Below are positions 1-56,329 of a stretch of 56,329 nt of DNA, piece after piece (the first letter of the stretch is position 1; each line of letters starts with the position of its first letter). This DNA comes from Bacillota bacterium (GTDB lineage Bacteria > Bacillota > Dethiobacteria > DTU022). The position numbers were made by a program, and so were the translations under genes. The stretch spans positions 1 through 56,329 of the forward strand of contig JAUWPV010000010.1 of assembly GCA_030611385.1 (NCBI GenBank), read 5' to 3'. Below the pieces are notes generated by a model. That model saw only the letters and a program-made list of their open reading frames with translations, was not told the origin of the DNA and ran no database searches.

Positions 1-573
1 ACCAGAGGAAGGTGTTACAATGTTGTCGGTAATATTGTAGAGGTTAAAGACCCTTATACTGCTGGACACCAGACTAATGTCTCCAAGCTGGCTTCCATGA
101 TAGCCCAAGAAATGGAGCTTCCTCAAAATAGGATTGAAGGCCTCAGGATAGCCTCTCTACTCCATGACATAGGAAAGATTGGCGTGCCAGCAGAGATCTT
201 GAATAAGTCCATTAAATTAAGTGAAATAGAGTTCAGTTTAATTAAGGAACATTCCCAGATCGGGTATGATATCTTAAAATCAATAATATTTTCCTGGCCG
301 ATTGCCAAGATTGTCCTCCAACACCACGAAAGACTAAATGGTTCAGGCTATCCCCCGGGACTTAAAGGTGAGGATATTCTTCTGGCAGCAAAAATAATCG
401 GAGTAGCTGATGTAGTGGAGGCGATGTCTTCTCACCGGCCCTACCGCCCTGCTCTCGGTATCGATAAAGCCTTAGAAGAAATTTCAAACAACAAAGGCAT
501 TCTATACGACCCGGAGGTAGTAGATATCTGCGTTAAATTATTTAAAGAAAATTTTTTTAAGTATGAATCATAG
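1..573 (+). CDS. HD-GYP domain protein, 3' part (c-di-GMP phosphodiesterase-like)
   Basis: The reading frame is open from base 1, so the gene begins outside the window; the first ATG at 97 is internal. The visible 190 residues are an HD-GYP domain: DPYTAGHQ helix at the start, the metal-binding HD in LLHDIGKIGVP, then HHERLNGSGYP, which carries the HH and GYP signatures, and the usual VADVVEAMSSHRPYRP segment. HD-GYP proteins hydrolyse cyclic di-GMP in the cytoplasm. The N-terminal sensory part is not visible. No operon partner is seen downstream; the next gene starts about 140 bases later. Confidence 0.93.
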   Translation, partial: TRGRCYNVVGNIVEVKDPYTAGHQTNVSKLASMIAQEMELPQNRIEGLRIASLLHDIGKIGVPAEILNKSIKLSEIEFSLIKEHSQIGYDILKSIIFSWPIAKIVLQHHERLNGSGYPPGLKGEDILLAAKIIGVADVVEAMSSHRPYRPALGIDKALEEISNNKGILYDPEVVDICVKLFKENFFKYES

Positions 574-710
574 AGACACAACCGGCCGTGCTGTAAATGT
601 CAAATGAGTAGGCCTAACCCCGCATTACAGCACTGTTGTTATAGTTTTAAATTGTTATTGATCCCGACAGTAATTCAGCAAGTAAATACTGAGGAGCGTG
701 GTGAGTACAG

Positions 711-2276
711 ATGCAGATATTTCACGGTGACATCGTGACCTGTGACCAGAACGGCTCTGTCTTTAAATGCCTGGTGGAAGAGGAAGGAAAAATAATCTTT
801 GTCGGCGATGAACTGCCGGCAGTTTATGCAGATTGCTCCGAGATCGTCGAGCTGGGTCCAAACGCATTGCTACCAGCCTTCGGCGACGGGCATATCCATT
901 TTTCAAGCTGGGCTCTTTTTAATTCAACCTTTGATGTGCGATCTGCCACCACCATTGCTGAAATTAAACCTATTATTAAAAGTTATGCTGACAGCGATCC
1001 GAAAGCCAAAGTAATCTTCGGGTTTGGACATTCCAGGCATATTCTTTCTGAAAAGCGGTTGATTACCCGTACTGAACTCGATGAAGCAAGTAAAGACCGC
1101 CCCGTTTATCTGGTTTGTTACGATGGCCATTCTGCCGTGGCCAATTCCGCGGCCATTGGTCTGCTTTCTCCTAAAATCCGCGCTCTGCGTGGGTTCGACC
1201 TGGAATCAGGACAACTATTTCATGAAGCTTTTCTGGAAGCGACCGATCTTATCTCTGGCCGAATACCGCCACTAAAGCTTATGTCATTTATAGCCAAAGG
1301 AATCGATACACTCGCCGAATACGGCATCGGCCTGGTCCATACCGTTGAAGGAGTCGGCTTCCCCCGTGATCTGGATGTTGACCTGGTCCGCTTTGTGGCT
1401 AGAAGTGCGCAGATTCAATTCCGCATTTACTTCCAGACCATGGAAGTTAATAAAGTCCTTAAGCGCAAGCTACCCCGTATCGGTGGCTGTTTTGCCTGTG
1501 CCCTCGATGGATGTTTCGGAGTAAAAGATGCCGCTCTTCTGGACCCTTATTCAGATGATAGCCAAAATAAGGGTATCCTCTACTACAGCGATGAGGCAGT
1601 TATGGATTTTGTGACAAAGGCCAATCAGGCCGGTCTGCAGGTTCAGCTGCACTGTATCGGCGATGCTGCTGTTGTTCAGGCAGTGAAAGCGATCAAAGCC
1701 GCTTTAGAGGACTATCCACGTATGGATCACCGGCACACCCTTATTCATGCCTGCCTTATTCCCGAACCGATTTTAGAAAAGATAGCTTCGCTGGGTATCG
1801 GGGTAACCCTCCAGCCGGGATTCCTTATTTCACCATTGGAACCGGCAGACTACCTTGAAAAGATCATTGGTGAACGAGCTCACCAGAGTTCGCCGATCAG
1901 GAAGATGATTGAAATGGGCATCCATGTCAGTGGAGGCTCCGACGGACCGGTAACAGTTCCGAATCCGATCGAGGGAATCTACGGAGCCTGTAACCACCAC
2001 GATCCAGAACAATCGGTCAGCATAGTTGATGCCCTACGGATGTACACATATAATATTGCCTGGACTTCTTTTGATGAAAAAGAGCGGGGCAGCCTTGAAA
2101 ACGGGAAGATTGCTGATATGATCATCCTCAATAAAAACCCTTTGCAGCTGGCTCCGGGTAACTTACTTGAACTCAAAGTAGAAAAGCTCTACCTTTCCGG
2201 TAAGGAGTACATAGAAGGCCGATCACTGCCCGGAATTCTGATAAACAGTTTCAAAAATCGTTCCCGGCCCGTCTAA
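711..2276 (+). CDS. Amidohydrolase family 3 protein (YtcJ-like metal-dependent hydrolase)
   Basis: A 521-residue protein with the amidohydrolase plan: a short N-terminal beta domain (about 1-55), the metal-binding HxH in GDGHIHFS near residue 60, later metal/active-site segments VQLHCIGDAAV, HRHTLIHAC and SGGSDGPV, and a C-terminal beta segment ending in GKIADMIILNKNPL. Length matches the YtcJ/amidohydrolase-3 family, whose members hydrolyse amide-type bonds but whose substrates are mostly unknown. A GAGG-like site lies upstream of the ATG at 711. It stands alone between two signalling genes. The substrate cannot be read from sequence. Confidence 0.85.
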   Translation: MQIFHGDIVTCDQNGSVFKCLVEEEGKIIFVGDELPAVYADCSEIVELGPNALLPAFGDGHIHFSSWALFNSTFDVRSATTIAEIKPIIKSYADSDPKAKVIFGFGHSRHILSEKRLITRTELDEASKDRPVYLVCYDGHSAVANSAAIGLLSPKIRALRGFDLESGQLFHEAFLEATDLISGRIPPLKLMSFIAKGIDTLAEYGIGLVHTVEGVGFPRDLDVDLVRFVARSAQIQFRIYFQTMEVNKVLKRKLPRIGGCFACALDGCFGVKDAALLDPYSDDSQNKGILYYSDEAVMDFVTKANQAGLQVQLHCIGDAAVVQAVKAIKAALEDYPRMDHRHTLIHACLIPEPILEKIASLGIGVTLQPGFLISPLEPADYLEKIIGERAHQSSPIRKMIEMGIHVSGGSDGPVTVPNPIEGIYGACNHHDPEQSVSIVDALRMYTYNIAWTSFDEKERGSLENGKIADMIILNKNPLQLAPGNLLELKVEKLYLSGKEYIEGRSLPGILINSFKNRSRPV

Positions 2277-2352
2277 AAGGGCATATAGGTTAAAGGCGAA
2301 TCGCTTATTTAACTCAAACGGTATTATCGGTTGATCACTGGAGGTTGAAGTC

Positions 2353-4742
2353 TTGGTACCTGAAAAAGAACACAATGATCATACTCCTGGAAAATTGATT
2401 CAGGACTCTTTTAATGCTATTCAAGATGGGGTCAGCGAAAATGATCGAGATTGGTACCGAACTCTTACGAAGACGTTCCGCTACTGATAACCAGGATTTC
2501 ACCAGAGGGCAAAGTGACCCATGTTAACAATGCCTCTTGTCAGGTCATTGGTAAGCCTGCAGAAGAAATTATCGGGCAGGACTTCTTCGCATTAGTTCCA
2601 TCTGAGTACCGCCAACTTATCAGAGAGGATTTATACTCTTTAACCCCGGATAGACCTCATGTCACCTATGAACACTTAAACCACTCTCGTTTGCTGAGAT
2701 GGAAAAACCGGGCTATTTTTGACGATAAAGGATACTTAAAAGAATTTTTTACCGTCGGAGAAGACATTACCGAGCAGCGCGAGGCGGAAGAGGCCATTCA
2801 ATACCAGTTTCAATTTGAAAAAGTTGTTGCTGCTATTTCGTCTTCTTTAGTTAGTATGCCTGCCGAAAAGATTGATGGTGCCATCAATGATGCCCTGAAA
2901 CTAAGCGGAGAATTATTTAATGCTGATCGCAGCTATATTTTTCGGTTTAGCGATGATGGCTTGTTTATAAACATTACCCATGAGTGGTGCGCGGAAGGAA
3001 TATCCTCACAGGTGGCCCGGAACCAGAACTTTCCGATTGTTGGCAACCCATGGTGGGCCGAACAGATAAAAAAACATGAACATGTGTATGTACCTGACGT
3101 CGAGCTTTTACCGGCGGAGGCGGAAACGGACAAAAAAGATTTCATGATTGAAGAGATAAAGTCATTGCTGACTATTCCTATGCTCAAAGACGGTAAACTA
3201 TTCGGATTTTTCGGTTTTGATGCGGTTAAAGAGAAGAAGACCTGGGCCGACCAGCAGATTGTTTTGCTCAAGGTCGTGACCGAGATCATTGCCTGGGCTA
3301 TTGTCAAGCAAGAAGCCGAAGAAGCACTGAAAGATTCGGAAAAACGCTACCGCGAAATATTGGCTACCATCGAAGAAATGTACTACGAAACAGACTTGAC
3401 GGGTGATATCGTTTTCTCTAACGACGCTGGCTTCCGTCTGTTCGGCGGTTATAGCGCTGAAGAAACAGTTGGTTCAAGTTATCATAAGTTATACAAAGAT
3501 CCTAAAGCCGCTTACAAGGCTTTCCACCGTGTATTTTTAACCGGTAAGCCGGAAAAAGGCCTGGTCTTAGAAATGATCCGTAAAGACGGTTCCACTTTTT
3601 TTGCTGAAATATCTATTACTTTAATCAAGGATAAAAAAGGTTTCATTACCGGTTTTAAGGGTATTGGTAAAGATGTTACCGAGCGTATTCAGTATGATCA
3701 GCGCCTGGAATATTTGAGCCTGCACGATCAGCTGACCGGTATTTATAACCGAGCTTATTTCGAAGCGGAACTTACCCGGTTGAACATAAGTCGGGAATAC
3801 CCGATTGCAATTATCTCTGCTGACCTTGATGGCCTGAAGCTGGTTAACGATACTAGGGGCCATGATGTTGGAGATGTGCTGCTGGTTGGTTGTGCATGGA
3901 TCTTTAAAGAGTCGTTGCGCCAGTCAGATATTCTGGCCCGGGTTGGTGGAGATGAATTTGCAATCATATTGACGCGCACGGATAAGGCAACCGGCGAAAA
4001 TATAGTTCGCCGTATTCGGAAAAACGCTGCCATCTATAATCAGGATCATCAAGATTTACCGTTGGGTATATCCATGGGGATAGCAGTAGCAGATCATGCG
4101 GAGATATCCCTTAAGGAAATTTTCAAGCGTGCTGACGATTTGATGTACAGGGATAAACTTTACAGCAGCAGTAGCAGTCGCAGTAAAATCGTCCAGAGTT
4201 TGCTGGCGGCCCTGACTGAAAGGGATTATATCACCGAAGGGCATGGCAGGCGCCTGGAAGAACTATGCCGAGAGGTAGGTAAAAAAGTTAACCTATCATC
4301 ACACCAGCTTGCCGATTTAGCTCTTTTAGCCCAGATTCATGACCTGGGCAAAGTAGGTATTCCAGATCAGATTCTCTTTAAACCGGGCCCGCTGACAGAG
4401 GAAGAGTGGGAGATCATGCGCGGACATTCTGAGAAAGGTTACCGTATTGCCGCGGCATCACCTGATCTGTCCGGGGTAGCTGATCTGATCTTGAAACACC
4501 ACGAATGCTGGGACGGTAGCGGCTATCCATTAAAACTCAGCAAAACCGAGATTCCGGTGGAATGCCGCATTCTGGCGATTGTCGATGCCTTTGATGCTAT
4601 GACTAATAAACGGCCTTATAATAAAACCAAAACGATGGAAGAAGCTGTCAAAGAGCTTGAAGATCATGCCGGCAGTCAGTTTGATCCTGAGCTGGTTCCG
4701 GTTTTTATAGCAGTCTTAAAAGAATTCAACGGACTCCCATAA
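2353..4742 (+). CDS. PAS-GAF-PAS-GGDEF-HD-GYP protein, N-terminus split by an apparent frameshift
   Basis: The continuous frame from TTG 2451 (763 codons) holds PAS (about 1-110), GAF (125-290), PAS (300-415), GGDEF (420-580) and HD-GYP (585-760). GGDEF is intact (RVGGDEFAI) with an RxxD inhibitory site (RQSD) five residues before it; HD-GYP has IHDLGKVGIP and HHECWDGSGYP. It may therefore both make and degrade c-di-GMP. TTG 2451 has no ribosome binding site and a stop lies just upstream. In the other frame, GGAGGT at 2340-2345 precedes TTG 2353 by 7 bases and encodes a PAS-like start ending DWYRTL; one missing T near 2466 would join it to YEDVPLLI. I give the restored span, about 796 residues. 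Confidence 0.85.
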
Positions 4743-4844
4743 GTTAACTTCGCGTTGGTGAAGCAGGATCGTAAGAATTAATGAAGAATGAAAAAGTATG
4801 AGCAAAGGATTAAGAATTGACATAAATTTGAGGGAGATGAGATC

Positions 4845-6002
4845 ATGGTTTCCAATCAAAAAGCTGTCATAATTTTCCTGATTGTGTTTTTCTTATCAGT
4901 ATTGTTTCTCGCCCCTGGCGCGGCGGAAGCCGCCAGGGTATCAACAGGCGACAGTTTAACTATCGGCGCGGGAGAGACAGTTGACGGTGACCTTTATCTT
5001 TTTGGCGAGACGGTCACCATCAGCGGAACAGTTCTCGGTGATGCTGTCGTTTTCGCCAATGAGGCAATCATCGACGGATCAGTTACAGGCAGCCTCCTCG
5101 TTTTTGCCCAAACAGTTAGAATATCCGGCGATGTCGGAGGCACAATCAGGGGTGGTGCCAACACGATCTCTTTCCAGGGCACATCTGGCAGAGACCTGGT
5201 GATGGGGGCAAATACGATCAGCATCACCGGTTCAATCGGCCAGGATTTCTTTGGCGCTGCCAATAGCAGCACTGTAACGGGATCAGTCGGCCGCAATATA
5301 CAGGCAGCCATGGACCGTCTGGTAATCGATGCACCGGTAGGCGGAGATATCTCCGCTGTTGTCAATGATCTAATATTTAGCTCCAGGGCGATGGTTGACG
5401 GTAAAGTCACCTATACTTCGGAAAATGAGGCAACCGTCAATAACCAGGCAGTGATTCAAGGTGTCATCAAAAGGCTGGATCCGCCAGATAAAGCAGTATT
5501 TGTTTCGCCGACCCGCAGCGCCTGGAGTTTTATCCGACCTGTTCTTTCACTTCTTGCCGTAGCGCTGTTGTTGGCGCTGCTATTTCCCGGACTCACCGGC
5601 GGCACAGCCCGGACCATCAAAGAGCGGCCTGGTCTTAGTATTGGCTCTGGCGCCCTAATTGTTTTCGTTGCACCTATTGCAGCCCTGATCCTGCTGATCA
5701 CGGTGATCGGTATACCAATCAGCGTGCTGTCGATGCTGCTCTATATTGTTTTAATCTACCTGACCCGGGTCTTTGCCGGCTACTTTCTGGTTTTGATGGC
5801 CCTTGAGCGTTTCAATAAACGGCTGCACCCGGTATGGACCACCCTGATCGGTGTCCTGGTCCTGGCCCTGCTGATCAAGATTCCCTACATCGGCTGGCTG
5901 ATTCACCTGGCGGCTGTCCTCTTCGCAGCCGGGGCGTTTATCCTCTATCTGACCGGTAAGAAAGAAGAAATCGTTGCTGTAGCAGATCCGATTTCAGAGT
6001 AA
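4845..6002 (+). CDS. Bactofilin-like polymer-forming protein with signal sequence and C-terminal membrane domain
   Basis: A 385-residue protein. Residues 1-30 form a signal peptide or anchor ending in an AAEAA-type site. Residues about 35-200 are a run of short G/D/I-rich strands such as GETVDGDLYLFGETV and ISGTVLGDAVVF, the pattern of a right-handed beta-helix as in bactofilin/polymer-forming cytoskeletal proteins. Residues about 225-370 hold four to five hydrophobic segments with a short basic tail. A GGGAGATGAG site lies before the ATG. The repeat-then-membrane layout suggests an extracytoplasmic or envelope-associated scaffold; the exact role is unknown. No obvious operon partner. Confidence 0.78.
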   Translation: MVSNQKAVIIFLIVFFLSVLFLAPGAAEAARVSTGDSLTIGAGETVDGDLYLFGETVTISGTVLGDAVVFANEAIIDGSVTGSLLVFAQTVRISGDVGGTIRGGANTISFQGTSGRDLVMGANTISITGSIGQDFFGAANSSTVTGSVGRNIQAAMDRLVIDAPVGGDISAVVNDLIFSSRAMVDGKVTYTSENEATVNNQAVIQGVIKRLDPPDKAVFVSPTRSAWSFIRPVLSLLAVALLLALLFPGLTGGTARTIKERPGLSIGSGALIVFVAPIAALILLITVIGIPISVLSMLLYIVLIYLTRVFAGYFLVLMALERFNKRLHPVWTTLIGVLVLALLIKIPYIGWLIHLAAVLFAAGAFILYLTGKKEEIVAVADPISE

Positions 6003-6049
6003 CTCCGGTAACAGGAGAACTTATCACTTCAAAAAGACTTGAGGAGGAG

Positions 6050-6222
6050 ATCACAGTGCCTGGTAAACCAGGCCGGTACCATCAGTGAAATGCCAACGAC
6101 TCTGTTGCCGATTATCTGATCATGGAAGACTGAAACCCCATGTTCATCGCAGAAGCTATTGGATGAACTCAATGTGATCGATCGCTTTGAACAGCCAGGG
6201 CGTAAGCACCGCATCGGCGCAT
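6050..6222 (+). pseudogene. Possible gene remnant with broken frames
   Basis: After a GGAGGAG site, GTG opens a frame that stops after ten codons. Coding-like stretches then appear in different frames: NANDSVADYLIMED, followed by SQKLLDELNVIDRFEQPG and a stop at about 6220. The jumps between frames suggest a decayed short gene, but I recognise no family and chance is possible. The stretch between the bactofilin-like gene and the thiolase holds otherwise only the promoter at 6314 and the thiolase leader. Confidence 0.25.
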
Positions 6223-6313
6223 AAATATTGCTATAATCCATTCACTAAGCAAATCACATCGATTAGCCCGATCATTCTTGTCCAGATGAGGTTTATCTTT
6301 CGAAATGAGGTGA

Positions 6314-6342
6314 TTGAGCTTAGTTATTGTTCTATCTATAAT
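6314..6342 (+). promoter_or_regulatory. Sigma-A-type promoter for the thiolase operon
   Basis: TTGAGC at 6314-6319 and a perfect TATAAT at 6337-6342 are 17 bases apart, the optimal spacing. Transcription would start near 6349, giving an untranslated leader of roughly 100 bases before the thiolase ATG at 6453. Confidence 0.7.
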
Positions 6343-6411
6343 TCAGGGCAGTTATATTTGGGAATGCCTTGCCGTAATATAAGGTTGGATCAATGTGCGG
6401 GATCATACTAC

Positions 6412-6452
6412 AAGGAGGGTTGTTTCGGAAAATATTTCTTTCCGAAAAAATT
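6412..6452 (+). promoter_or_regulatory. Distant Shine-Dalgarno plus hairpin before the thiolase start
   Basis: AAGGAGGG at 6412-6419 is 33 bases from the ATG at 6453, too far for normal initiation. Between them lies a perfect 9-bp hairpin: arm TTTCGGAAA at 6423-6431, loop of 7, arm TTTCCGAAA at 6439-6447. Folding it leaves 3 + 5 = 8 unpaired bases between the Shine-Dalgarno sequence and the ATG, the usual spacing. Confidence 0.6.
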
Positions 6453-7634
6453 ATGGGTAAACCGGTTATTGTAAGTGCAGTTCGAACTATAGGAGGCAGG
6501 TATGGAGGGGGTTTAAGCGGCTTAAGTGCACCGGAATTAGGCGCGGCAGTAGTGAAAGAAGCAGCTAAAAGAGCACGACTTTCTGGTGAGGAAGTAGACG
6601 AATTGGTGTTTGGCTGTGGTTGGCAAGCCGGCATAGGACCCAATGTGGCCAGGGTGGCATCAGTTAACGGTGGGCTTCCAGTGGAAGTGCCTGCTTATAC
6701 GATTAATATACGCTGTGCGTCAAGCCTTCAGGCGACAATCCAGGGCGCCAGAGCGATTATATGTGGAGATGCTCATGTGGTTGTTGTCGGTGGAACGGAA
6801 TCGGCTTCAAATGTTCCTTATTTAATGGACAAAGCGCGCTGGGGGGCTCGTATGGGCGACATGACCGCCTATGACGGCCTGCATAAAGATGGATTTATGT
6901 GCCCGTTGGCTGGCATGTTGATGGGTAACACGGCAGAACTTCTTGCGGAGAAATACGGGATCGACCGGAAGGAGCAAGATCAGTTTGCCCTGGAAAGCCA
7001 TCAAAAAGCAGCAAAGGCGATAAACGAAGGCAAATTTAAGGAAGAAGTTTTGCCGATAGAAGTTGTTCAGAAGAAAGAAACTGTACTAGTTAGTGAAGAA
7101 GAAATCCCTCGTACAGATGCTTCGGTGGAAATGTTGAGCAATCTTAAGCCGATTTTTAAAAAGGACGGCACCGTAACAGCAGGAAACAGCTGTGCATTAT
7201 GCGATAGTGCATCAGCAATGGTCATTATGTCCGCAGAAAAAGCCAGTGAACTGGGCTTAGAGCCGATGGCTGCAATAAGCGGCTATGCATCTGCCGGCGT
7301 AGATCCAAAATATATGGGGATAGGTCCGGTAGCGGCTGTGCCTCTTGCCCTGGCAAAAGCTGGTCTAAAGCTCGATGACATTGATTTGATCGAACTGAAT
7401 GAAGCTTTTGCCGTTCAGTACCTTGCTGTTGAAAGAGAGATGAAATGGAATCGGGACAAAGTGAATGTCTATGGCGGGGCTATCGCCCTGGGCCATCCGG
7501 TGGGAGCCACTGGCACCAAAATTTTAACAACACTACTTTACGCATTGAAAAACAATGATAAGACATTGGGCATGGTCAGTGCATGTGTAGGCGGCGGTCA
7601 GGGCCTGGCCATTATCGTGGAAAGGCTCAAGTAA
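6453..7634 (+). CDS. Thiolase (acetyl-CoA acetyltransferase)
   Basis: A 393-residue thiolase that condenses or cleaves acetyl-CoA/acetoacetyl-CoA. Active-site features are all present: nucleophile Cys in [10 protein letters not shown] near residue 88, NEAFAVQ, the [14 protein letters not shown] histidine loop, and the C-terminal CVGGGQG cysteine. I start at ATG 6453 because [12 protein letters not shown] is the family N-terminus; an in-frame ATG at 6393 adds 20 residues without similarity. It is the first gene of the run with hbd-like, acyl-CoA dehydrogenase and hydratase genes, so its role is the last step of crotonyl-CoA oxidation to acetyl-CoA, or the reverse in butyrate formation. Confidence 0.93.
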
Positions 7635-7671
7635 ATATTTAGTATCGAATATTTGACAGGAGGATGTAAGC

Positions 7672-8556
7672 GTGACAATTAAGAAAGGATTCGTTTTGGG
7701 TGCCGGAATTATGGGCTCCGGGATTGCCCAGTTGATGGCTCAAAAAGGTATAGAGGTCACCCTGGTCGATATGGATGAAGCGATCGTCAAGCGTAGTCTG
7801 GCCGGTATTGAGAAAGGGCTGCAGAAAAGGGTAGAGAAAGGCAAGATGACTGATAATGAGGTTAAAGACATCTCAAGCCGAATTACAACTTCCACTAAAA
7901 TGGAAGAAGCTAAGGATGCAGATTTCATTATTGAAGCTATTGTCGAAAACGTTGAAATCAAGCAGAAAGTATTTGCCAAAATGGAAAAGATCACCACGCC
8001 TGATGCGGTTTTGGCGACGAATACAACGGCCTGCTCTATTTCTGAAATAGCCTCCGCTGTTTCCAACCCGAACAGGGTGGTAGGCATGCACTTCTTCAAC
8101 CCCGCCGTGGTCATGAAACTTGTTGAAATCATGCCCGGTGTGTCCACAGACCCTGCGATTGTAGAAAAAACACGGGCCTTGGCTGTATTCCTCGGCAAAG
8201 AACCGGTTGTAACAGCCAAGGAAGGCATTGCCGGTATTGCCAGCCGTGTCTTGGCGGCCCAGTTGAACGAGGCGGTCTGGGTTCTCGATGAAGGCATCGG
8301 CACGGTTGAAGATATCGATAAAGCAATGAAACTGGGTGCCAATCAACCAATGGGACCACTGGAATTAATCGATCTGATCGGCATTGATACTCACCTGGCT
8401 AAAACCAGGACTCTCTACGAAAAATTTGGTGATCCGCGTTACCGCCCCTGCTACCTGCTTGAGAAAATGGTTCATGCAGGATACCTGGGACGTAAGACCA
8501 AAAAGGGTTTTTATGATTATAAGCAGGATCCCCCTGCTCCAATGAAGTTAAATTAA
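7672..8556 (+). CDS. hbd: 3-hydroxybutyryl-CoA dehydrogenase
   Basis: A 294-residue NAD(P)-dependent 3-hydroxyacyl-CoA dehydrogenase. The Rossmann loop GAGIMGSGIA is at residues 10-19, the acidic end of the second strand at DMDE, and the family signature GMHFFNPA with the catalytic histidine near residue 142; the C-terminal half has GPLELIDLIGID. GTG 7672 follows AGGAGGATG at ideal spacing. It lies 37 bases after the thiolase and just before an acyl-CoA dehydrogenase, the usual clostridial C4 set. It interconverts acetoacetyl-CoA and 3-hydroxybutyryl-CoA. Confidence 0.94.
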   Translation: MTIKKGFVLGAGIMGSGIAQLMAQKGIEVTLVDMDEAIVKRSLAGIEKGLQKRVEKGKMTDNEVKDISSRITTSTKMEEAKDADFIIEAIVENVEIKQKVFAKMEKITTPDAVLATNTTACSISEIASAVSNPNRVVGMHFFNPAVVMKLVEIMPGVSTDPAIVEKTRALAVFLGKEPVVTAKEGIAGIASRVLAAQLNEAVWVLDEGIGTVEDIDKAMKLGANQPMGPLELIDLIGIDTHLAKTRTLYEKFGDPRYRPCYLLEKMVHAGYLGRKTKKGFYDYKQDPPAPMKLN

Positions 8557-8600
8557 TGAACAATAGCCTGTTAAGAGGCTAAAATAAGGAGGTGTCGTTC

Positions 8601-9755
8601 TTGAATTTTGATTTAACACCGGAACAAGAACAGGTACAGAAAATGGTGCGAAGCTTTGTTGCCAAGGAAATTACTCCCAACGCCGGCCAATGGGATAAAG
8701 AAGCAAGGTTTCCAACCGACGTGTGGAAAAAAATGGGCGATTTAGGGATTACAGGTACATCGATCCCGGAAGAATACGATGGAAGCGGGATGGACTTCAT
8801 TACCCACGCTATCGTGGCCGAGGAACTTGGTTACGGCTGCAGTTCGATTAGGGGCACATATTCAGTCCAGGTTTCGCTTTGCGCAAAAACAATTCTTGCT
8901 TATGGAACCGAAGAGCAGAAGCAGAAATATGTTCCCAAGATGGCAATGGGAGAACTGGTTGGCTGTTACGGCCTTACTGAAGCGGATTCTGGCAGTGATG
9001 CTGCCAGCATGAAATGTACCGCTGAAGATAAAGGTGACCACTATGTCTTAAACGGCGGCAAGATGTGGATTACTAACGGTGGTATTGCTGATGTTGCGCT
9101 GGTGTTTGCAAAAACAGACAAGGATGCCGGGGCCAGGGGCATTACAGCTTTTCTGGTTGACAAAGATACGCCCGGCTACTCTACCTGTGATATTCATGAC
9201 AAGTTAGGGCTGCGTGCTTCCAATACCGCGGAACTTATCTTCGACAATGCCGAGGTTGGTAAGGAGAGTGTTCTCGGTGCAGTCGGAAAAGGTTTCAAGG
9301 TTGCTCTTGCTGCTCTCGATAATGCCCGCTTCACAGTATCGGCAGGCTGCGTTGGCGCTGCTCAATCGGCGTTTGATACGTCTAAAGCGTATGCAAAGGA
9401 AAGGATCCAGTTCGGCAAGCCGATCGCCGGCCATCAACTGGTACAGCAGTTGATTGCGAACATGCTTTTGGACATCGAATGCGGCAGATTGCTAGTTTAT
9501 CGTGCCGGTCACTTGAAGAACAAAAAGGTTCCCAACACCCGTGAGACATCACTAGCCAAGTATTTCTGCAGTGAAATGGTTAACCGGGTGGCATACAATG
9601 CTATTCAGGTCCTCGGCGGGTACGGTTTTTCTGCAGAATATCCACTCGAAAGGATCTACCGTGACGCCCGGGTGAATACGCTATATGAGGGGACTTCCCA
9701 GATACAACAGCTTATTCTGGGTAACATAGAGCTTGGGATTCCCGCATTTGTTTAA
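8601..9755 (+). CDS. Short-chain acyl-CoA dehydrogenase (butyryl-CoA dehydrogenase type)
   Basis: About 384 residues with the full acyl-CoA dehydrogenase fold: N-terminal helices, the flavin-contacting YGLTEADSGSDAASM near residue 125-140, WITNGG, and the C-terminal RIYRDARVNTLYEGTSQIQ, whose glutamate in YEGTSQ is the catalytic base. I choose TTG 8601 because AAGGAGGTG at 8586-8594 gives about 8 bases of spacing and MNFDLTPEQEQ is the usual start; the in-frame GTG 8592 overlaps that site. It interconverts butyryl-CoA and crotonyl-CoA. No etfAB genes are next to it, so its electron carrier must be encoded elsewhere. Confidence 0.93.
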   Translation: MNFDLTPEQEQVQKMVRSFVAKEITPNAGQWDKEARFPTDVWKKMGDLGITGTSIPEEYDGSGMDFITHAIVAEELGYGCSSIRGTYSVQVSLCAKTILAYGTEEQKQKYVPKMAMGELVGCYGLTEADSGSDAASMKCTAEDKGDHYVLNGGKMWITNGGIADVALVFAKTDKDAGARGITAFLVDKDTPGYSTCDIHDKLGLRASNTAELIFDNAEVGKESVLGAVGKGFKVALAALDNARFTVSAGCVGAAQSAFDTSKAYAKERIQFGKPIAGHQLVQQLIANMLLDIECGRLLVYRAGHLKNKKVPNTRETSLAKYFCSEMVNRVAYNAIQVLGGYGFSAEYPLERIYRDARVNTLYEGTSQIQQLILGNIELGIPAFV

Positions 9756-9843
9756 CAGATATTTTCTTAGATTAAATGAAAGATAAGTGAAAGAAGAGAC
9801 TATCTTCTTCTTTCACTTAAATAAAATATTTGGAGTGGCAAAA

Positions 9844-10623
9844 ATGTACAAGCTTCTAAAATTTACAAAAGAACCTCCTCTTGCGGTGATCACCATTAAT
9901 CGCCCCGAAGTAAGAAATGCTCTCTCCAACGCACTTGTTGAAGAGCTGGCCCGATCATTCGGTGAAGTGGAAAAGGATGAAGAGATCAGAGCTTTGATTA
10001 TTACAGGTGAAGGTGAAAAAGCTTTCATGGCGGGAGCAGATATCAAGGAACTCCAAGAACGGAATTTTGTCTTGGGCCGTAAACAAACCAAGCGCCGCCA
10101 GGACGTTTTTAATATGCTATGCGAGATGCCGATTCCGGTAATAGCCGCTATTAATGGATTTGCATTGGGCGCAGGGTTGGAACTTGCCTTGGCCTGTACT
10201 TTACGGGTGGCTTCAAACATCGCAAAGATGGGTTCACCTGAAGTAAATTTGGGGATCATCCCCGGAGATGGCGCTACACAGCGCCTGCCTCGTCTCATTG
10301 GAATTGGGCGGGCTATGGAGATGATCTTAACAGGTAACATGATCAATGCAGACGAAGGCTATCGTATCGGGTTAGTGAATAAAGTTGTTGAGCCGGATCA
10401 GCTTTTAGAAGAAGCGAAAAGGCTTGCCTTGCATATTGCCGCCAAGGCTCCACTGGCTATACAGTATGCAAAAGAAGCGGTTAACCGCTCTCTGGAGGTT
10501 GGATTGTACGAAGGTTTGGCCCATGAATCTTACCTTCATGCTTTGGCCTGTGCAAGTGAAGATAAGAAAGAAGGAGTTGCAGCCTTTTTGGAAAAAAGAG
10601 AACCTCAATACCGGAAAGAATAA
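9844..10623 (+). CDS. Enoyl-CoA hydratase/isomerase (crotonase family)
   Basis: A 259-residue crotonase-fold protein. The oxyanion-hole segment AFMAGADIKEL is present. Both catalytic glutamates of classical enoyl-CoA hydratases align: one in GAGLELAL, one in MGSPEVNLG, followed by IPGDGATQRLPRLIG. This supports true hydratase activity on crotonyl-CoA. ATG 9844 is chosen because GGAG sits about 8 bases upstream and MYKLLKFTKEPPLAVITINRP starts in phase with the family; the 19 extra in-frame codons upstream look non-coding. Fourth gene of the C4-CoA run, 88 bases after the acyl-CoA dehydrogenase. Confidence 0.92.
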   Translation: MYKLLKFTKEPPLAVITINRPEVRNALSNALVEELARSFGEVEKDEEIRALIITGEGEKAFMAGADIKELQERNFVLGRKQTKRRQDVFNMLCEMPIPVIAAINGFALGAGLELALACTLRVASNIAKMGSPEVNLGIIPGDGATQRLPRLIGIGRAMEMILTGNMINADEGYRIGLVNKVVEPDQLLEEAKRLALHIAAKAPLAIQYAKEAVNRSLEVGLYEGLAHESYLHALACASEDKKEGVAAFLEKREPQYRKE

Positions 10624-10669
10624 TAACAGGTTTACGGACAGCCACAATTTGAAAAGGAGCTCATGGAAA

Positions 10670-12013
10670 ATGGAAGAGAAAAGTGTAAGCTTTAAAACGA
10701 CCATTCCGGGCCCCATTTCCAAGAATATGGAAGAACTACGGGTAAAAAATGTACCACGGGGACTTTCTTCTCTGGCGCCGGTTTATGCTGCTGAGGCTAA
10801 TGGGGCGTTAATAAAAGACGTTGATGGGAATGTTTTTATTGATTTTGCCGGTGGGATAGGCACCACAAATGCTGGCCACTGCCCGCCTGAAGTAGTAGAA
10901 GCGATAAGAGAACAAGTCGGAAAGTATATTCACACCTGTTTCCAAGTGGTGCCATATGAACCCTATCTACTTCTTGCAGAAAGATTAAATCAGATTATCC
11001 CCGGCGACTTCAGCAAGAAAACGATGCTGGTGAATAGCGGGGCAGAAGCAGTTGAAAATGCAGTTAAAATAGCTAGAAGGTTTACTAAAAAAACAGGTAT
11101 TATTACTCTTGACTGCAGCTTCCATGGCCGAACCTATCTGGGGATGAGTCTGACCGGTAAGGTGAAACCCTACCGGTATCAATACGGGCCTTTTGTTCCA
11201 GACACTTACAAGATTCCCTCTCCATACTGCTATCGTTGCTTGCAGGGAAAAGAATACCCCGAATGTAATTTAGAATGCCTGGGATTCCTGGATAGATTCT
11301 TCATTACTCAGGCAGAACCTGAAAAGATAGCCGCGATAATAATTGAACCGGTAGAGGGCGAGGGAGGTTTTATTGTTACTCCCCCTGAATATATGCAAAG
11401 ATTAAGAGAAATATGTGATCAAAACAACATTCTTTTGATCATAGATGAAATACAGACCGGTTTTGCGCGGACAGGTAAATTTTTTGCTATGGAACATAGT
11501 GGAGTAGTTCCCGATATTGCTACAACCGCAAAATCGCTGGGAGCAGGATTGCCGATCAGTGCAGTAACCGGTAAAGCGGAGATTATGGATTCCGTAGGGC
11601 CAGGTGAAATTGGCACCACTTATGGAGGGAATCCTGTTGCATGCGCCGCCGCCCTTGAAGTAATCAAAATTATGGAGAAGGAAAATCTTCCGGCCAAAAG
11701 CGAAAAAATAGGGAACCAGATTATGTCCAGGCTGAAAGAGTTTGAGAAAAAATATACTTTCATCGGTGATGTGCGCGGGTTAGGGGCAATGGTCGCATTT
11801 GAGGTTGTTAAAGATCGGGCAACTAAGGAGCCAGATTCCGGCAGGACAGGTAGGATAATTGCCAACTGCATCAACAGTGGTTTGCTCGTTTTAAAAGCGG
11901 GCATTTACGACAATGTAGTCCGCATGCTGGTTCCACTCGTAGTGACTGAAGAGCAACTTGCTACCGGTTTAGGAATTTTGCAGGCTGCACTGGAAAAAGA
12001 GGCTACATCATAA
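10670..12013 (+). CDS. gabT: 4-aminobutyrate aminotransferase (class III, PLP-dependent)
   Basis: A 447-residue class III aminotransferase. Visible are NSGAEAVENAVKIARR (cofactor phosphate region), CSFHGRTYLGMSLTGK, the IDEIQTGFARTGKFFAMEH segment containing the conserved Asp, and the PLP lysine in TTAKSLGAGLPISA. Close likeness to GabT makes 4-aminobutyrate the likely donor and 2-oxoglutarate the acceptor, giving succinate semialdehyde. A Cys-rich insert SPYCYRCLQGKEYPECNLEC near residue 185-205 is seen in a subset of these enzymes. AAGGAG at 10654-10659 supports ATG 10670. Its place beside a CoA-transferase and C4 genes suggests GABA fermentation; related omega-amino acids are possible substrates. 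Confidence 0.87.
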   Translation: MEEKSVSFKTTIPGPISKNMEELRVKNVPRGLSSLAPVYAAEANGALIKDVDGNVFIDFAGGIGTTNAGHCPPEVVEAIREQVGKYIHTCFQVVPYEPYLLLAERLNQIIPGDFSKKTMLVNSGAEAVENAVKIARRFTKKTGIITLDCSFHGRTYLGMSLTGKVKPYRYQYGPFVPDTYKIPSPYCYRCLQGKEYPECNLECLGFLDRFFITQAEPEKIAAIIIEPVEGEGGFIVTPPEYMQRLREICDQNNILLIIDEIQTGFARTGKFFAMEHSGVVPDIATTAKSLGAGLPISAVTGKAEIMDSVGPGEIGTTYGGNPVACAAALEVIKIMEKENLPAKSEKIGNQIMSRLKEFEKKYTFIGDVRGLGAMVAFEVVKDRATKEPDSGRTGRIIANCINSGLLVLKAGIYDNVVRMLVPLVVTEEQLATGLGILQAALEKEATS

Positions 12014-12144
12014 AAAAGTATCAATAGATTGTGACAGTGCTTAAACCGATCTTGCTGGCAGGCTGCCTGCAAAAAGTTTGTTTTATGCATTATTAAAGTA
12101 ATCTTTCCCGTAGCCGGCATTAATCTTTAAAGGAGATTCATGAA

Positions 12145-13653
12145 GTGAATACTAACTATGAACAGCTGTCAGATAGAGTGCGAAATATTAAGCTACGGAA
12201 TCGAATAACTCCCCCGGAAATGACAGCATCTGCGGTGAAGGATGGTGCAACTCTGGCTACAAGCGGCATGGCCAGAGCCGGTTATCCAAAAGCTTTTCCT
12301 CTTGCTCTGGCCGACCGGGGGCGGGCTGGAGAGAAGTTGCAAGTCAACCTCTATACCGGAGCTTCTGTAGGTGAAGAACTGGACGGACAACTTAGCTCTC
12401 TGCATATGATCAAGAGAAGGTTGCCTTACCAATCGATTAGATCAATTCGTGGAGAAATCAATAATCGAAATATTTTCTTCGTTGATCAACACCTGAGCCA
12501 AACAGCCGAACAGGTTCGCTATGGTTACCTTGGCAAAATAGATCTGGCTGTAATCGAAGCACTGGCTATCACGGAGGATGGTGGAATTATCCCGACCACT
12601 TCAGTCGGTAACTCTCCTACTTATGCCCGGGAAGCCGAAGCGGCCGTGGTGGAAATAAATACGGCCCAACCCCCGGAACTGGAAGGAATTCATGATATAT
12701 ATATTCCTGGCGATCCCCCTTTTCGTCGGGAAATACCTCTCTACCGCACCCAGGATCGCATCGGGCTGCCGTATATCGAGGTGCCGCTGGAGAAGATACA
12801 CTATATTATTGGCTCAGATGTAGCGGATAATCCTTATTCGATTGCTGTCCCTGACGAGGTATCGCTCAAGATTGCATGGCAATTATGTAATTTCTTGAAA
12901 AGTGAAATCGCAGTTGGGCGACTTCCGGCTAACCTGCTTCCGGTACAGAGTGGCGTCGGGACAATCGGAAATGCTATCCTCGAAGGTTTGTCTGAATTTA
13001 GTGGAGTAGAAATATATTCCGAAGTGCTCCAAGACAATGTTTTTAAATTAATGGAAGAAGGTAAAATTGTCGCTGCCTCGGGGTGTGCGATCACATTATC
13101 TCAGGAGGGGCAAAAACGTTATCTTCCCCGACTTAGTTTATTCAAAGACAGGATGGTTTTACGGCCTCAGGAAATCAGCAACCAACCTGAATTAATCAGA
13201 AGGCTCGGTGTAATCGCGATTAATACGGCCGTAGAACTGGATCTATATGGCCAGATTAATTCCACACATTATATGGGATCCGAGCTGCTTAACGGGATTG
13301 GCGGTTCAGGCGATTTTGCCCGCAACGGGTCATTATCTATTTTTGTAACTCCCTCCACTATCAAAGACGGCGCTATATCATGTATTGTGCCAATGGTTAC
13401 TCACACTGATCATACCGAACATGATGTTATGATTATCGTCACAGAGGAAGGCATTGCCGATCTCAGAGGGCTTTCAGCTGTAGAAAGGGCAGAATCAATT
13501 ATTGATAATTGTGCGGCACCGCAATATCGATCATTACTACGAGAATATTTAATGGAAGCGATTAATATGAGCGGTGGTAATCGGCCGCATCTTTTGGAAA
13601 AGGCTTACCAGTGGCATTTGCGCCTACAGGAGACTGGAAGGATGTTCGAATAA
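12145..13653 (+). CDS. Acetyl-CoA hydrolase/succinate-type CoA-transferase
   Basis: A 502-residue CoA-transferase of the acetyl-CoA hydrolase/transferase (Cat1/AarC-like) family. Key features are GVGTIGNAI, the catalytic glutamate in IYSEVLQDN, and the C-terminal GIGGSGDFARNG and MVTHTDHTEHDV motifs with GIADLRGLS. These enzymes move CoA between acetyl-CoA and acids such as succinate, butyrate or 4-hydroxybutyrate. GTG 12145 is preceded by AAAGGAG. Placed 131 bases after gabT, it could activate 4-hydroxybutyrate in the GABA route. Substrate preference (succinate, 4-hydroxybutyrate or butyrate) cannot be fixed from sequence. Confidence 0.88.
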   Translation: MNTNYEQLSDRVRNIKLRNRITPPEMTASAVKDGATLATSGMARAGYPKAFPLALADRGRAGEKLQVNLYTGASVGEELDGQLSSLHMIKRRLPYQSIRSIRGEINNRNIFFVDQHLSQTAEQVRYGYLGKIDLAVIEALAITEDGGIIPTTSVGNSPTYAREAEAAVVEINTAQPPELEGIHDIYIPGDPPFRREIPLYRTQDRIGLPYIEVPLEKIHYIIGSDVADNPYSIAVPDEVSLKIAWQLCNFLKSEIAVGRLPANLLPVQSGVGTIGNAILEGLSEFSGVEIYSEVLQDNVFKLMEEGKIVAASGCAITLSQEGQKRYLPRLSLFKDRMVLRPQEISNQPELIRRLGVIAINTAVELDLYGQINSTHYMGSELLNGIGGSGDFARNGSLSIFVTPSTIKDGAISCIVPMVTHTDHTEHDVMIIVTEEGIADLRGLSAVERAESIIDNCAAPQYRSLLREYLMEAINMSGGNRPHLLEKAYQWHLRLQETGRMFE

Positions 13654-13675
13654 AGTAGAAATTGTACAAGGAGGT

Positions 13676-13789
13676 ATGCTGATTGCTTATATAAAAGGAA
13701 GAACCGATTACTGCCTTGGAGGCAGATTTCAGATCATTTGCCTGCAGGGAGAAAGGAGACTACTTGATGGAGGAAATAGTGAACGATGA
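13676..13789 (+). CDS. Possible 37-codon leader ORF overlapping the next gene by ATGA
   Basis: ATG 13676 opens 37 codons (MLIAYIKGRTDYCLGG at the start) and ends at TGA 13787-13789, which overlaps the ATG of the next gene. AAGGAGG at 13668-13674 is strong but only one base from this ATG. Overlap stop-start suggests translational coupling. I recognise no family; it could be chance. Confidence 0.25.
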   Translation: MLIAYIKGRTDYCLGGRFQIICLQGERRLLDGGNSER

Positions 13790-14802
13790 AACTTGAAGGT
13801 AATTGTCAAACCACAGCCATGGGTATCATGCCCCAAACCGATGTAGAAAAAGCGCTCAAACTGGCTCTCTCCCTTGACATTCCTTACTGGCCACAGCTGC
13901 CCAAAGTAAATTTTTTTGAGGATATGTATGTCCAGATCTCCGAGCATTTCCCCGGAATAACTCTTGATGAAGAAAAGCGACTTATTCATTTTTCAATTGA
14001 CCGGTTTTACGAGGACCTGGAAGAGTTTCTGCAGCGCTGGGAAGAAGAAGAATATTTTCGTCTTTCACCCGAATATTCGGTAGTCTTTCACCGCTTTCTC
14101 GAACAAGACCTCTCGAGTTATAAATTTATCCGCGGCCAGAATATTGGTCCGGTCAGTTACGGGCTTAAAATACTCGATGAAAACAAAAAGCCGATGATTT
14201 ACTATGAGGAAGTAAGGCAGATTGTTTTCGACTTTGTGGCTAAAAAACTGCAGGCCCAGTTAAGTGAGATGCAGAAAGTCCACACCGGTGCCTTTGTCTG
14301 GGTCGACGAGCCGGGTTTGGAAATGATCTTCATGGCCTTTAGCGGCTATATCAGCGAGCGGGCGAGAGAGGATTACCGGATTTTCCTGGATAGCTTTCCC
14401 GGACCCAAAGGGGTGCACCTCTGCGGCAACCCCGACTGGTCGTTTCTGCTGCAGATGGATTTGGATGTCTTGTCTCTCGATGTTTTTGCCCGCGGTCATA
14501 TCTTTAGCCGCTATACAGAAGATATTCGCGCCTTCCTCGATCACGGTGGTATTATTTCCTGGGGAATAACGCCGACCTTGACCGAGGAATATGAGAAGGA
14601 AAACGTGCAATCGATGATCGTTATACTTGATAGCCTCTGGAAGAGTCTTGACCAGGCCGGTATCCCTTACGAGCAGCTTCTGGCCCAAGCCTGGCTTGCA
14701 CCGGCCCGCTGCTGCCTGGTCAATCAGGATGGTGAAGAAACAGTTGCCAAATCATTTCGCCTCCTAAAGGAAGTCGCCGATCATTTTAAAGCCCGGTTGT
14801 AA
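13786..14802 (+). CDS. MetE C-terminal-like (cobalamin-independent methionine synthase-like) protein
   Basis: A 338-residue protein resembling the zinc barrel of MetE/UroD-fold methyltransferases. VHLCGNPDW gives the His-x-Cys pair and PARCCLV near the C-terminus supplies the late cysteine, matching the zinc ligand order of MetE. The folate-binding N-terminal half of MetE is missing, so this is the short stand-alone type found in anaerobes, where a corrinoid protein or other methyl donor is presumed. No methyl-donor gene is adjacent. Ribosome binding site GGAGGA is about 15 bases from ATG 13786, so coupling to the upstream short ORF or an internal ATG at 13819 is possible. Methyl acceptor unknown. 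Confidence 0.7.
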   Translation: MKLEGNCQTTAMGIMPQTDVEKALKLALSLDIPYWPQLPKVNFFEDMYVQISEHFPGITLDEEKRLIHFSIDRFYEDLEEFLQRWEEEEYFRLSPEYSVVFHRFLEQDLSSYKFIRGQNIGPVSYGLKILDENKKPMIYYEEVRQIVFDFVAKKLQAQLSEMQKVHTGAFVWVDEPGLEMIFMAFSGYISERAREDYRIFLDSFPGPKGVHLCGNPDWSFLLQMDLDVLSLDVFARGHIFSRYTEDIRAFLDHGGIISWGITPTLTEEYEKENVQSMIVILDSLWKSLDQAGIPYEQLLAQAWLAPARCCLVNQDGEETVAKSFRLLKEVADHFKARL

Positions 14803-14811
14803 GCAAAATAG

Positions 14812-14853
14812 GAGCCTAATTCCACCCCCGGGATTAGGCTCTAAGTGTTTTTT
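14812..14853 (+). terminator. Rho-independent terminator after the MetE-like gene
   Basis: GAGCCTAAT at 14812-14820 pairs with ATTAGGCTC at 14833-14841, with extra pairs inside, then TAAGTGTTTTTT. It sits 10 bases past the stop of the MetE-like gene. Confidence 0.75.
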
Positions 14854-15010
14854 CGCAGTATTGTCAAGTAATCTTCATAAGCAAAGACACGGTTCCTGCG
14901 AACGTTTTCTGTTTGTTTCAGAATACCCAGATTGACCAAAACAGGACTGCTTTGGGATAGCGCTTGTTTATAGTTATTACTAATAGCAGAGTAAATAGAA
15001 ATATGTAAAT
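14841..15010 (-). pseudogene. Remnant of a Fic-family protein C-terminus
   Basis: On the minus strand a frame ends at TAG (14841-14843) with a tail reading VLVNLGILKQTENVRRNRVF then AYEDYLTILRKNT. This matches the winged-helix and end segment of Fic/DOC proteins (LVELGILKE...RNR.F.YE.YL.IL). Upstream the frame continues about 20 codons to near 15010 and then degrades; the catalytic HPFxxGNGR part is absent. So only a 3' fragment remains. Its stop lies inside the terminator of the opposite gene. Fic proteins AMPylate targets, often as toxins; this fragment cannot. The rest of the gap up to the MATE gene shows no gene. Confidence 0.5.
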
Positions 15011-15204
15011 TGACTTAAACCCCATGCACACGAAGTTTCATTATCTACTTGGACGATTAGATTTCTGGTGACTATAATACCGCCAGCATTTTAACTGCTT
15101 GTATTGATTTATCTATATACCTCTTGCCCAGTCTGAGGTTTAGACGTAGAATAAGCACATGCCTGCCGCCTTAAAGGGCAAACGAGAAGGAGACCATCGT
15201 AAAA

Positions 15205-16572
15205 ATGCAGAATAACGCCGCTCAAATGGGTGAAGAAAGTATAACCAGGCTTTTAATCCGATTTTCTTTACCGGCTACGACCGGCATGCTGGTTATGGCT
15301 ACTTATAATATTGTGGATACAATCTTTGTCGGCATGCTCGGTAGTAAAGCTATTGCGGCGCTGTCGATTGCTTTTCCCTTCCAGATGCTTTTAGGTGCAC
15401 TTGGGATCGGCACCGGTGTTGGCGCTGCGTCGCTGATATCACGTTCCTTGGGCTCCGGCCATAAGGATGTGGCTACGAAAGCGGTTGGTCAGGTGATCAG
15501 CCTCTCGGTGCTCTACGGTGTGGTGATAGCCCTGGTCGGATTTTATTTTCTCGAACCGTTACTGGTAATCTTCGGTGCCACGCCGGATATTATTGCCCTG
15601 ACCGGAGAGTACGTTATTGTTATAACCAGCGGTTCGGTCATGTTCTTCCTGATCATGAGCCTGAACAACGTGGTCCGGGGAGCAGGCAACCCGAAGTTGT
15701 CGATGTATGTGATGATTATTTCAGCAATAACCAATATAATCCTCGACCCGATATTTATTTTTCAGCTGGGAATGGGAGTCCAGGGAGCTGCTGTGGCTAC
15801 AGTGATCGCAAAGATTGTCGGTGTAGTGATCATGCTGCGCTACTTTACTTCCGGCAAAGGTGTACTAACTATTAACTTTTCCTGCCTTAGGCCCTGCCTG
15901 GAAACTATCCGAAAAATATATGTTATCGGTTTTCCGGCAATGATAATGCAGCTTTCGACCAACCTTTCACTGGTCATTGCCAATAACATCCTGGCTCTTT
16001 ACGGTCACTTGGCTATCGCCTCTCTGGGTTTGATTTTCCGCCTGTTTATGTTTGCCTTGATGCCGGTTATCGGTATTTCGCAGGGACTTTTGCCAATTAT
16101 TGGTTTTAATTTCGGAGCGGGCAAAATGCATCGCATCCGCGAAGCTCTGCTAAAAGGAGTTGCTCTCAGCACAGGCATCGTTATTCTATTCGGAACTGTT
16201 TATTTTATCTGGCCTTCCCTTTTCCTGAATATCTTCACCAGAGAAACAGAACTGATAACCCTGGGCAGCCGGGCATTACGGATCATGGTGATCATGTTCC
16301 CTGTAATCGGAGCCCAGATAGTTTTTGCCACCTATTTTCAGGCGATCGGCAAGGGAATGCCCTCATTGCTTTTGTCAATATTGCGGGAAGTGATTTTATT
16401 TATTCCGCTACTGTTGTTCTTTTCCAGTTTTTTAGGTTTAGACGGAATCTGGATTTCGCGTCCGGTAAGCGATCTTCTGGCTTTTATGGTCACGTTTATT
16501 CTTATTAAACGTGAACTAAAACGCCAGGGAATTCCCCTTCGCTCGGCATTATTGGCACTGGAGAAAAGTTAA
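15205..16572 (+). CDS. MATE family efflux transporter
   Basis: A 455-residue polytopic membrane protein with about 12 hydrophobic segments in two related halves. MATE landmarks: VDTIFVGMLGSKAIAALSIAFP in the first helices, SRSLGSGH, NNVVRGAGNPKLSMY, and in the second half GISQGLLPIIGFNFGAGK. It should export drugs or metabolites using a cation gradient. AAGGAG lies about 13 bases before ATG 15205. Upstream is a decayed region; downstream, 60 bases away, a PilZ gene follows in the same direction. No adjacent MarR/TetR regulator gives a clue to substrate. Confidence 0.92.
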   Translation: MQNNAAQMGEESITRLLIRFSLPATTGMLVMATYNIVDTIFVGMLGSKAIAALSIAFPFQMLLGALGIGTGVGAASLISRSLGSGHKDVATKAVGQVISLSVLYGVVIALVGFYFLEPLLVIFGATPDIIALTGEYVIVITSGSVMFFLIMSLNNVVRGAGNPKLSMYVMIISAITNIILDPIFIFQLGMGVQGAAVATVIAKIVGVVIMLRYFTSGKGVLTINFSCLRPCLETIRKIYVIGFPAMIMQLSTNLSLVIANNILALYGHLAIASLGLIFRLFMFALMPVIGISQGLLPIIGFNFGAGKMHRIREALLKGVALSTGIVILFGTVYFIWPSLFLNIFTRETELITLGSRALRIMVIMFPVIGAQIVFATYFQAIGKGMPSLLLSILREVILFIPLLLFFSSFLGLDGIWISRPVSDLLAFMVTFILIKRELKRQGIPLRSALLALEKS

Positions 16573-16632
16573 TAGCAATATGGCAGGATTTTAGCTTTTA
16601 GTGGAGAAATCACCAGCAGGAGGAAGTTGATT

Positions 16633-17304
16633 ATGGATAATCAGGAATTAATCGAAATAATATTTTCACCCGGCAGCAGGGTTATAATTGAATATGTCGA
16701 TGCTCAAGAGGCGATAGTAAACTGCAGTACCCGGGTAGAAGATCTAGAAGGTTTATACCTTGTCTTGCAGGCACCGCTTGTTGAAAACATCCCGGTAGTT
16801 TTTCGTGAGAGCCAGGAACTGACCCTGCGGCGTTTGGCTGATCAGAAAAAAGAAGCTTATCTGACTAATGTGTTTGTTATTGACATCCGTCAGGGTAAAA
16901 TACCCCTGTTGGTATGCAGTAAGCCGCAAAAAATAGAAAAGACTTCGCTTCGCCACTTTTCCCGCTTTAGTGTAGACCTGCCTTTTAAATATACCATCGG
17001 GGCGACTTCAGGTTCAGGTATGTTAAGCGACTTATCATTGAACGGTTGCTACGCCTTGATAGATCAAGATCCGCAAGTTGACGAAGGGGTAGTTTTGAAT
17101 CTATCAGTGAATATACCGGGAGAGGCGGACATAATCGTAAAAGGCAAGGTAATCAGGAAAGATCATCTGGCAGATAGCGGCAAAGTTGGCATAGCCGTTG
17201 ATTATCACGAGATATCAGATGCAGTAAAAGAAGCTATCTATAACTATATATTTCAACTACAGCTAACCAGCGATCGCTTTTTTGGTGTTAAGCCCGATTT
17301 GTAG
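16633..17304 (+). CDS. PilZ domain c-di-GMP receptor (YcgR-like flagellar brake type)
   Basis: About 223 residues. The N-terminal half (1-100) resembles the YcgR-N domain; the C-terminal half is PilZ. The two c-di-GMP binding motifs are seen: RHFSRF (RxxxR) near residue 110 and DLSLNGC (D/NxSxxG) near 135. It should bind the c-di-GMP that the GGDEF/HD-GYP proteins in this window make and break, probably changing motility or surface behaviour. ATG 16633 is chosen because AGGAGGA ends 8 bases before; an in-frame TTG lies two codons upstream. A hairpin follows the stop. Confidence 0.9.
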   Translation: MDNQELIEIIFSPGSRVIIEYVDAQEAIVNCSTRVEDLEGLYLVLQAPLVENIPVVFRESQELTLRRLADQKKEAYLTNVFVIDIRQGKIPLLVCSKPQKIEKTSLRHFSRFSVDLPFKYTIGATSGSGMLSDLSLNGCYALIDQDPQVDEGVVLNLSVNIPGEADIIVKGKVIRKDHLADSGKVGIAVDYHEISDAVKEAIYNYIFQLQLTSDRFFGVKPDL

Positions 17305-17330
17305 CATAAAAATACAAAAGGGACAAACAT

Positions 17331-17375
17331 AAGGAACGATTCTTTTTATATTATATTTAAAGGATGGTTCCTTTT
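17331..17375 (+). terminator. Likely terminator after the PilZ gene
   Basis: AAGGAAC (17331-17337) pairs with GTTCCTT (17367-17373), with further weak pairing inside an A/T-rich loop, followed by a short T run. It ends just before the next gene. Confidence 0.45.
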
Positions 17376-17398
17376 CTGTTTAATAGGGGAAATTACCG

Positions 17399-18715
17399 AT
17401 GGAAATAATTATCAGGATGATCAAAGAACAGGCTGAAAAGAATCGCGAATTCCTGGTGCAGTTAATCCAGGATGCTGTCAGAATAAGCAGTTATTCCGGC
17501 GAGCCCGAAAAGATTCAGCTCTTTCTGCAGCAGAAATTAGCCGATCTTGGTATGGAAAACCGGTTGATCAAGGTAAAACCGGAAAGGCTGGAGCAGTATA
17601 AAGGCTTCAGTTATGATGGTTTTTCCTATGACCACCGCTATAATCTGGTTGGTGTGAAGAGTGGAAGCGGCCCGGAATGTTTAGCAGAAATAGCTGATGC
17701 AAGCAAACACGGGAAATCACTGATCCTTAACGGGCATGTCGATGTTGTCCCCCCCGGAGATATTTCCTGCTGGGACGACGATCCCTTAAGCGGCAAGTAT
17801 GAGCAGGGGAAGGTCTACGGCAGGGGTTCACTTGATATGAAAGGCGGCCTTTCAGCAGCAATTACAGCAATTAAGATCCTTCAGGAACTGAACTTTGCCA
17901 ACTACGGTGATATTATTTTCGCCAGTGTCTGTGGGGAAGAAACTGGTGGTAGCGGCGCTTTTGCTCTTGTCGAAGATGGAATAAACGCTGATGGCTGTAT
18001 CATTCTTGAGCCGACGAAGCTGAAGATATGTCATATTCAATCGGGATGCCACACCTTTAAACTCACAATCAGGGGTCGTTCGATTCATGCCTGTATGGCT
18101 TACAAGGGAATCAATGCAATTGATAAATTCTATGTTATCTACGACGCGCTGAAGATTATGGACCGCCGCCGGCACGAACAGTTTGGCAGTGAATATGCCG
18201 CATGTTACGAAAATCCCAACAATATAGCACCCCTGAACGTTGGGACTATCACAGCCGGAGAATGGCCTTCAAGCGTGCCCGACCGGCTCGAAGCCCATGG
18301 GCGAATGGGCATATTTCCCGGGGAAACCGTGGAGGAGATGCACCGTGATTTCGAAGCAACGGTCCGGACAGCTGTAGCCGGAGATCCCTGGCTGTCAGAA
18401 AATCAGCCCGAGATCGAATGGTATGAAGGGCTCTTCGAGCCGGCAAGCACAGATGCTAACAGTGATCTGGCCAATACCCTGACTGCTTGCCACCGTGATA
18501 TATTAGGCCGTACCCTGGAGTTTGAGGCGGCCACCTATGGATCAGATATGCGTATCTTCAGCCTTTACGCTAATATTCCTACAGTCATGTATGGTCCCGG
18601 TGATGTCAGTTTTGCCCATACTGTTAATGAATACATAGAAATCGACGATGTTCTTGACGCAGTCTGTTCGCTAGCTCTGATGATAGTCTATTGGTGTGGT
18701 GGGGATTTCTCGTAG
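17399..18715 (+). CDS. M20 family metallopeptidase/deacetylase (ArgE/DapE-like)
   Basis: A 438-residue M20 enzyme. Motifs in order: NGHVDVVPPG (metal His and Asp) near residue 113, GRGSLDMKGG with the bridging Asp near 145, the general-base CGEETGG near 180, a metal glutamate in ILEPTK, and the late histidine in SFAHTVNEYI. These enzymes remove N-acyl groups or cleave small peptides with a two-zinc centre in the cytoplasm. It resembles acetylornithine deacetylase/succinyl-diaminopimelate desuccinylase relatives, but no arginine or lysine biosynthetic genes flank it, so a catabolic peptidase role is as likely. AGGGGA precedes ATG 17399. Confidence 0.85.
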   Translation: MEIIIRMIKEQAEKNREFLVQLIQDAVRISSYSGEPEKIQLFLQQKLADLGMENRLIKVKPERLEQYKGFSYDGFSYDHRYNLVGVKSGSGPECLAEIADASKHGKSLILNGHVDVVPPGDISCWDDDPLSGKYEQGKVYGRGSLDMKGGLSAAITAIKILQELNFANYGDIIFASVCGEETGGSGAFALVEDGINADGCIILEPTKLKICHIQSGCHTFKLTIRGRSIHACMAYKGINAIDKFYVIYDALKIMDRRRHEQFGSEYAACYENPNNIAPLNVGTITAGEWPSSVPDRLEAHGRMGIFPGETVEEMHRDFEATVRTAVAGDPWLSENQPEIEWYEGLFEPASTDANSDLANTLTACHRDILGRTLEFEAATYGSDMRIFSLYANIPTVMYGPGDVSFAHTVNEYIEIDDVLDAVCSLALMIVYWCGGDFS

Positions 18716-18753
18716 CGAGGCTGCAATAATTATTGTCTTAAGGAGTACCGTTT

Positions 18754-19839
18754 ATGAATACAATCCTGCTGCTTATCCTGGCCATTGCTCCTCCGATTGC
18801 TTTTATGTATTTCATTTACTGGATGGACAGGTATGAACCAGAATCCTTACGAACAATTATGATGGCGATGTTCATCGGGGCATTAAGTATTATTCCAGCG
18901 GTAATAATTCAACTGGTCTCAGACCCGCTCCCTCTTTTTCAGATTGGTGGACTGGCCGGGGCCTTTTATGAATCGTTTATCCAGGTTGCCCCCTCCGAAG
19001 AGTTCTCGAAGTTTATTTTCATTTATTTGTTCATCAGAAAAAAGCCATTTTACAATGAAATAAATGATGGGATAGTTTACTATGGGGCCGGGGCAATTGG
19101 CTTTGCCCTGCTTGAAAATATTTTCTATGTGTTTGACTATGGCTTTACCATCGGGATACTGCGGGCTTTTACATCGATTCCCCTTCATACCTTTTGCGGA
19201 GTGATTATCGGCTATCATGCTGGCCTGGCGAGATTTACTGATCAGTCAAAACCTACAAATATAATCATCAGGGGCTTATTCTTAGCCTATCTGACCCATG
19301 CTCTCTATAATACTCTGCTTTCAGCGGAAAATTTCCTCATGCTGCTCTTCATTCCCCTGATTATAGCGGTTTATTTTATAGGATACAGGACTCTTCGCCG
19401 TGGCCGGTGGCTTTCCCTGGCCGGTCGGGTAGCAGCAAAAAATCTGGTGCTGCCACCAGCGATACCGCCACCAGCGATACCGCCACCAGCGATACCGTTC
19501 CCGGTAATGCCACTCGTCATTCCGGCGCCCCCTGCTATTCCGTTGTTTGTTGGACCTGCTGTCAGGAATTATCGTTGGGAAGAGGTCGTCACCGATAGTA
19601 GCGGTAAAAAATATCTGCCACCTAAAAAAGAGGTTTGGAAAGCATTTCTGAGCAGAACCCTGTTTGCCATTACCGGATTACTCTGGCTGCTTGTTTTTAT
19701 CGGTGCGGAAACCCCTCCCGGTGAGCGGTGGAATATCGTTCTCGGCATGATTCTGATCACGATAATCCCTTTCATGCTTGGATTGCTGTTAGAGCTCTCT
19801 TATCAGAGAAGGAAGCGGATCAGAATATACATAGATTAA
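18754..19839 (+). CDS. PrsW family intramembrane metalloprotease with proline-repeat insert
   Basis: A 361-residue membrane protein. PrsW-type motifs are present: SEEFSK (EExxK) near residue 85, FALLENIFY near 125, and HTFCG near 150, all in or beside hydrophobic helices, fitting an intramembrane metalloprotease that cuts anti-sigma or signalling proteins. Residues about 230-265 form an unusual linker of PPAIP repeats encoded by 15-bp tandem repeats, then two further membrane segments and a basic tail. AAGGAG stands before ATG 18754. No anti-sigma factor gene is adjacent, so its target is unknown. Confidence 0.82.
   Translation: MNTILLLILAIAPPIAFMYFIYWMDRYEPESLRTIMMAMFIGALSIIPAVIIQLVSDPLPLFQIGGLAGAFYESFIQVAPSEEFSKFIFIYLFIRKKPFYNEINDGIVYYGAGAIGFALLENIFYVFDYGFTIGILRAFTSIPLHTFCGVIIGYHAGLARFTDQSKPTNIIIRGLFLAYLTHALYNTLLSAENFLMLLFIPLIIAVYFIGYRTLRRGRWLSLAGRVAAKNLVLPPAIPPPAIPPPAIPFPVMPLVIPAPPAIPLFVGPAVRNYRWEEVVTDSSGKKYLPPKKEVWKAFLSRTLFAITGLLWLLVFIGAETPPGERWNIVLGMILITIIPFMLGLLLELSYQRRKRIRIYID
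19452..19496 (+). repeat. Three 15-bp tandem repeats encoding PPAIP units
   Basis: GCCACCAGCGATACC is repeated three times exactly (19452-19466, 19467-19481, 19482-19496) inside the PrsW-like gene. The period is a multiple of three, so copy-number change would keep frame and alter linker length. Confidence 0.9.
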
Positions 19840-19885
19840 GGATCCTGCTCCGTTTAAGATCATCGGAATGGAAGGAGCGTATAAT

Positions 19886-21145
19886 ATGGTTGAAACTATG
19901 ACTTCCCGGGAAAGGGTTATAGCAACCTTTGAACACCGTGAGCCTGATTGTGTGCCGATTGATTTCTCTTCAACTCATAACAGCGGTATCAATGTGTTGG
20001 CCTATAATCGGCTTAAAAAACACCTGGGCATCGATACTGCCACCTATATGCGCGATCCCATTCCGATGCTTGCTTCACCGGATCTGGAAGAGGGCCTGGA
20101 GTTTTTAAAACTGATGGGTGGAGATCTGCTGCCCCTGCCTCGCTATAACAGTTTTGGTATACCGGCCATCAACTGGCGGGAATGGACCCTGAAAGACGGG
20201 TCTGTCTGTCTGGTGCCGGGGGGGTTCCAGCCGGAAAGAAAAGAAAACGGCGCCCTGGAAATGTCGCTGTTGGGTGGCCTCGCCATCCTCTCTATGCCGG
20301 AGCGCGGCCATCATTTTAATATGGTCAGCCGGCCCCTGGGCATTATCGAGGAACTTTCCCAGCTTGAAAATATTCTCCCCATGCTCAGGCAGAGCGGTGC
20401 CTTCTCTATCACTGACGAAGAGTTAGGCATTCTGCAGGCTACAGCAAAGAGATTGCATACTGAAACCGACTATGCCCTGGTGGCTACTGGCGGCCCCCTG
20501 TTTTTCTCTCTTTACCAGGTTGGGCAGGAGCTCTTCGGTTATGAAAAGTTTTTTATATTCATGGCTTCCAAGCCTGAGCTGATCCACTGCTGGCTGGAAT
20601 TCCTGACATCAACCTGCATTGAGCGGTTGGGAAAATATTTGACGGCTCTGGGCCCTTATCTTGACGTGATCATGATGGGTGATGATTATGGATTTCAAAA
20701 CGGACCGCAGATGTCGCCACAGATGTTCCGCGAGCTGTTTAAACCCTACCTGATCAGGGTCTGCCGGGCGGTCAAAGCATTTGCCCCTAAGATACGAGTA
20801 CTGCTGCATTCCTGCGGGAGCATAGCGCCATACATCCCTGATTTTATCGAGGCCGGTATCGATGCCCTTAACCCTGTTCAGATCACAGCAACGGGAATGG
20901 ATCCGGCTTGGTTGAAGCGGGAGTTCGGCCGCGAAATAACCTTTTGGGGTGGTGGGGTGCGCACGCAAACCACCCTGGTTAAAGGTTCCCTGGCTGATTT
21001 GGCCCGGGAGGTGCGCGAGTTGATCAGTATATTTAAGCCTGACGGCGGCTATATTTTTTGCCCGATCCACGACATCCAGGAAGAAGTGCCGCCTGAGAAA
21101 ATCTGGGCTATCTACAAGGCCGCCCGGGAACACGGCTTCTATTGA
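19886..21145 (+). CDS. Uroporphyrinogen decarboxylase (UroD/MtaA) family protein
   Basis: A 419-residue UroD-fold protein of the methyltransferase-like subgroup. It has the N-terminal TSRERVIATFEHREPDCVPIDF typical of MtaA/CmuA-like proteins, GDDYGFQNGPQMSPQMFRE in the middle, a possible zinc site in LLHSCGSIAPYI, and NPVQITATGMDP. Such proteins move methyl groups between corrinoid proteins, thiols or tetrahydrofolate rather than making haem. ATG 19886 is 8 bases from AAGGAG; the ATG at 19868 lies before that site. With the MetE-like gene at 13786 it is the second zinc methyltransferase-type protein here; no corrinoid protein gene is visible. Substrate unknown. Confidence 0.8.
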   Translation: MVETMTSRERVIATFEHREPDCVPIDFSSTHNSGINVLAYNRLKKHLGIDTATYMRDPIPMLASPDLEEGLEFLKLMGGDLLPLPRYNSFGIPAINWREWTLKDGSVCLVPGGFQPERKENGALEMSLLGGLAILSMPERGHHFNMVSRPLGIIEELSQLENILPMLRQSGAFSITDEELGILQATAKRLHTETDYALVATGGPLFFSLYQVGQELFGYEKFFIFMASKPELIHCWLEFLTSTCIERLGKYLTALGPYLDVIMMGDDYGFQNGPQMSPQMFRELFKPYLIRVCRAVKAFAPKIRVLLHSCGSIAPYIPDFIEAGIDALNPVQITATGMDPAWLKREFGREITFWGGGVRTQTTLVKGSLADLAREVRELISIFKPDGGYIFCPIHDIQEEVPPEKIWAIYKAAREHGFY

Positions 21146-21165
21146 TCAGTAATAATTTACGCAGC

Positions 21166-21236
21166 AAGGGGGCAGGGTAACTGCTTCGCAATGAAGCAAT
21201 AACACCACCCCCTTACTATCTGAAGCAGGTATCCTG
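21166..21236. terminator. Stem-loops between convergent genes
   Basis: AAGGGGG (21166-21172) pairs with CCCCCTT (21208-21214) around an inner hairpin TGCTTC/GAAGCA (21182-21198). A second small hairpin GCAGG/CCTGC is at 21224-21236. They lie between two converging genes and may end both transcripts, but neither has a clear T run. Confidence 0.4.
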
Positions 21237-21257
21237 CTCCCTTGATAGATGTTTCAT

Positions 21258-22592
21258 TTAATTACCGGGTAGTTTCTGTTCCTGCTGCATCCGGGTTATT
21301 TCCCGGAAAATATCATTGTGGGTTAAGGAAATCAGGAAAATGACAAGTACAATCCCGGCGTAGATCAAAGCCGACTGTTTTATAGCCATCGCCAGGAAGA
21401 GGAAAATAAGGCCGTTACTAACTACAATCAGAGTCGTAACTACCTTCAGCAGGCGTGGCGTAAACTTTAGCTTGGCTCTTGCATAAAGAGCCGGGTACTT
21501 TTTCGGGAGCACTGCGGCCGCCAGGCAAACAGTGGCTATAGCCAGGATCAAACCGAAGTTTAACATCGCCCCAAAGAAAGTTAAAGAGGGGATGACGATA
21601 ATCGCTATGACCGCCAGCAGGCATGTGATTGCCAAGGCCCAGTGTGGAGTGCCGTACCTGCTGTTCACCTTGCCAATAAATGCTGGTAGGAGACCTTCAG
21701 AAGAGACAACCATTAAACCGCGGGGTATATAAGTAAAAAGAATATTGACCGTGGTCGCACAGGCAACAAGCGCCCCTCCGATGATAAAAACGTTTAAAGC
21801 ACCGCGACTCATGAAAGAGGCGGCCACATCAAATAATGTGGTTCCTCCGAGTGCCTGCCAGTCAAAAACACCGATCGTGACAACATGAATGGCGAAATAG
21901 ATAGCCAGGGCAATAAGAATGCCGTAGAAAAGGGCTTTCGGGTAAGTGCTCTCACCGTTGATTACCTCGCTGCCAACATCGATAATCAGCAGGCCTCCCG
22001 CGCAGAAAGTGAAGAGAATACCCGCCGCCGCAATCAGTCCGCCGACACCGGTAGCGAAGAAACCGTTAAAATTAATGGCCTCCATCTTGGACGTACCGAG
22101 AGCAACATAGATCAGTAGTGCAAAAACCAACACGAAAAAAAGTACAATCTGGATACGCGCGGTCAACTTGATACCAAAAAGATTGATCAGGAAAAAGGCA
22201 ACCAGTAAAAGAACGCCGGCCAGTACTGGCGATATTGGAATAATTTCACCGAGGAAAAGTCCAAAGGTAAGAGCAAAAAGCGGTTGACCCCCGATTGCGG
22301 CACACGCGGCCAGAGAAAGCATGATGATAAAGGCAAGTTTTGGATTGAAGAGCTGGGCGTAGCGGTATGTACCGCTGGTTGTGGGCCAGGCCGAGGTAAG
22401 CATGCTCAGTGGTATGATTGCCAGCAAGACCGGCACGGCCGATATGAGCATGGCCAGGGGCAGGGCCGGACCGGCAAGGGCTCCGGCGATATTGGTTAGA
22501 GAGAATAATGCACCACCGATATTGCCGCCGACAGACATGGCCAGAAGACCGAGAAAACTAATTTCTTTGCGCAGTTTTTTTTCTTCTTGCAT
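21258..22592 (-). CDS. APC superfamily amino acid permease
   Basis: A 444-residue protein with about 12 hydrophobic segments. The first helix carries the APC substrate-site glycines in MSVGGNIGGALFSL, and GTYRYAQLFNPKL follows. It should import (or exchange) amino acids across the cytoplasmic membrane, feeding the fermentative enzymes in the window. The start is ATG 22592, with AAAGGAG about 8 bases upstream; a longer in-frame start at 22631 includes that ribosome binding site. A promoter and palindrome lie upstream. The amino acid carried cannot be told. Confidence 0.88.
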   Translation of the reverse strand: MQEEKKLRKEISFLGLLAMSVGGNIGGALFSLTNIAGALAGPALPLAMLISAVPVLLAIIPLSMLTSAWPTTSGTYRYAQLFNPKLAFIIMLSLAACAAIGGQPLFALTFGLFLGEIIPISPVLAGVLLLVAFFLINLFGIKLTARIQIVLFFVLVFALLIYVALGTSKMEAINFNGFFATGVGGLIAAAGILFTFCAGGLLIIDVGSEVINGESTYPKALFYGILIALAIYFAIHVVTIGVFDWQALGGTTLFDVAASFMSRGALNVFIIGGALVACATTVNILFTYIPRGLMVVSSEGLLPAFIGKVNSRYGTPHWALAITCLLAVIAIIVIPSLTFFGAMLNFGLILAIATVCLAAAVLPKKYPALYARAKLKFTPRLLKVVTTLIVVSNGLIFLFLAMAIKQSALIYAGIVLVIFLISLTHNDIFREITRMQQEQKLPGN

Positions 22593-22657
22593 TTCTTCAT
22601 CTCCTTTTTCATTAAATAAAAGCACTACCAACAGAATCCGCTAGTGACTGTATGTTG

Positions 22658-22697
22658 TTGTTGCAACAATTGTATATTTAATTCTTGATTTTGTAAA
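22658..22697 (-). promoter_or_regulatory. Promoter with overlapping palindromic operator upstream of the permease
   Basis: On the minus strand TTTACA (22697-22692) and TACAAT (22674-22669) are 17 bases apart. Immediately downstream of the -10 box is a perfect 12-bp palindrome TTGTTGCAACAA (22658-22669), well placed for a repressor to block transcription of the permease. Confidence 0.55.
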
Positions 22698-22842
22698 TTT
22701 ATATTTTTTTGATCATTACATACTGACGATTTGGTTATACATATTCAATTAAACATAATATAATTAAGTAAAACCGGCTTGTCGCTTAAATATATCTCTT
22801 ATGGTTGCCTGGTGAACAAAGGGCGAAAAGGGGGAAGCTAAA

Positions 22843-23598
22843 ATTCTTGAAGCAGTTGAATATGGTGAAATTACACAACTAAAAATGGGCCGCGCAATGG
22901 ACGGCCGGGTTCTCTATTGGGTTGCTGCTTACCTGCTTGACGGCTTATTGATTGATACCGGGTGCCGGCATACCGCTGAAGATCTGCTGGATTATCTGCA
23001 GCACCGGCCGATCCGGGAAGTATATATCAGCCACTACCATGAAGATCATATCGGTGGTTGCGCGCTTCTTCAGCACAAGCTGAATCTTAAAATTTGGGCT
23101 CAACCCTGTTCGATTCCCCTGATTAACAGCACTCCCCTACTCTATCCATACCAGGAGCTGGTCTGGGGGTACCCGGAACCGACAGAAGTTCAGGTTCTGC
23201 CGGGGAATGAATTACAGACTGAGCATTACTCTTTTCAGGTTGTGGAAGCACCTGGCCACAGTGCCGATCACTCGGTTTTAATTGAACCGTCTAAAGGGTG
23301 GTGTTTCTCCGGTGATCTCTTTGTTTCTGAAAAAATAAAAGTGCTCCGGCCGGAGGAAAATATCAGTGCGATAATGCGCTCTATGCAGAAGCTTCTTGAC
23401 TTTGATCTGCCCAGAGAACAGGAGCTGGTTCTGTTTACTTCCATCGGCAAAATAGTGCTGCAGGGCAAAACAGCTCTAAAATCTTGTCTGGTTTACCTGG
23501 AGAAACTGGGCCGGGAAGTTAAACAGCTGTATAGTGATGAAGAGCGAATCTCTGGATTTGGAGCTCTCATAAAGCATCCATTTCAGCATAACGATTGA
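22843..23598 (+). CDS. MBL-fold metallo-hydrolase, apparently starting at ATT
   Basis: A beta-lactamase-fold hydrolase with SHYHEDHIGG (HxHxDH), APGHSADHSVL and SGDLF metal motifs; about 251 residues. The first ATG in frame is 22885, but it has no ribosome binding site, and codons before it read LEAVEYGEITQLKMGR, which continues the family-like N-terminus. Upstream to the in-frame stop at 22813 there is no ATG, GTG or TTG. AGGGGG at 22829-22834 sits 8 bases before ATT 22843, so a rare ATT start is my choice. An extra G in the GGGGG run, with GTG 22812 as start, is the alternative. Substrate unknown. Confidence 0.72.
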   Translation: MLEAVEYGEITQLKMGRAMDGRVLYWVAAYLLDGLLIDTGCRHTAEDLLDYLQHRPIREVYISHYHEDHIGGCALLQHKLNLKIWAQPCSIPLINSTPLLYPYQELVWGYPEPTEVQVLPGNELQTEHYSFQVVEAPGHSADHSVLIEPSKGWCFSGDLFVSEKIKVLRPEENISAIMRSMQKLLDFDLPREQELVLFTSIGKIVLQGKTALKSCLVYLEKLGREVKQLYSDEERISGFGALIKHPFQHND

Positions 23599-23669
23599 AC
23601 CCCGCCGGTGACCTGATTCTCTGAGTATGGTGATTCTAAAACTATGCTTGTTTCGACAGCAGAAAACAA

Positions 23670-23719
23670 GCCAATGCTGATCGATGTGCCGGCAGGGATA
23701 GCCGCTATCCGCCTCGAAT
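23670..23719 (+). pseudogene. Short fragment resembling the GyrI-like gene
   Basis: Bases 23670-23693 match 21 of 24 bases of 23998-24021 in the GyrI-like gene downstream, both coding KPMLIDVP in phase (here preceded by TAEN). The frame stops at about 23719. It may be a relic of a duplicated copy. Confidence 0.35.
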
Positions 23720-23742
23720 GATTACCTGGAAGGAGTTATTAC

Positions 23743-23853
23743 TTGTATAAGGGGGATAACACCATGCATCATTACCACCTGCTTTCACCGGCCACAGCCC
23801 GTGATTTAGTAGAGCAGGTTGTCAAACATAAAGCCGCTTGGAAGAAAGCGTAG
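23743..23853 (+). CDS. Small ORF of 29-36 codons with good ribosome binding sites
   Basis: ATG 23764 (29 codons, MHHYHLLSPATARDLVEQVV at the start) has AAGGGGG 8 bases upstream; an in-frame TTG 23743 has AAGGAG 7 bases upstream. The product would be a short amphipathic, basic peptide ending KAAWKKA. I recognise no family. Two correctly spaced sites in one frame favour real translation, but it could be the start of a decayed gene. Confidence 0.4.
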   Translation: MYKGDNTMHHYHLLSPATARDLVEQVVKHKAAWKKA

Positions 23854-23940
23854 TATTTGCTACTAGGGGCCATAAAAAAGCAGGGCGAATCATCTATAAT
23901 GCAGGGTAAGACCGAACAGTTAACCAAGGAGGTAGCCTTT

Positions 23941-24582
23941 ATGTCAGAGAAATTTGATTTCAAAAAGGAATATAAGGATCTCTATCTGCCTAAACAGAAA
24001 CCGATGCTGATCGATGTACCGCCGATGAATTTTATGTTGATTGACGGGGCCGGTGATCCTTCCCAGGGAGAATATCAGCAGGCGATCGAGACTCTTTACG
24101 CCCTGACCTTCACGATAAAAATGAGTAAGATGAGCGGCAACCAACCCCAGGGCTACTATGAATATGTTGTGCCTCCGCTCGAGGGGCTGTGGTGGATTTC
24201 CGGCGGGGCATTTTCTTTTGAAGAACGCGGCAACTGGCTCTGGACCGCGATGATTCGCCAACCCGAGTTTGTCACTCCCGGGGTTTTCACCTGGGCTTTA
24301 GAAGAATGCCACCGCAAGAAGCCAGGGCTCGATCTATCCAAAGCCCGCTTTGAAACCTTTACCGAAGGCCTTTGTGCGCAGATCATGCATATTGGGCCCT
24401 ATGCCGACGAGCCGCGTTCAATAGGCCTGCTGAAAGCTTACATGGCCGAAAACGACTTGATTGATCAGATCGGAAGCGAAAGAAAACACCACGAAATTTA
24501 CCTTTCTGATCCGCGGAAAGCGGCGCCGGAAAAGCTCAAAACAGTCCTGCGCCACCCCGTTGCCTATTCGCATAAATTCTAA
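23941..24582 (+). CDS. GyrI-like small-molecule-binding domain protein
   Basis: A 213-residue protein of the GyrI-like/SOUL-type ligand-binding family. It starts MSEKFDFKKEYKDLYLPK and has GAGDPSQGEYQQAIETLYAL, a tryptophan-rich core (EGLWWISGG, WLWTAMIRQP) and AQIMHIGPYADE, as in stand-alone GyrI-like proteins. Such domains bind small hydrophobic or cationic molecules; some have been reported as hydrolases of toxins. AAGGAGG at 23926-23932 supports ATG 23941 rather than any upstream start. It precedes a methyltransferase gene by 17 bases, likely the same transcript. Confidence 0.82.
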   Translation: MSEKFDFKKEYKDLYLPKQKPMLIDVPPMNFMLIDGAGDPSQGEYQQAIETLYALTFTIKMSKMSGNQPQGYYEYVVPPLEGLWWISGGAFSFEERGNWLWTAMIRQPEFVTPGVFTWALEECHRKKPGLDLSKARFETFTEGLCAQIMHIGPYADEPRSIGLLKAYMAENDLIDQIGSERKHHEIYLSDPRKAAPEKLKTVLRHPVAYSHKF

Positions 24583-24599
24583 TGATCGGAGGTTAGTTT

Positions 24600-25193
24600 G
24601 TGAAAAACTCTGCATCGGCAGCAGCGAAATACGACCTTTTTATGAGGGCTCTTGACTTCCTGATGGTTAAAAGATGGAGAAACCATCTCTGGAGTCTGGT
24701 GGAAGGTCCCCGGGTTTTAGAAGCAGGAGTAGGAACCGGGTTGAATATTTCTTGCTACAAACCGCAGTGTCAAGTTACTGCCCTGGACAGCAATAAAAGC
24801 TTTTTGGAGAGGGCACGCTACCGCGCTCGGGAGAAACCGGTGCAGGTAGAATTCGTTCTCGGAGATGTGCAGAACCTACTTTTAGCGGATGAAAGCTTTG
24901 ATTCCGCCGTGACTACTTTCCTTTTCTGTCAGCTGGACAATCCCCTGCAGGGTCTGCAGGAACTGTATAGAGTTTTAAAACCAGGCGGACAGCTGTTGCT
25001 CCTGGAACATATCCGTTCCCACGGATTGATAGGGCGTCTACTGGCAGGCCTTTCCGAACCCCTCTATCACCTGACCGGTGATCATATCGCCAGGGATACA
25101 GAAAAACTAGCTGCTACAGCCGGCTTTACTAATGTTGTAAGCAAACCTCTTTTTATGAATGCTGTTAAACTTATTCAGGCACAAAAAGGATAA
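24600..25193 (+). CDS. Class I SAM-dependent methyltransferase
   Basis: A 197-residue methyltransferase with Rossmann motifs: EAGVGTGLNI (SAM glycine loop) near residue 42, VTALDSNKSFLERAR with the acidic ribose ligand, LGDVQNLLLADESFD, and YRVLKPGGQLLLLEHIRS. The likeness is to UbiE/phosphatidylethanolamine-type methyltransferases, so the target may be a lipid, quinone or small molecule. GTG 24600 follows GGAGG by 8 bases. It is 17 bases after the GyrI-like gene. Confidence 0.85.
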   Translation: MKNSASAAAKYDLFMRALDFLMVKRWRNHLWSLVEGPRVLEAGVGTGLNISCYKPQCQVTALDSNKSFLERARYRAREKPVQVEFVLGDVQNLLLADESFDSAVTTFLFCQLDNPLQGLQELYRVLKPGGQLLLLEHIRSHGLIGRLLAGLSEPLYHLTGDHIARDTEKLAATAGFTNVVSKPLFMNAVKLIQAQKG

Positions 25194-25240
25194 CCGAGTG
25201 TATCGCTGCCAAATAAGTTAAAAAAGTAGACAGGGAATAA

Positions 25241-25360
25241 TTGAAAGTGTTGCTCATCAAGAAGCTGCTGGATGAGCTGCTGCCGGAAGCCCGCCAGTTG
25301 AATATTGAGCCACCGGTTCTGGAAGAACTGTTTAAGAGTGCGCTGAATCAGTGGAAATAG
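25241..25360 (+). pseudogene. 40-codon ORF resembling the tail of a GntR/YtrA-type regulator
   Basis: TTG 25241 opens a frame that ends at TAG 25358-25360, directly before the ABC ATPase ribosome binding site. It encodes helices with KKLLDELLPEARQLNIEPP and VLEELFKSAL, similar in style to the C-terminal helices of YtrA-type GntR repressors that normally precede such ABC operons. The DNA-binding part is missing. It may be a remnant of the operon regulator or a small gene of its own. Confidence 0.35.
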
Positions 25361-25373
25361 GAGGTATGAACAG

Positions 25374-26282
25374 TTGAACGACAGCTGTTTACAGATTAAA
25401 AACCTGGGGAAAGATTTTGGTTCTAAAAGGACTCTCTCTGCGGTTACGCTCAGCCTCGAAAAAGGGGAGATTATGGGCCTGGTTGGCCCAAACGGTGCCG
25501 GAAAAACTACCATGATCAAATTGATTATGGGTCTGCTCCATCCCACTGCCGGTTCAATAAAGATTTTCGGTAACGATCGTGATACCCTGAGCTGTAGTGA
25601 ATGGCGCCAGGTAGGTTATATCGCCGATGAGCCGATCCTCTATGATTTTATGAGTGTTCAGAAGTTGATAAATTTTAACAGAGGGTTTTTCCCACAATGG
25701 GATGAAGAAAAGTGCCGGGATCTGGTTGCCCGCTTTAACCTGCCCCTCCACGAAAGTGTCAAGAACTTATCCCGGGGTATGACGACACAGCTGTCTCTCA
25801 CTTTGGCCCTGGCCCAGGTGCCGCGCTTGCTGATTCTCGATGAACCACTCGATGGTCTTGACCCCATGCGCCGTCTGGAATTTTTAAATCTGATCCTCGA
25901 AGATTTTACAGGGCAGGATGGGCGCAGTATTCTAATCTCCTCTCATTACCTGGAGGAGTTGGAACGTATTGTTGATTGCATCGCCTTTCTTCATGAAGGA
26001 CAGCTGAAGAGGGTAGTGCCCATGGAACAACTTAAGGTGGAAGAAAAAACAATCCGCGTAGTTTTCCAAAAAGAGCCTCCCGAAACACTACGCGGCATGC
26101 CCGGTATTAAGCAGGTTCAAAAAGAAGGTAAAACAGGCTATTTGATCACGATTGAAGAGAACTTTAATGCCATCTATGAAGCCTGCTGCAGTTTTCCCCA
26201 CTTTGTATTGGAGATTTATCATCGCAATCTGGAAGACATGTTTCACGATTACGCGGGGAGGGATGTAAATGACCGTGTCTAA
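25374..26282 (+). CDS. ABC transporter ATP-binding protein (YtrB-like)
   Basis: A 302-residue ABC ATPase with Walker A GPNGAGKTT near residue 40, signature NLSRGMTTQLSLTLAL, Walker B LLILDEP followed by DGLDP, and the switch histidine in SSHYLEE. The C-terminal 80 residues form the extra domain found in ABC-2 type exporters. TTG 25374 is chosen because GGAGGT at 25360-25365 precedes it by 8 bases; an ATG at 25366 runs into a stop. It overlaps the permease gene by 14 bases. Substrate unknown. Confidence 0.92.
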   Translation: MNDSCLQIKNLGKDFGSKRTLSAVTLSLEKGEIMGLVGPNGAGKTTMIKLIMGLLHPTAGSIKIFGNDRDTLSCSEWRQVGYIADEPILYDFMSVQKLINFNRGFFPQWDEEKCRDLVARFNLPLHESVKNLSRGMTTQLSLTLALAQVPRLLILDEPLDGLDPMRRLEFLNLILEDFTGQDGRSILISSHYLEELERIVDCIAFLHEGQLKRVVPMEQLKVEEKTIRVVFQKEPPETLRGMPGIKQVQKEGKTGYLITIEENFNAIYEACCSFPHFVLEIYHRNLEDMFHDYAGRDVNDRV

Positions 26283-27047
26283 CCTCGTTCGCAAAGAACT
26301 TTACCAGATGCGCTGGATTATGATCATCGGGTTGTTATTCTGTACCGGACTGGCAGTAATCCTGGCAATCACGTTTAATTACCTGGAGCAGATAGTAGAA
26401 GAAATCCCTGTTGAAATAATGGAACTATTTACCAATTACGAAGTGGCTCGCGAGCTGCTCGCTATTTTCGGTAATTACTCTTTATATGTTTGGTCCCAGT
26501 GGAATGCAAAAAACCTTTACCAGGTTGGCGCCCTCTTCGCTATTATTATCGCAGCTATCCAGTTTGCCGGCGAAGTTAGCAGACGGACGATCGGTTTTTA
26601 CCTGACTCGTCCTATATCCCGGTGGCAGGGTTTTCTGGCTAAAGCAGCCGCTGGCTCGTTGATATTACTGATTATCTTTGGCGGTGGGACAATTATTATC
26701 TGGGCTGCATCGATAATCATTGGCCAGAGCGCTGACTGGGGCAGACTTTTTGCCGCCTTGGTAGTCAGCTTGGTCTGGTTAAATGTCTATTATCTGGTCG
26801 GCTGTATCATCTCCACCCTGAGCCGGGAGCCGATTACAGCCGGAGTAATCATCGGTCTTGTCGGTATAGGACTCTCCCTGCCCGGCCTTTTACCTTAAGC
26901 CGGCAGTTCTCGATCTTTTACCAGATGCGGGCAGTTGATTATTTTTTTTACGGACAATCGTTGCTACCCGGTCTCGGTTTCGGACTGATTGTTAATGTTC
27001 TACTGTTGACTGTCGGATTGCGGATCTTCAGCAGAAGAGATTTTTAA
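26269..27047 (+). CDS. ABC-2 type permease, C-terminus displaced by an apparent frameshift
   Basis: The first frame (26269-26898, 209 residues) has membrane segments and FAGEVSRRTIGFYLTRPISR, typical of ABC-2 permeases paired with YtrB-like ATPases. It stops after SLPGLLP. Another frame then continues FSIFYQMRAVDYFFYGQSLL and ends with GLRIFSRRDF and a stop at 27045-27047, a natural final membrane helix and tail. One extra T in the T run at 26888-26891 would join the two frames. Either a base is missing from the sequence or the gene has lost its last helix. I give the restored span. Confidence 0.82.
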
Positions 27048-27068
27048 ATATAAAAGGAGGAAAAAGAA

Positions 27069-27371
27069 ATGTTACTGACGACAACAGATCTTAGCGTGGA
27101 GTATGAAGTACTGGGCATTGTCAGGGGCAACCGGGTCAAAGCGGCCCATCTGGGACGGGATATTATGGCTGGTTTTAAAAACCTGGTCGGTGGAGAAGTA
27201 AAGGAATATGCCGATCTGTTAACTAGTGTCCGTGACTCAGCCATGGATGACATGGTCAACGAGGCCAAAGATAAGGGGGCTAACGCCATAATCGGCATTC
27301 GCTTCGCCTCATCCCAGATTGCATCCGGTATGGCCGAAATATTGGTTTACGGAACAGCAGTCAAAATATAA
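27069..27371 (+). CDS. YbjQ/UPF0145 family protein
   Basis: A 100-residue protein matching the YbjQ family in full length: EVLGIVRGNRV near the start, a central helix with DSAMDDMVNEAKDKGANAII, and a closing strand IGIRFASSQI with VYGTAVKI. The family forms pentameric assemblies of unknown function and is often called a heavy-metal-binding domain without firm proof. AAAGGAGGA lies ahead of ATG 27069. It may be the last gene of the ABC operon. Confidence 0.9.
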   Translation: MLLTTTDLSVEYEVLGIVRGNRVKAAHLGRDIMAGFKNLVGGEVKEYADLLTSVRDSAMDDMVNEAKDKGANAIIGIRFASSQIASGMAEILVYGTAVKI

Positions 27372-27531
27372 GGATGCGGTGTCAGTTGCTGTGTGCGCGA
27401 TTGATAAAATATCTGCCTCTGAACAGAATCTCAATTAAGGCTGTTATTATTCCTACCCTTGCCAGATAGCAGCCAAAAATGTAGCGGGTATTCTATCTCT
27501 GGACTTGAACCCCGGAAAGGATTAACAGAAC

Positions 27532-28494
27532 ATGCGCTACCAAATTGTCGACGCTCACTGTGATACTGTCGGGCTGTTTAACCTCGAAAATCGTAGTTAC
27601 AATTTCACCCGACTCAACAAAGTTGGCCACCTCGATCTGCCCCGTATGCGGGAAGGAGGAGTCAAACTCCAGTTTTTTGCCCTCTACATAAAAGAAGAGT
27701 TTAAGGAGCGGGGTTCATTGCGTTACTGTCTACAACTTCTCGACAACTACTGTGAAACCATGGATCGCTGTCGTGATGACCTACAGACTATTTACTGTAT
27801 TGCCGATTTAAATGAAATTATGAGAGGCTCAAAAGCCGGTGCCCTGCTCAGTGTAGAGGGTGGTGAGGCTCTGGAGGGTGAGCTAGCTGTACTGAGAATG
27901 CTTTATCGCCTGGGAATTCGAGCGCTTGGCCTGACCTGGAATCACCCGAACCAACTGGCCACCGGTGTCGGTGAAGGGGTACATGGTGATGGCTTAACTC
28001 ATTTTGGACGGCAGGTTATCAGAGAGATGAATAAACTTGGTATGGTGGTAGACCTGGCCCATATCAATGAAAAAGGTTTTTACGAAGCCATTGCCGAAAG
28101 CAGTGCTCCACTGATTGTGTCACATGCCAATGCCCGTACTGTTTATGATCATCCCCGTAATATTTCTGATGATCAGCTCAGAAAACTAAGAGACGTAAAT
28201 GGAGTCGTCGGGTTGATCTTTCATCCTGGATTTATCACGAAGGGAAATGCCACCATCGATAAACTACTTGACCATTTTGTCCATGTGGCCGCTGTGGCGG
28301 GCATCGATCACCTGGGCTCCGGTTCGGATTTTGACGGAATCGAGCAGGTGGTCGAGGGTCTTGAAGATGTTACCGGTCTGCCTCGCCTGATTGAGGGCCT
28401 TTCCCGGCGCGGTTTTAGTACAGCCGATATTGAAAAGATTGCTTCTAAAAATTTTTTACGGGTGCTGGAAAGCGTTCTGCCTACCGTCTCTTGA
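27532..28494 (+). CDS. Membrane dipeptidase-type peptidase (M19 family)
   Basis: A 320-residue M19 peptidase. The zinc ligands are recognised in DAHCDT (HxD) near residue 9, the bridging glutamate in LLSVEGGEAL near 125, histidines in VDLAHINEKGF and VSHANART, and GSDFDG near 264. These enzymes cleave dipeptides, often with a D- or dehydro-residue at the second position. No signal peptide is seen, so it is cytoplasmic. AAAGGA precedes ATG 27532. It fits the peptide-fermenting lifestyle suggested by other genes. Confidence 0.92.
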   Translation: MRYQIVDAHCDTVGLFNLENRSYNFTRLNKVGHLDLPRMREGGVKLQFFALYIKEEFKERGSLRYCLQLLDNYCETMDRCRDDLQTIYCIADLNEIMRGSKAGALLSVEGGEALEGELAVLRMLYRLGIRALGLTWNHPNQLATGVGEGVHGDGLTHFGRQVIREMNKLGMVVDLAHINEKGFYEAIAESSAPLIVSHANARTVYDHPRNISDDQLRKLRDVNGVVGLIFHPGFITKGNATIDKLLDHFVHVAAVAGIDHLGSGSDFDGIEQVVEGLEDVTGLPRLIEGLSRRGFSTADIEKIASKNFLRVLESVLPTVS

Positions 28495-28511
28495 CACAGT
28501 TTCAGGCTTAG

Positions 28512-29648
28512 TTAGCGTCTGGGAGGGCGGGAGCCGAAATACTGGTAGTAATGCACTTTAATATTTCCGTGGTATAGTTTGCGCCTCTTTGAGGCTTTCT
28601 TGTCGAATAAAGCCTCAAAATTTTCACTGGCCGAGAGAATATAATAAGACCAGGTGTCGAGATTTTCAAAGAGCTTACCCATTTCTTTATAGAGCTTTTC
28701 CGCTTCTTTTAAACTGCCCAGGCGCTCTCCGTACGGCGGGTTGCAGATAACCTTGCCGTATTTTTTATTCGAACTCAGCTCTGCGAGCGGCCTGACCTGA
28801 AAATGAACCAGCTGATCCACGCCGGCTTCGACAGCATTCTTACGGGCGATCTCGATCGAAGCGATGCTGATATCGGTACCGGTCAGATCAAGCTTTTGAT
28901 CATAATTAGCCCGGTCATGTGTTTCTTTACGCGCTTCACGCCAATACTCCCGTGGTATGGATGGCCACTGTTCGGAAACAAAAGTACGGTTCATACCCGG
29001 AGCCAGATTCTGCCCGATCATGGCTGCTTCAATCGGTATCGTCCCCGAACCGCAAAAAGGATCAATCAGGGTAATCTCAGGATGCCAGCGCGCTACCAGG
29101 ATCAGGGCGGCGGCAAGAGTTTCTTTCAGTGGGGCTTCACTGTTAGCGATGCGGTATCCCCGTTTATGCAGGCCTGCTCCGCTGGTATCAATGGTCAGGG
29201 TAGCCACGTCTTTTAACAGCGCTACTTCGATTCGGTGAAGAGGGCCTTTTTCCTTAAACCACTCTGTCCGGTATCGTTTCTTCATGCTCTCGACGACCGC
29301 TTTTTTAACAATGGCCTGGCAGTCAGAGATACTGAAGAGGGTGGATTGAATAGACTTTCCGTCTACAGGGAAAGCGGCATCGGCAGGAAGCAGATCGGGC
29401 CAGGGCAGCGCCTTCGTTTTTTCAAAAAGCTCATCAAAAGTTACTGCGTTAAATTCGCCTACTTTCAGGCGAATTCGATCTGCGGTGCGCAGCCAGAGGT
29501 TTGCGCGGCAAATGGCCTTTTCGTCGGCGGTAAAAGTAACCTTGCCATTTTCAACTGTCATCTGGCTGTAACCCAGATCTTTAACCTCCTGGGCGACAAT
29601 GGCCTCAAGGCCAAAAGTGGCCGTGGCGATCAGTTCAAGCTTAGACAT
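28512..29648 (-). CDS. THUMP-domain 23S rRNA (guanine-N2) methyltransferase (RlmL-N/YpsC-like)
   Basis: A 378-residue protein. Residues 1-155 form the ferredoxin-like plus THUMP RNA-binding region (ATATFGLEAIVAQEVKDLGY at the start). The catalytic domain follows, with DPFCGSGTIPIEAA (SAM binding) and the N2-guanine methylase motif NPPYGERLG. The likeness is to B. subtilis YpsC and the N-terminal half of E. coli RlmL; the RlmK half is absent, which is usual for Bacillota. AGGAGAG precedes ATG on the minus strand. It converges with the dipeptidase gene. Confidence 0.9.
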   Translation of the reverse strand: MSKLELIATATFGLEAIVAQEVKDLGYSQMTVENGKVTFTADEKAICRANLWLRTADRIRLKVGEFNAVTFDELFEKTKALPWPDLLPADAAFPVDGKSIQSTLFSISDCQAIVKKAVVESMKKRYRTEWFKEKGPLHRIEVALLKDVATLTIDTSGAGLHKRGYRIANSEAPLKETLAAALILVARWHPEITLIDPFCGSGTIPIEAAMIGQNLAPGMNRTFVSEQWPSIPREYWREARKETHDRANYDQKLDLTGTDISIASIEIARKNAVEAGVDQLVHFQVRPLAELSSNKKYGKVICNPPYGERLGSLKEAEKLYKEMGKLFENLDTWSYYILSASENFEALFDKKASKRRKLYHGNIKVHYYQYFGSRPPRR

Positions 29649-29704
29649 GATATCTCTCCTGAATTAAAAAGTGAGTAGTGGCAGATTCACTTATAACGTT
29701 TATA

Positions 29705-31867
29705 TTAATTACTATTATTAAGGGATAGAAAGATCTCGATCAATTTGGGGTCGAAATGCGTGCCGGCACATCTTTTAAATTCAGCTGCTACTTCAGTGAA
29801 CGTCAGCGCTTTTTTATAAGGCCGACCATTGGTCATCACTTCGAAGGCATCAGCAACAGCGGTGATACGCGCCAGCAAAGGGATAGTCTTTCCCTTTAAG
29901 CCCTGTGGATAACCCGTTCCGTCCCAGCGTTCGTGATGAGCCAAAATGTCTTCAGCGACGTGGGCAAATTCTTCAGTGGCCCGGGCAATCCTGAAGCCGA
30001 TTTCCGGGTGTTTCTTAATCATTTCCCATTCCTCTGTGCTGAGTGGGTCCTTTTTGGTCAGGATCTCTTCTGAAATATTGATTTTCCCGATATCATGCAA
30101 TGTGATCAGCAAATCTAACCGGTGCAGCTCAGCGTTGGGCAGATTTAGTTTTCGGCCTATATTTTGTGCTATTTCCTGCATCCGCCGGGTGTGTGTTTCA
30201 GTTTCAAAACTTTTTTCGGCCAGGGTTTTTAAAAGTGTTTTGAGCACGGCGCTTTTAGTGCTGCGGTTTTCAGTCAGTTTCTGCTTGTACATGCTGTTTT
30301 CAGCTTCACGGAGAATTTCTGATAGGCTTATTGCCGGGTCTGTTTTGCTCGCAACCCCCAAAGCTATCGAAATAGGTACATCTTCCACGCAAATATCAAG
30401 GAAGTGATCACTGATTCTTTTGCACAGCAGCAATGATCTTTTTGCTGTAGTTTGAGGCAGCAAGATAGCGAATTCATCACCGCCCCAGCGGGCAATGATA
30501 TCTTCTTTCCGGCAGGCTCCTTTTAAGGTAGTGGCGGCGCTTTGCAGAGCCCTGTCTCCGATTGAATGCCCGTAGGTATCGTTAATCAGTTTCAGACCGT
30601 TTAAGTCGGCCATAATCAAGCTGACCGGCATCTGTCTTTCAGTATCAAGTCTCTTCAGTTCTTCGTCGAAATATGATCGGTTGTAAAGGCCAGTCAGGCT
30701 GTCGTGGAAGCTAATATATCGAGAATATTCTTCAATCAGTTTTCGTTCGGTGATATCGGTATGGGTGCCGAACATCGACAGCGGTTTACCGTCTGTGTTG
30801 CGCGTTAAGATCCGCCCGCGATCAAGTATCCAGATCCAGCGACCGTCCTTATGCTTCATGCGGTATTCGCATTCGTAACTGGGTAGCTCACCGGAAATAT
30901 GGCGCTCTGCCTGTTCGTTCGATATATGTTTGTCGTCGGGGTGGGTCAGCATTTCCCAGGTTTTAACACTAATGGGTTGCAATTCGTCCAGGGTATAGCC
31001 TAACAAGTTTGCCCAGGTCTCATTATAAATTGTTTCCCCGCTTTGTCTGGTCCATTCCCAGGTTCCGATATTGGAACCTTCGATGACATTCTCCAGTCTC
31101 TTTCGCTGAATTTGGAGCTCATCCTCGGCCTGTTTATTCTCCGTAATATCACGTATTATAGCCAGCGGTCGTTGTTCATCCATTATTGTGATGCGCGCCT
31201 CAAAATGTTTTGTGCCACTCGGTACGTCTAAGGTATATTCGATCACTTGTGTTTGTTTTGTTGTATTAACTCGATCAAAGCATTGCATAAATTGTGCTGA
31301 TAGATCTTCTGGAAGGATTTCACAGACAGATTTGCCGAGGAATTCCTCAGGTGTAACTGCCAGCAAGCTTTTGTCAGTGGCATGAAAATCAAGATAGATG
31401 CCCTCTTGATCAAAAATAAACATCAGATCGGGAATCGTGTTGAGAATAGCCCGGTTCCTCGCCTCACTTTCCTGAAGCACTATCTCCGTTCGTTTCCGCT
31501 CAGTAATATCTGCATAGATTCCGTATGCGCCGACCATTTTACCGGCATTCATGATCGGAATTCCTTGAATTAATACATCAACCGGCGAACAATCTTTTTT
31601 ATAGCGGATGCCTTCTTCTTTAGTATGTTCACCGGCCAGAACCGCTGCTGTGCTCTCTGTATTGGCAGAATCCTGCTTACCCATATTCATAACTTCATCG
31701 ACATGTTTTCCCTTAATTTCTTCGAGGCTATAGCCGAACAGATCAATAAAGGCCTGGTTAATATCTACCACGTAGTAATTGGCATCAATGCTCACGATTG
31801 CATCCAGGGAATTTTTAAAAAGGGCTTCCAGCGATTCATTACGGTATTTATCCTGATCAGCTTTCAT
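29705..31867 (-). CDS. PAS-PAS-PAS-GGDEF-HD-GYP c-di-GMP signalling protein
   Basis: A 720-residue soluble sensor: three PAS domains (about 10-130, 135-255, 260-385; ITERK/ITENK linkers visible), GGDEF (390-545) with RWGGDEFAI and the RxxD inhibitory site RKED, then HD-GYP (550-715) with LHDIGKINI and HHERWDGTGYP. All catalytic residues seem present, so it may both make and degrade c-di-GMP under control of the PAS ligands. No membrane segment is seen. AGGAGGG is about 8 bases before ATG 31867. Same GGDEF-HD-GYP order as the protein at 2353, but a different sensor part (no GAF). Confidence 0.93.
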   Translation of the reverse strand: MKADQDKYRNESLEALFKNSLDAIVSIDANYYVVDINQAFIDLFGYSLEEIKGKHVDEVMNMGKQDSANTESTAAVLAGEHTKEEGIRYKKDCSPVDVLIQGIPIMNAGKMVGAYGIYADITERKRTEIVLQESEARNRAILNTIPDLMFIFDQEGIYLDFHATDKSLLAVTPEEFLGKSVCEILPEDLSAQFMQCFDRVNTTKQTQVIEYTLDVPSGTKHFEARITIMDEQRPLAIIRDITENKQAEDELQIQRKRLENVIEGSNIGTWEWTRQSGETIYNETWANLLGYTLDELQPISVKTWEMLTHPDDKHISNEQAERHISGELPSYECEYRMKHKDGRWIWILDRGRILTRNTDGKPLSMFGTHTDITERKLIEEYSRYISFHDSLTGLYNRSYFDEELKRLDTERQMPVSLIMADLNGLKLINDTYGHSIGDRALQSAATTLKGACRKEDIIARWGGDEFAILLPQTTAKRSLLLCKRISDHFLDICVEDVPISIALGVASKTDPAISLSEILREAENSMYKQKLTENRSTKSAVLKTLLKTLAEKSFETETHTRRMQEIAQNIGRKLNLPNAELHRLDLLITLHDIGKINISEEILTKKDPLSTEEWEMIKKHPEIGFRIARATEEFAHVAEDILAHHERWDGTGYPQGLKGKTIPLLARITAVADAFEVMTNGRPYKKALTFTEVAAEFKRCAGTHFDPKLIEIFLSLNNSN

Positions 31868-31899
31868 CCAGGCCCCTCCTGATAAATTAGGTCAAATCT

Positions 31900-31913
31900 C
31901 TTTTTATAAAAAG
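31900..31913. promoter_or_regulatory. Perfect 14-bp palindrome upstream of the PAS-GGDEF-HD-GYP gene
   Basis: CTTTTTATAAAAAG is self-complementary and lies 33 bases before the start of the minus-strand sensor gene. It may be an operator or simply A/T-rich chance. The remaining roughly 300-bp divergent gap up to the dehydratase gene holds no gene. Confidence 0.3.
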
Positions 31914-32176
31914 TAGTACTTCGGTAATGTAGATATAGATACCTTTTTTCGAATATAGATGAACCTGTAATTAGTGATGAAACAGAAAAAATATTAACAC
32001 TTCAATGATAATAATTGCAGGGGCAGAGATAATCAAGTAGAATTCAGATAACCAGCGTGTTTGAGGAGCTCTTCGATCGAATTTTTAGGCGTGATTAGCA
32101 ATATACATAAAAGCATCCAACGATGAATATTCTTTGACGAACTGTTAATAGAAATCGAATAAAAGGAGTGGTTTTT

Positions 32177-33628
32177 TTGCTAAATGCGAAGGATTATCTG
32201 GACTCACTGAAAAAGCTGAACCCGGTGGTGTATCTGTTTGGAGAAAGAGTAGAGAATGTTGTTGAACACCCGATGATGCGCCCGGCATTAAATTCAATTG
32301 CTAAAACTTATGAGTTAGCTGCAGATCCACTCTTTGCAGATCTTAGTACAGCCCATTCAAACATTATTAATAGCCCGGTAAATCGGTTTACTCACCTGCA
32401 TCAAAGCAACAATGATCTGATAGCCAAGATAAAACTACAAAGGTTATTAGGACAGAAAACTGCTTCTTGTTTCCAGAGATGTGTCGGTTGGGATGCTCTT
32501 AATGCCTTAGACAGTGTAACTTTTGAGATGGACAAAGAACTCGGAACACATTATCACCAACGGTTCCGAACCTATTTAAAAATGGTCCAAGAAAAAGACC
32601 TGACCGTGGATGGTGCTATGACTGATCCGAAGGGTGATCGCTCAAAAAGGCCATCAGAACAGGAAGATCCCGACCTTTATTTACGCATGATCGAGAAGAG
32701 AAAAGATGGTATTGTGGTTAGAGGAGCTAAAGCCCACCAGACCGGTGCACTGGGCGCTCATGAAATATTGGTTATGCCAACTGTCGCTCTGATCGACTGT
32801 GAAAAAAGTTATGCGGTAAGCTTTGCGGTACCCAGTGACACTAAAGGCATTATATACATATATGGTAGACAATCCTGTGATACACGCAAACTCGAAGGCA
32901 GTGAAATTGATGTGGGCAACTGTCGGTATGGTGGACAGGAGGCCCTGGTTATTTTCGATGATGTATTTATACCCGCAGAGAGTATATTTATGTGCGGTGA
33001 GTATGAATATGCTTCATTACTGGTGGAGCGATTTGCAGCTTACCACCGCCAGAGTTATGGTGGATGCAAAGTTGGTGTGGGTGATGTGCTTATTGGAGCT
33101 GCCGCTCAGATCGCCGAGTACAACGGTATCCAAAAAGCAGCCCACATCCGGGATAAGCTGGTCGAGATGACCCATTTAAATGAGACGTTATACTCCTGTG
33201 GCATTGCTTGTTCCAGCATGGGGGATAGAACTCTTTCCGGAACCTATCTGGTGGATCTTCTACTTGCCAATGTATGTAAACAAAATGTAACCCGCTATCC
33301 TTATGAGATTGCCCGGCTGGCTGAGGATATTGCCGGCGGCTTAATGGTTACGCTTCCATCCGAAAAAGATTTCCGCCACCCCGAACTGGGAAAATATATT
33401 GAAAAGTATTTGAAAGGTTCGGCGAATACTTCAACAGAGCATCGAATCAGAATATTACGGCTCATCGAAAACCTCACTCTGGGGTGTGCGGCGGTAGCGT
33501 ATCGTACAGAATCGATGCATGGTGCAGGTTCACCCCAGGCTCAGAGAGTTATGATCGCTCGTCAGGCTAACTTTGAGCACAAGAAAAAATTGGCTCGCAT
33601 AATAGCAGGAATTGAAGAAGAGAGTTAG
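32177..33628 (+). CDS. abfD: 4-hydroxybutyryl-CoA dehydratase/vinylacetyl-CoA isomerase
   Basis: A 483-residue flavin and [4Fe-4S] enzyme that converts 4-hydroxybutyryl-CoA to crotonyl-CoA. Cluster ligands line up with the Clostridium aminobutyricum enzyme: Cys98 and Cys102 (CFQRC), His290 and Cys297 (HRQSYGGC), against 99, 103, 292 and 299 there. TTG 32177 is chosen since AAAGGAG ends 8 bases before; GTG 32168 lies inside that site. This oxygen-sensitive enzyme implies strict anaerobiosis. It stands 20 kb from gabT and the C4-CoA genes but closes the chemical gap between 4-hydroxybutyryl-CoA and crotonyl-CoA. Confidence 0.93.
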   Translation: MLNAKDYLDSLKKLNPVVYLFGERVENVVEHPMMRPALNSIAKTYELAADPLFADLSTAHSNIINSPVNRFTHLHQSNNDLIAKIKLQRLLGQKTASCFQRCVGWDALNALDSVTFEMDKELGTHYHQRFRTYLKMVQEKDLTVDGAMTDPKGDRSKRPSEQEDPDLYLRMIEKRKDGIVVRGAKAHQTGALGAHEILVMPTVALIDCEKSYAVSFAVPSDTKGIIYIYGRQSCDTRKLEGSEIDVGNCRYGGQEALVIFDDVFIPAESIFMCGEYEYASLLVERFAAYHRQSYGGCKVGVGDVLIGAAAQIAEYNGIQKAAHIRDKLVEMTHLNETLYSCGIACSSMGDRTLSGTYLVDLLLANVCKQNVTRYPYEIARLAEDIAGGLMVTLPSEKDFRHPELGKYIEKYLKGSANTSTEHRIRILRLIENLTLGCAAVAYRTESMHGAGSPQAQRVMIARQANFEHKKKLARIIAGIEEES

Positions 33629-33661
33629 TAGTGAGTTTTTAACATGAGCGGAGTGGGGAAA

Positions 33662-34033
33662 ATGGCAAAAAAGGTTAGCAATTTTGTTTATTGGACCCCC
33701 AGAGTTCTATCGATAATATATATATGTTTCTTAGCATTATTTTCTTTGGATGTTATCTCCTCTGAATTAAATATTTGGCAGATCATCGCCGGATTGTTTA
33801 TGCATAACATACCAGCATTTGTTTTAATTATTGTTCTGATTATTTCATGGAAGCATGAAGTAGTCGGGGGAGTCATTTTCTTGCTGGCTGGTTTGTTTTA
33901 TATTTTTCATACTATTACCCGAGCGACGTTAGAATGGTATATAGTCCTATCTTGGAGCCTGGTAATTGCCGGGCCTGCATTTCTCATCGGCATATTGTTT
34001 TTGATTAACTGGTTTAAAAAGCGACAAATATAA
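33662..34033 (+). CDS. Small four-helix membrane protein
   Basis: About 123 residues with four hydrophobic segments, a short lysine-rich N-terminus (MAKKVSNFVYW) and a basic end FKKRQI. ATG 33662 follows GGAGTGGGG; an upstream in-frame ATG at 33644 is less well placed. It resembles small conserved membrane proteins of unknown function in Bacillota; no catalytic motif is visible. It lies 33 bases after abfD in the same direction and could be co-transcribed, but no link to abfD is known to me. Confidence 0.7.
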   Translation: MAKKVSNFVYWTPRVLSIIYICFLALFSLDVISSELNIWQIIAGLFMHNIPAFVLIIVLIISWKHEVVGGVIFLLAGLFYIFHTITRATLEWYIVLSWSLVIAGPAFLIGILFLINWFKKRQI

Positions 34034-34218
34034 TCGGTATTCATCAGCCCTTTTCTATTAAATAATTGTCTCAAGACATTGCCGGTTTTACCCTCCCCCA
34101 TAAACTCAGATTGCCCTACGTTCATTTAGACTTTTCAAAAATGTTAAGGGAAGACTGTTTCCTCCTGCTTCTGTAATGGTAAAAAGGAAAGAGTCAACAA
34201 CTGTCGAAATGTTATCAC

Positions 34219-34245
34219 TAAAGTATACTTGTTGAATATACTTTA
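34219..34245. promoter_or_regulatory. Inverted repeat upstream of acetoacetyl-CoA synthetase
   Basis: TAAAGTATA (34219-34227) and TATACTTTA (34237-34245) are perfect 9-bp arms around a 9-base spacer, ending 8 bases before the ribosome binding site. It may be an operator or an mRNA hairpin controlling translation. Confidence 0.45.
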
Positions 34246-34264
34246 CTATACAGGGGGGTATCGG

Positions 34265-36223
34265 ATGCCAGACAATATTAAATTGTGGTCTCCATCGGAA
34301 AAACGGATCCAGGAAGCCAATATTACTCGTTTTCAGAGTTTTGTAGAAGAAAAAACAGGTAAAAGCTTTACCGACTATAATCAATTTTACAATTGGTCAA
34401 TAGAATATATTCCCGATTTCTGGGAGACTGTTTGGCAATATGGCGATATTATACACTCCCGCGGCTATGATCGGGTGGTAAACCGCCTGGATATGATGCC
34501 CGGATGTAAATGGTTCGAGGGGGCCCGGCTGAATTTTGCCGAAAACCTCCTACGCTACCGGGACGATCATACCGCCCTGCTGTTTAAAGGAGAAGGACGT
34601 GAACTGCGGAGTATAACCTACCGGGAGCTTTATGAGCAGGTAGCCCGACTCAGCCGTTCTTTAAAAGGGATGGGTATCGAAGCAGGCGACCGTATTGCCG
34701 GTTTTATGCCCAACATGATCGAAACGGTTGTGGCAATGCTGGCAGCAACCAGTCTAGGGGCAATTTGGTCTTCTTGCTCGCCCGATTTCGGTGTGCAGGG
34801 TGCCATTGATCGTTTCGGCCAGATCTCGCCACGAATTATTTTTACAACCGACGGTTATTATTATAACGGCAAGAGATTTGATACCCTGCCGAAGGTGCAG
34901 CACATAGCCGAGCAGATACCATCACTGCAGAAGGTGGTGGTAGTCTCTTATACGGGTGCCGAAACGGATTTAAGCGGACTGTCGGATCCAGTTTTTTATG
35001 AAGATTTTTTGGGACCAGACGATAGCCCTGCACTAACTTTTGAACAACTACCTTTTGACCATCCGGTCTATATTATGTACTCCTCGGGAACCACCGGCGC
35101 ACCAAAGTGTATCGTTCACGGTGCCGGCGGAACATTGATCCAGCATATCAAAGAACTGGCTATTCATACTGATGTAAAACGAGATGATATTATCTTTTAT
35201 GCCACTACTTGTGGGTGGATGATGTGGAACTGGCTGGTTAGTTCGCTCACCTTAGGGGCCACTGTACTGCTTTATGATGGTTCCGTTTTTTATCCGGAAC
35301 CAGGGGCCTTGTTTGAATTGGCCGAAGAGACGGGGATGACCATATTCGGAACCAGCGCCCGCTACCTGTTATCTTTGGAACAGAGTGGTTGTAAACCGGG
35401 GGAGAGTTATAACCTGAAGCACTTAAAGAGTATACTATCGACTGGTTCTCCGCTAGTTCCGGAAAGTTTTGATTATGTTTATCGCGATATTAAGAAAGAT
35501 CTTTGTTTATCTTCTGTCTCAGGGGGAACGGATATCATCTCATGCTTCGCTCTGGGTAATCCCACCCTTCCGGTTTACCGGGGGGAGCTGCAGTGCTGCG
35601 GTCTGGGGATGAAGGTAGAGGTGTTTGATGAAAACGGTAAAGCGGTGAGTCATCAAAAAGGCGAATTAGTTTGCACCGCTCCTTTCCCCAGTATGCCTGT
35701 CTATTTTTGGAATGACGAGAGCGACCAGAAATATCGTGCAGCCTATTTTGAATTTTTTCCAAACGTCTGGCGTCACGGAGACTATATGGAAATAACCGAA
35801 ACCGGAGGGGTCATTATATATGGCCGTTCGGACGCCACACTTCTTCCAGGTGGGGTGCGGATTGGAACAGCAGAGATATATCGCCTGGTAGAAACACTTC
35901 CAGAAGTGGGGGACAGCCTGGTGATTGGGCAACCTTGGCTGAACGACGAGAGGATAGTCCTTTTTCTTAAGCTACTCCCGGGGAACACCTTCAACGAAGC
36001 ACTGGTCGGGGAAATTAAAAAAATGATCAGGGAAAATGTTTCTCCGCGGCATGTTCCCGCCATAATTATGTCTATTGCCGATATACCTTATACCATTAAT
36101 ATGAAAAAAATCGAGATCGCTGTGCGAAAGATTATTCAGGGTGAGGAAGTCAAGAACCGGGAGGCATTGGCCAACCCGGAATCACTAGACCTTTATAAAA
36201 ACCTTCCCGAGCTGCAGGTTTAA
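34265..36223 (+). CDS. aacS: Acetoacetyl-CoA synthetase (acetoacetate-CoA ligase)
   Basis: A 652-residue ANL-superfamily ligase. The N-terminus LWSPSEKRIQEANITRF and GCKWFEGARLNFAENLL are characteristic of AacS. The ATP loop reads YSSGTTGAPKCIVHG near residue 275, with CGWMMWNWL and VSGGTDIISCF further on and a C-terminal lid ending in PYTINMKKIEIAV. It makes acetoacetyl-CoA from acetoacetate and ATP, feeding the thiolase. ATG 34265 follows GGGGGGT by 6 bases. An inverted repeat lies just upstream and a terminator follows. Confidence 0.93.
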   Translation: MPDNIKLWSPSEKRIQEANITRFQSFVEEKTGKSFTDYNQFYNWSIEYIPDFWETVWQYGDIIHSRGYDRVVNRLDMMPGCKWFEGARLNFAENLLRYRDDHTALLFKGEGRELRSITYRELYEQVARLSRSLKGMGIEAGDRIAGFMPNMIETVVAMLAATSLGAIWSSCSPDFGVQGAIDRFGQISPRIIFTTDGYYYNGKRFDTLPKVQHIAEQIPSLQKVVVVSYTGAETDLSGLSDPVFYEDFLGPDDSPALTFEQLPFDHPVYIMYSSGTTGAPKCIVHGAGGTLIQHIKELAIHTDVKRDDIIFYATTCGWMMWNWLVSSLTLGATVLLYDGSVFYPEPGALFELAEETGMTIFGTSARYLLSLEQSGCKPGESYNLKHLKSILSTGSPLVPESFDYVYRDIKKDLCLSSVSGGTDIISCFALGNPTLPVYRGELQCCGLGMKVEVFDENGKAVSHQKGELVCTAPFPSMPVYFWNDESDQKYRAAYFEFFPNVWRHGDYMEITETGGVIIYGRSDATLLPGGVRIGTAEIYRLVETLPEVGDSLVIGQPWLNDERIVLFLKLLPGNTFNEALVGEIKKMIRENVSPRHVPAIIMSIADIPYTINMKKIEIAVRKIIQGEEVKNREALANPESLDLYKNLPELQV

Positions 36224-36227
36224 CCAA

Positions 36228-36280
36228 AAACAGGGAAACAGAGGGGAAGTCGGGGGAGCGGTCCTTGTTTCCCCCTGTTT
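36228..36280 (+). terminator. Probable terminator after aacS
   Basis: AAACAGGG (36228-36235) pairs with CCCTGTTT (36273-36280), extended by AAAC/GTTT across a small bulge, then AATTTATAAT. It begins four bases past the aacS stop. Confidence 0.5.
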
Positions 36281-36491
36281 AATTTATAATCCAATCTGGT
36301 AACGGACAGTCCACTGACTTTGTGATAGGTTTTGCAGTAGCGGACGATTCCCAGTTTTTCCGAGCTGGTAGTTGCAGCTGTGTAAGAAGGTTAAATTAAT
36401 AATTTGGCGAAAATTACTTTTGTGACAGCATGTGTTGGTTTTTTATCAGCCCGGATCTATTATTCTACCAACTACTCAAGGGGGTATTATA

Positions 36492-37673
36492 TTGCGGCCT
36501 GCATTTTCGAAAAACATTGCCGGTATGTCGGGTAATATGATCAGGGAAATTCTTAAACTTACCCAGCAGCCTGAGGTGATCTCTTTTGCCGGTGGGATGC
36601 CGCCGGTTGACGCTTTTCCGGTTGACGCTTTGCGGGAAATTAGCGAGATGGTTTTTGATAAATATAAGGGTGGAATTTTCCAGTACGGCACCAGTGAGGG
36701 GTTTTTACCCCTGCGCGAATTTATTGTTACCTGGATGGCCGAAAAAGGGGTAAAAACTGAGCTGGATGAAGTGTTGATCACCAGTGGTGCTCAGCAAGGT
36801 ATTGACCTGATGGCGAAGGCTTTTTTGAATTCGGGTGACGGGGTGGTTATCGAAAAGCCCACTTACCTGGCGGCAATCCAGATCTTTTCTCTTTACGGGG
36901 CCGAATTTGTGTATGGCGATGCCGACGAACAGGGTTTTGTACCGCAGTCGCTCAGGCGGGCGGCAGGAGAAAAAAACTGTAAACTGCTTTACCTGGTATC
37001 CAACTTTCAGAACCCAACCGGTATTACTCTGGCGGGAGAAAGACGCCAGGAGTTGGCTGATTTGCTAAGCGAGTTGGAAATGGTTTTGATCGAAGATGAC
37101 CCCTATGGTGACCTGCGATATAGCGGCGATAATATTAAGCCTGTCAAGAGTTATGATCGGGAGAACCGGGCGGTCTACCTTGGTTCATTTTCGAAGATTA
37201 TTTCACCCGGCCTGCGGGTCGGTTTCGCGGTTGGACCGAAAGAGATTGTCGGTAAACTGGTGGTTGGTAAGCAGCTTTCTGATGTACATACCAGCAACCT
37301 GACCCAGGCGATCATTTACGAGTTTTGCGCACAGGGCTTGATCAAGCCGCATATTGAGTCGCTAAAATTGCACTACAGAAAGAAATGTGACTTAATGCTG
37401 GAATTAATGTCTGTGCATTTTCCACCGACGGCCACGTGGGCCAGACCGGAAGGGGGCCTCTTTATCTGGGTGCAGCTCCCCGAAGGCACGGTGGCTACCG
37501 AGCTGTTCAAGGAAGCGATTAAAGAAAAAGTAGTCTTTATTCCCGGTGGCAGTTTCTTTGCCGGCGGCGGAGGGGCTAACACGTTGAGGCTCAACTTTTC
37601 CAACGCCACTGAGGGGCAGATCGAAGAAGGTATTATCCGCCTGGGAAAAGTCATGAATAAATTTATGGCCTGA
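36492..37673 (+). CDS. PLP-dependent aminotransferase (class I/II, 2-aminoadipate aminotransferase-like)
   Basis: A 393-residue fold-type I aminotransferase: FAGGMPPVDAFP at the substrate entry, YGTSEGFLPLRE, ITSGAQQGIDL, NFQNPTGIT, DDPYGDLRY and the PLP lysine in GSFSKIISPGLRVGF. The likeness is to LysN/MocR-type enzymes that take aromatic, branched or 2-aminoadipate donors. TTG 36492 is the start, since AAGGGGG ends 7 bases before; the ATG at 36432 would place that site inside the gene. It stands alone, converging with asnS. Confidence 0.88.
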   Translation: MRPAFSKNIAGMSGNMIREILKLTQQPEVISFAGGMPPVDAFPVDALREISEMVFDKYKGGIFQYGTSEGFLPLREFIVTWMAEKGVKTELDEVLITSGAQQGIDLMAKAFLNSGDGVVIEKPTYLAAIQIFSLYGAEFVYGDADEQGFVPQSLRRAAGEKNCKLLYLVSNFQNPTGITLAGERRQELADLLSELEMVLIEDDPYGDLRYSGDNIKPVKSYDRENRAVYLGSFSKIISPGLRVGFAVGPKEIVGKLVVGKQLSDVHTSNLTQAIIYEFCAQGLIKPHIESLKLHYRKKCDLMLELMSVHFPPTATWARPEGGLFIWVQLPEGTVATELFKEAIKEKVVFIPGGSFFAGGGGANTLRLNFSNATEGQIEEGIIRLGKVMNKFMA

Positions 37674-37713
37674 TTTGGGTAGCAACTTTAAGCAATGCGC
37701 GCTAATCTATTAT

Positions 37714-39108
37714 TTAGAATTCGCAGGAATTGACTGTCCGGGGGAAGGGGATTACATCCCTGATGTTACTCACCCCGGTTAAGTACATAATCGCTCTCTC
37801 AAAGCCCAGCCCAAAACCGGCATGTTTGACCCCGCCGTATTTGCGCAGGTCCAGATACCACCAGAGATCTTTTTTGTCTATATTACATTCTGCCATGCGT
37901 TCTTCCAGGATTTCCGCCCGTTCTTCCCTCTGGCTGCCACCGATGATTTCACCCACCCCGGGCACAAGCAGATCCATGGCGGCAACTGTTTTTTGATCAT
38001 CGTTTAACCGCATATAGAATGCCTTGATCCCTTTAGGGTAGCCGGTAACAAAGACCGGTTTATGAAATACTTTTTCGGTTAAGTAGCGTTCGTGCTCGGT
38101 CTGCAGGTCTTTACCCCACTCCACAGAGTATTCAAATTTCTCCTTTGCTTCCCCAAGTATTTCGATTGCCTGTGTGTAGGTGATCCGGGTAAATTCGGCG
38201 GTTACAATGCTCTGCAGTTTTTCAAGTAGATCTTTATCGACGAACTGGTTAAAGAAGGCCATTTCAGCATTGGCTTTTTCCAGGAGGTAGTTGATCAGGT
38301 ATTTGATCATTTCTTCGGCCAGGTTCATATTATCGTTTAAATCAGCAAAAGCTATCTCGGGTTCGATCATCCAGAATTCCGCAGCATGCCTGGTTGTATT
38401 GGAGTTCTCTGCTCTGAAGGTCGGGCCGAAAGTGTAGACATCTTTAAAGGCCAGAGCAAAAGCTTCAGCCTCAAGCTGACCGCTGACGGTCAGGTTTGTT
38501 TTTTTAGAAAAGAAGTCAGCAGAGTAGTCTACCGATTTACCTTTTGCTATCGGGTGGCCTGTTGGATCCAGGGTGGTTACCCTGAAAAGTTCGCCGGCGC
38601 CCTCGGTGTCGCTTGCAGTGATAATCGGAGCGTGCAGGTAAACGAAGCCTTTATCCTGAAAGAATTGATGGATTGCATAGGCCAGCAGCGAGCGAATTCT
38701 GAAGACTGCTGAGAAAAGGTTGGTGCGGGGACGTAAATGGGCGACCTCTCTTAAAAATTCCCGACTGTGCCTTTTCGGTTGAATCGGGTAATCGGCCGGG
38801 GAATCGCCCTCCAGGACAATTTCTGTTGCTTTTATTTCAAAAGGCTGCCTGGCCTGAGGTGTTAGCACCAGTTGACCGGTAACGCTTATCGCAGTGCCTA
38901 CGCCCAGCCTGGCTACCTGGTCATAGTTTGACAGAAACTCGTTTTCATAGACTATCTGGATCGTGTTAAAATGGGTACCGTCATTTAAAGAGATAAAACC
39001 AAATGATTTTTGATCGCGATTATTTCTAATCCATCCGCTCAACGATAGCTGTTTGTTGTCATATGTGTCAGTTTCCCGGATAAGCTGCCTTACTGTTACT
39101 TTTTCCAT
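37714..39108 (-). CDS. asnS: Asparaginyl-tRNA synthetase
   Basis: A 464-residue class IIb synthetase. An OB-fold anticodon domain ([18 protein letters not shown]) comes first, then the catalytic core with motif 2 [19 protein letters not shown] and motif 3 [15 protein letters not shown]. The sequence around motif 2 (TTRH) favours AsnRS over AspRS. It charges tRNA-Asn in the cytoplasm. ATG 39108 follows AAGGGGG; an in-frame start six codons earlier overlaps that site. I looked upstream for a T-box leader and saw none. Confidence 0.95.
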
Positions 39109-39252
39109 ATACAGCCCCCTTACCACTATATTTAGTATATCGAAAAACGGGCTAACTGGATAGAGGGAGTGTGAGGCAGGGAGTGACGTCGTGGATTACC
39201 GGAATTCAGCGGCAGGATGTAAATTGAAGCCCTGAAAATGAATGTGTTATTT

Positions 39253-39281
39253 TTGTTGCCTCTTGAGGGATCGTATATAAT
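39253..39281 (+). promoter_or_regulatory. Sigma-A-type promoter for the histidine-degradation operon
   Basis: TTGTTG (39253-39258) and TATAAT (39276-39281) are 17 bases apart. Transcription would begin near 39288, leaving a leader of about 120 bases before hutU. The rest of this gap, back to asnS, holds no gene. Confidence 0.55.
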
Positions 39282-39408
39282 GGTAAAAGTCGAATTGGAA
39301 AGATTGGGATTGAAGAGTCTTATATATTATAGGGATGAGACAGAAGGAATTGCCTCAGTCTTCCGGTGACATATTTGGTGTAATAAATATTCAGAGGAGG
39401 TTTTTAAT

Positions 39409-41121
39409 TTGTCTAAACCAGAAATTTTATACTCGGTTCAAGCCGGGCGTGGAGCGAATCTGCGCTGTAAAGGGTGGAAACAGGAAACTGTTCTGCGCAT
39501 GCTGGAAAATAACATGGAAAATGCCGAGAAGCCCGAAGAGCTGGTCATTTACGGAGGCATTGGCAAATGTGCCCGCAACTGGGAATCGTATCATGCCATT
39601 GTTAAAGCTTTAAAAGATTTGGAGAATGATGAAACGCTGGTTATGCAGTCGGGAATGCCGGTGGCAATTTTTAAAACCCATCGCCTGGCCCCGACAGTGG
39701 TTATGGCTAACACCAATATAATGAAGGCAGATTGGCCGACTTTCTATGAATTGCAGGATAAAAATTTGACCATGTTTGCCCAGTATACTGCTGCGCCCTG
39801 GGAATATATCGGCACCCAGGGGGTTATTCAGGGCACCTTTGAAACTCTTTCGGCAGTAGCCAGAAAATGTTACAATGATTCGCTTGCCGGTAAAATTTTA
39901 TTTACCGCCGGTGCTGGTGGTATGGGCGGTAATCAGACCAGAGCTATGACCATGCATGGCGGCGTAGCCATACTTTGTGATGTGAGCAAAGATATTATTC
40001 AAAGACGCATCAAGAAGAAATTTATGGACATCTTAGCGGATTCTCTTGACGACGCGATCATTATGGCTAAGGAGTATGCCGCTAAAAAAGAATCAATTGG
40101 CATTGGTGTGGCTGGCAATGCAGCCGATATCTTTGAAGAAGCCCTTGAAAAAGGTTTTAGACCGGACATTGTAACTGAGATGTGCCCCTGCCACGATCCT
40201 TTCTCCTATATTCCATCCGGTTATACATCTGAAGAGGCAGATCAGTTAAGAACAGAAAATAGGGATCTTTATCTTGAAAAAGCCCGGGAAACGATGATCA
40301 GACAACTTCGGGCTATGAACAGATTTTTTGAAATGGGTGTACCCACCTTTGAATACGGCACCAGCATTCGCAAGGAATGCCGCGATGGAGGTATGCCGCA
40401 GGGTGAAGCGATGACTATACCGGGATTTGTAGCCGAATATATCCGCCCGCTGTTCTGTGAGGGGCGTGGTCCGTTTCGCTGGACCTGTGTCTCCGGCGAA
40501 GCAGGCGATCTGAGTAAACTTGACGATCTTTGCCTGGAGATGTTTAAAGATGACCTGCTGGTTACAAGATGGATCACACTGGCCCGGCAGTATATTCCTA
40601 TTGAAGCCCTGCCGGCAAGAATTTGTTACCTTGGTTTCGGGCAGCGTAAACGATTTGCCTTGGCTGTTAACGCTTTGATCAGAACCGGCGAAGTTAAGGG
40701 TCCTGTGGCTTTTTCCCGTGACAATCTTGATTCCGGCTCGATCGTTAACCCTACGTTTGAATCAGAAAATATGCTTGACGGCAGTGACCTGATTTCTGAT
40801 TGGCCGATGTTAAATGGTCTTTTAAATGCAATCGGCATGTCTGATTTGATCGCCATCCAAGCCAACTACTCCATGGGTGAGGCGGTTCATACCGGCGTAA
40901 CGATGATTGCTGATGGTACGGATGAGGCCGATTTCAGACTTTCAGTATGCATGACGGTTGACTCGGGGATCGGAGTTGTCCGCCATGCCCAGGCCGGTTA
41001 CCAAACGGCTAAAGATGTAGCTGAAGGCAGGGGAAATCTGACCGGGGAAAGCATCAAGATTCCGCTCTGGTGGACACCGGAAGCAACCTTTGGGCCTAAA
41101 GATATAAAAGAACAGAAATAG
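39409..41121 (+). CDS. hutU: Urocanate hydratase
   Basis: A 570-residue urocanase that adds water to urocanate to give imidazolone propionate with NAD as tightly bound cofactor. Family segments include YGGIGKCARNWES near residue 46, the NAD loop GAGGMGGNQTRA, EMCPCHDPFSYIPSGYT with the active-site region, and GFGQRKRFALAVN. TTG 39409 follows AGAGGAGG by about 9 bases. First gene of a five-gene histidine operon. The order hutU-hutI-fchA-ftcD-hutH puts the first enzyme last. Confidence 0.94.
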   Translation: MSKPEILYSVQAGRGANLRCKGWKQETVLRMLENNMENAEKPEELVIYGGIGKCARNWESYHAIVKALKDLENDETLVMQSGMPVAIFKTHRLAPTVVMANTNIMKADWPTFYELQDKNLTMFAQYTAAPWEYIGTQGVIQGTFETLSAVARKCYNDSLAGKILFTAGAGGMGGNQTRAMTMHGGVAILCDVSKDIIQRRIKKKFMDILADSLDDAIIMAKEYAAKKESIGIGVAGNAADIFEEALEKGFRPDIVTEMCPCHDPFSYIPSGYTSEEADQLRTENRDLYLEKARETMIRQLRAMNRFFEMGVPTFEYGTSIRKECRDGGMPQGEAMTIPGFVAEYIRPLFCEGRGPFRWTCVSGEAGDLSKLDDLCLEMFKDDLLVTRWITLARQYIPIEALPARICYLGFGQRKRFALAVNALIRTGEVKGPVAFSRDNLDSGSIVNPTFESENMLDGSDLISDWPMLNGLLNAIGMSDLIAIQANYSMGEAVHTGVTMIADGTDEADFRLSVCMTVDSGIGVVRHAQAGYQTAKDVAEGRGNLTGESIKIPLWWTPEATFGPKDIKEQK

Positions 41122-41150
41122 GGATGCTGAAAGGAAGGCGAAGATACAGA

Positions 41151-42419
41151 GTGACGAATACTGCAGCGGATCTGATTATTGCCAATGCTTCAGAGCTGGT
41201 TACTTGTTCCCTTAAAGGCAATGCTTTTGAGGTAATTAATAATGGCTGGCTGGCGATTAGCGGAGAGCGAATTGTTGCTGTGGGTAAAGAAAATGCAGTA
41301 GCTCCCTTGCTTGATAAAAACAAAACCAAGCTGATTGACGCCGCCGGAAAAGTTGTCGCCCCCGGCTTTATCGATTGCCATACCCATTTGGTTTTCGGCG
41401 GTTCCAGGGTAGAAGAATATACTGCCAATTTAACCGGAGTTGATTTGGTAAAACTGGAGCGAAAAGGGCTTAAAACCGGGATCATGGCCACTGTTGAGGC
41501 GACTCGGAAAGCCTCGGATACTCAACTTTTTCAGGCCGCTCTGACCAGATTAAACCGCATGCTCGCTTCTGGCACAACAACCGTGGAGAGTAAGAGTGGC
41601 TACGGCTTGTCCACAAAAGATGAAATCAAAATGTTGGAAGTTAATAACCTTTTAAAGAAGAGTTCGCCGGTCGATATTGTGGCTACATTTCTGGGGGCTC
41701 ACGGCTGGCCTAATGATCTGCCCCGCGCCCGGTATATTGATATATTGATTAACGAAATGATCCCCCGGGTTGCTGAGCTGAAACTCGCGGAGTACTGCGA
41801 TATCTGGTGTGATCATGGCTACTATTCAGCAGAGGAGTCGGAGCAGATTTTAAAAGCTGCTCTGGATTATGGCATAAAACCGAAGATCCATACAGATGCT
41901 TACTCTTATGTCGGAGGCTCTGACCTGGCCGCGGATATGAAAATGGTTTCAGCTGACCACCTGAACTATACACCGGTAGCAGCGATGAAGAAGCTGAAAA
42001 ATTCAGGTGTTGTTGGGGTCTTGCTGCCTGCTCTTGATTTTGCGGTTCAGCATCAGCGGCCTTTTGACTACCTGGCGATGAAGGAACAGGGTATGACTTT
42101 AGCCCTTGCTACCAACTTATGCCCCGGCTGCTGGACTGAATCGATGCAGTTTGTGATGGTACTGGCCTGCCGCTTATACAAAATGAGTCCGGCAGAGGCT
42201 TTGCGGGCGGCAACAATCGGTGGAGCAAAAGCCCTGAATCGCGAGAGTGATTACGGATCGCTGGAAACAGGAAAGTATGCCGATATCCAGATCTGGGATG
42301 TTCCGAAATATGAGCATGTAATTTACCGTCTGGGTGACAATGTTGTGGAGAAGGTTATTAAAAAGGGCAAACTGGTTGTTGAGAACCCTTCATTCAAAAC
42401 ACCGGATTTAAGCTGCTGA
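41151..42419 (+). CDS. hutI: Imidazolonepropionase
   Basis: A 422-residue amidohydrolase that opens imidazolone propionate to N-formimino-glutamate. Metal ligands appear in DCHTHLVFGGSR near residue 79, with ESKSGYGLS, FLGAHGWP, KIHTDAYS and SADHLNYT following in the HutI order, and LATNLCPGCW. The start is uncertain: GTG 41151 gives MTNTAADLIIANASELVT, the usual beginning, with AAGGAAGG upstream; ATG 41124 adds a basic MLKGRRRYR stretch and has no good site. It follows hutU closely. Confidence 0.92.
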   Translation: MTNTAADLIIANASELVTCSLKGNAFEVINNGWLAISGERIVAVGKENAVAPLLDKNKTKLIDAAGKVVAPGFIDCHTHLVFGGSRVEEYTANLTGVDLVKLERKGLKTGIMATVEATRKASDTQLFQAALTRLNRMLASGTTTVESKSGYGLSTKDEIKMLEVNNLLKKSSPVDIVATFLGAHGWPNDLPRARYIDILINEMIPRVAELKLAEYCDIWCDHGYYSAEESEQILKAALDYGIKPKIHTDAYSYVGGSDLAADMKMVSADHLNYTPVAAMKKLKNSGVVGVLLPALDFAVQHQRPFDYLAMKEQGMTLALATNLCPGCWTESMQFVMVLACRLYKMSPAEALRAATIGGAKALNRESDYGSLETGKYADIQIWDVPKYEHVIYRLGDNVVEKVIKKGKLVVENPSFKTPDLSC

Positions 42420-42433
42420 GAGGGTTGAAAAAG

Positions 42434-43009
42434 ATGGAAAGTGACGCATTCGAAAAAGTACTCAATGCCGAGGATTTCAGCACAGGGGGAGGTTCCGCCG
42501 CGGCTCTGGCCGGGGCGATGGCTGCTGCCCTTACCGCTATGGTAGCGAGACTTTCGCTAAAAAAAGATTTTGGCCTGCCTCAGTCAGATTACCATGAAAT
42601 TATTTTAGAAGCAGAAAAACTGAGCAGTCAGCTGTTAGCCGGGTCTGTAAGAGATCTGGAAGCTTTTGCCATGATCAAAGCGGCCTACGCTCAGCCGAAA
42701 GGCACAGCGGAAGAAAAGGAGAAACGTTCGCTGATGATCGAAAAAGGTTTTAAAGCGGCAGCTGGAATTCCTGCCGAAAACGCCGGCTACAGCAAACAGG
42801 TTCTGAAACTGGCGAATTTGTTGAACGGAAGATCTAACCCCGCTGCCGTTTCTGACCTGGAAGTAGCCCGGGATCTGGCCAGGACAGCATTAAAGGGTTG
42901 CCTGATCAATATTGAAATCAACCTGCCATCCCTCAAAGACCAGGAAGCAGTTCAGCGGTTGGAAAATCGGATTAGCGAGTTACGATCAACATTATCGGAT
43001 ATTTTTTGA
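42434..43009 (+). CDS. fchA: Formimidoyltetrahydrofolate cyclodeaminase-like protein
   Basis: A 191-residue all-helical protein of the cyclodeaminase/cyclohydrolase family. The opening FSTGGGSAAALAGAMAAALTAMVARL is typical, and the length fits the stand-alone enzyme. It should release ammonia from 5-formimino-THF to give 5,10-methenyl-THF. It sits between hutI and ftcD, exactly where a partner for the transferase is needed. ATG 42434 has GAGGG 9 bases upstream; TTG 42425 directly follows that site. Whether it also acts as a methenyl-THF cyclohydrolase cannot be told. Confidence 0.88.
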   Translation: MESDAFEKVLNAEDFSTGGGSAAALAGAMAAALTAMVARLSLKKDFGLPQSDYHEIILEAEKLSSQLLAGSVRDLEAFAMIKAAYAQPKGTAEEKEKRSLMIEKGFKAAAGIPAENAGYSKQVLKLANLLNGRSNPAAVSDLEVARDLARTALKGCLINIEINLPSLKDQEAVQRLENRISELRSTLSDIF

Positions 43010-43022
43010 AGGGGGTAGACAA

Positions 43023-43913
43023 ATGAAGGTATTGATGTGTGTGCCCAATATTAGTGAAGGAAAAAATAGATCACTAATTGATGCAGTTGCTGAAGCTGTC
43101 AGAGTGGTTGAAGGGATAAAATTACTGGAGGTATCCTCTGATAAGGATCACCACCGTTCGGTTTTCAGCTATCTTGGTGAACCAGATAAGGTTCTCGAGG
43201 CTACCAAAAGATTGGCTGATTTAAGTATTGATGGTATCGATATGGCTTTGCATAAGGGAGATCATCCGCGTATGGGTGCTGTGGATGTGGTGCCATTTAT
43301 TCCGGTCAGAAACATTACATCGGCGGAGGCAGTTGAGATTGCCCGGGTTTTGGGCAATTACCTGGGGGCTAAAGGCATCCCGGTTTACTATTACGAAGAC
43401 GCGGCCACTTTTCCGGAGCGAAAAAATTTAGTCGAGGTCAGAAAGGGTCAATATGAGGGTTTAGTAGAGAAATTGAAGAACCCCTCCTGGGCTCCGGATG
43501 AAGGGACGGCCACTTTCAATCAGAAATCCGGGGCAACCGCAGTGGGAGTCAGGTTCCCCCTGATTGCCTTAAACGTGAACTTGAACACGGCAGATATCAG
43601 TATAGCTGACCGGATTGCAAAAGGCGTCCGTAATTTAAGCGGTGGCTATCGCTATGTTAGGGCAATTAGTGTAAATTTAAGAGATCAGGGCATGGTCCAG
43701 GTCTCGATGAACCTGACCAACTATACTAAAACTCCTATCCACAGGGTTATCGAAACGATTCGTTTTGAGGCTGCCCGGTATGGTGTTTCCATCGCAGCGG
43801 CCGAACTTGTCGGACCGGTTCCCCTGAACGCCCTGGAAGAGATTGTCAGGTTTTACCTGCAGGTGCATGATTTTTCGGTCAAGCAAATCATTGAATCTAA
43901 CTTGCTGGAGTAA
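43023..43913 (+). CDS. ftcD: Glutamate formimidoyltransferase
   Basis: A 296-residue stand-alone formiminotransferase (the first domain of mammalian FTCD). The N-terminus MKVLMCVPNISEGKN is diagnostic, followed by HHRSVFSYLGEP, HKGDHPRMGAVDVVPF and LVGPVPLNALEEI. It moves the formimino group from N-formimino-glutamate to tetrahydrofolate, releasing glutamate. AAGGGGG precedes ATG 43023. Its cyclodeaminase partner is the separate gene 13 bases upstream. Confidence 0.94.
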   Translation: MKVLMCVPNISEGKNRSLIDAVAEAVRVVEGIKLLEVSSDKDHHRSVFSYLGEPDKVLEATKRLADLSIDGIDMALHKGDHPRMGAVDVVPFIPVRNITSAEAVEIARVLGNYLGAKGIPVYYYEDAATFPERKNLVEVRKGQYEGLVEKLKNPSWAPDEGTATFNQKSGATAVGVRFPLIALNVNLNTADISIADRIAKGVRNLSGGYRYVRAISVNLRDQGMVQVSMNLTNYTKTPIHRVIETIRFEAARYGVSIAAAELVGPVPLNALEEIVRFYLQVHDFSVKQIIESNLLE

Positions 43914-43955
43914 AGTCTGGATTGCTTAAATATATTAACTTGAGGTGATTGATCA

Positions 43956-45458
<1,503 letters not shown>

Positions 45459-45463
45459 ATATT

Positions 45464-46054
45464 CTAAACAGGGCAGATGGCGTTCTTGTCAGGCTCATAA
45501 ATATCAAGGCTAAATTTTTCCGGGAATTTTGGGACAATATCTTTATAATAGTTCTTCAGGATAAGCATATCTCTTCTGAAACAGCCGCAGGGCATGAAAC
45601 TCGGCCCGATATCGGCTATCTTTTTGGCATAATCCAGCTTGCCTATTACAATGGGTATTCTGGCCTTTAAAGCTATATAGTAAAAGCCGGTTTTCCATTT
45701 TTGGACAAGTTTTCTGGTGCCTTCCGGGGAGATCACCACGATCATATTTTCTTTTGACGTTGCGATTAGTTCGGCAATAGTATCAACCATGGTGTTACTT
45801 TTTGATCTTTCTACACCAAGAGCGCCAGATTTTATAAAGATTTTTTTAAAAAAAGAGACGTTTAACCATTCTTGTTTCATCAGGTATCTAAAGGGGAAAT
45901 TTAATTTATAAAACACAGCCATACCTAAAAAATAATCAACATTGCTGGTATGTGGTGCCCCGACTAATATACATTTATTAATGTGGGCGGGTATCTGACC
46001 CTGTAGTTTCCAGCCCATCATCTTGAATATAAAAAGTGTAAAGATTTTTAACAA
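45464..46054 (-). CDS. PlsC-like 1-acyl-glycerol-3-phosphate acyltransferase paralogue, copy 1
   Basis: A 196-residue lipid acyltransferase. It has a hydrophobic N-terminus, the HxxxxD motif in HTSNVD near residue 35 and the acceptor-binding PEGTRK near 110. These features match the LPLAT superfamily, though it is shorter than typical PlsC. The start LKIFTLFIFKMMGWKLQG suggests a membrane-inserted helix. GGGGGAG stands ahead of ATG on the minus strand. It converges with hutH, 5 bases from its stop. Acceptor lipid unknown. Confidence 0.82.
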   Translation of the reverse strand: MLKIFTLFIFKMMGWKLQGQIPAHINKCILVGAPHTSNVDYFLGMAVFYKLNFPFRYLMKQEWLNVSFFKKIFIKSGALGVERSKSNTMVDTIAELIATSKENMIVVISPEGTRKLVQKWKTGFYYIALKARIPIVIGKLDYAKKIADIGPSFMPCGCFRRDMLILKNYYKDIVPKFPEKFSLDIYEPDKNAICPV

Positions 46055-46171
46055 GTATTTCTCCCCCCTGCCGGAAAATGGTTAAAAATATTTTATCATG
46101 CCCAGATATTATTGCAATAGAGAAATATCTTAATAATTTTATGATATTCTGCAGGCCCTGGGCTAAATTTC

Positions 46172-46762
46172 CTAACCGGTGCAGAGGGCGTTCTCATCAG
46201 CTACATAAATATCAAGGCTAAATTGTTCCGGGAATTTCGGGGTGATATCTTTGTAATAGTTCTTCAGGATAAGCATATCTTTTTTAAAACAGCCGCTGGG
46301 CATGAAACTCGGCCCGATCGCAGCTATCTTTTTGGCATAATCCAGATGGCTTAGCACAATAGGCACTCTGGCTTTTAAAGCCGCATAGTAAAAGCCGGTT
46401 TTCCATTTTGGGGCAAGTTTTCGGGTGCCTTCCGGGGAGATCATCACAGCCACATTTTCTTCTGACGTTGTAATCAGTTCGGCCAGAGCATCGACCATGG
46501 TGTTATTTTTTGACCTTTCTACACCAAGGGCACCGGAGTTTTTAAAGATTCTTTTTAGCAAAAAGATGTTTAACCATTCTTGTTTGATCAGGTATCTTAC
46601 GGGAAGTTTCATTTTATAAAACGAGGCCATGGCCAGAAGAAAATCAACATTACTGGTATGTGGAGCCGCTACTAATATACATTTATTAATGTGGGCAGGC
46701 ATCTTCCCCTGCAGTTTCCAACCCATTATTGTGAATAAAAAAATTGTAAAGATTTTTAACAA
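46172..46762 (-). CDS. PlsC-like acyltransferase paralogue, copy 2
   Basis: Also 196 residues and clearly homologous end to end with copy 1 (same start MLKIFT, HTSNVD and PEGTRK, end PEQFSLDIY). Catalytic motifs remain intact in both copies, so both are probably functional despite divergence; differences cluster in the N-terminal helix and the segment before the C-terminus. GGGGG precedes the start. It arose by the 708-bp tandem duplication. The same uncertain substrate applies. Confidence 0.82.
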   Translation of the reverse strand: MLKIFTIFLFTIMGWKLQGKMPAHINKCILVAAPHTSNVDFLLAMASFYKMKLPVRYLIKQEWLNIFLLKRIFKNSGALGVERSKNNTMVDALAELITTSEENVAVMISPEGTRKLAPKWKTGFYYAALKARVPIVLSHLDYAKKIAAIGPSFMPSGCFKKDMLILKNYYKDITPKFPEQFSLDIYVADENALCTG

Positions 46763-46901
46763 GTATTTCCCCCCTCAATAAAACAATTAATGACAGTTTA
46801 TCACGCCCAGCTATTAATGCAATAGAGAAATATCTTTATAAATTTGTGAAGGGCGATCTGATGATGGATGAATTGACACCAGTAATTGTGATCCGTCTCA
46901 T

Positions 46902-47026
46902 CCCACGTGCAAAGTGCAACTTCCGATAACAGCATATTATGCAAATCGGCCAGCGCCGGTTAAAGCGGTCGGCGCAAAGCCCGCCTCTTACATAATAGGG
47001 CTGCTATAGTAAGTTGCTTGCGTGGG
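46902..47026. repeat. 125-bp nested imperfect inverted repeat (structured element)
   Basis: The outer arms CCCACG..CAA..GCAACTT (46902-46922, with small bulges) pair with AAGTTGCTTGCGTGGG (47011-47026). Inside them ATAxCAGC and TATTATG (46926-46940) pair with CATAATA and GCTGxTAT (46991-47008). At the tip GCGCCG pairs with CGGCGC (about 46953-46976). Pairing at three levels suggests a folded RNA or a small non-autonomous mobile element. No coding frame is seen. The rest of the 633-bp gap between the acyltransferase and TetR genes holds no gene that I can support. Confidence 0.6.
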
Positions 47027-47318
47027 CAAGGGCTTTGTATTTCGCGCCCCACCCTGAAAGCAAAAAGAGCACTACTCACAAATTTCTTCAGAGACCCAAC
47101 GCATTAGATAACGGTGTATTGCAATAGAAAGCTGCCGTGCCTCCCATAATGCCACGTAGTCCTCAAAACCGTCTTCAAATGCTCATTAAACTATTTATGT
47201 TGACACTCCAAGCGGCGATCTTTTAAATCTATCTATGGTTAATTATATAGATTATAGATAACACTTGAGGGCAATATCAAAATATTAAACATATTTAATT
47301 AGTTTCGCGGGTCACCCC

Positions 47319-47347
47319 TTGACACCCTTTTGTGAACATGATACATT
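47319..47347 (+). promoter_or_regulatory. Promoter of the TetR-radical SAM operon
   Basis: A perfect TTGACA (47319-47324) and TACATT (47342-47347) are separated by 17 bases; transcription would start near 47354, beside the operator. Confidence 0.7.
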
Positions 47348-47356
47348 TAAAGAAAC

Positions 47357-47374
47357 TTACTAACCGGTAAGTAA
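47357..47374 (+). promoter_or_regulatory. TetR-type operator, 18-bp palindrome
   Basis: TTACTAACCGGTAAGTAA is palindromic except for one pair. It overlaps the expected transcription start and lies 23 bases before the tetR-family ATG, so the regulator probably represses its own operon. Confidence 0.68.
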
Positions 47375-47397
47375 GTAAAGGAGGATCTCAAGAATAT

Positions 47398-47986
47398 GAC
47401 AAGCTTAACCACCCAACAACCAGAAGATGTTAATCCGGGCACTAAGCAACACATTATTGATACAGCTCGGCACCTGTTTTCGGAGCATAGCTATCTTGGC
47501 GTTTCTATGAACGATATTGCAAAAAAAATAAATATCACTAAAGCAGCGCTGTATTATCATTTCGGAGGAAAAACGGAAATTTATCAAAGAGTGCTCGAAA
47601 ACGTCTTTATTGATTTAAGCTTATCAATAAAAGAAGCTTTGAAGGAATCAACAGCTGAAAAAAAATTATATAAAATTATCAAAAACTATTTAGATTTTGG
47701 TTTAACCGAGAAAAATCTTATCAAGGCTTTAATAATAAAATTCTCACCGCCCGACCCTCAAGTAACAAAGTGTGTAGTTCAACTCAGAGAGCAAATCGCT
47801 GATTTAACTCAACCGGTAATGACGGAAATAGTTTTAAACAAAGAAGTATCGCAAAAAATTGATAGCCGTTCAATAACCTCCTTGCTAATCAGTATGATGG
47901 ACGGCTTGCTTTTAGAGTATTCCTTTTTAAATAAAAAAATTGATTCCGAGAAAGTGGCAAATCAAATAATTGCAGTTTTATTTTAA
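47398..47986 (+). CDS. TetR/AcrR family transcriptional regulator
   Basis: About 195 residues. An N-terminal helix-turn-helix (about 17-64) carries IIDTARHLFSEHSYLGVSM, NDIAKKINITKAALYYHFGG and KTEIYQRVL, the standard TetR DNA-binding fold. The C-terminal ligand-binding helices are not like any member I recognise. AAGGAGG precedes the ATG, and promoter plus palindromic operator stand directly upstream, indicating autoregulation. It lies 69 bases before a radical SAM gene, probably in one operon, so its ligand may relate to that enzyme or to membrane lipids handled by the nearby acyltransferases. Confidence 0.92.
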
Positions 47987-48055
47987 AGTTTTAAAGGTCA
48001 AAGGCTAGACCATCCAACGGATTCTAAATAAGTAACCAGAAAAGAGGTAACAATT

Positions 48056-49522
48056 ATGTTAAGTCTACCGCAAGCCATATTGGAAAGCCGTTACGTTGAG
48101 GCTGTGGAAAAACAATACAGCAAGCCTTTAAGGTTGCTGGTGTCCAACACGGCAACCAGAAAGCGAATAATAAAATTTGTTGATAAGAAAATGTATGAAG
48201 CTATTATGAACAACGAAAACAATCCGTACCAAGTACAGAAAGATAGATATTCCATGGGCAGAAGCCTTGTTTTGGCTATGGAAAAGGCCTATGAGAATGC
48301 TGAAAAGGCGCCTAATGTCCGCAAGGCGATGGTTAATAGCATAGTGCAATCTTTTTCCTTAAAAAGAAAAAAGCAGTTTGAAGTATTCCAGGCCGAATTC
48401 CATCGCAATCCGCCTTTTTTCTTGACCATTAGCCCAACGAAATTTTGTAATTTAAAATGTGATGGCTGTTATGCCAGCAGTTCTTCAGCCACTTCCGAAA
48501 AATTGGAATGGGGTGTTCTGGAAAAAATTATGGCTGAAAAGACCAACCTTTGGGGATCGTATTTTACGGTTATTTCCGGTGGCGAGCCATTTCTTTATAA
48601 AAGTCGGGGGAAGACTATCATCGATATAGCCAAACAGCATCCGGATAATATTTTTTTGGTATACACTAACGGTACCTTAATTAATAAAGAAATGGCTAAG
48701 AGTTTAGCCGAGGTTGGCAATATTACTCCGGCTATTTCTGTTGAAGGTTTCGAAAAAGAAACCGATGAGCGGCGGGGAAGCGGCACTCATAAAAAAGTTT
48801 TAGAAGCAATGGCAAACCTGAGAGAAGTAGGGGTGCCCTTTGGCATCTCCTTTACAGCTACCCGAAACAATGCCGATTTATTATTAGATGATAAATTTGT
48901 AGATTATTATTTCAATGAATGCGGGGCTGTCTATGGTTGGATTTTTCAACTCATGCCTATTGGTAGGTCGGATTCATTAGATTTGATGGTCACCCCAGAG
49001 CAAAGAGTCAAGATGTTCAAGAGAACTAAGCATTTAGTAGAAGAGCGTAAAATATTTATCGCGGACTTTTGGAATAGCGGTTGTACCAGTAACGGATGCA
49101 TCTCTGCCGGCAGGCAGGGTGGGTATTTGTATATAGACTGGAATGGCAATGTTACTCCCTGTGTTTTCAACCCATATTCACCGGTGAATATTAATGATGT
49201 GTACAAAACCGGGGGCACTCTTAACGATGTAATAATGGAACCCTTTTTTGAATCTATCAGGCAATGGCAAAAAGATTATGCTTTAGATAAAAAACCTAAC
49301 GAAATGGGAAATTGGTTGATCCCCTGCGCAATTAAAGACCATTACGATATGATGGAAAAATTATTGGACGAACACCAACCTAAGGCGATAGACGAAGCTG
49401 CTCAACAAGCCCTTCATGATCCCGAATATAAGAAAGGACTAAAAGAGTACGGTAAAAAAGTAGCCGAAGCTACCGATCCTATCTGGGAATATGATTATTT
49501 AGATTTTAATCTGGGAATATGA
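48056..49522 (+). CDS. Radical SAM enzyme with SPASM-like C-terminal cysteines; C-terminus altered by a tandem duplication
   Basis: A 488-residue radical SAM protein. A 120-residue helical N-terminal region precedes the 4Fe-4S motif CNLKCDGC near residue 137. ISGGEPFL follows. Further cysteines in SGCTSNGC, VTPCVFNP and IPCAIKDHYD near 345-430 fit auxiliary clusters of the SPASM type. Substrate is unknown; no maturation precursor peptide is adjacent. AAAGAGG stands before ATG 48056. The last residues, NLGI, come from a 28-bp tandem duplication at 49481-49536; without it the protein would end DFKRPEIRAR. Confidence 0.88.
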   Translation: MLSLPQAILESRYVEAVEKQYSKPLRLLVSNTATRKRIIKFVDKKMYEAIMNNENNPYQVQKDRYSMGRSLVLAMEKAYENAEKAPNVRKAMVNSIVQSFSLKRKKQFEVFQAEFHRNPPFFLTISPTKFCNLKCDGCYASSSSATSEKLEWGVLEKIMAEKTNLWGSYFTVISGGEPFLYKSRGKTIIDIAKQHPDNIFLVYTNGTLINKEMAKSLAEVGNITPAISVEGFEKETDERRGSGTHKKVLEAMANLREVGVPFGISFTATRNNADLLLDDKFVDYYFNECGAVYGWIFQLMPIGRSDSLDLMVTPEQRVKMFKRTKHLVEERKIFIADFWNSGCTSNGCISAGRQGGYLYIDWNGNVTPCVFNPYSPVNINDVYKTGGTLNDVIMEPFFESIRQWQKDYALDKKPNEMGNWLIPCAIKDHYDMMEKLLDEHQPKAIDEAAQQALHDPEYKKGLKEYGKKVAEATDPIWEYDYLDFNLGI

Positions 49523-49536
49523 TTATTTAGATTTTA
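49481..49536 (+). repeat. Perfect 28-bp tandem duplication at the end of the radical SAM gene
   Basis: Bases 49481-49508 are repeated exactly at 49509-49536. The unit starts ATCTGGGAATATG and encodes IWEYDYLDF. As 28 is not a multiple of three, the second copy is out of frame. Confidence 0.92.
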
Positions 49537-49548
49537 AAAGGCCAGAAA

Positions 49549-49574
49549 TTAGAGCCCGTTAAGCCGGGCTCTAA
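49549..49574 (+). terminator. Stem-loop after the radical SAM gene
   Basis: TTAGAGCCCG (49549-49558) and CGGGCTCTAA (49565-49574) form a perfect 10-bp stem with a 6-base loop. There is no T run after it, so it may stabilise the transcript or act as a weak terminator. Confidence 0.45.
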
Positions 49575-49643
49575 CAAATCAAGCCTACTCACCTTTTTAG
49601 TATGTTGTGCTGTTATTTAAACTATTGAAGGAGTTTAATTTGA

Positions 49644-50828
49644 ATGAAAGTTATCTTCGCTGAATCATGTCATCTGGATCGTCCCGATCAGCTGGAGTCG
49701 TACCAGTATATCCGCCTTTTTCAAAAGGGCGGCCACGAATGTCTTTGGCTTGGGGCGACAGCCAGCCCTACACATCTTTTTAAAACCAAAATATTAAATC
49801 GGGATAGCTTTCGCGCTTGGTGGGAGAGCAGGCGCCAGGTCGGCGGGATTGTCCGACTAATGCCTTTATCGATCCCTGATTACCATAATCTGCCTCTTAT
49901 ACGCAACTTCTTTGCGGGGTGTAGCCAGTACCGTGCTTGTTTGCCGTCGCTTGAGAGGCAGCTAAAAAAAGCCGGATTTGTGCCTGCTGATCTGCTTTGG
50001 TGTACAGGGCCAACAACCTTGGACCTGCTCGATCTGGTGCCACATCGTGTTAGTTGCTATTGGTTGGCCGACCGCCAAGATCAGGACGATATGATCCCGC
50101 CGAACGTGGCTGAACAGCAGGAAAAGCTAATCAAGCGGGTTGATTTTGTGTTGGCCGCCTCGCATTCCCTATTGGAGCGGGCGCACACTGTGAGGGAAGG
50201 AGGTGTTCATTACCTGCCTGACGGGGTAAGCGAAATCTTTTTTGAGCCGGCTGGACCGCCCCCGGAGGACTTTCCGACAAATGGACTGCCTGTTGTGGTC
50301 TGTGTGGGTGACCTTGACAACTGTTTTGATATGAAGCTGCTGGCCCACGCTGTTTATACGATGAAAGATCTGCACTTCCTGATAATTGGACGCCTGACTT
50401 TTGAGGATTTAAAACCGAGGATGTTGGCTTTGTTGGATGAAGATAATTTCACGTGGCTTGGAGCGAGAGAGCATAAAAAGATTCCCGCTTACCTGCAACA
50501 CAGCGACGTTGGGATAATTCCTTTATGTCTCACCGATCTGTCCACGGCTGTAAACCCGCTTAAATATTTTGAGTTCGTGGCCTGCGGTCTGCCGGTAGTT
50601 GCCCCACCTCAATCCAAACTGACTATCCTGGAAGGGCCTCTTTATACCTACCGCAACAGGGATGATATTTACATAGCCCTGAAAAAGGCTTTGTCCGTGA
50701 AGGAAGGCGGCCAGTCTAATCTCGCCGACTATATAAACCAATATACCTGGAAGAGTCGCTTCGAGAAGATTATAGAGATCGTCGAGGACAAACGGAGAGT
50801 GTCTTCAGGGTTGAAGATAATAAAGTAA
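49644..50828 (+). CDS. Glycosyltransferase family 4-like protein
   Basis: A 394-residue GT-B fold protein. The N-terminal half is variable. The C-terminal half holds PDGVSEIFF (acceptor/donor loop), VCVGDLDNCFDMKLL, and the donor-site region IPLCLTDLSTAVNPLKYFEF followed by ACGLPVVAPP, typical of GT4/GT1 enzymes. It likely transfers a sugar from a nucleotide donor to a lipid or polysaccharide acceptor on the inner membrane face. GAAGGAG precedes ATG 49644. It follows the radical SAM gene but is preceded by a stem-loop, so shared transcription is not certain. Confidence 0.82.
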   Translation: MKVIFAESCHLDRPDQLESYQYIRLFQKGGHECLWLGATASPTHLFKTKILNRDSFRAWWESRRQVGGIVRLMPLSIPDYHNLPLIRNFFAGCSQYRACLPSLERQLKKAGFVPADLLWCTGPTTLDLLDLVPHRVSCYWLADRQDQDDMIPPNVAEQQEKLIKRVDFVLAASHSLLERAHTVREGGVHYLPDGVSEIFFEPAGPPPEDFPTNGLPVVVCVGDLDNCFDMKLLAHAVYTMKDLHFLIIGRLTFEDLKPRMLALLDEDNFTWLGAREHKKIPAYLQHSDVGIIPLCLTDLSTAVNPLKYFEFVACGLPVVAPPQSKLTILEGPLYTYRNRDDIYIALKKALSVKEGGQSNLADYINQYTWKSRFEKIIEIVEDKRRVSSGLKIIK

Positions 50829-50965
50829 CAGTTCACACTTAACATAAGGTTAGTTGTGCGGAGTCAAGATCTTTGTTGGTAAAAAAGCATAGGAATATGG
50901 GGTCGAGTCATGTTAACCAGTTATTAATTATATGTATTCGACTGGCCGAGATAGGGGGGAGATGT

Positions 50966-51148
50966 GTGGATCGAGAAAAACAAAAAGATTTAAGCAGGAG
51001 AATTCTGTTTGAAGCAGTAGGGCTAAAATTGCCCTGCCGGAAAGCATTTATCATTGCTAAGGAAGCGGATTGTTCTCCGGAAATTGTAGGCAAGATTTGT
51101 AACGAGGCAGGGATCAAGATTGTCAGTTGCCAGTTGGCTTGTTTCTAA
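50966..51148 (+). CDS. 60-residue small protein with conserved cysteines
   Basis: GTG 50966, preceded by AGGGGGGAGA, opens 60 codons. The product has helices around LPCRKAFIIAKEADCSPEIV and ends GIKIVSCQLACF. I recall similar short proteins with a C...IA...C.CQL.CF pattern in Clostridia but cannot name a function. Four cysteines suggest metal or redox binding. The longer frame from 50873 has no start site. A hairpin GGTGAC/GTCACC (51158-51175) follows the stop. Confidence 0.6.
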   Translation: MDREKQKDLSRRILFEAVGLKLPCRKAFIIAKEADCSPEIVGKICNEAGIKIVSCQLACF

Positions 51149-51314
51149 AAAGATCATGGTGACAAATGCGTCACCGCTAGAACAGTGAAAACGCGCAGCG
51201 ATTAATTGTAAGACGAGAGCCTCTGAAATTTGTGGCTTATGATGTTGTTAGAATTGCATGAAAGTAATTGGACACCCTTAAACCCGATTCGGTTTTACGG
51301 AGACGGGAGGTTTT

Positions 51315-51959
51315 ATGATTAGGAAGGAACAGAATATACTCACCGTATTAACTGCCACTTTTGGCGGGGGCTTGAAAATGTTTGCCATAATTTTGTTTGC
51401 GGTTGCGGGTTGGAAACTGCAGGGACAAATGCCTGTCAACATCACGAAATGTATTGTTGTGGGGGCGCCGCATACCAGTAATTATGACTTGTTTTTTGTC
51501 ATGGCCGGATTATATAAAACGAAGCTCCCCGTACGCTTTTTGATAAAACAGGAATGGCTCATGCTTTTTCCGATAAAGAACTTTTTGCTATCTACAGGGG
51601 CTCTTGGTATAAACAGAGCAAAAATAAATACCACGGTTGATAGCTTGGCCGAATTAATTACAACATCAAATAAAAATATTGCCGTATTGATTGCCCCCGA
51701 AGGCACCCGAAAACGCGCCGTTAAGTGGAAAACCGGATTCTATTATGCAGCGCTAAAAGCGAAAGTGCCGATAATTTTGATCAGTCTAGACTACTCCAAA
51801 AAGCTGACAGTGCTTGGCCCCAATTTTATGCCCAGCGGCTGTTATAAAAGTGACATGCAAATCCTCAAAGATTTTTATAAAGATGTTGTCCCGAAATACC
51901 CGGACAATTTTTGCCTGGACATTTACTTGGACAATGAAAACGAAACTTGCGCCAAATAA
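51315..51959 (+). CDS. PlsC-like acyltransferase paralogue, third copy
   Basis: A 214-residue homologue of the two minus-strand copies: same WKLQGQMP opening after an 18-residue extension, HTSNYD (HxxxxD), PEGTRK and a matching C-terminal YPDNFCLDIY. An internal ATG at about 51378 (MFAIILFA) corresponds to the start of the other copies. GGGAGG precedes ATG 51315. It is dispersed, on the opposite strand and 4.6 kb from the tandem pair, so it is an older or rearranged duplicate. Acceptor unknown. Confidence 0.82.
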   Translation: MIRKEQNILTVLTATFGGGLKMFAIILFAVAGWKLQGQMPVNITKCIVVGAPHTSNYDLFFVMAGLYKTKLPVRFLIKQEWLMLFPIKNFLLSTGALGINRAKINTTVDSLAELITTSNKNIAVLIAPEGTRKRAVKWKTGFYYAALKAKVPIILISLDYSKKLTVLGPNFMPSGCYKSDMQILKDFYKDVVPKYPDNFCLDIYLDNENETCAK

Positions 51960-52074
51960 CTGGTCAAAATAAAAAGACGCTTGATATCAATAGAAAGTGG
52001 CTCAACCCGATCTTTAATACATCATAGAAATCAAATAGAAAATACAAGGGGCAACATACGATGGTGTTGTTTAT

Positions 52075-52137
52075 CAGCGAAAGGCTTTCCAACAAATGAC
52101 TTCGGGCGGCCCTCACTATAGGTGCCTGTTCGCTGAA
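52075..52137. repeat. Inverted repeat between acyltransferase and recombinase genes
   Basis: TCAGCGAAAGGC (52075-52086) pairs with GCCTGTTCGCTGA (52125-52137) with one bulged base, around a 38-base centre. No gene lies in this 250-bp gap. Its closeness to the recombinase stop makes it a candidate recombination or terminator element. Confidence 0.4.
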
Positions 52138-52210
52138 CCGCAAAAACTTATAGATCTACGCTTATCTGAAGCATTATGCTAACATTGCTCACGATACCTG
52201 ATATTAAATA

Positions 52211-52798
52211 TTACTCCCTCCACCGCACCTCATGCTCTCTAATATACCGATAAAGTGTCGGTCGGCTGACCTCGAGCAGCCTGGCAAATTCAGTAGCCGT
52301 AATATCCCCGTCTTTCCACATCGGGTAATATTTCTTAAAGGCCTGTGGTATCAGACGCGGTGGCCTGCCGATCGGGCGGCCCGACCGGGTGCCGTATTTT
52401 TTCGCCTTTGCTATACCCTCGCGGATGCGCTCCACGGTTATCTCGCGCTCCATCTCGGCTACCGCGCCCAGGATGGTCAGCATAAACCTAAACATGTTAT
52501 TGCCGTCGCCGGTGTTAAAACCTTCCTTGATGAAATGAACGGTTATCTCTTTATCCTTGAATTCCTGCACGATCTGCCGTAAGTCGTCTACATTGCGGCC
52601 CAGCCTGGAGATGCTTTCCACGTAGATGTTGTCGCCCTTCTGGGCTTTTAATCTAAGCTTGTTCAGCTGCGGGCGGTCCACTTTACTGCCAGATAGCTTG
52701 TCGCAATAATCCCGGTCAATGGCAATACCTTTAAAAGCTTCCTCCTGGCGCCTTAAATCCTGCTTCTCGGTGCTTACTCTTTTATAGGCAAAGTTCAT
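52211..52798 (-). CDS. Serine recombinase (resolvase/invertase family)
   Basis: A 195-residue small serine recombinase. The nucleophile is Ser9 in YKRVSTEKQD; ESISRLGRN near residue 65 supplies catalytic arginines; the long E helix starts at EMEREITVERIREG. The C-terminus has the DNA-binding linker SGRPIGRPPRL and a helix-turn-helix with LLEVSRPTLYRYI. Such proteins resolve cointegrates or invert DNA. TTTACAC-type boxes lie just upstream. It is divergent from an excisionase-like gene, suggesting a mobile or once-mobile module. Confidence 0.92.
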   Translation of the reverse strand: MNFAYKRVSTEKQDLRRQEEAFKGIAIDRDYCDKLSGSKVDRPQLNKLRLKAQKGDNIYVESISRLGRNVDDLRQIVQEFKDKEITVHFIKEGFNTGDGNNMFRFMLTILGAVAEMEREITVERIREGIAKAKKYGTRSGRPIGRPPRLIPQAFKKYYPMWKDGDITATEFARLLEVSRPTLYRYIREHEVRWRE

Positions 52799-52821
52799 GG
52801 CCAGTCTCCCGTTATCTCCTA

Positions 52822-52960
52822 TAGTGTAACATTGTTAAAATAAACATTCAATAATTTATTTACACTACCATAAAATATAAACGCCTTAAAACGGCACCTT
52901 TATGGTGGCCTATGGTGCATTTTTTGGGTGTTATATTTAACTATAGCTTTGTTTACACTC
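52822..52960. promoter_or_regulatory. Candidate recombinase binding region with repeated TTTACAC boxes
   Basis: TAGTGTAA (52822-52829) and TTACACTA (52860-52867) form an inverted pair 30 bases apart, and TTTACACT recurs near 52952. Together with the divergent recombinase gene this resembles a multi-subsite res region. The 341-bp gap holds no other gene I can support. Confidence 0.4.
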
Positions 52961-53139
52961 TTGAGCCAATAAACTCCTGACAAAGTTATCCTTGCCATTT
53001 ATTCTATTAACTGTTATTATTACCATGTAGCATAAATAAATAAAAATATACAGAAATAGATCTGGCCAATAGGCATTAGTCTATTTAAAAGGACATTTCA
53101 GGTTATAGCCAATCCAGCAGCAAAGAAGGCGATGACAAC

Positions 53140-53337
53140 ATGACGAGTAAGTTACTAACACCAGATGCTGTCGCGGAGAGACTCGCTGTCTCCCCGGCCA
53201 CGGTCAGGATATGGTTGCGCAAAGGCATCTTAAAAGGCGTAAAAGTTGGCGGTGGCAAGCTATGGCGAATCAGCGAATCGGCGATCGATGAGTTTATAAA
53301 AGGCGGGCAGGGGAATGCCGGCCAAGAGGGGGTTTAA
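53140..53337 (+). CDS. Excisionase-family helix-turn-helix DNA-binding protein
   Basis: A 65-residue winged-helix protein of the excisionase/MerR-like type: LLTPDAVAERLAVSPATVRI as the recognition region, then KGVKVGGGKLWRISESAIDEFI as the wing. Such proteins bend DNA for site-specific recombination or act as small regulators. It ends two bases before the sensor gene, so the two are co-transcribed. Whether it works with the divergent serine recombinase is inference. Confidence 0.88.
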   Translation: MTSKLLTPDAVAERLAVSPATVRIWLRKGILKGVKVGGGKLWRISESAIDEFIKGGQGNAGQEGV

Positions 53338-53339
53338 TC

Positions 53340-54998
53340 ATGAAGGAACCTTTCGACAGAACGCTCAAACCGTCTAAATACAAAAAGGGCCTACCCTATA
53401 TTGTGCTGGCGGTCTTACTTATCCTCTCCGTTTTGATCTGGCAGTTTTATGAAAACTATGTCTTGCAGAGAGAAGAACGCAGGTACGGCGAATATGTCGA
53501 CAACGTTGTAAACGACATCACCAAACTAATTAATAAAGATGAGCTGCTCCTTCAGGGTGGCGCAGGAATATTCGCTGCTTCCGAAGCGGTGACCCGGGCG
53601 GAATGGCAGGCCTATTATGAATACCGGCAAATCAGTACTCTTTATCCGGGCATCCAGGCTGTAGCGGTTTCCAGGGTCGTCTGGGCCCCTGAGCTGGTAC
53701 AGCATATTGAAGAGATCAGGGCTGAAGGTTTCCCCGACTATACGGTCTGGCCCGCGGGAGAACGCGAGGTGTATGCGCCTGTTATTTTCGCGGCTCCCTT
53801 TGACGCGCGTAATCGGCGCGCTTTCGGCTATGACTCATTTTCCGAACCGATGCGCCGGGCCGCTATGGAGCAGGCGCGGGATACCGGCGCTGTCACGATT
53901 ACCGGTATGGTGACGCTGGTCACAGAGACCGACGAGGACAGCCCAATGGGGTTCCTGATGTATATCCCTATCTATGCGCAGGGTATGTCGCTTAATACCC
54001 CCGAAGAGCGAAGGGCGGCCATCGAAGGCTATGTCTTGGGCGCAATACGCATACAAGCGATGATTCAGAATCTCTTTCCGCCGGACCCCTTACAAAATAT
54101 CCACTTTGAAATATATGACGGCGTAGAGGCCTCTCCGGAAGCCCCGGTCTACGACAGCCATGTCTTTCTCGACGAGCCCGGTGAGGAATACAAGCCGCTG
54201 TTTAGAAGCCGAAAAACCCTGGACCTGTACGGTCACCAATGGATCCTGGCCGCCCATTCCACGCCGGCTTTTGAGGCTACTGTTGATCGAAATACGCCCA
54301 GAGGCATTCTCGCCGCCGGCCTTCTGGTCAGCTGTCTGGTCTTCATCTATCTTCGGATTCTGGAGACCACTGGCGACCGGGCGCTTGCCCTGGCCCGGAA
54401 GATGACCACTGCCCTGCGGGAAAGCGAAGAAAAATATCGTTTACTGACCGAGCATATTTCAGATGTCATCTGGACCGCGGATCTGGAAGGTCGCATCACT
54501 TATATGAGCCCGGCCATCAAGAACCTGATCGGTTATACACCCGAAGAGATTATGGCTATGAACATTAATGAATACACTGTCCAGGAGGATTGCGATGCTC
54601 TTGTAGCGAGATTGGCGGAAGAGCTGGCCAAGCCGCCGGCAGAGCGACATCATTCTATGATCATAACGGTTCGCCATAAAACAAAGGACAATCGCCTCGT
54701 GCATGTTGAGCTCAGCGCCACATGGCTTCTGGATGAGCAGGACAATGTCATTGGTATCCAGGGCAGCACACGAGACATCACCGAGCGTAAACAGTTGGAA
54801 GAACAGATCATTGAAAGCAAACAAATGTACCAGTCAGTGGTTGACACTCAGCCGGAAATGATCGCCCGTTATTTAGCCGATACAACTCTAACATTTGTTA
54901 ACGATGCTTACTGCCGGTTTCACGGGAAACCGGCAGGAATTGGTGGGCCACAAGTTTCTGGAGTTTCAACCGCCGGAAATACAAGATCAGATAATTGA
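53340..54998 (+). CDS. CHASE-PAS sensor, N-terminal half of a frameshifted gene
   Basis: 552 residues in frame. A membrane helix at about 19-37 is followed by an extracytoplasmic CHASE domain (40-310, with WQAYYEYRQISTLYPGIQAV and VYAPVIFAAPF), a second helix (about 320-340), a PAS domain (360-490, ending GSTRDITERK) and the start of a second PAS (FVNDAYCRFHGK). The frame then runs into a stop at 54998. The missing remainder continues in another frame from about 54928. AGAGGGGG lies just before the ATG at 53340. The two halves form one natural sensor. Confidence 0.85.
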   Translation: MKEPFDRTLKPSKYKKGLPYIVLAVLLILSVLIWQFYENYVLQREERRYGEYVDNVVNDITKLINKDELLLQGGAGIFAASEAVTRAEWQAYYEYRQISTLYPGIQAVAVSRVVWAPELVQHIEEIRAEGFPDYTVWPAGEREVYAPVIFAAPFDARNRRAFGYDSFSEPMRRAAMEQARDTGAVTITGMVTLVTETDEDSPMGFLMYIPIYAQGMSLNTPEERRAAIEGYVLGAIRIQAMIQNLFPPDPLQNIHFEIYDGVEASPEAPVYDSHVFLDEPGEEYKPLFRSRKTLDLYGHQWILAAHSTPAFEATVDRNTPRGILAAGLLVSCLVFIYLRILETTGDRALALARKMTTALRESEEKYRLLTEHISDVIWTADLEGRITYMSPAIKNLIGYTPEEIMAMNINEYTVQEDCDALVARLAEELAKPPAERHHSMIITVRHKTKDNRLVHVELSATWLLDEQDNVIGIQGSTRDITERKQLEEQIIESKQMYQSVVDTQPEMIARYLADTTLTFVNDAYCRFHGKPAGIGGPQVSGVSTAGNTRSDN

Positions 54999-56277
54999 AT
55001 TAATTAATAATTTGACTCCCGATAAGCCCAGCGTAACATATGAGCATTATGTTTTGATTACTGACGGCAGCATTCGCTGGCAGGAATGGACAGATCAGGT
55101 TTTATTCACTAAAGCCGGAGAGGTCAAAGAGTTCCAGACGGTGGGGCGCGATATCACCGAGAGTAAGCAAGCGAGCGAGGAAATACAGCGCCAGCGCGAC
55201 CGCGCGGAATCGCTTTTAAAAAACGCCGCTCTCCTCAATGCTGACCTGGATCTTGAAACAGTGCTAAACACGGTTTGCGAAGAGACCTGCAGCGCCCTCC
55301 ACGTCCCGCTGTCCGGCCTTCTGCTTTACAATGACAAAAGCCATAGTTTTCATCTCGCCGGCAGCTCAGGTCTGCCGCCAAAGGTTGCTAAGTCCGTAAA
55401 GCCACTTCCCCGGGCGGTCTACGACGAGTTGGTCCACAAGCTGGGCAAATCCGGCGTAGTTTCCGATCTCGCTGCCGTGCCGGACCTACTCTCTGTGGAG
55501 TTTTTGCGGGAGCGTGGTATCAAACACTTCGTCTATGCCTCTTTGAAGCGGGGTAACTTACCCATGGGCCTGCTTGTGGCCGGATCCGCCGGGGAAGATT
55601 ATATTTTGATAGAGGACACCCCCGAGCTCCTCTCCGGTCTGGCAGACCAGGCCGCTTCGGCCATCACCAACGCAGAGCTCTTCCAAAAGCTGGAGAGCTC
55701 CAACCTAGAACTGCTCCAGGCCTACGGTGCTACCATCGAAGGCTGGGCTTACGCTCTCGACCTGAAGGACGAAGAGACCAAGAATCACAGCCAGCGTGTC
55801 ACCGAGATGACCCTGCGCCTGGCCCGGGAGATGGGCGTGAAGGATGAAGCACTGGGCCACACGCGGCGGGGAGCCCTGCTGCACGATATCGGCAAGATGG
55901 GCATCCCCGATGCCATTCTTCTCAAATCCGATCCTCTGACTGAGCGCGAATGGGCGGTCGTGCACCGGCACCCCCGCTACGCCTATGATATGCTCTCACC
56001 GATTGATTACTTGCGCCCGGCTCTGGCCATCCCCTACTGCCACCACGAGAAATTCGACGGCAGCGGCTACCCGCGCGGGCTTAAAGGGGAACATATCCCC
56101 CTCACGGCACGCATTTTTGCTGTGGTTGATGTCTTCGATGCCCTGACCAGTGATCGTCCCTACCGCAAGGCCTGGAGCAGAGAAGAAGCGCTTGATCATA
56201 TTAAGCAGGAGAGCGGCAAACATTTTGACCCGCAGGTGGTGGCGGTGTTCCTGGGGGAGCTCAATAGCACAGGCTGA
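54895..56277 (+). CDS. PAS-GAF-HD-GYP half of the frameshifted CHASE sensor
   Basis: Continuing in a new frame: NRQELVGHKFLEFQPPEIQD completes the second PAS, then VGRDITESK, a GAF domain (about 115-270) and HD-GYP (275-455) with LLHDIGKMGIP and CHHEKFDGSGYP. The ATG at 54895 has no ribosome binding site and lies inside the first half, so it is not a real start. Adding two bases in, or removing one from, the GGGAAA run near 54923-54928 fuses both halves into about 978 residues. No GGDEF is present, so this would be a c-di-GMP phosphodiesterase only. Confidence 0.85.
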   Translation: MLTMLTAGFTGNRQELVGHKFLEFQPPEIQDQIIELINNLTPDKPSVTYEHYVLITDGSIRWQEWTDQVLFTKAGEVKEFQTVGRDITESKQASEEIQRQRDRAESLLKNAALLNADLDLETVLNTVCEETCSALHVPLSGLLLYNDKSHSFHLAGSSGLPPKVAKSVKPLPRAVYDELVHKLGKSGVVSDLAAVPDLLSVEFLRERGIKHFVYASLKRGNLPMGLLVAGSAGEDYILIEDTPELLSGLADQAASAITNAELFQKLESSNLELLQAYGATIEGWAYALDLKDEETKNHSQRVTEMTLRLAREMGVKDEALGHTRRGALLHDIGKMGIPDAILLKSDPLTEREWAVVHRHPRYAYDMLSPIDYLRPALAIPYCHHEKFDGSGYPRGLKGEHIPLTARIFAVVDVFDALTSDRPYRKAWSREEALDHIKQESGKHFDPQVVAVFLGELNSTG

Positions 56278-56329
56278 TTGATTAAGCAATCCTGGCTGGC
56301 GCAGGGACAGTAAAGGCCGATTAGAACTA

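Follow-up and report, generated by a model that had tools for sequence, protein, structure and literature searches.

Genes and regulatory features of the region

The window analysed here is a 56,329-bp stretch of contig JAUWPV010000010.1 from a Bacillota genome. The region of interest begins with two minus-strand acyltransferase genes, AT1 (45464–46054) and AT2 (46172–46762), which are tandem duplicates, the duplication taking in their upstream region. They are followed, all on the plus strand, by genes coding for a TetR-family regulator of 196 aa (47396–47986), a radical SAM (rSAM)/SPASM-like protein of 488 aa from an undescribed subfamily (48056–49522), a group-1 glycosyltransferase (49644–50828), a Cys-rich protein of 60 residues (50966–51148) and the third acyltransferase, AT3 (51315–51959). 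The TetR and rSAM genes are co-directional and separated by 69 bp. An earlier note on this DNA had listed the same genes, and all of them are present at or inside the limits it gave. No Rfam elements were detected between 45400 and 53400.

The three acyltransferases, described in that note as paralogous, indeed score above the PF01553 cut-off each and share 75%, 64% and 56% identity with one another. The HX4D and EGTR motifs (HTSNVD or HTSNYD, and PEGTR) are visible in all of them, which together with PF01553 makes them PlsC-type proteins; the 1-acylglycerol-3-phosphate family TIGR00530 scores 50–54, below its cut-off of 103. The Cys-rich ORF has a ribosome-binding-site-like sequence AGGGGGGAG just 5' of its GTG start at 50966. 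It has no match in Pfam or NCBIfam and no homologue among the compared loci, and no relative of either this ORF or rSAM was found on viral contigs.

The TetR-rSAM operon is preceded by a promoter-like site of the sigma-70 type, TTGACA-17-TACATT (47319–47347, plus strand), and by a 20-bp palindrome CTTACTAACCGGTAAGTAAG (47356–47375, no strand), the predicted TetR operator, which lies at about +1 of the promoter and has a chance expectation in the window of 0.01 with up to 3 mismatches allowed. The nearest homologues of rSAM come from metagenome-assembled genomes (MAGs) labelled as Buchananbacteria (L001, 69% identity) and Chitinophagales (L002, 65%), and both loci carry an orthologous TetR as well (60% and about 50–51% identity, respectively). 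In L001, TTGACA-16-TATACT is followed by CTTACCGATCGGTAAGTAAG, and in L002 TTGACA is followed by CTTACCACTCGGTAAGTAA. The form common to them, CTTACYNNYCGGTAAGTAA, has a single copy in each of the three units (window, L001 and L002), just after the promoter, and is absent from the remaining loci compared (182; L030 and L050 duplicate the window).

The gene orders in these three units are TetR-rSAM, TetR-GT2-rSAM and rSAM-TetR, with the pair kept together throughout. With TetR leading in two of the units and rSAM in the other, the palindrome belongs to the unit as a whole and not to the TetR gene alone. It is conserved at the promoter among orthologous units in the manner of an autoregulating TetR operon, and, because the same palindrome follows the promoter in three pairs and is missing from the other loci, the autoregulation proposed in the earlier note is well supported at the sequence level. 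The only other site with no more than two mismatches to the full palindrome, found in a scan of 1.03 Mb of the 1.76-Mb genome, lies inside a coding gene, so the regulator looks to be a local one. A similar palindrome, CTGACCGACCGGTCAGTCAC, is located elsewhere in the same genome (L243:14461-14480, contig C21), after a promoter-like site and before an RND exporter gene, and is probably the operator of a different TetR.

Origin of the TetR-rSAM pair and of its neighbours

At E ≤ 1e-85 the rSAM subfamily was found in only one of the 398 sampled genomes of the phylum, namely in this one. Since, in addition, its nearest relatives belong to MAGs of distant bacteria and both genes are GC-poor (34% for TetR and 40% for rSAM, with 48% ± 2.7 for the other ORFs of the window), the unit is, judging by distribution and composition, an import from distant bacteria placed between native genes. 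The A/T-richer stretch reported previously is therefore borne out by the TetR and rSAM genes but not by the glycosyltransferase gene with its 50% GC. In L001 the pair is surrounded by genes coding for GT2, UppS, a CrtC-lipocalin and ABC proteins. Its neighbours in L002 are genes of the conjugation type, including those of a TraD/TrwB-like ATPase and a replication-relaxation protein, and this Chitinophagales-labelled contig may have been misbinned or may represent a mobile element. Acyltransferase genes accompany the pair in neither of the two.

Just downstream of the region, there are genes for a Mpi-like serine recombinase (52211–52798) and an excisionase-like HTH protein (53140–53337), a possible remnant of the mobile element that delivered the TetR-rSAM unit.

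The neighbouring acyltransferase and glycosyltransferase genes, by contrast, belong to the host's bacterial family and live independently of the pair, being located apart from rSAM in nearly all of its genomes that carry them. A search of 60 relatives revealed the acyltransferase in the majority of the genomes of this family, at 46–75% identity, in varying places and with neighbours that differ from genome to genome. The tree divides these proteins into two lineages within the bacterial family, with AT1 and AT2 on one side and AT3 in the other, a well-supported clade. In the relative G002, a minus-strand acyltransferase gene is located directly after hutH of the hut operon, exactly as in the window, and beyond it lie other genes, with TetR-rSAM being absent there. 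A/T-richness was considered as a sign of foreign origin of the acyltransferases and rejected: the copies in the relatives examined are likewise low in GC, so composition is uninformative on where these genes come from. The glycosyltransferase, likewise a native family gene outside the unit, was found at 43–57% identity in about 10 relatives, also in varying places, and the genome itself possesses a second copy, a 57% paralogue.

The earlier note had read the acyltransferases, TetR-rSAM, the glycosyltransferase and the Cys protein as a single locus, and this set does not recur in other genomes, the very finding that the note had named as refuting it. What was observed there is correct, but its interpretation as one locus is most likely wrong, the flanking acyltransferase and glycosyltransferase genes being probably chance neighbours of the TetR-rSAM unit. 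The case illustrates that a locus deduced from adjacency, however plausible, may dissolve once relatives are compared.

The rSAM enzyme and its comparison with known systems

PF04055 scores 80.8 bits on rSAM (cut-off 29.5), placing it in the radical SAM superfamily, and SPASM is barely over its cut-off with 22.5 bits against 21.5. The CX3CX2C motif of the radical SAM cluster (C131, C135 and C138; 48446–48469, plus strand) is invariant in 28 homologues. The AF2 model (pLDDT 88) consists of a helical N-terminal domain (residues 6–115), the RS core and a cut-down SPASM domain. Cysteines C343, C348, C369 and C424 (49082–49327, plus strand) are presumably the ligands of an auxiliary cluster, by analogy with anSME. 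The last three are invariant in homologues and form the first auxiliary-cluster pattern, C348-X15-G-X4-C369 ... C424, while C343, seen solely in the window and in L001 and L002, could supply the remaining ligand in this subclade. No conserved cysteines are left for a second auxiliary cluster.

There is no NCBIfam model reaching its cut-off on rSAM, hence no curated family, and literature searches retrieved no description of the subfamily. Defence libraries gave weak matches to the viperin core alone, and no solved structure resembles the whole protein, the best hits being peptide maturases with a TM score of 0.5. An exact 28-bp tandem duplication (ATCTGGGAATATGATTATTTAGATTTTA twice, 49481–49536) spans the stop codon of the rSAM gene and alters its last residues, which are beyond the conserved core. 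Distant homologues (35% identity) are carried by plasmids of Escherichia albertii (L194) and Klebsiella (L195), with IS66 elements nearby.

Among known enzymes, the archaeal GMGT synthase Gms, a radical SAM/SPASM enzyme that cross-links lipids, has two fully Cys-ligated auxiliary clusters (PMC11186832). Compared with Gms by description alone, rSAM has the same domain order, with an all-helical N-terminal domain, the RS core and a SPASM-type C-terminal region, as well as CX3CX2C at approximately residue 123–131 and anaerobic hosts, but it has three invariant C-terminal cysteines (four in the subclade) and lacks the second cluster. Identity with Gms was rejected on this last feature; by analogy of layout, the window enzyme may nevertheless work like Gms. 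Tes/GDGT-MAS (PDB 7tol, 7tom) offers a lipid-acting precedent with a radical SAM core. It was rejected as a full-length homologue, as only the core, residues 116–252 of the profile, could be aligned with the MJ0619-type enzymes (E 1.1e-4) and the Foldseek TM score was 0.38. The bacterial membrane-spanning lipid synthase Mss is, according to the account of Sahonero-Canavesi 2022 given in PMC13274423, present in hundreds of Clostridia species; as far as that account goes, its anaerobic bacterial hosts and fatty-acid chains as substrate make it an attractive analogy. Distribution, which is the basis of this comparison rather than sequence, speaks against it, as the reported spread in Clostridia is wide and the rSAM subfamily has a single genome in the phylum sample.

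Regulation and probable function of the operon

The AF2 model of TetR (pLDDT 84.5) has B. subtilis FadR as its nearest solved fold (TM 0.76). Its fold matches include the fatty-acid regulators FadR and FasR but also MtrR and DarR, at 17% identity, and the FadR family score is 43.9, under the cut-off of 200, so that TetR resembles the FadR/FasR-type regulators in predicted fold and differs from them in sequence.

The association of TetR with rSAM is also seen beyond these three units. A TetR gene immediately adjoins rSAM in 20 of 88 loci and is found within six genes of it in 26 of 88. A set of 20 genomes with such rSAM loci contains 55 TetR genes (1–6 each, about 1.2 per Mb), from which about 0.3 adjacencies would be expected by chance, an expectation that is conservative as the genomes were picked partly for the TetR-rSAM linkage. 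In several of them (G060, G067, G963 and G974), the sole TetR_N match is the one near rSAM. On the archaeal Methanosphaera plasmid pNP174 too, TetR directly precedes a 30%-identical rSAM with the same three C-terminal cysteines. Because the TetR proteins near rSAM belong to unlike groups (16–24% identity to the window TetR) and the adjacency label changes at least 7 times on the tree, the link arose or was kept repeatedly.

Lipid-related neighbours are found in a more restricted part of the family. In a sister clade, TetR-rSAM is followed by genes coding for PlsC, one or two ACPs, an MMPL exporter and LolA-like and DUF1302 proteins, to which relatives add LpxL, GT4, patatin and an alpha/beta hydrolase, and planctomycete members are followed by phasin and ABC1/UbiB kinase genes. 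PF01553 occurs within 6 genes of rSAM in 5 different loci, with about 0.8 expected at 1.9 copies per genome, these loci being mostly from one clade. Lipid genes are missing from the vicinity of most rSAM loci, and the cluster containing them comes chiefly from one clade of a candidate phylum. Among the branches without such neighbours is one of 40% identity from the order to which the window belongs, which lies next to FdhD, a setting unrelated to lipids. The neighbourhood survey suggested in the earlier note thus found rSAM together with TetR and, within a single clade, with acyltransferases other than those of the window, ACP and lipid exporters, but not the set proposed there; of the lipid role put forward with it, the lipid-leaning context of the family elsewhere stands, and the joint locus with the acyltransferases, glycosyltransferase and Cys protein of the window does not.

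Owing to the lipid neighbours in the sister clade, the PF01553 excess and the FadR-like fold of TetR, a lipid or other hydrophobic substrate is favoured for rSAM, with chances that we put at about even and no better. The reading we prefer, itself rated at roughly even chances, is that of a horizontally acquired, autoregulated TetR-rSAM operon (47319–49522) which tailors a membrane lipid and is flanked by bystanders. TetR would bind the palindrome at the transcription start and repress its own gene and that of rSAM until a ligand releases it, probably one that resembles acyl-CoA or is otherwise hydrophobic. As for the chemistry, we infer that rSAM would use the RS cluster and SAM to abstract a hydrogen atom from its substrate, with the participation of one auxiliary [4Fe-4S] cluster held by the three invariant cysteines and the fourth candidate of the subclade. 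The likeliest substrate would be a membrane lipid or acyl chain situated under the helical N-terminal cap, and the acyltransferases, the glycosyltransferase and the Cys ORF would have no part in the process.

Alternatively, the enzyme under TetR control could act as a maturase on a non-lipid target such as a peptide, a cofactor or another enzyme, which is possible though somewhat doubtful. The nearest solved folds are the SPASM peptide maturases SkfB, anSME and SuiB, with which rSAM shares the RS core and the layout of the first auxiliary cluster (CX15GX4C...C), and the rSAM branch of 40% identity mentioned above (L031–L049) regularly adjoins FdhD and a kinase-like ATPase gene. At the same time, rSAM is only 16–21% identical to these maturases and has no second cluster and no peptide or sulfatase partner, its additional N-terminal cap is all-helical and not a peptide-binding fold, and the curated maturase families are all under cut-off. 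A RiPP radical SAM maturase was rejected on the absence of such a family at cut-off and of any precursor-like ORF between TetR and rSAM or between rSAM and the glycosyltransferase gene.

It is improbable that the operon serves a xenobiotic response, with TetR as the sensor of a toxic hydrophobic compound and rSAM as the enzyme that inactivates it. A local autoregulated TetR pair moving between phyla and the plasmid location of distant homologues would be in line with detoxification, but the pair is not accompanied by any gene for transport or resistance, and the family is carried by 71 of 147 genomes of one candidate phylum, which suggests a housekeeping-like role there. Least of all do we expect all the genes to build one unusual glycolipid jointly. 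In favour of this very improbable reading are their adjacency, G027, where both native acyltransferase lineages adjoin, and G020, the one co-location seen, in which about 1.1 kb separates an acyltransferase gene from a remote rSAM homologue (about 36%) that lacks a window-type TetR. Against it, the full set is not seen again in other genomes, the acyltransferase and the glycosyltransferase are each spread over the family on their own, the glycosyltransferase has a host-like GC content and TetR-rSAM is imported.

The case for lipid tailoring by the imported TetR-rSAM operon is consequently moderate. A bolder version of it, speculative and in our estimate rather unlikely, is that the subfamily represents a new bacterial membrane-lipid synthase making a C-C bond or a similar change on an unactivated acyl or isoprenoid chain, governed by its own TetR, which would sense the product or an acyl group, and passed from phylum to phylum as a compact two-gene cassette. 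Few bacterial radical SAM enzymes act on lipids, and those that do matter for the evolution of membranes and for lipid biomarkers; a widespread uncharacterised subfamily closely tied to TetR, with an ACP-acyltransferase-exporter cluster in one lineage, is a testable candidate.

Two further observations concern the surroundings of these genes. In candidate-phylum lipid gene clusters, the window-type rSAM is directly preceded by a second rSAM (L014:6433-7908 and L029:322-1800), which is AhbD/NirJ-like with a full SPASM domain and a helical N-terminal extension of 120 residues. At the end of the window, the overlapping ORFs 53340–54998 and 54895–56277 look like pieces of a single PAS/GAF/HD-GYP sensor protein interrupted by a frameshift.
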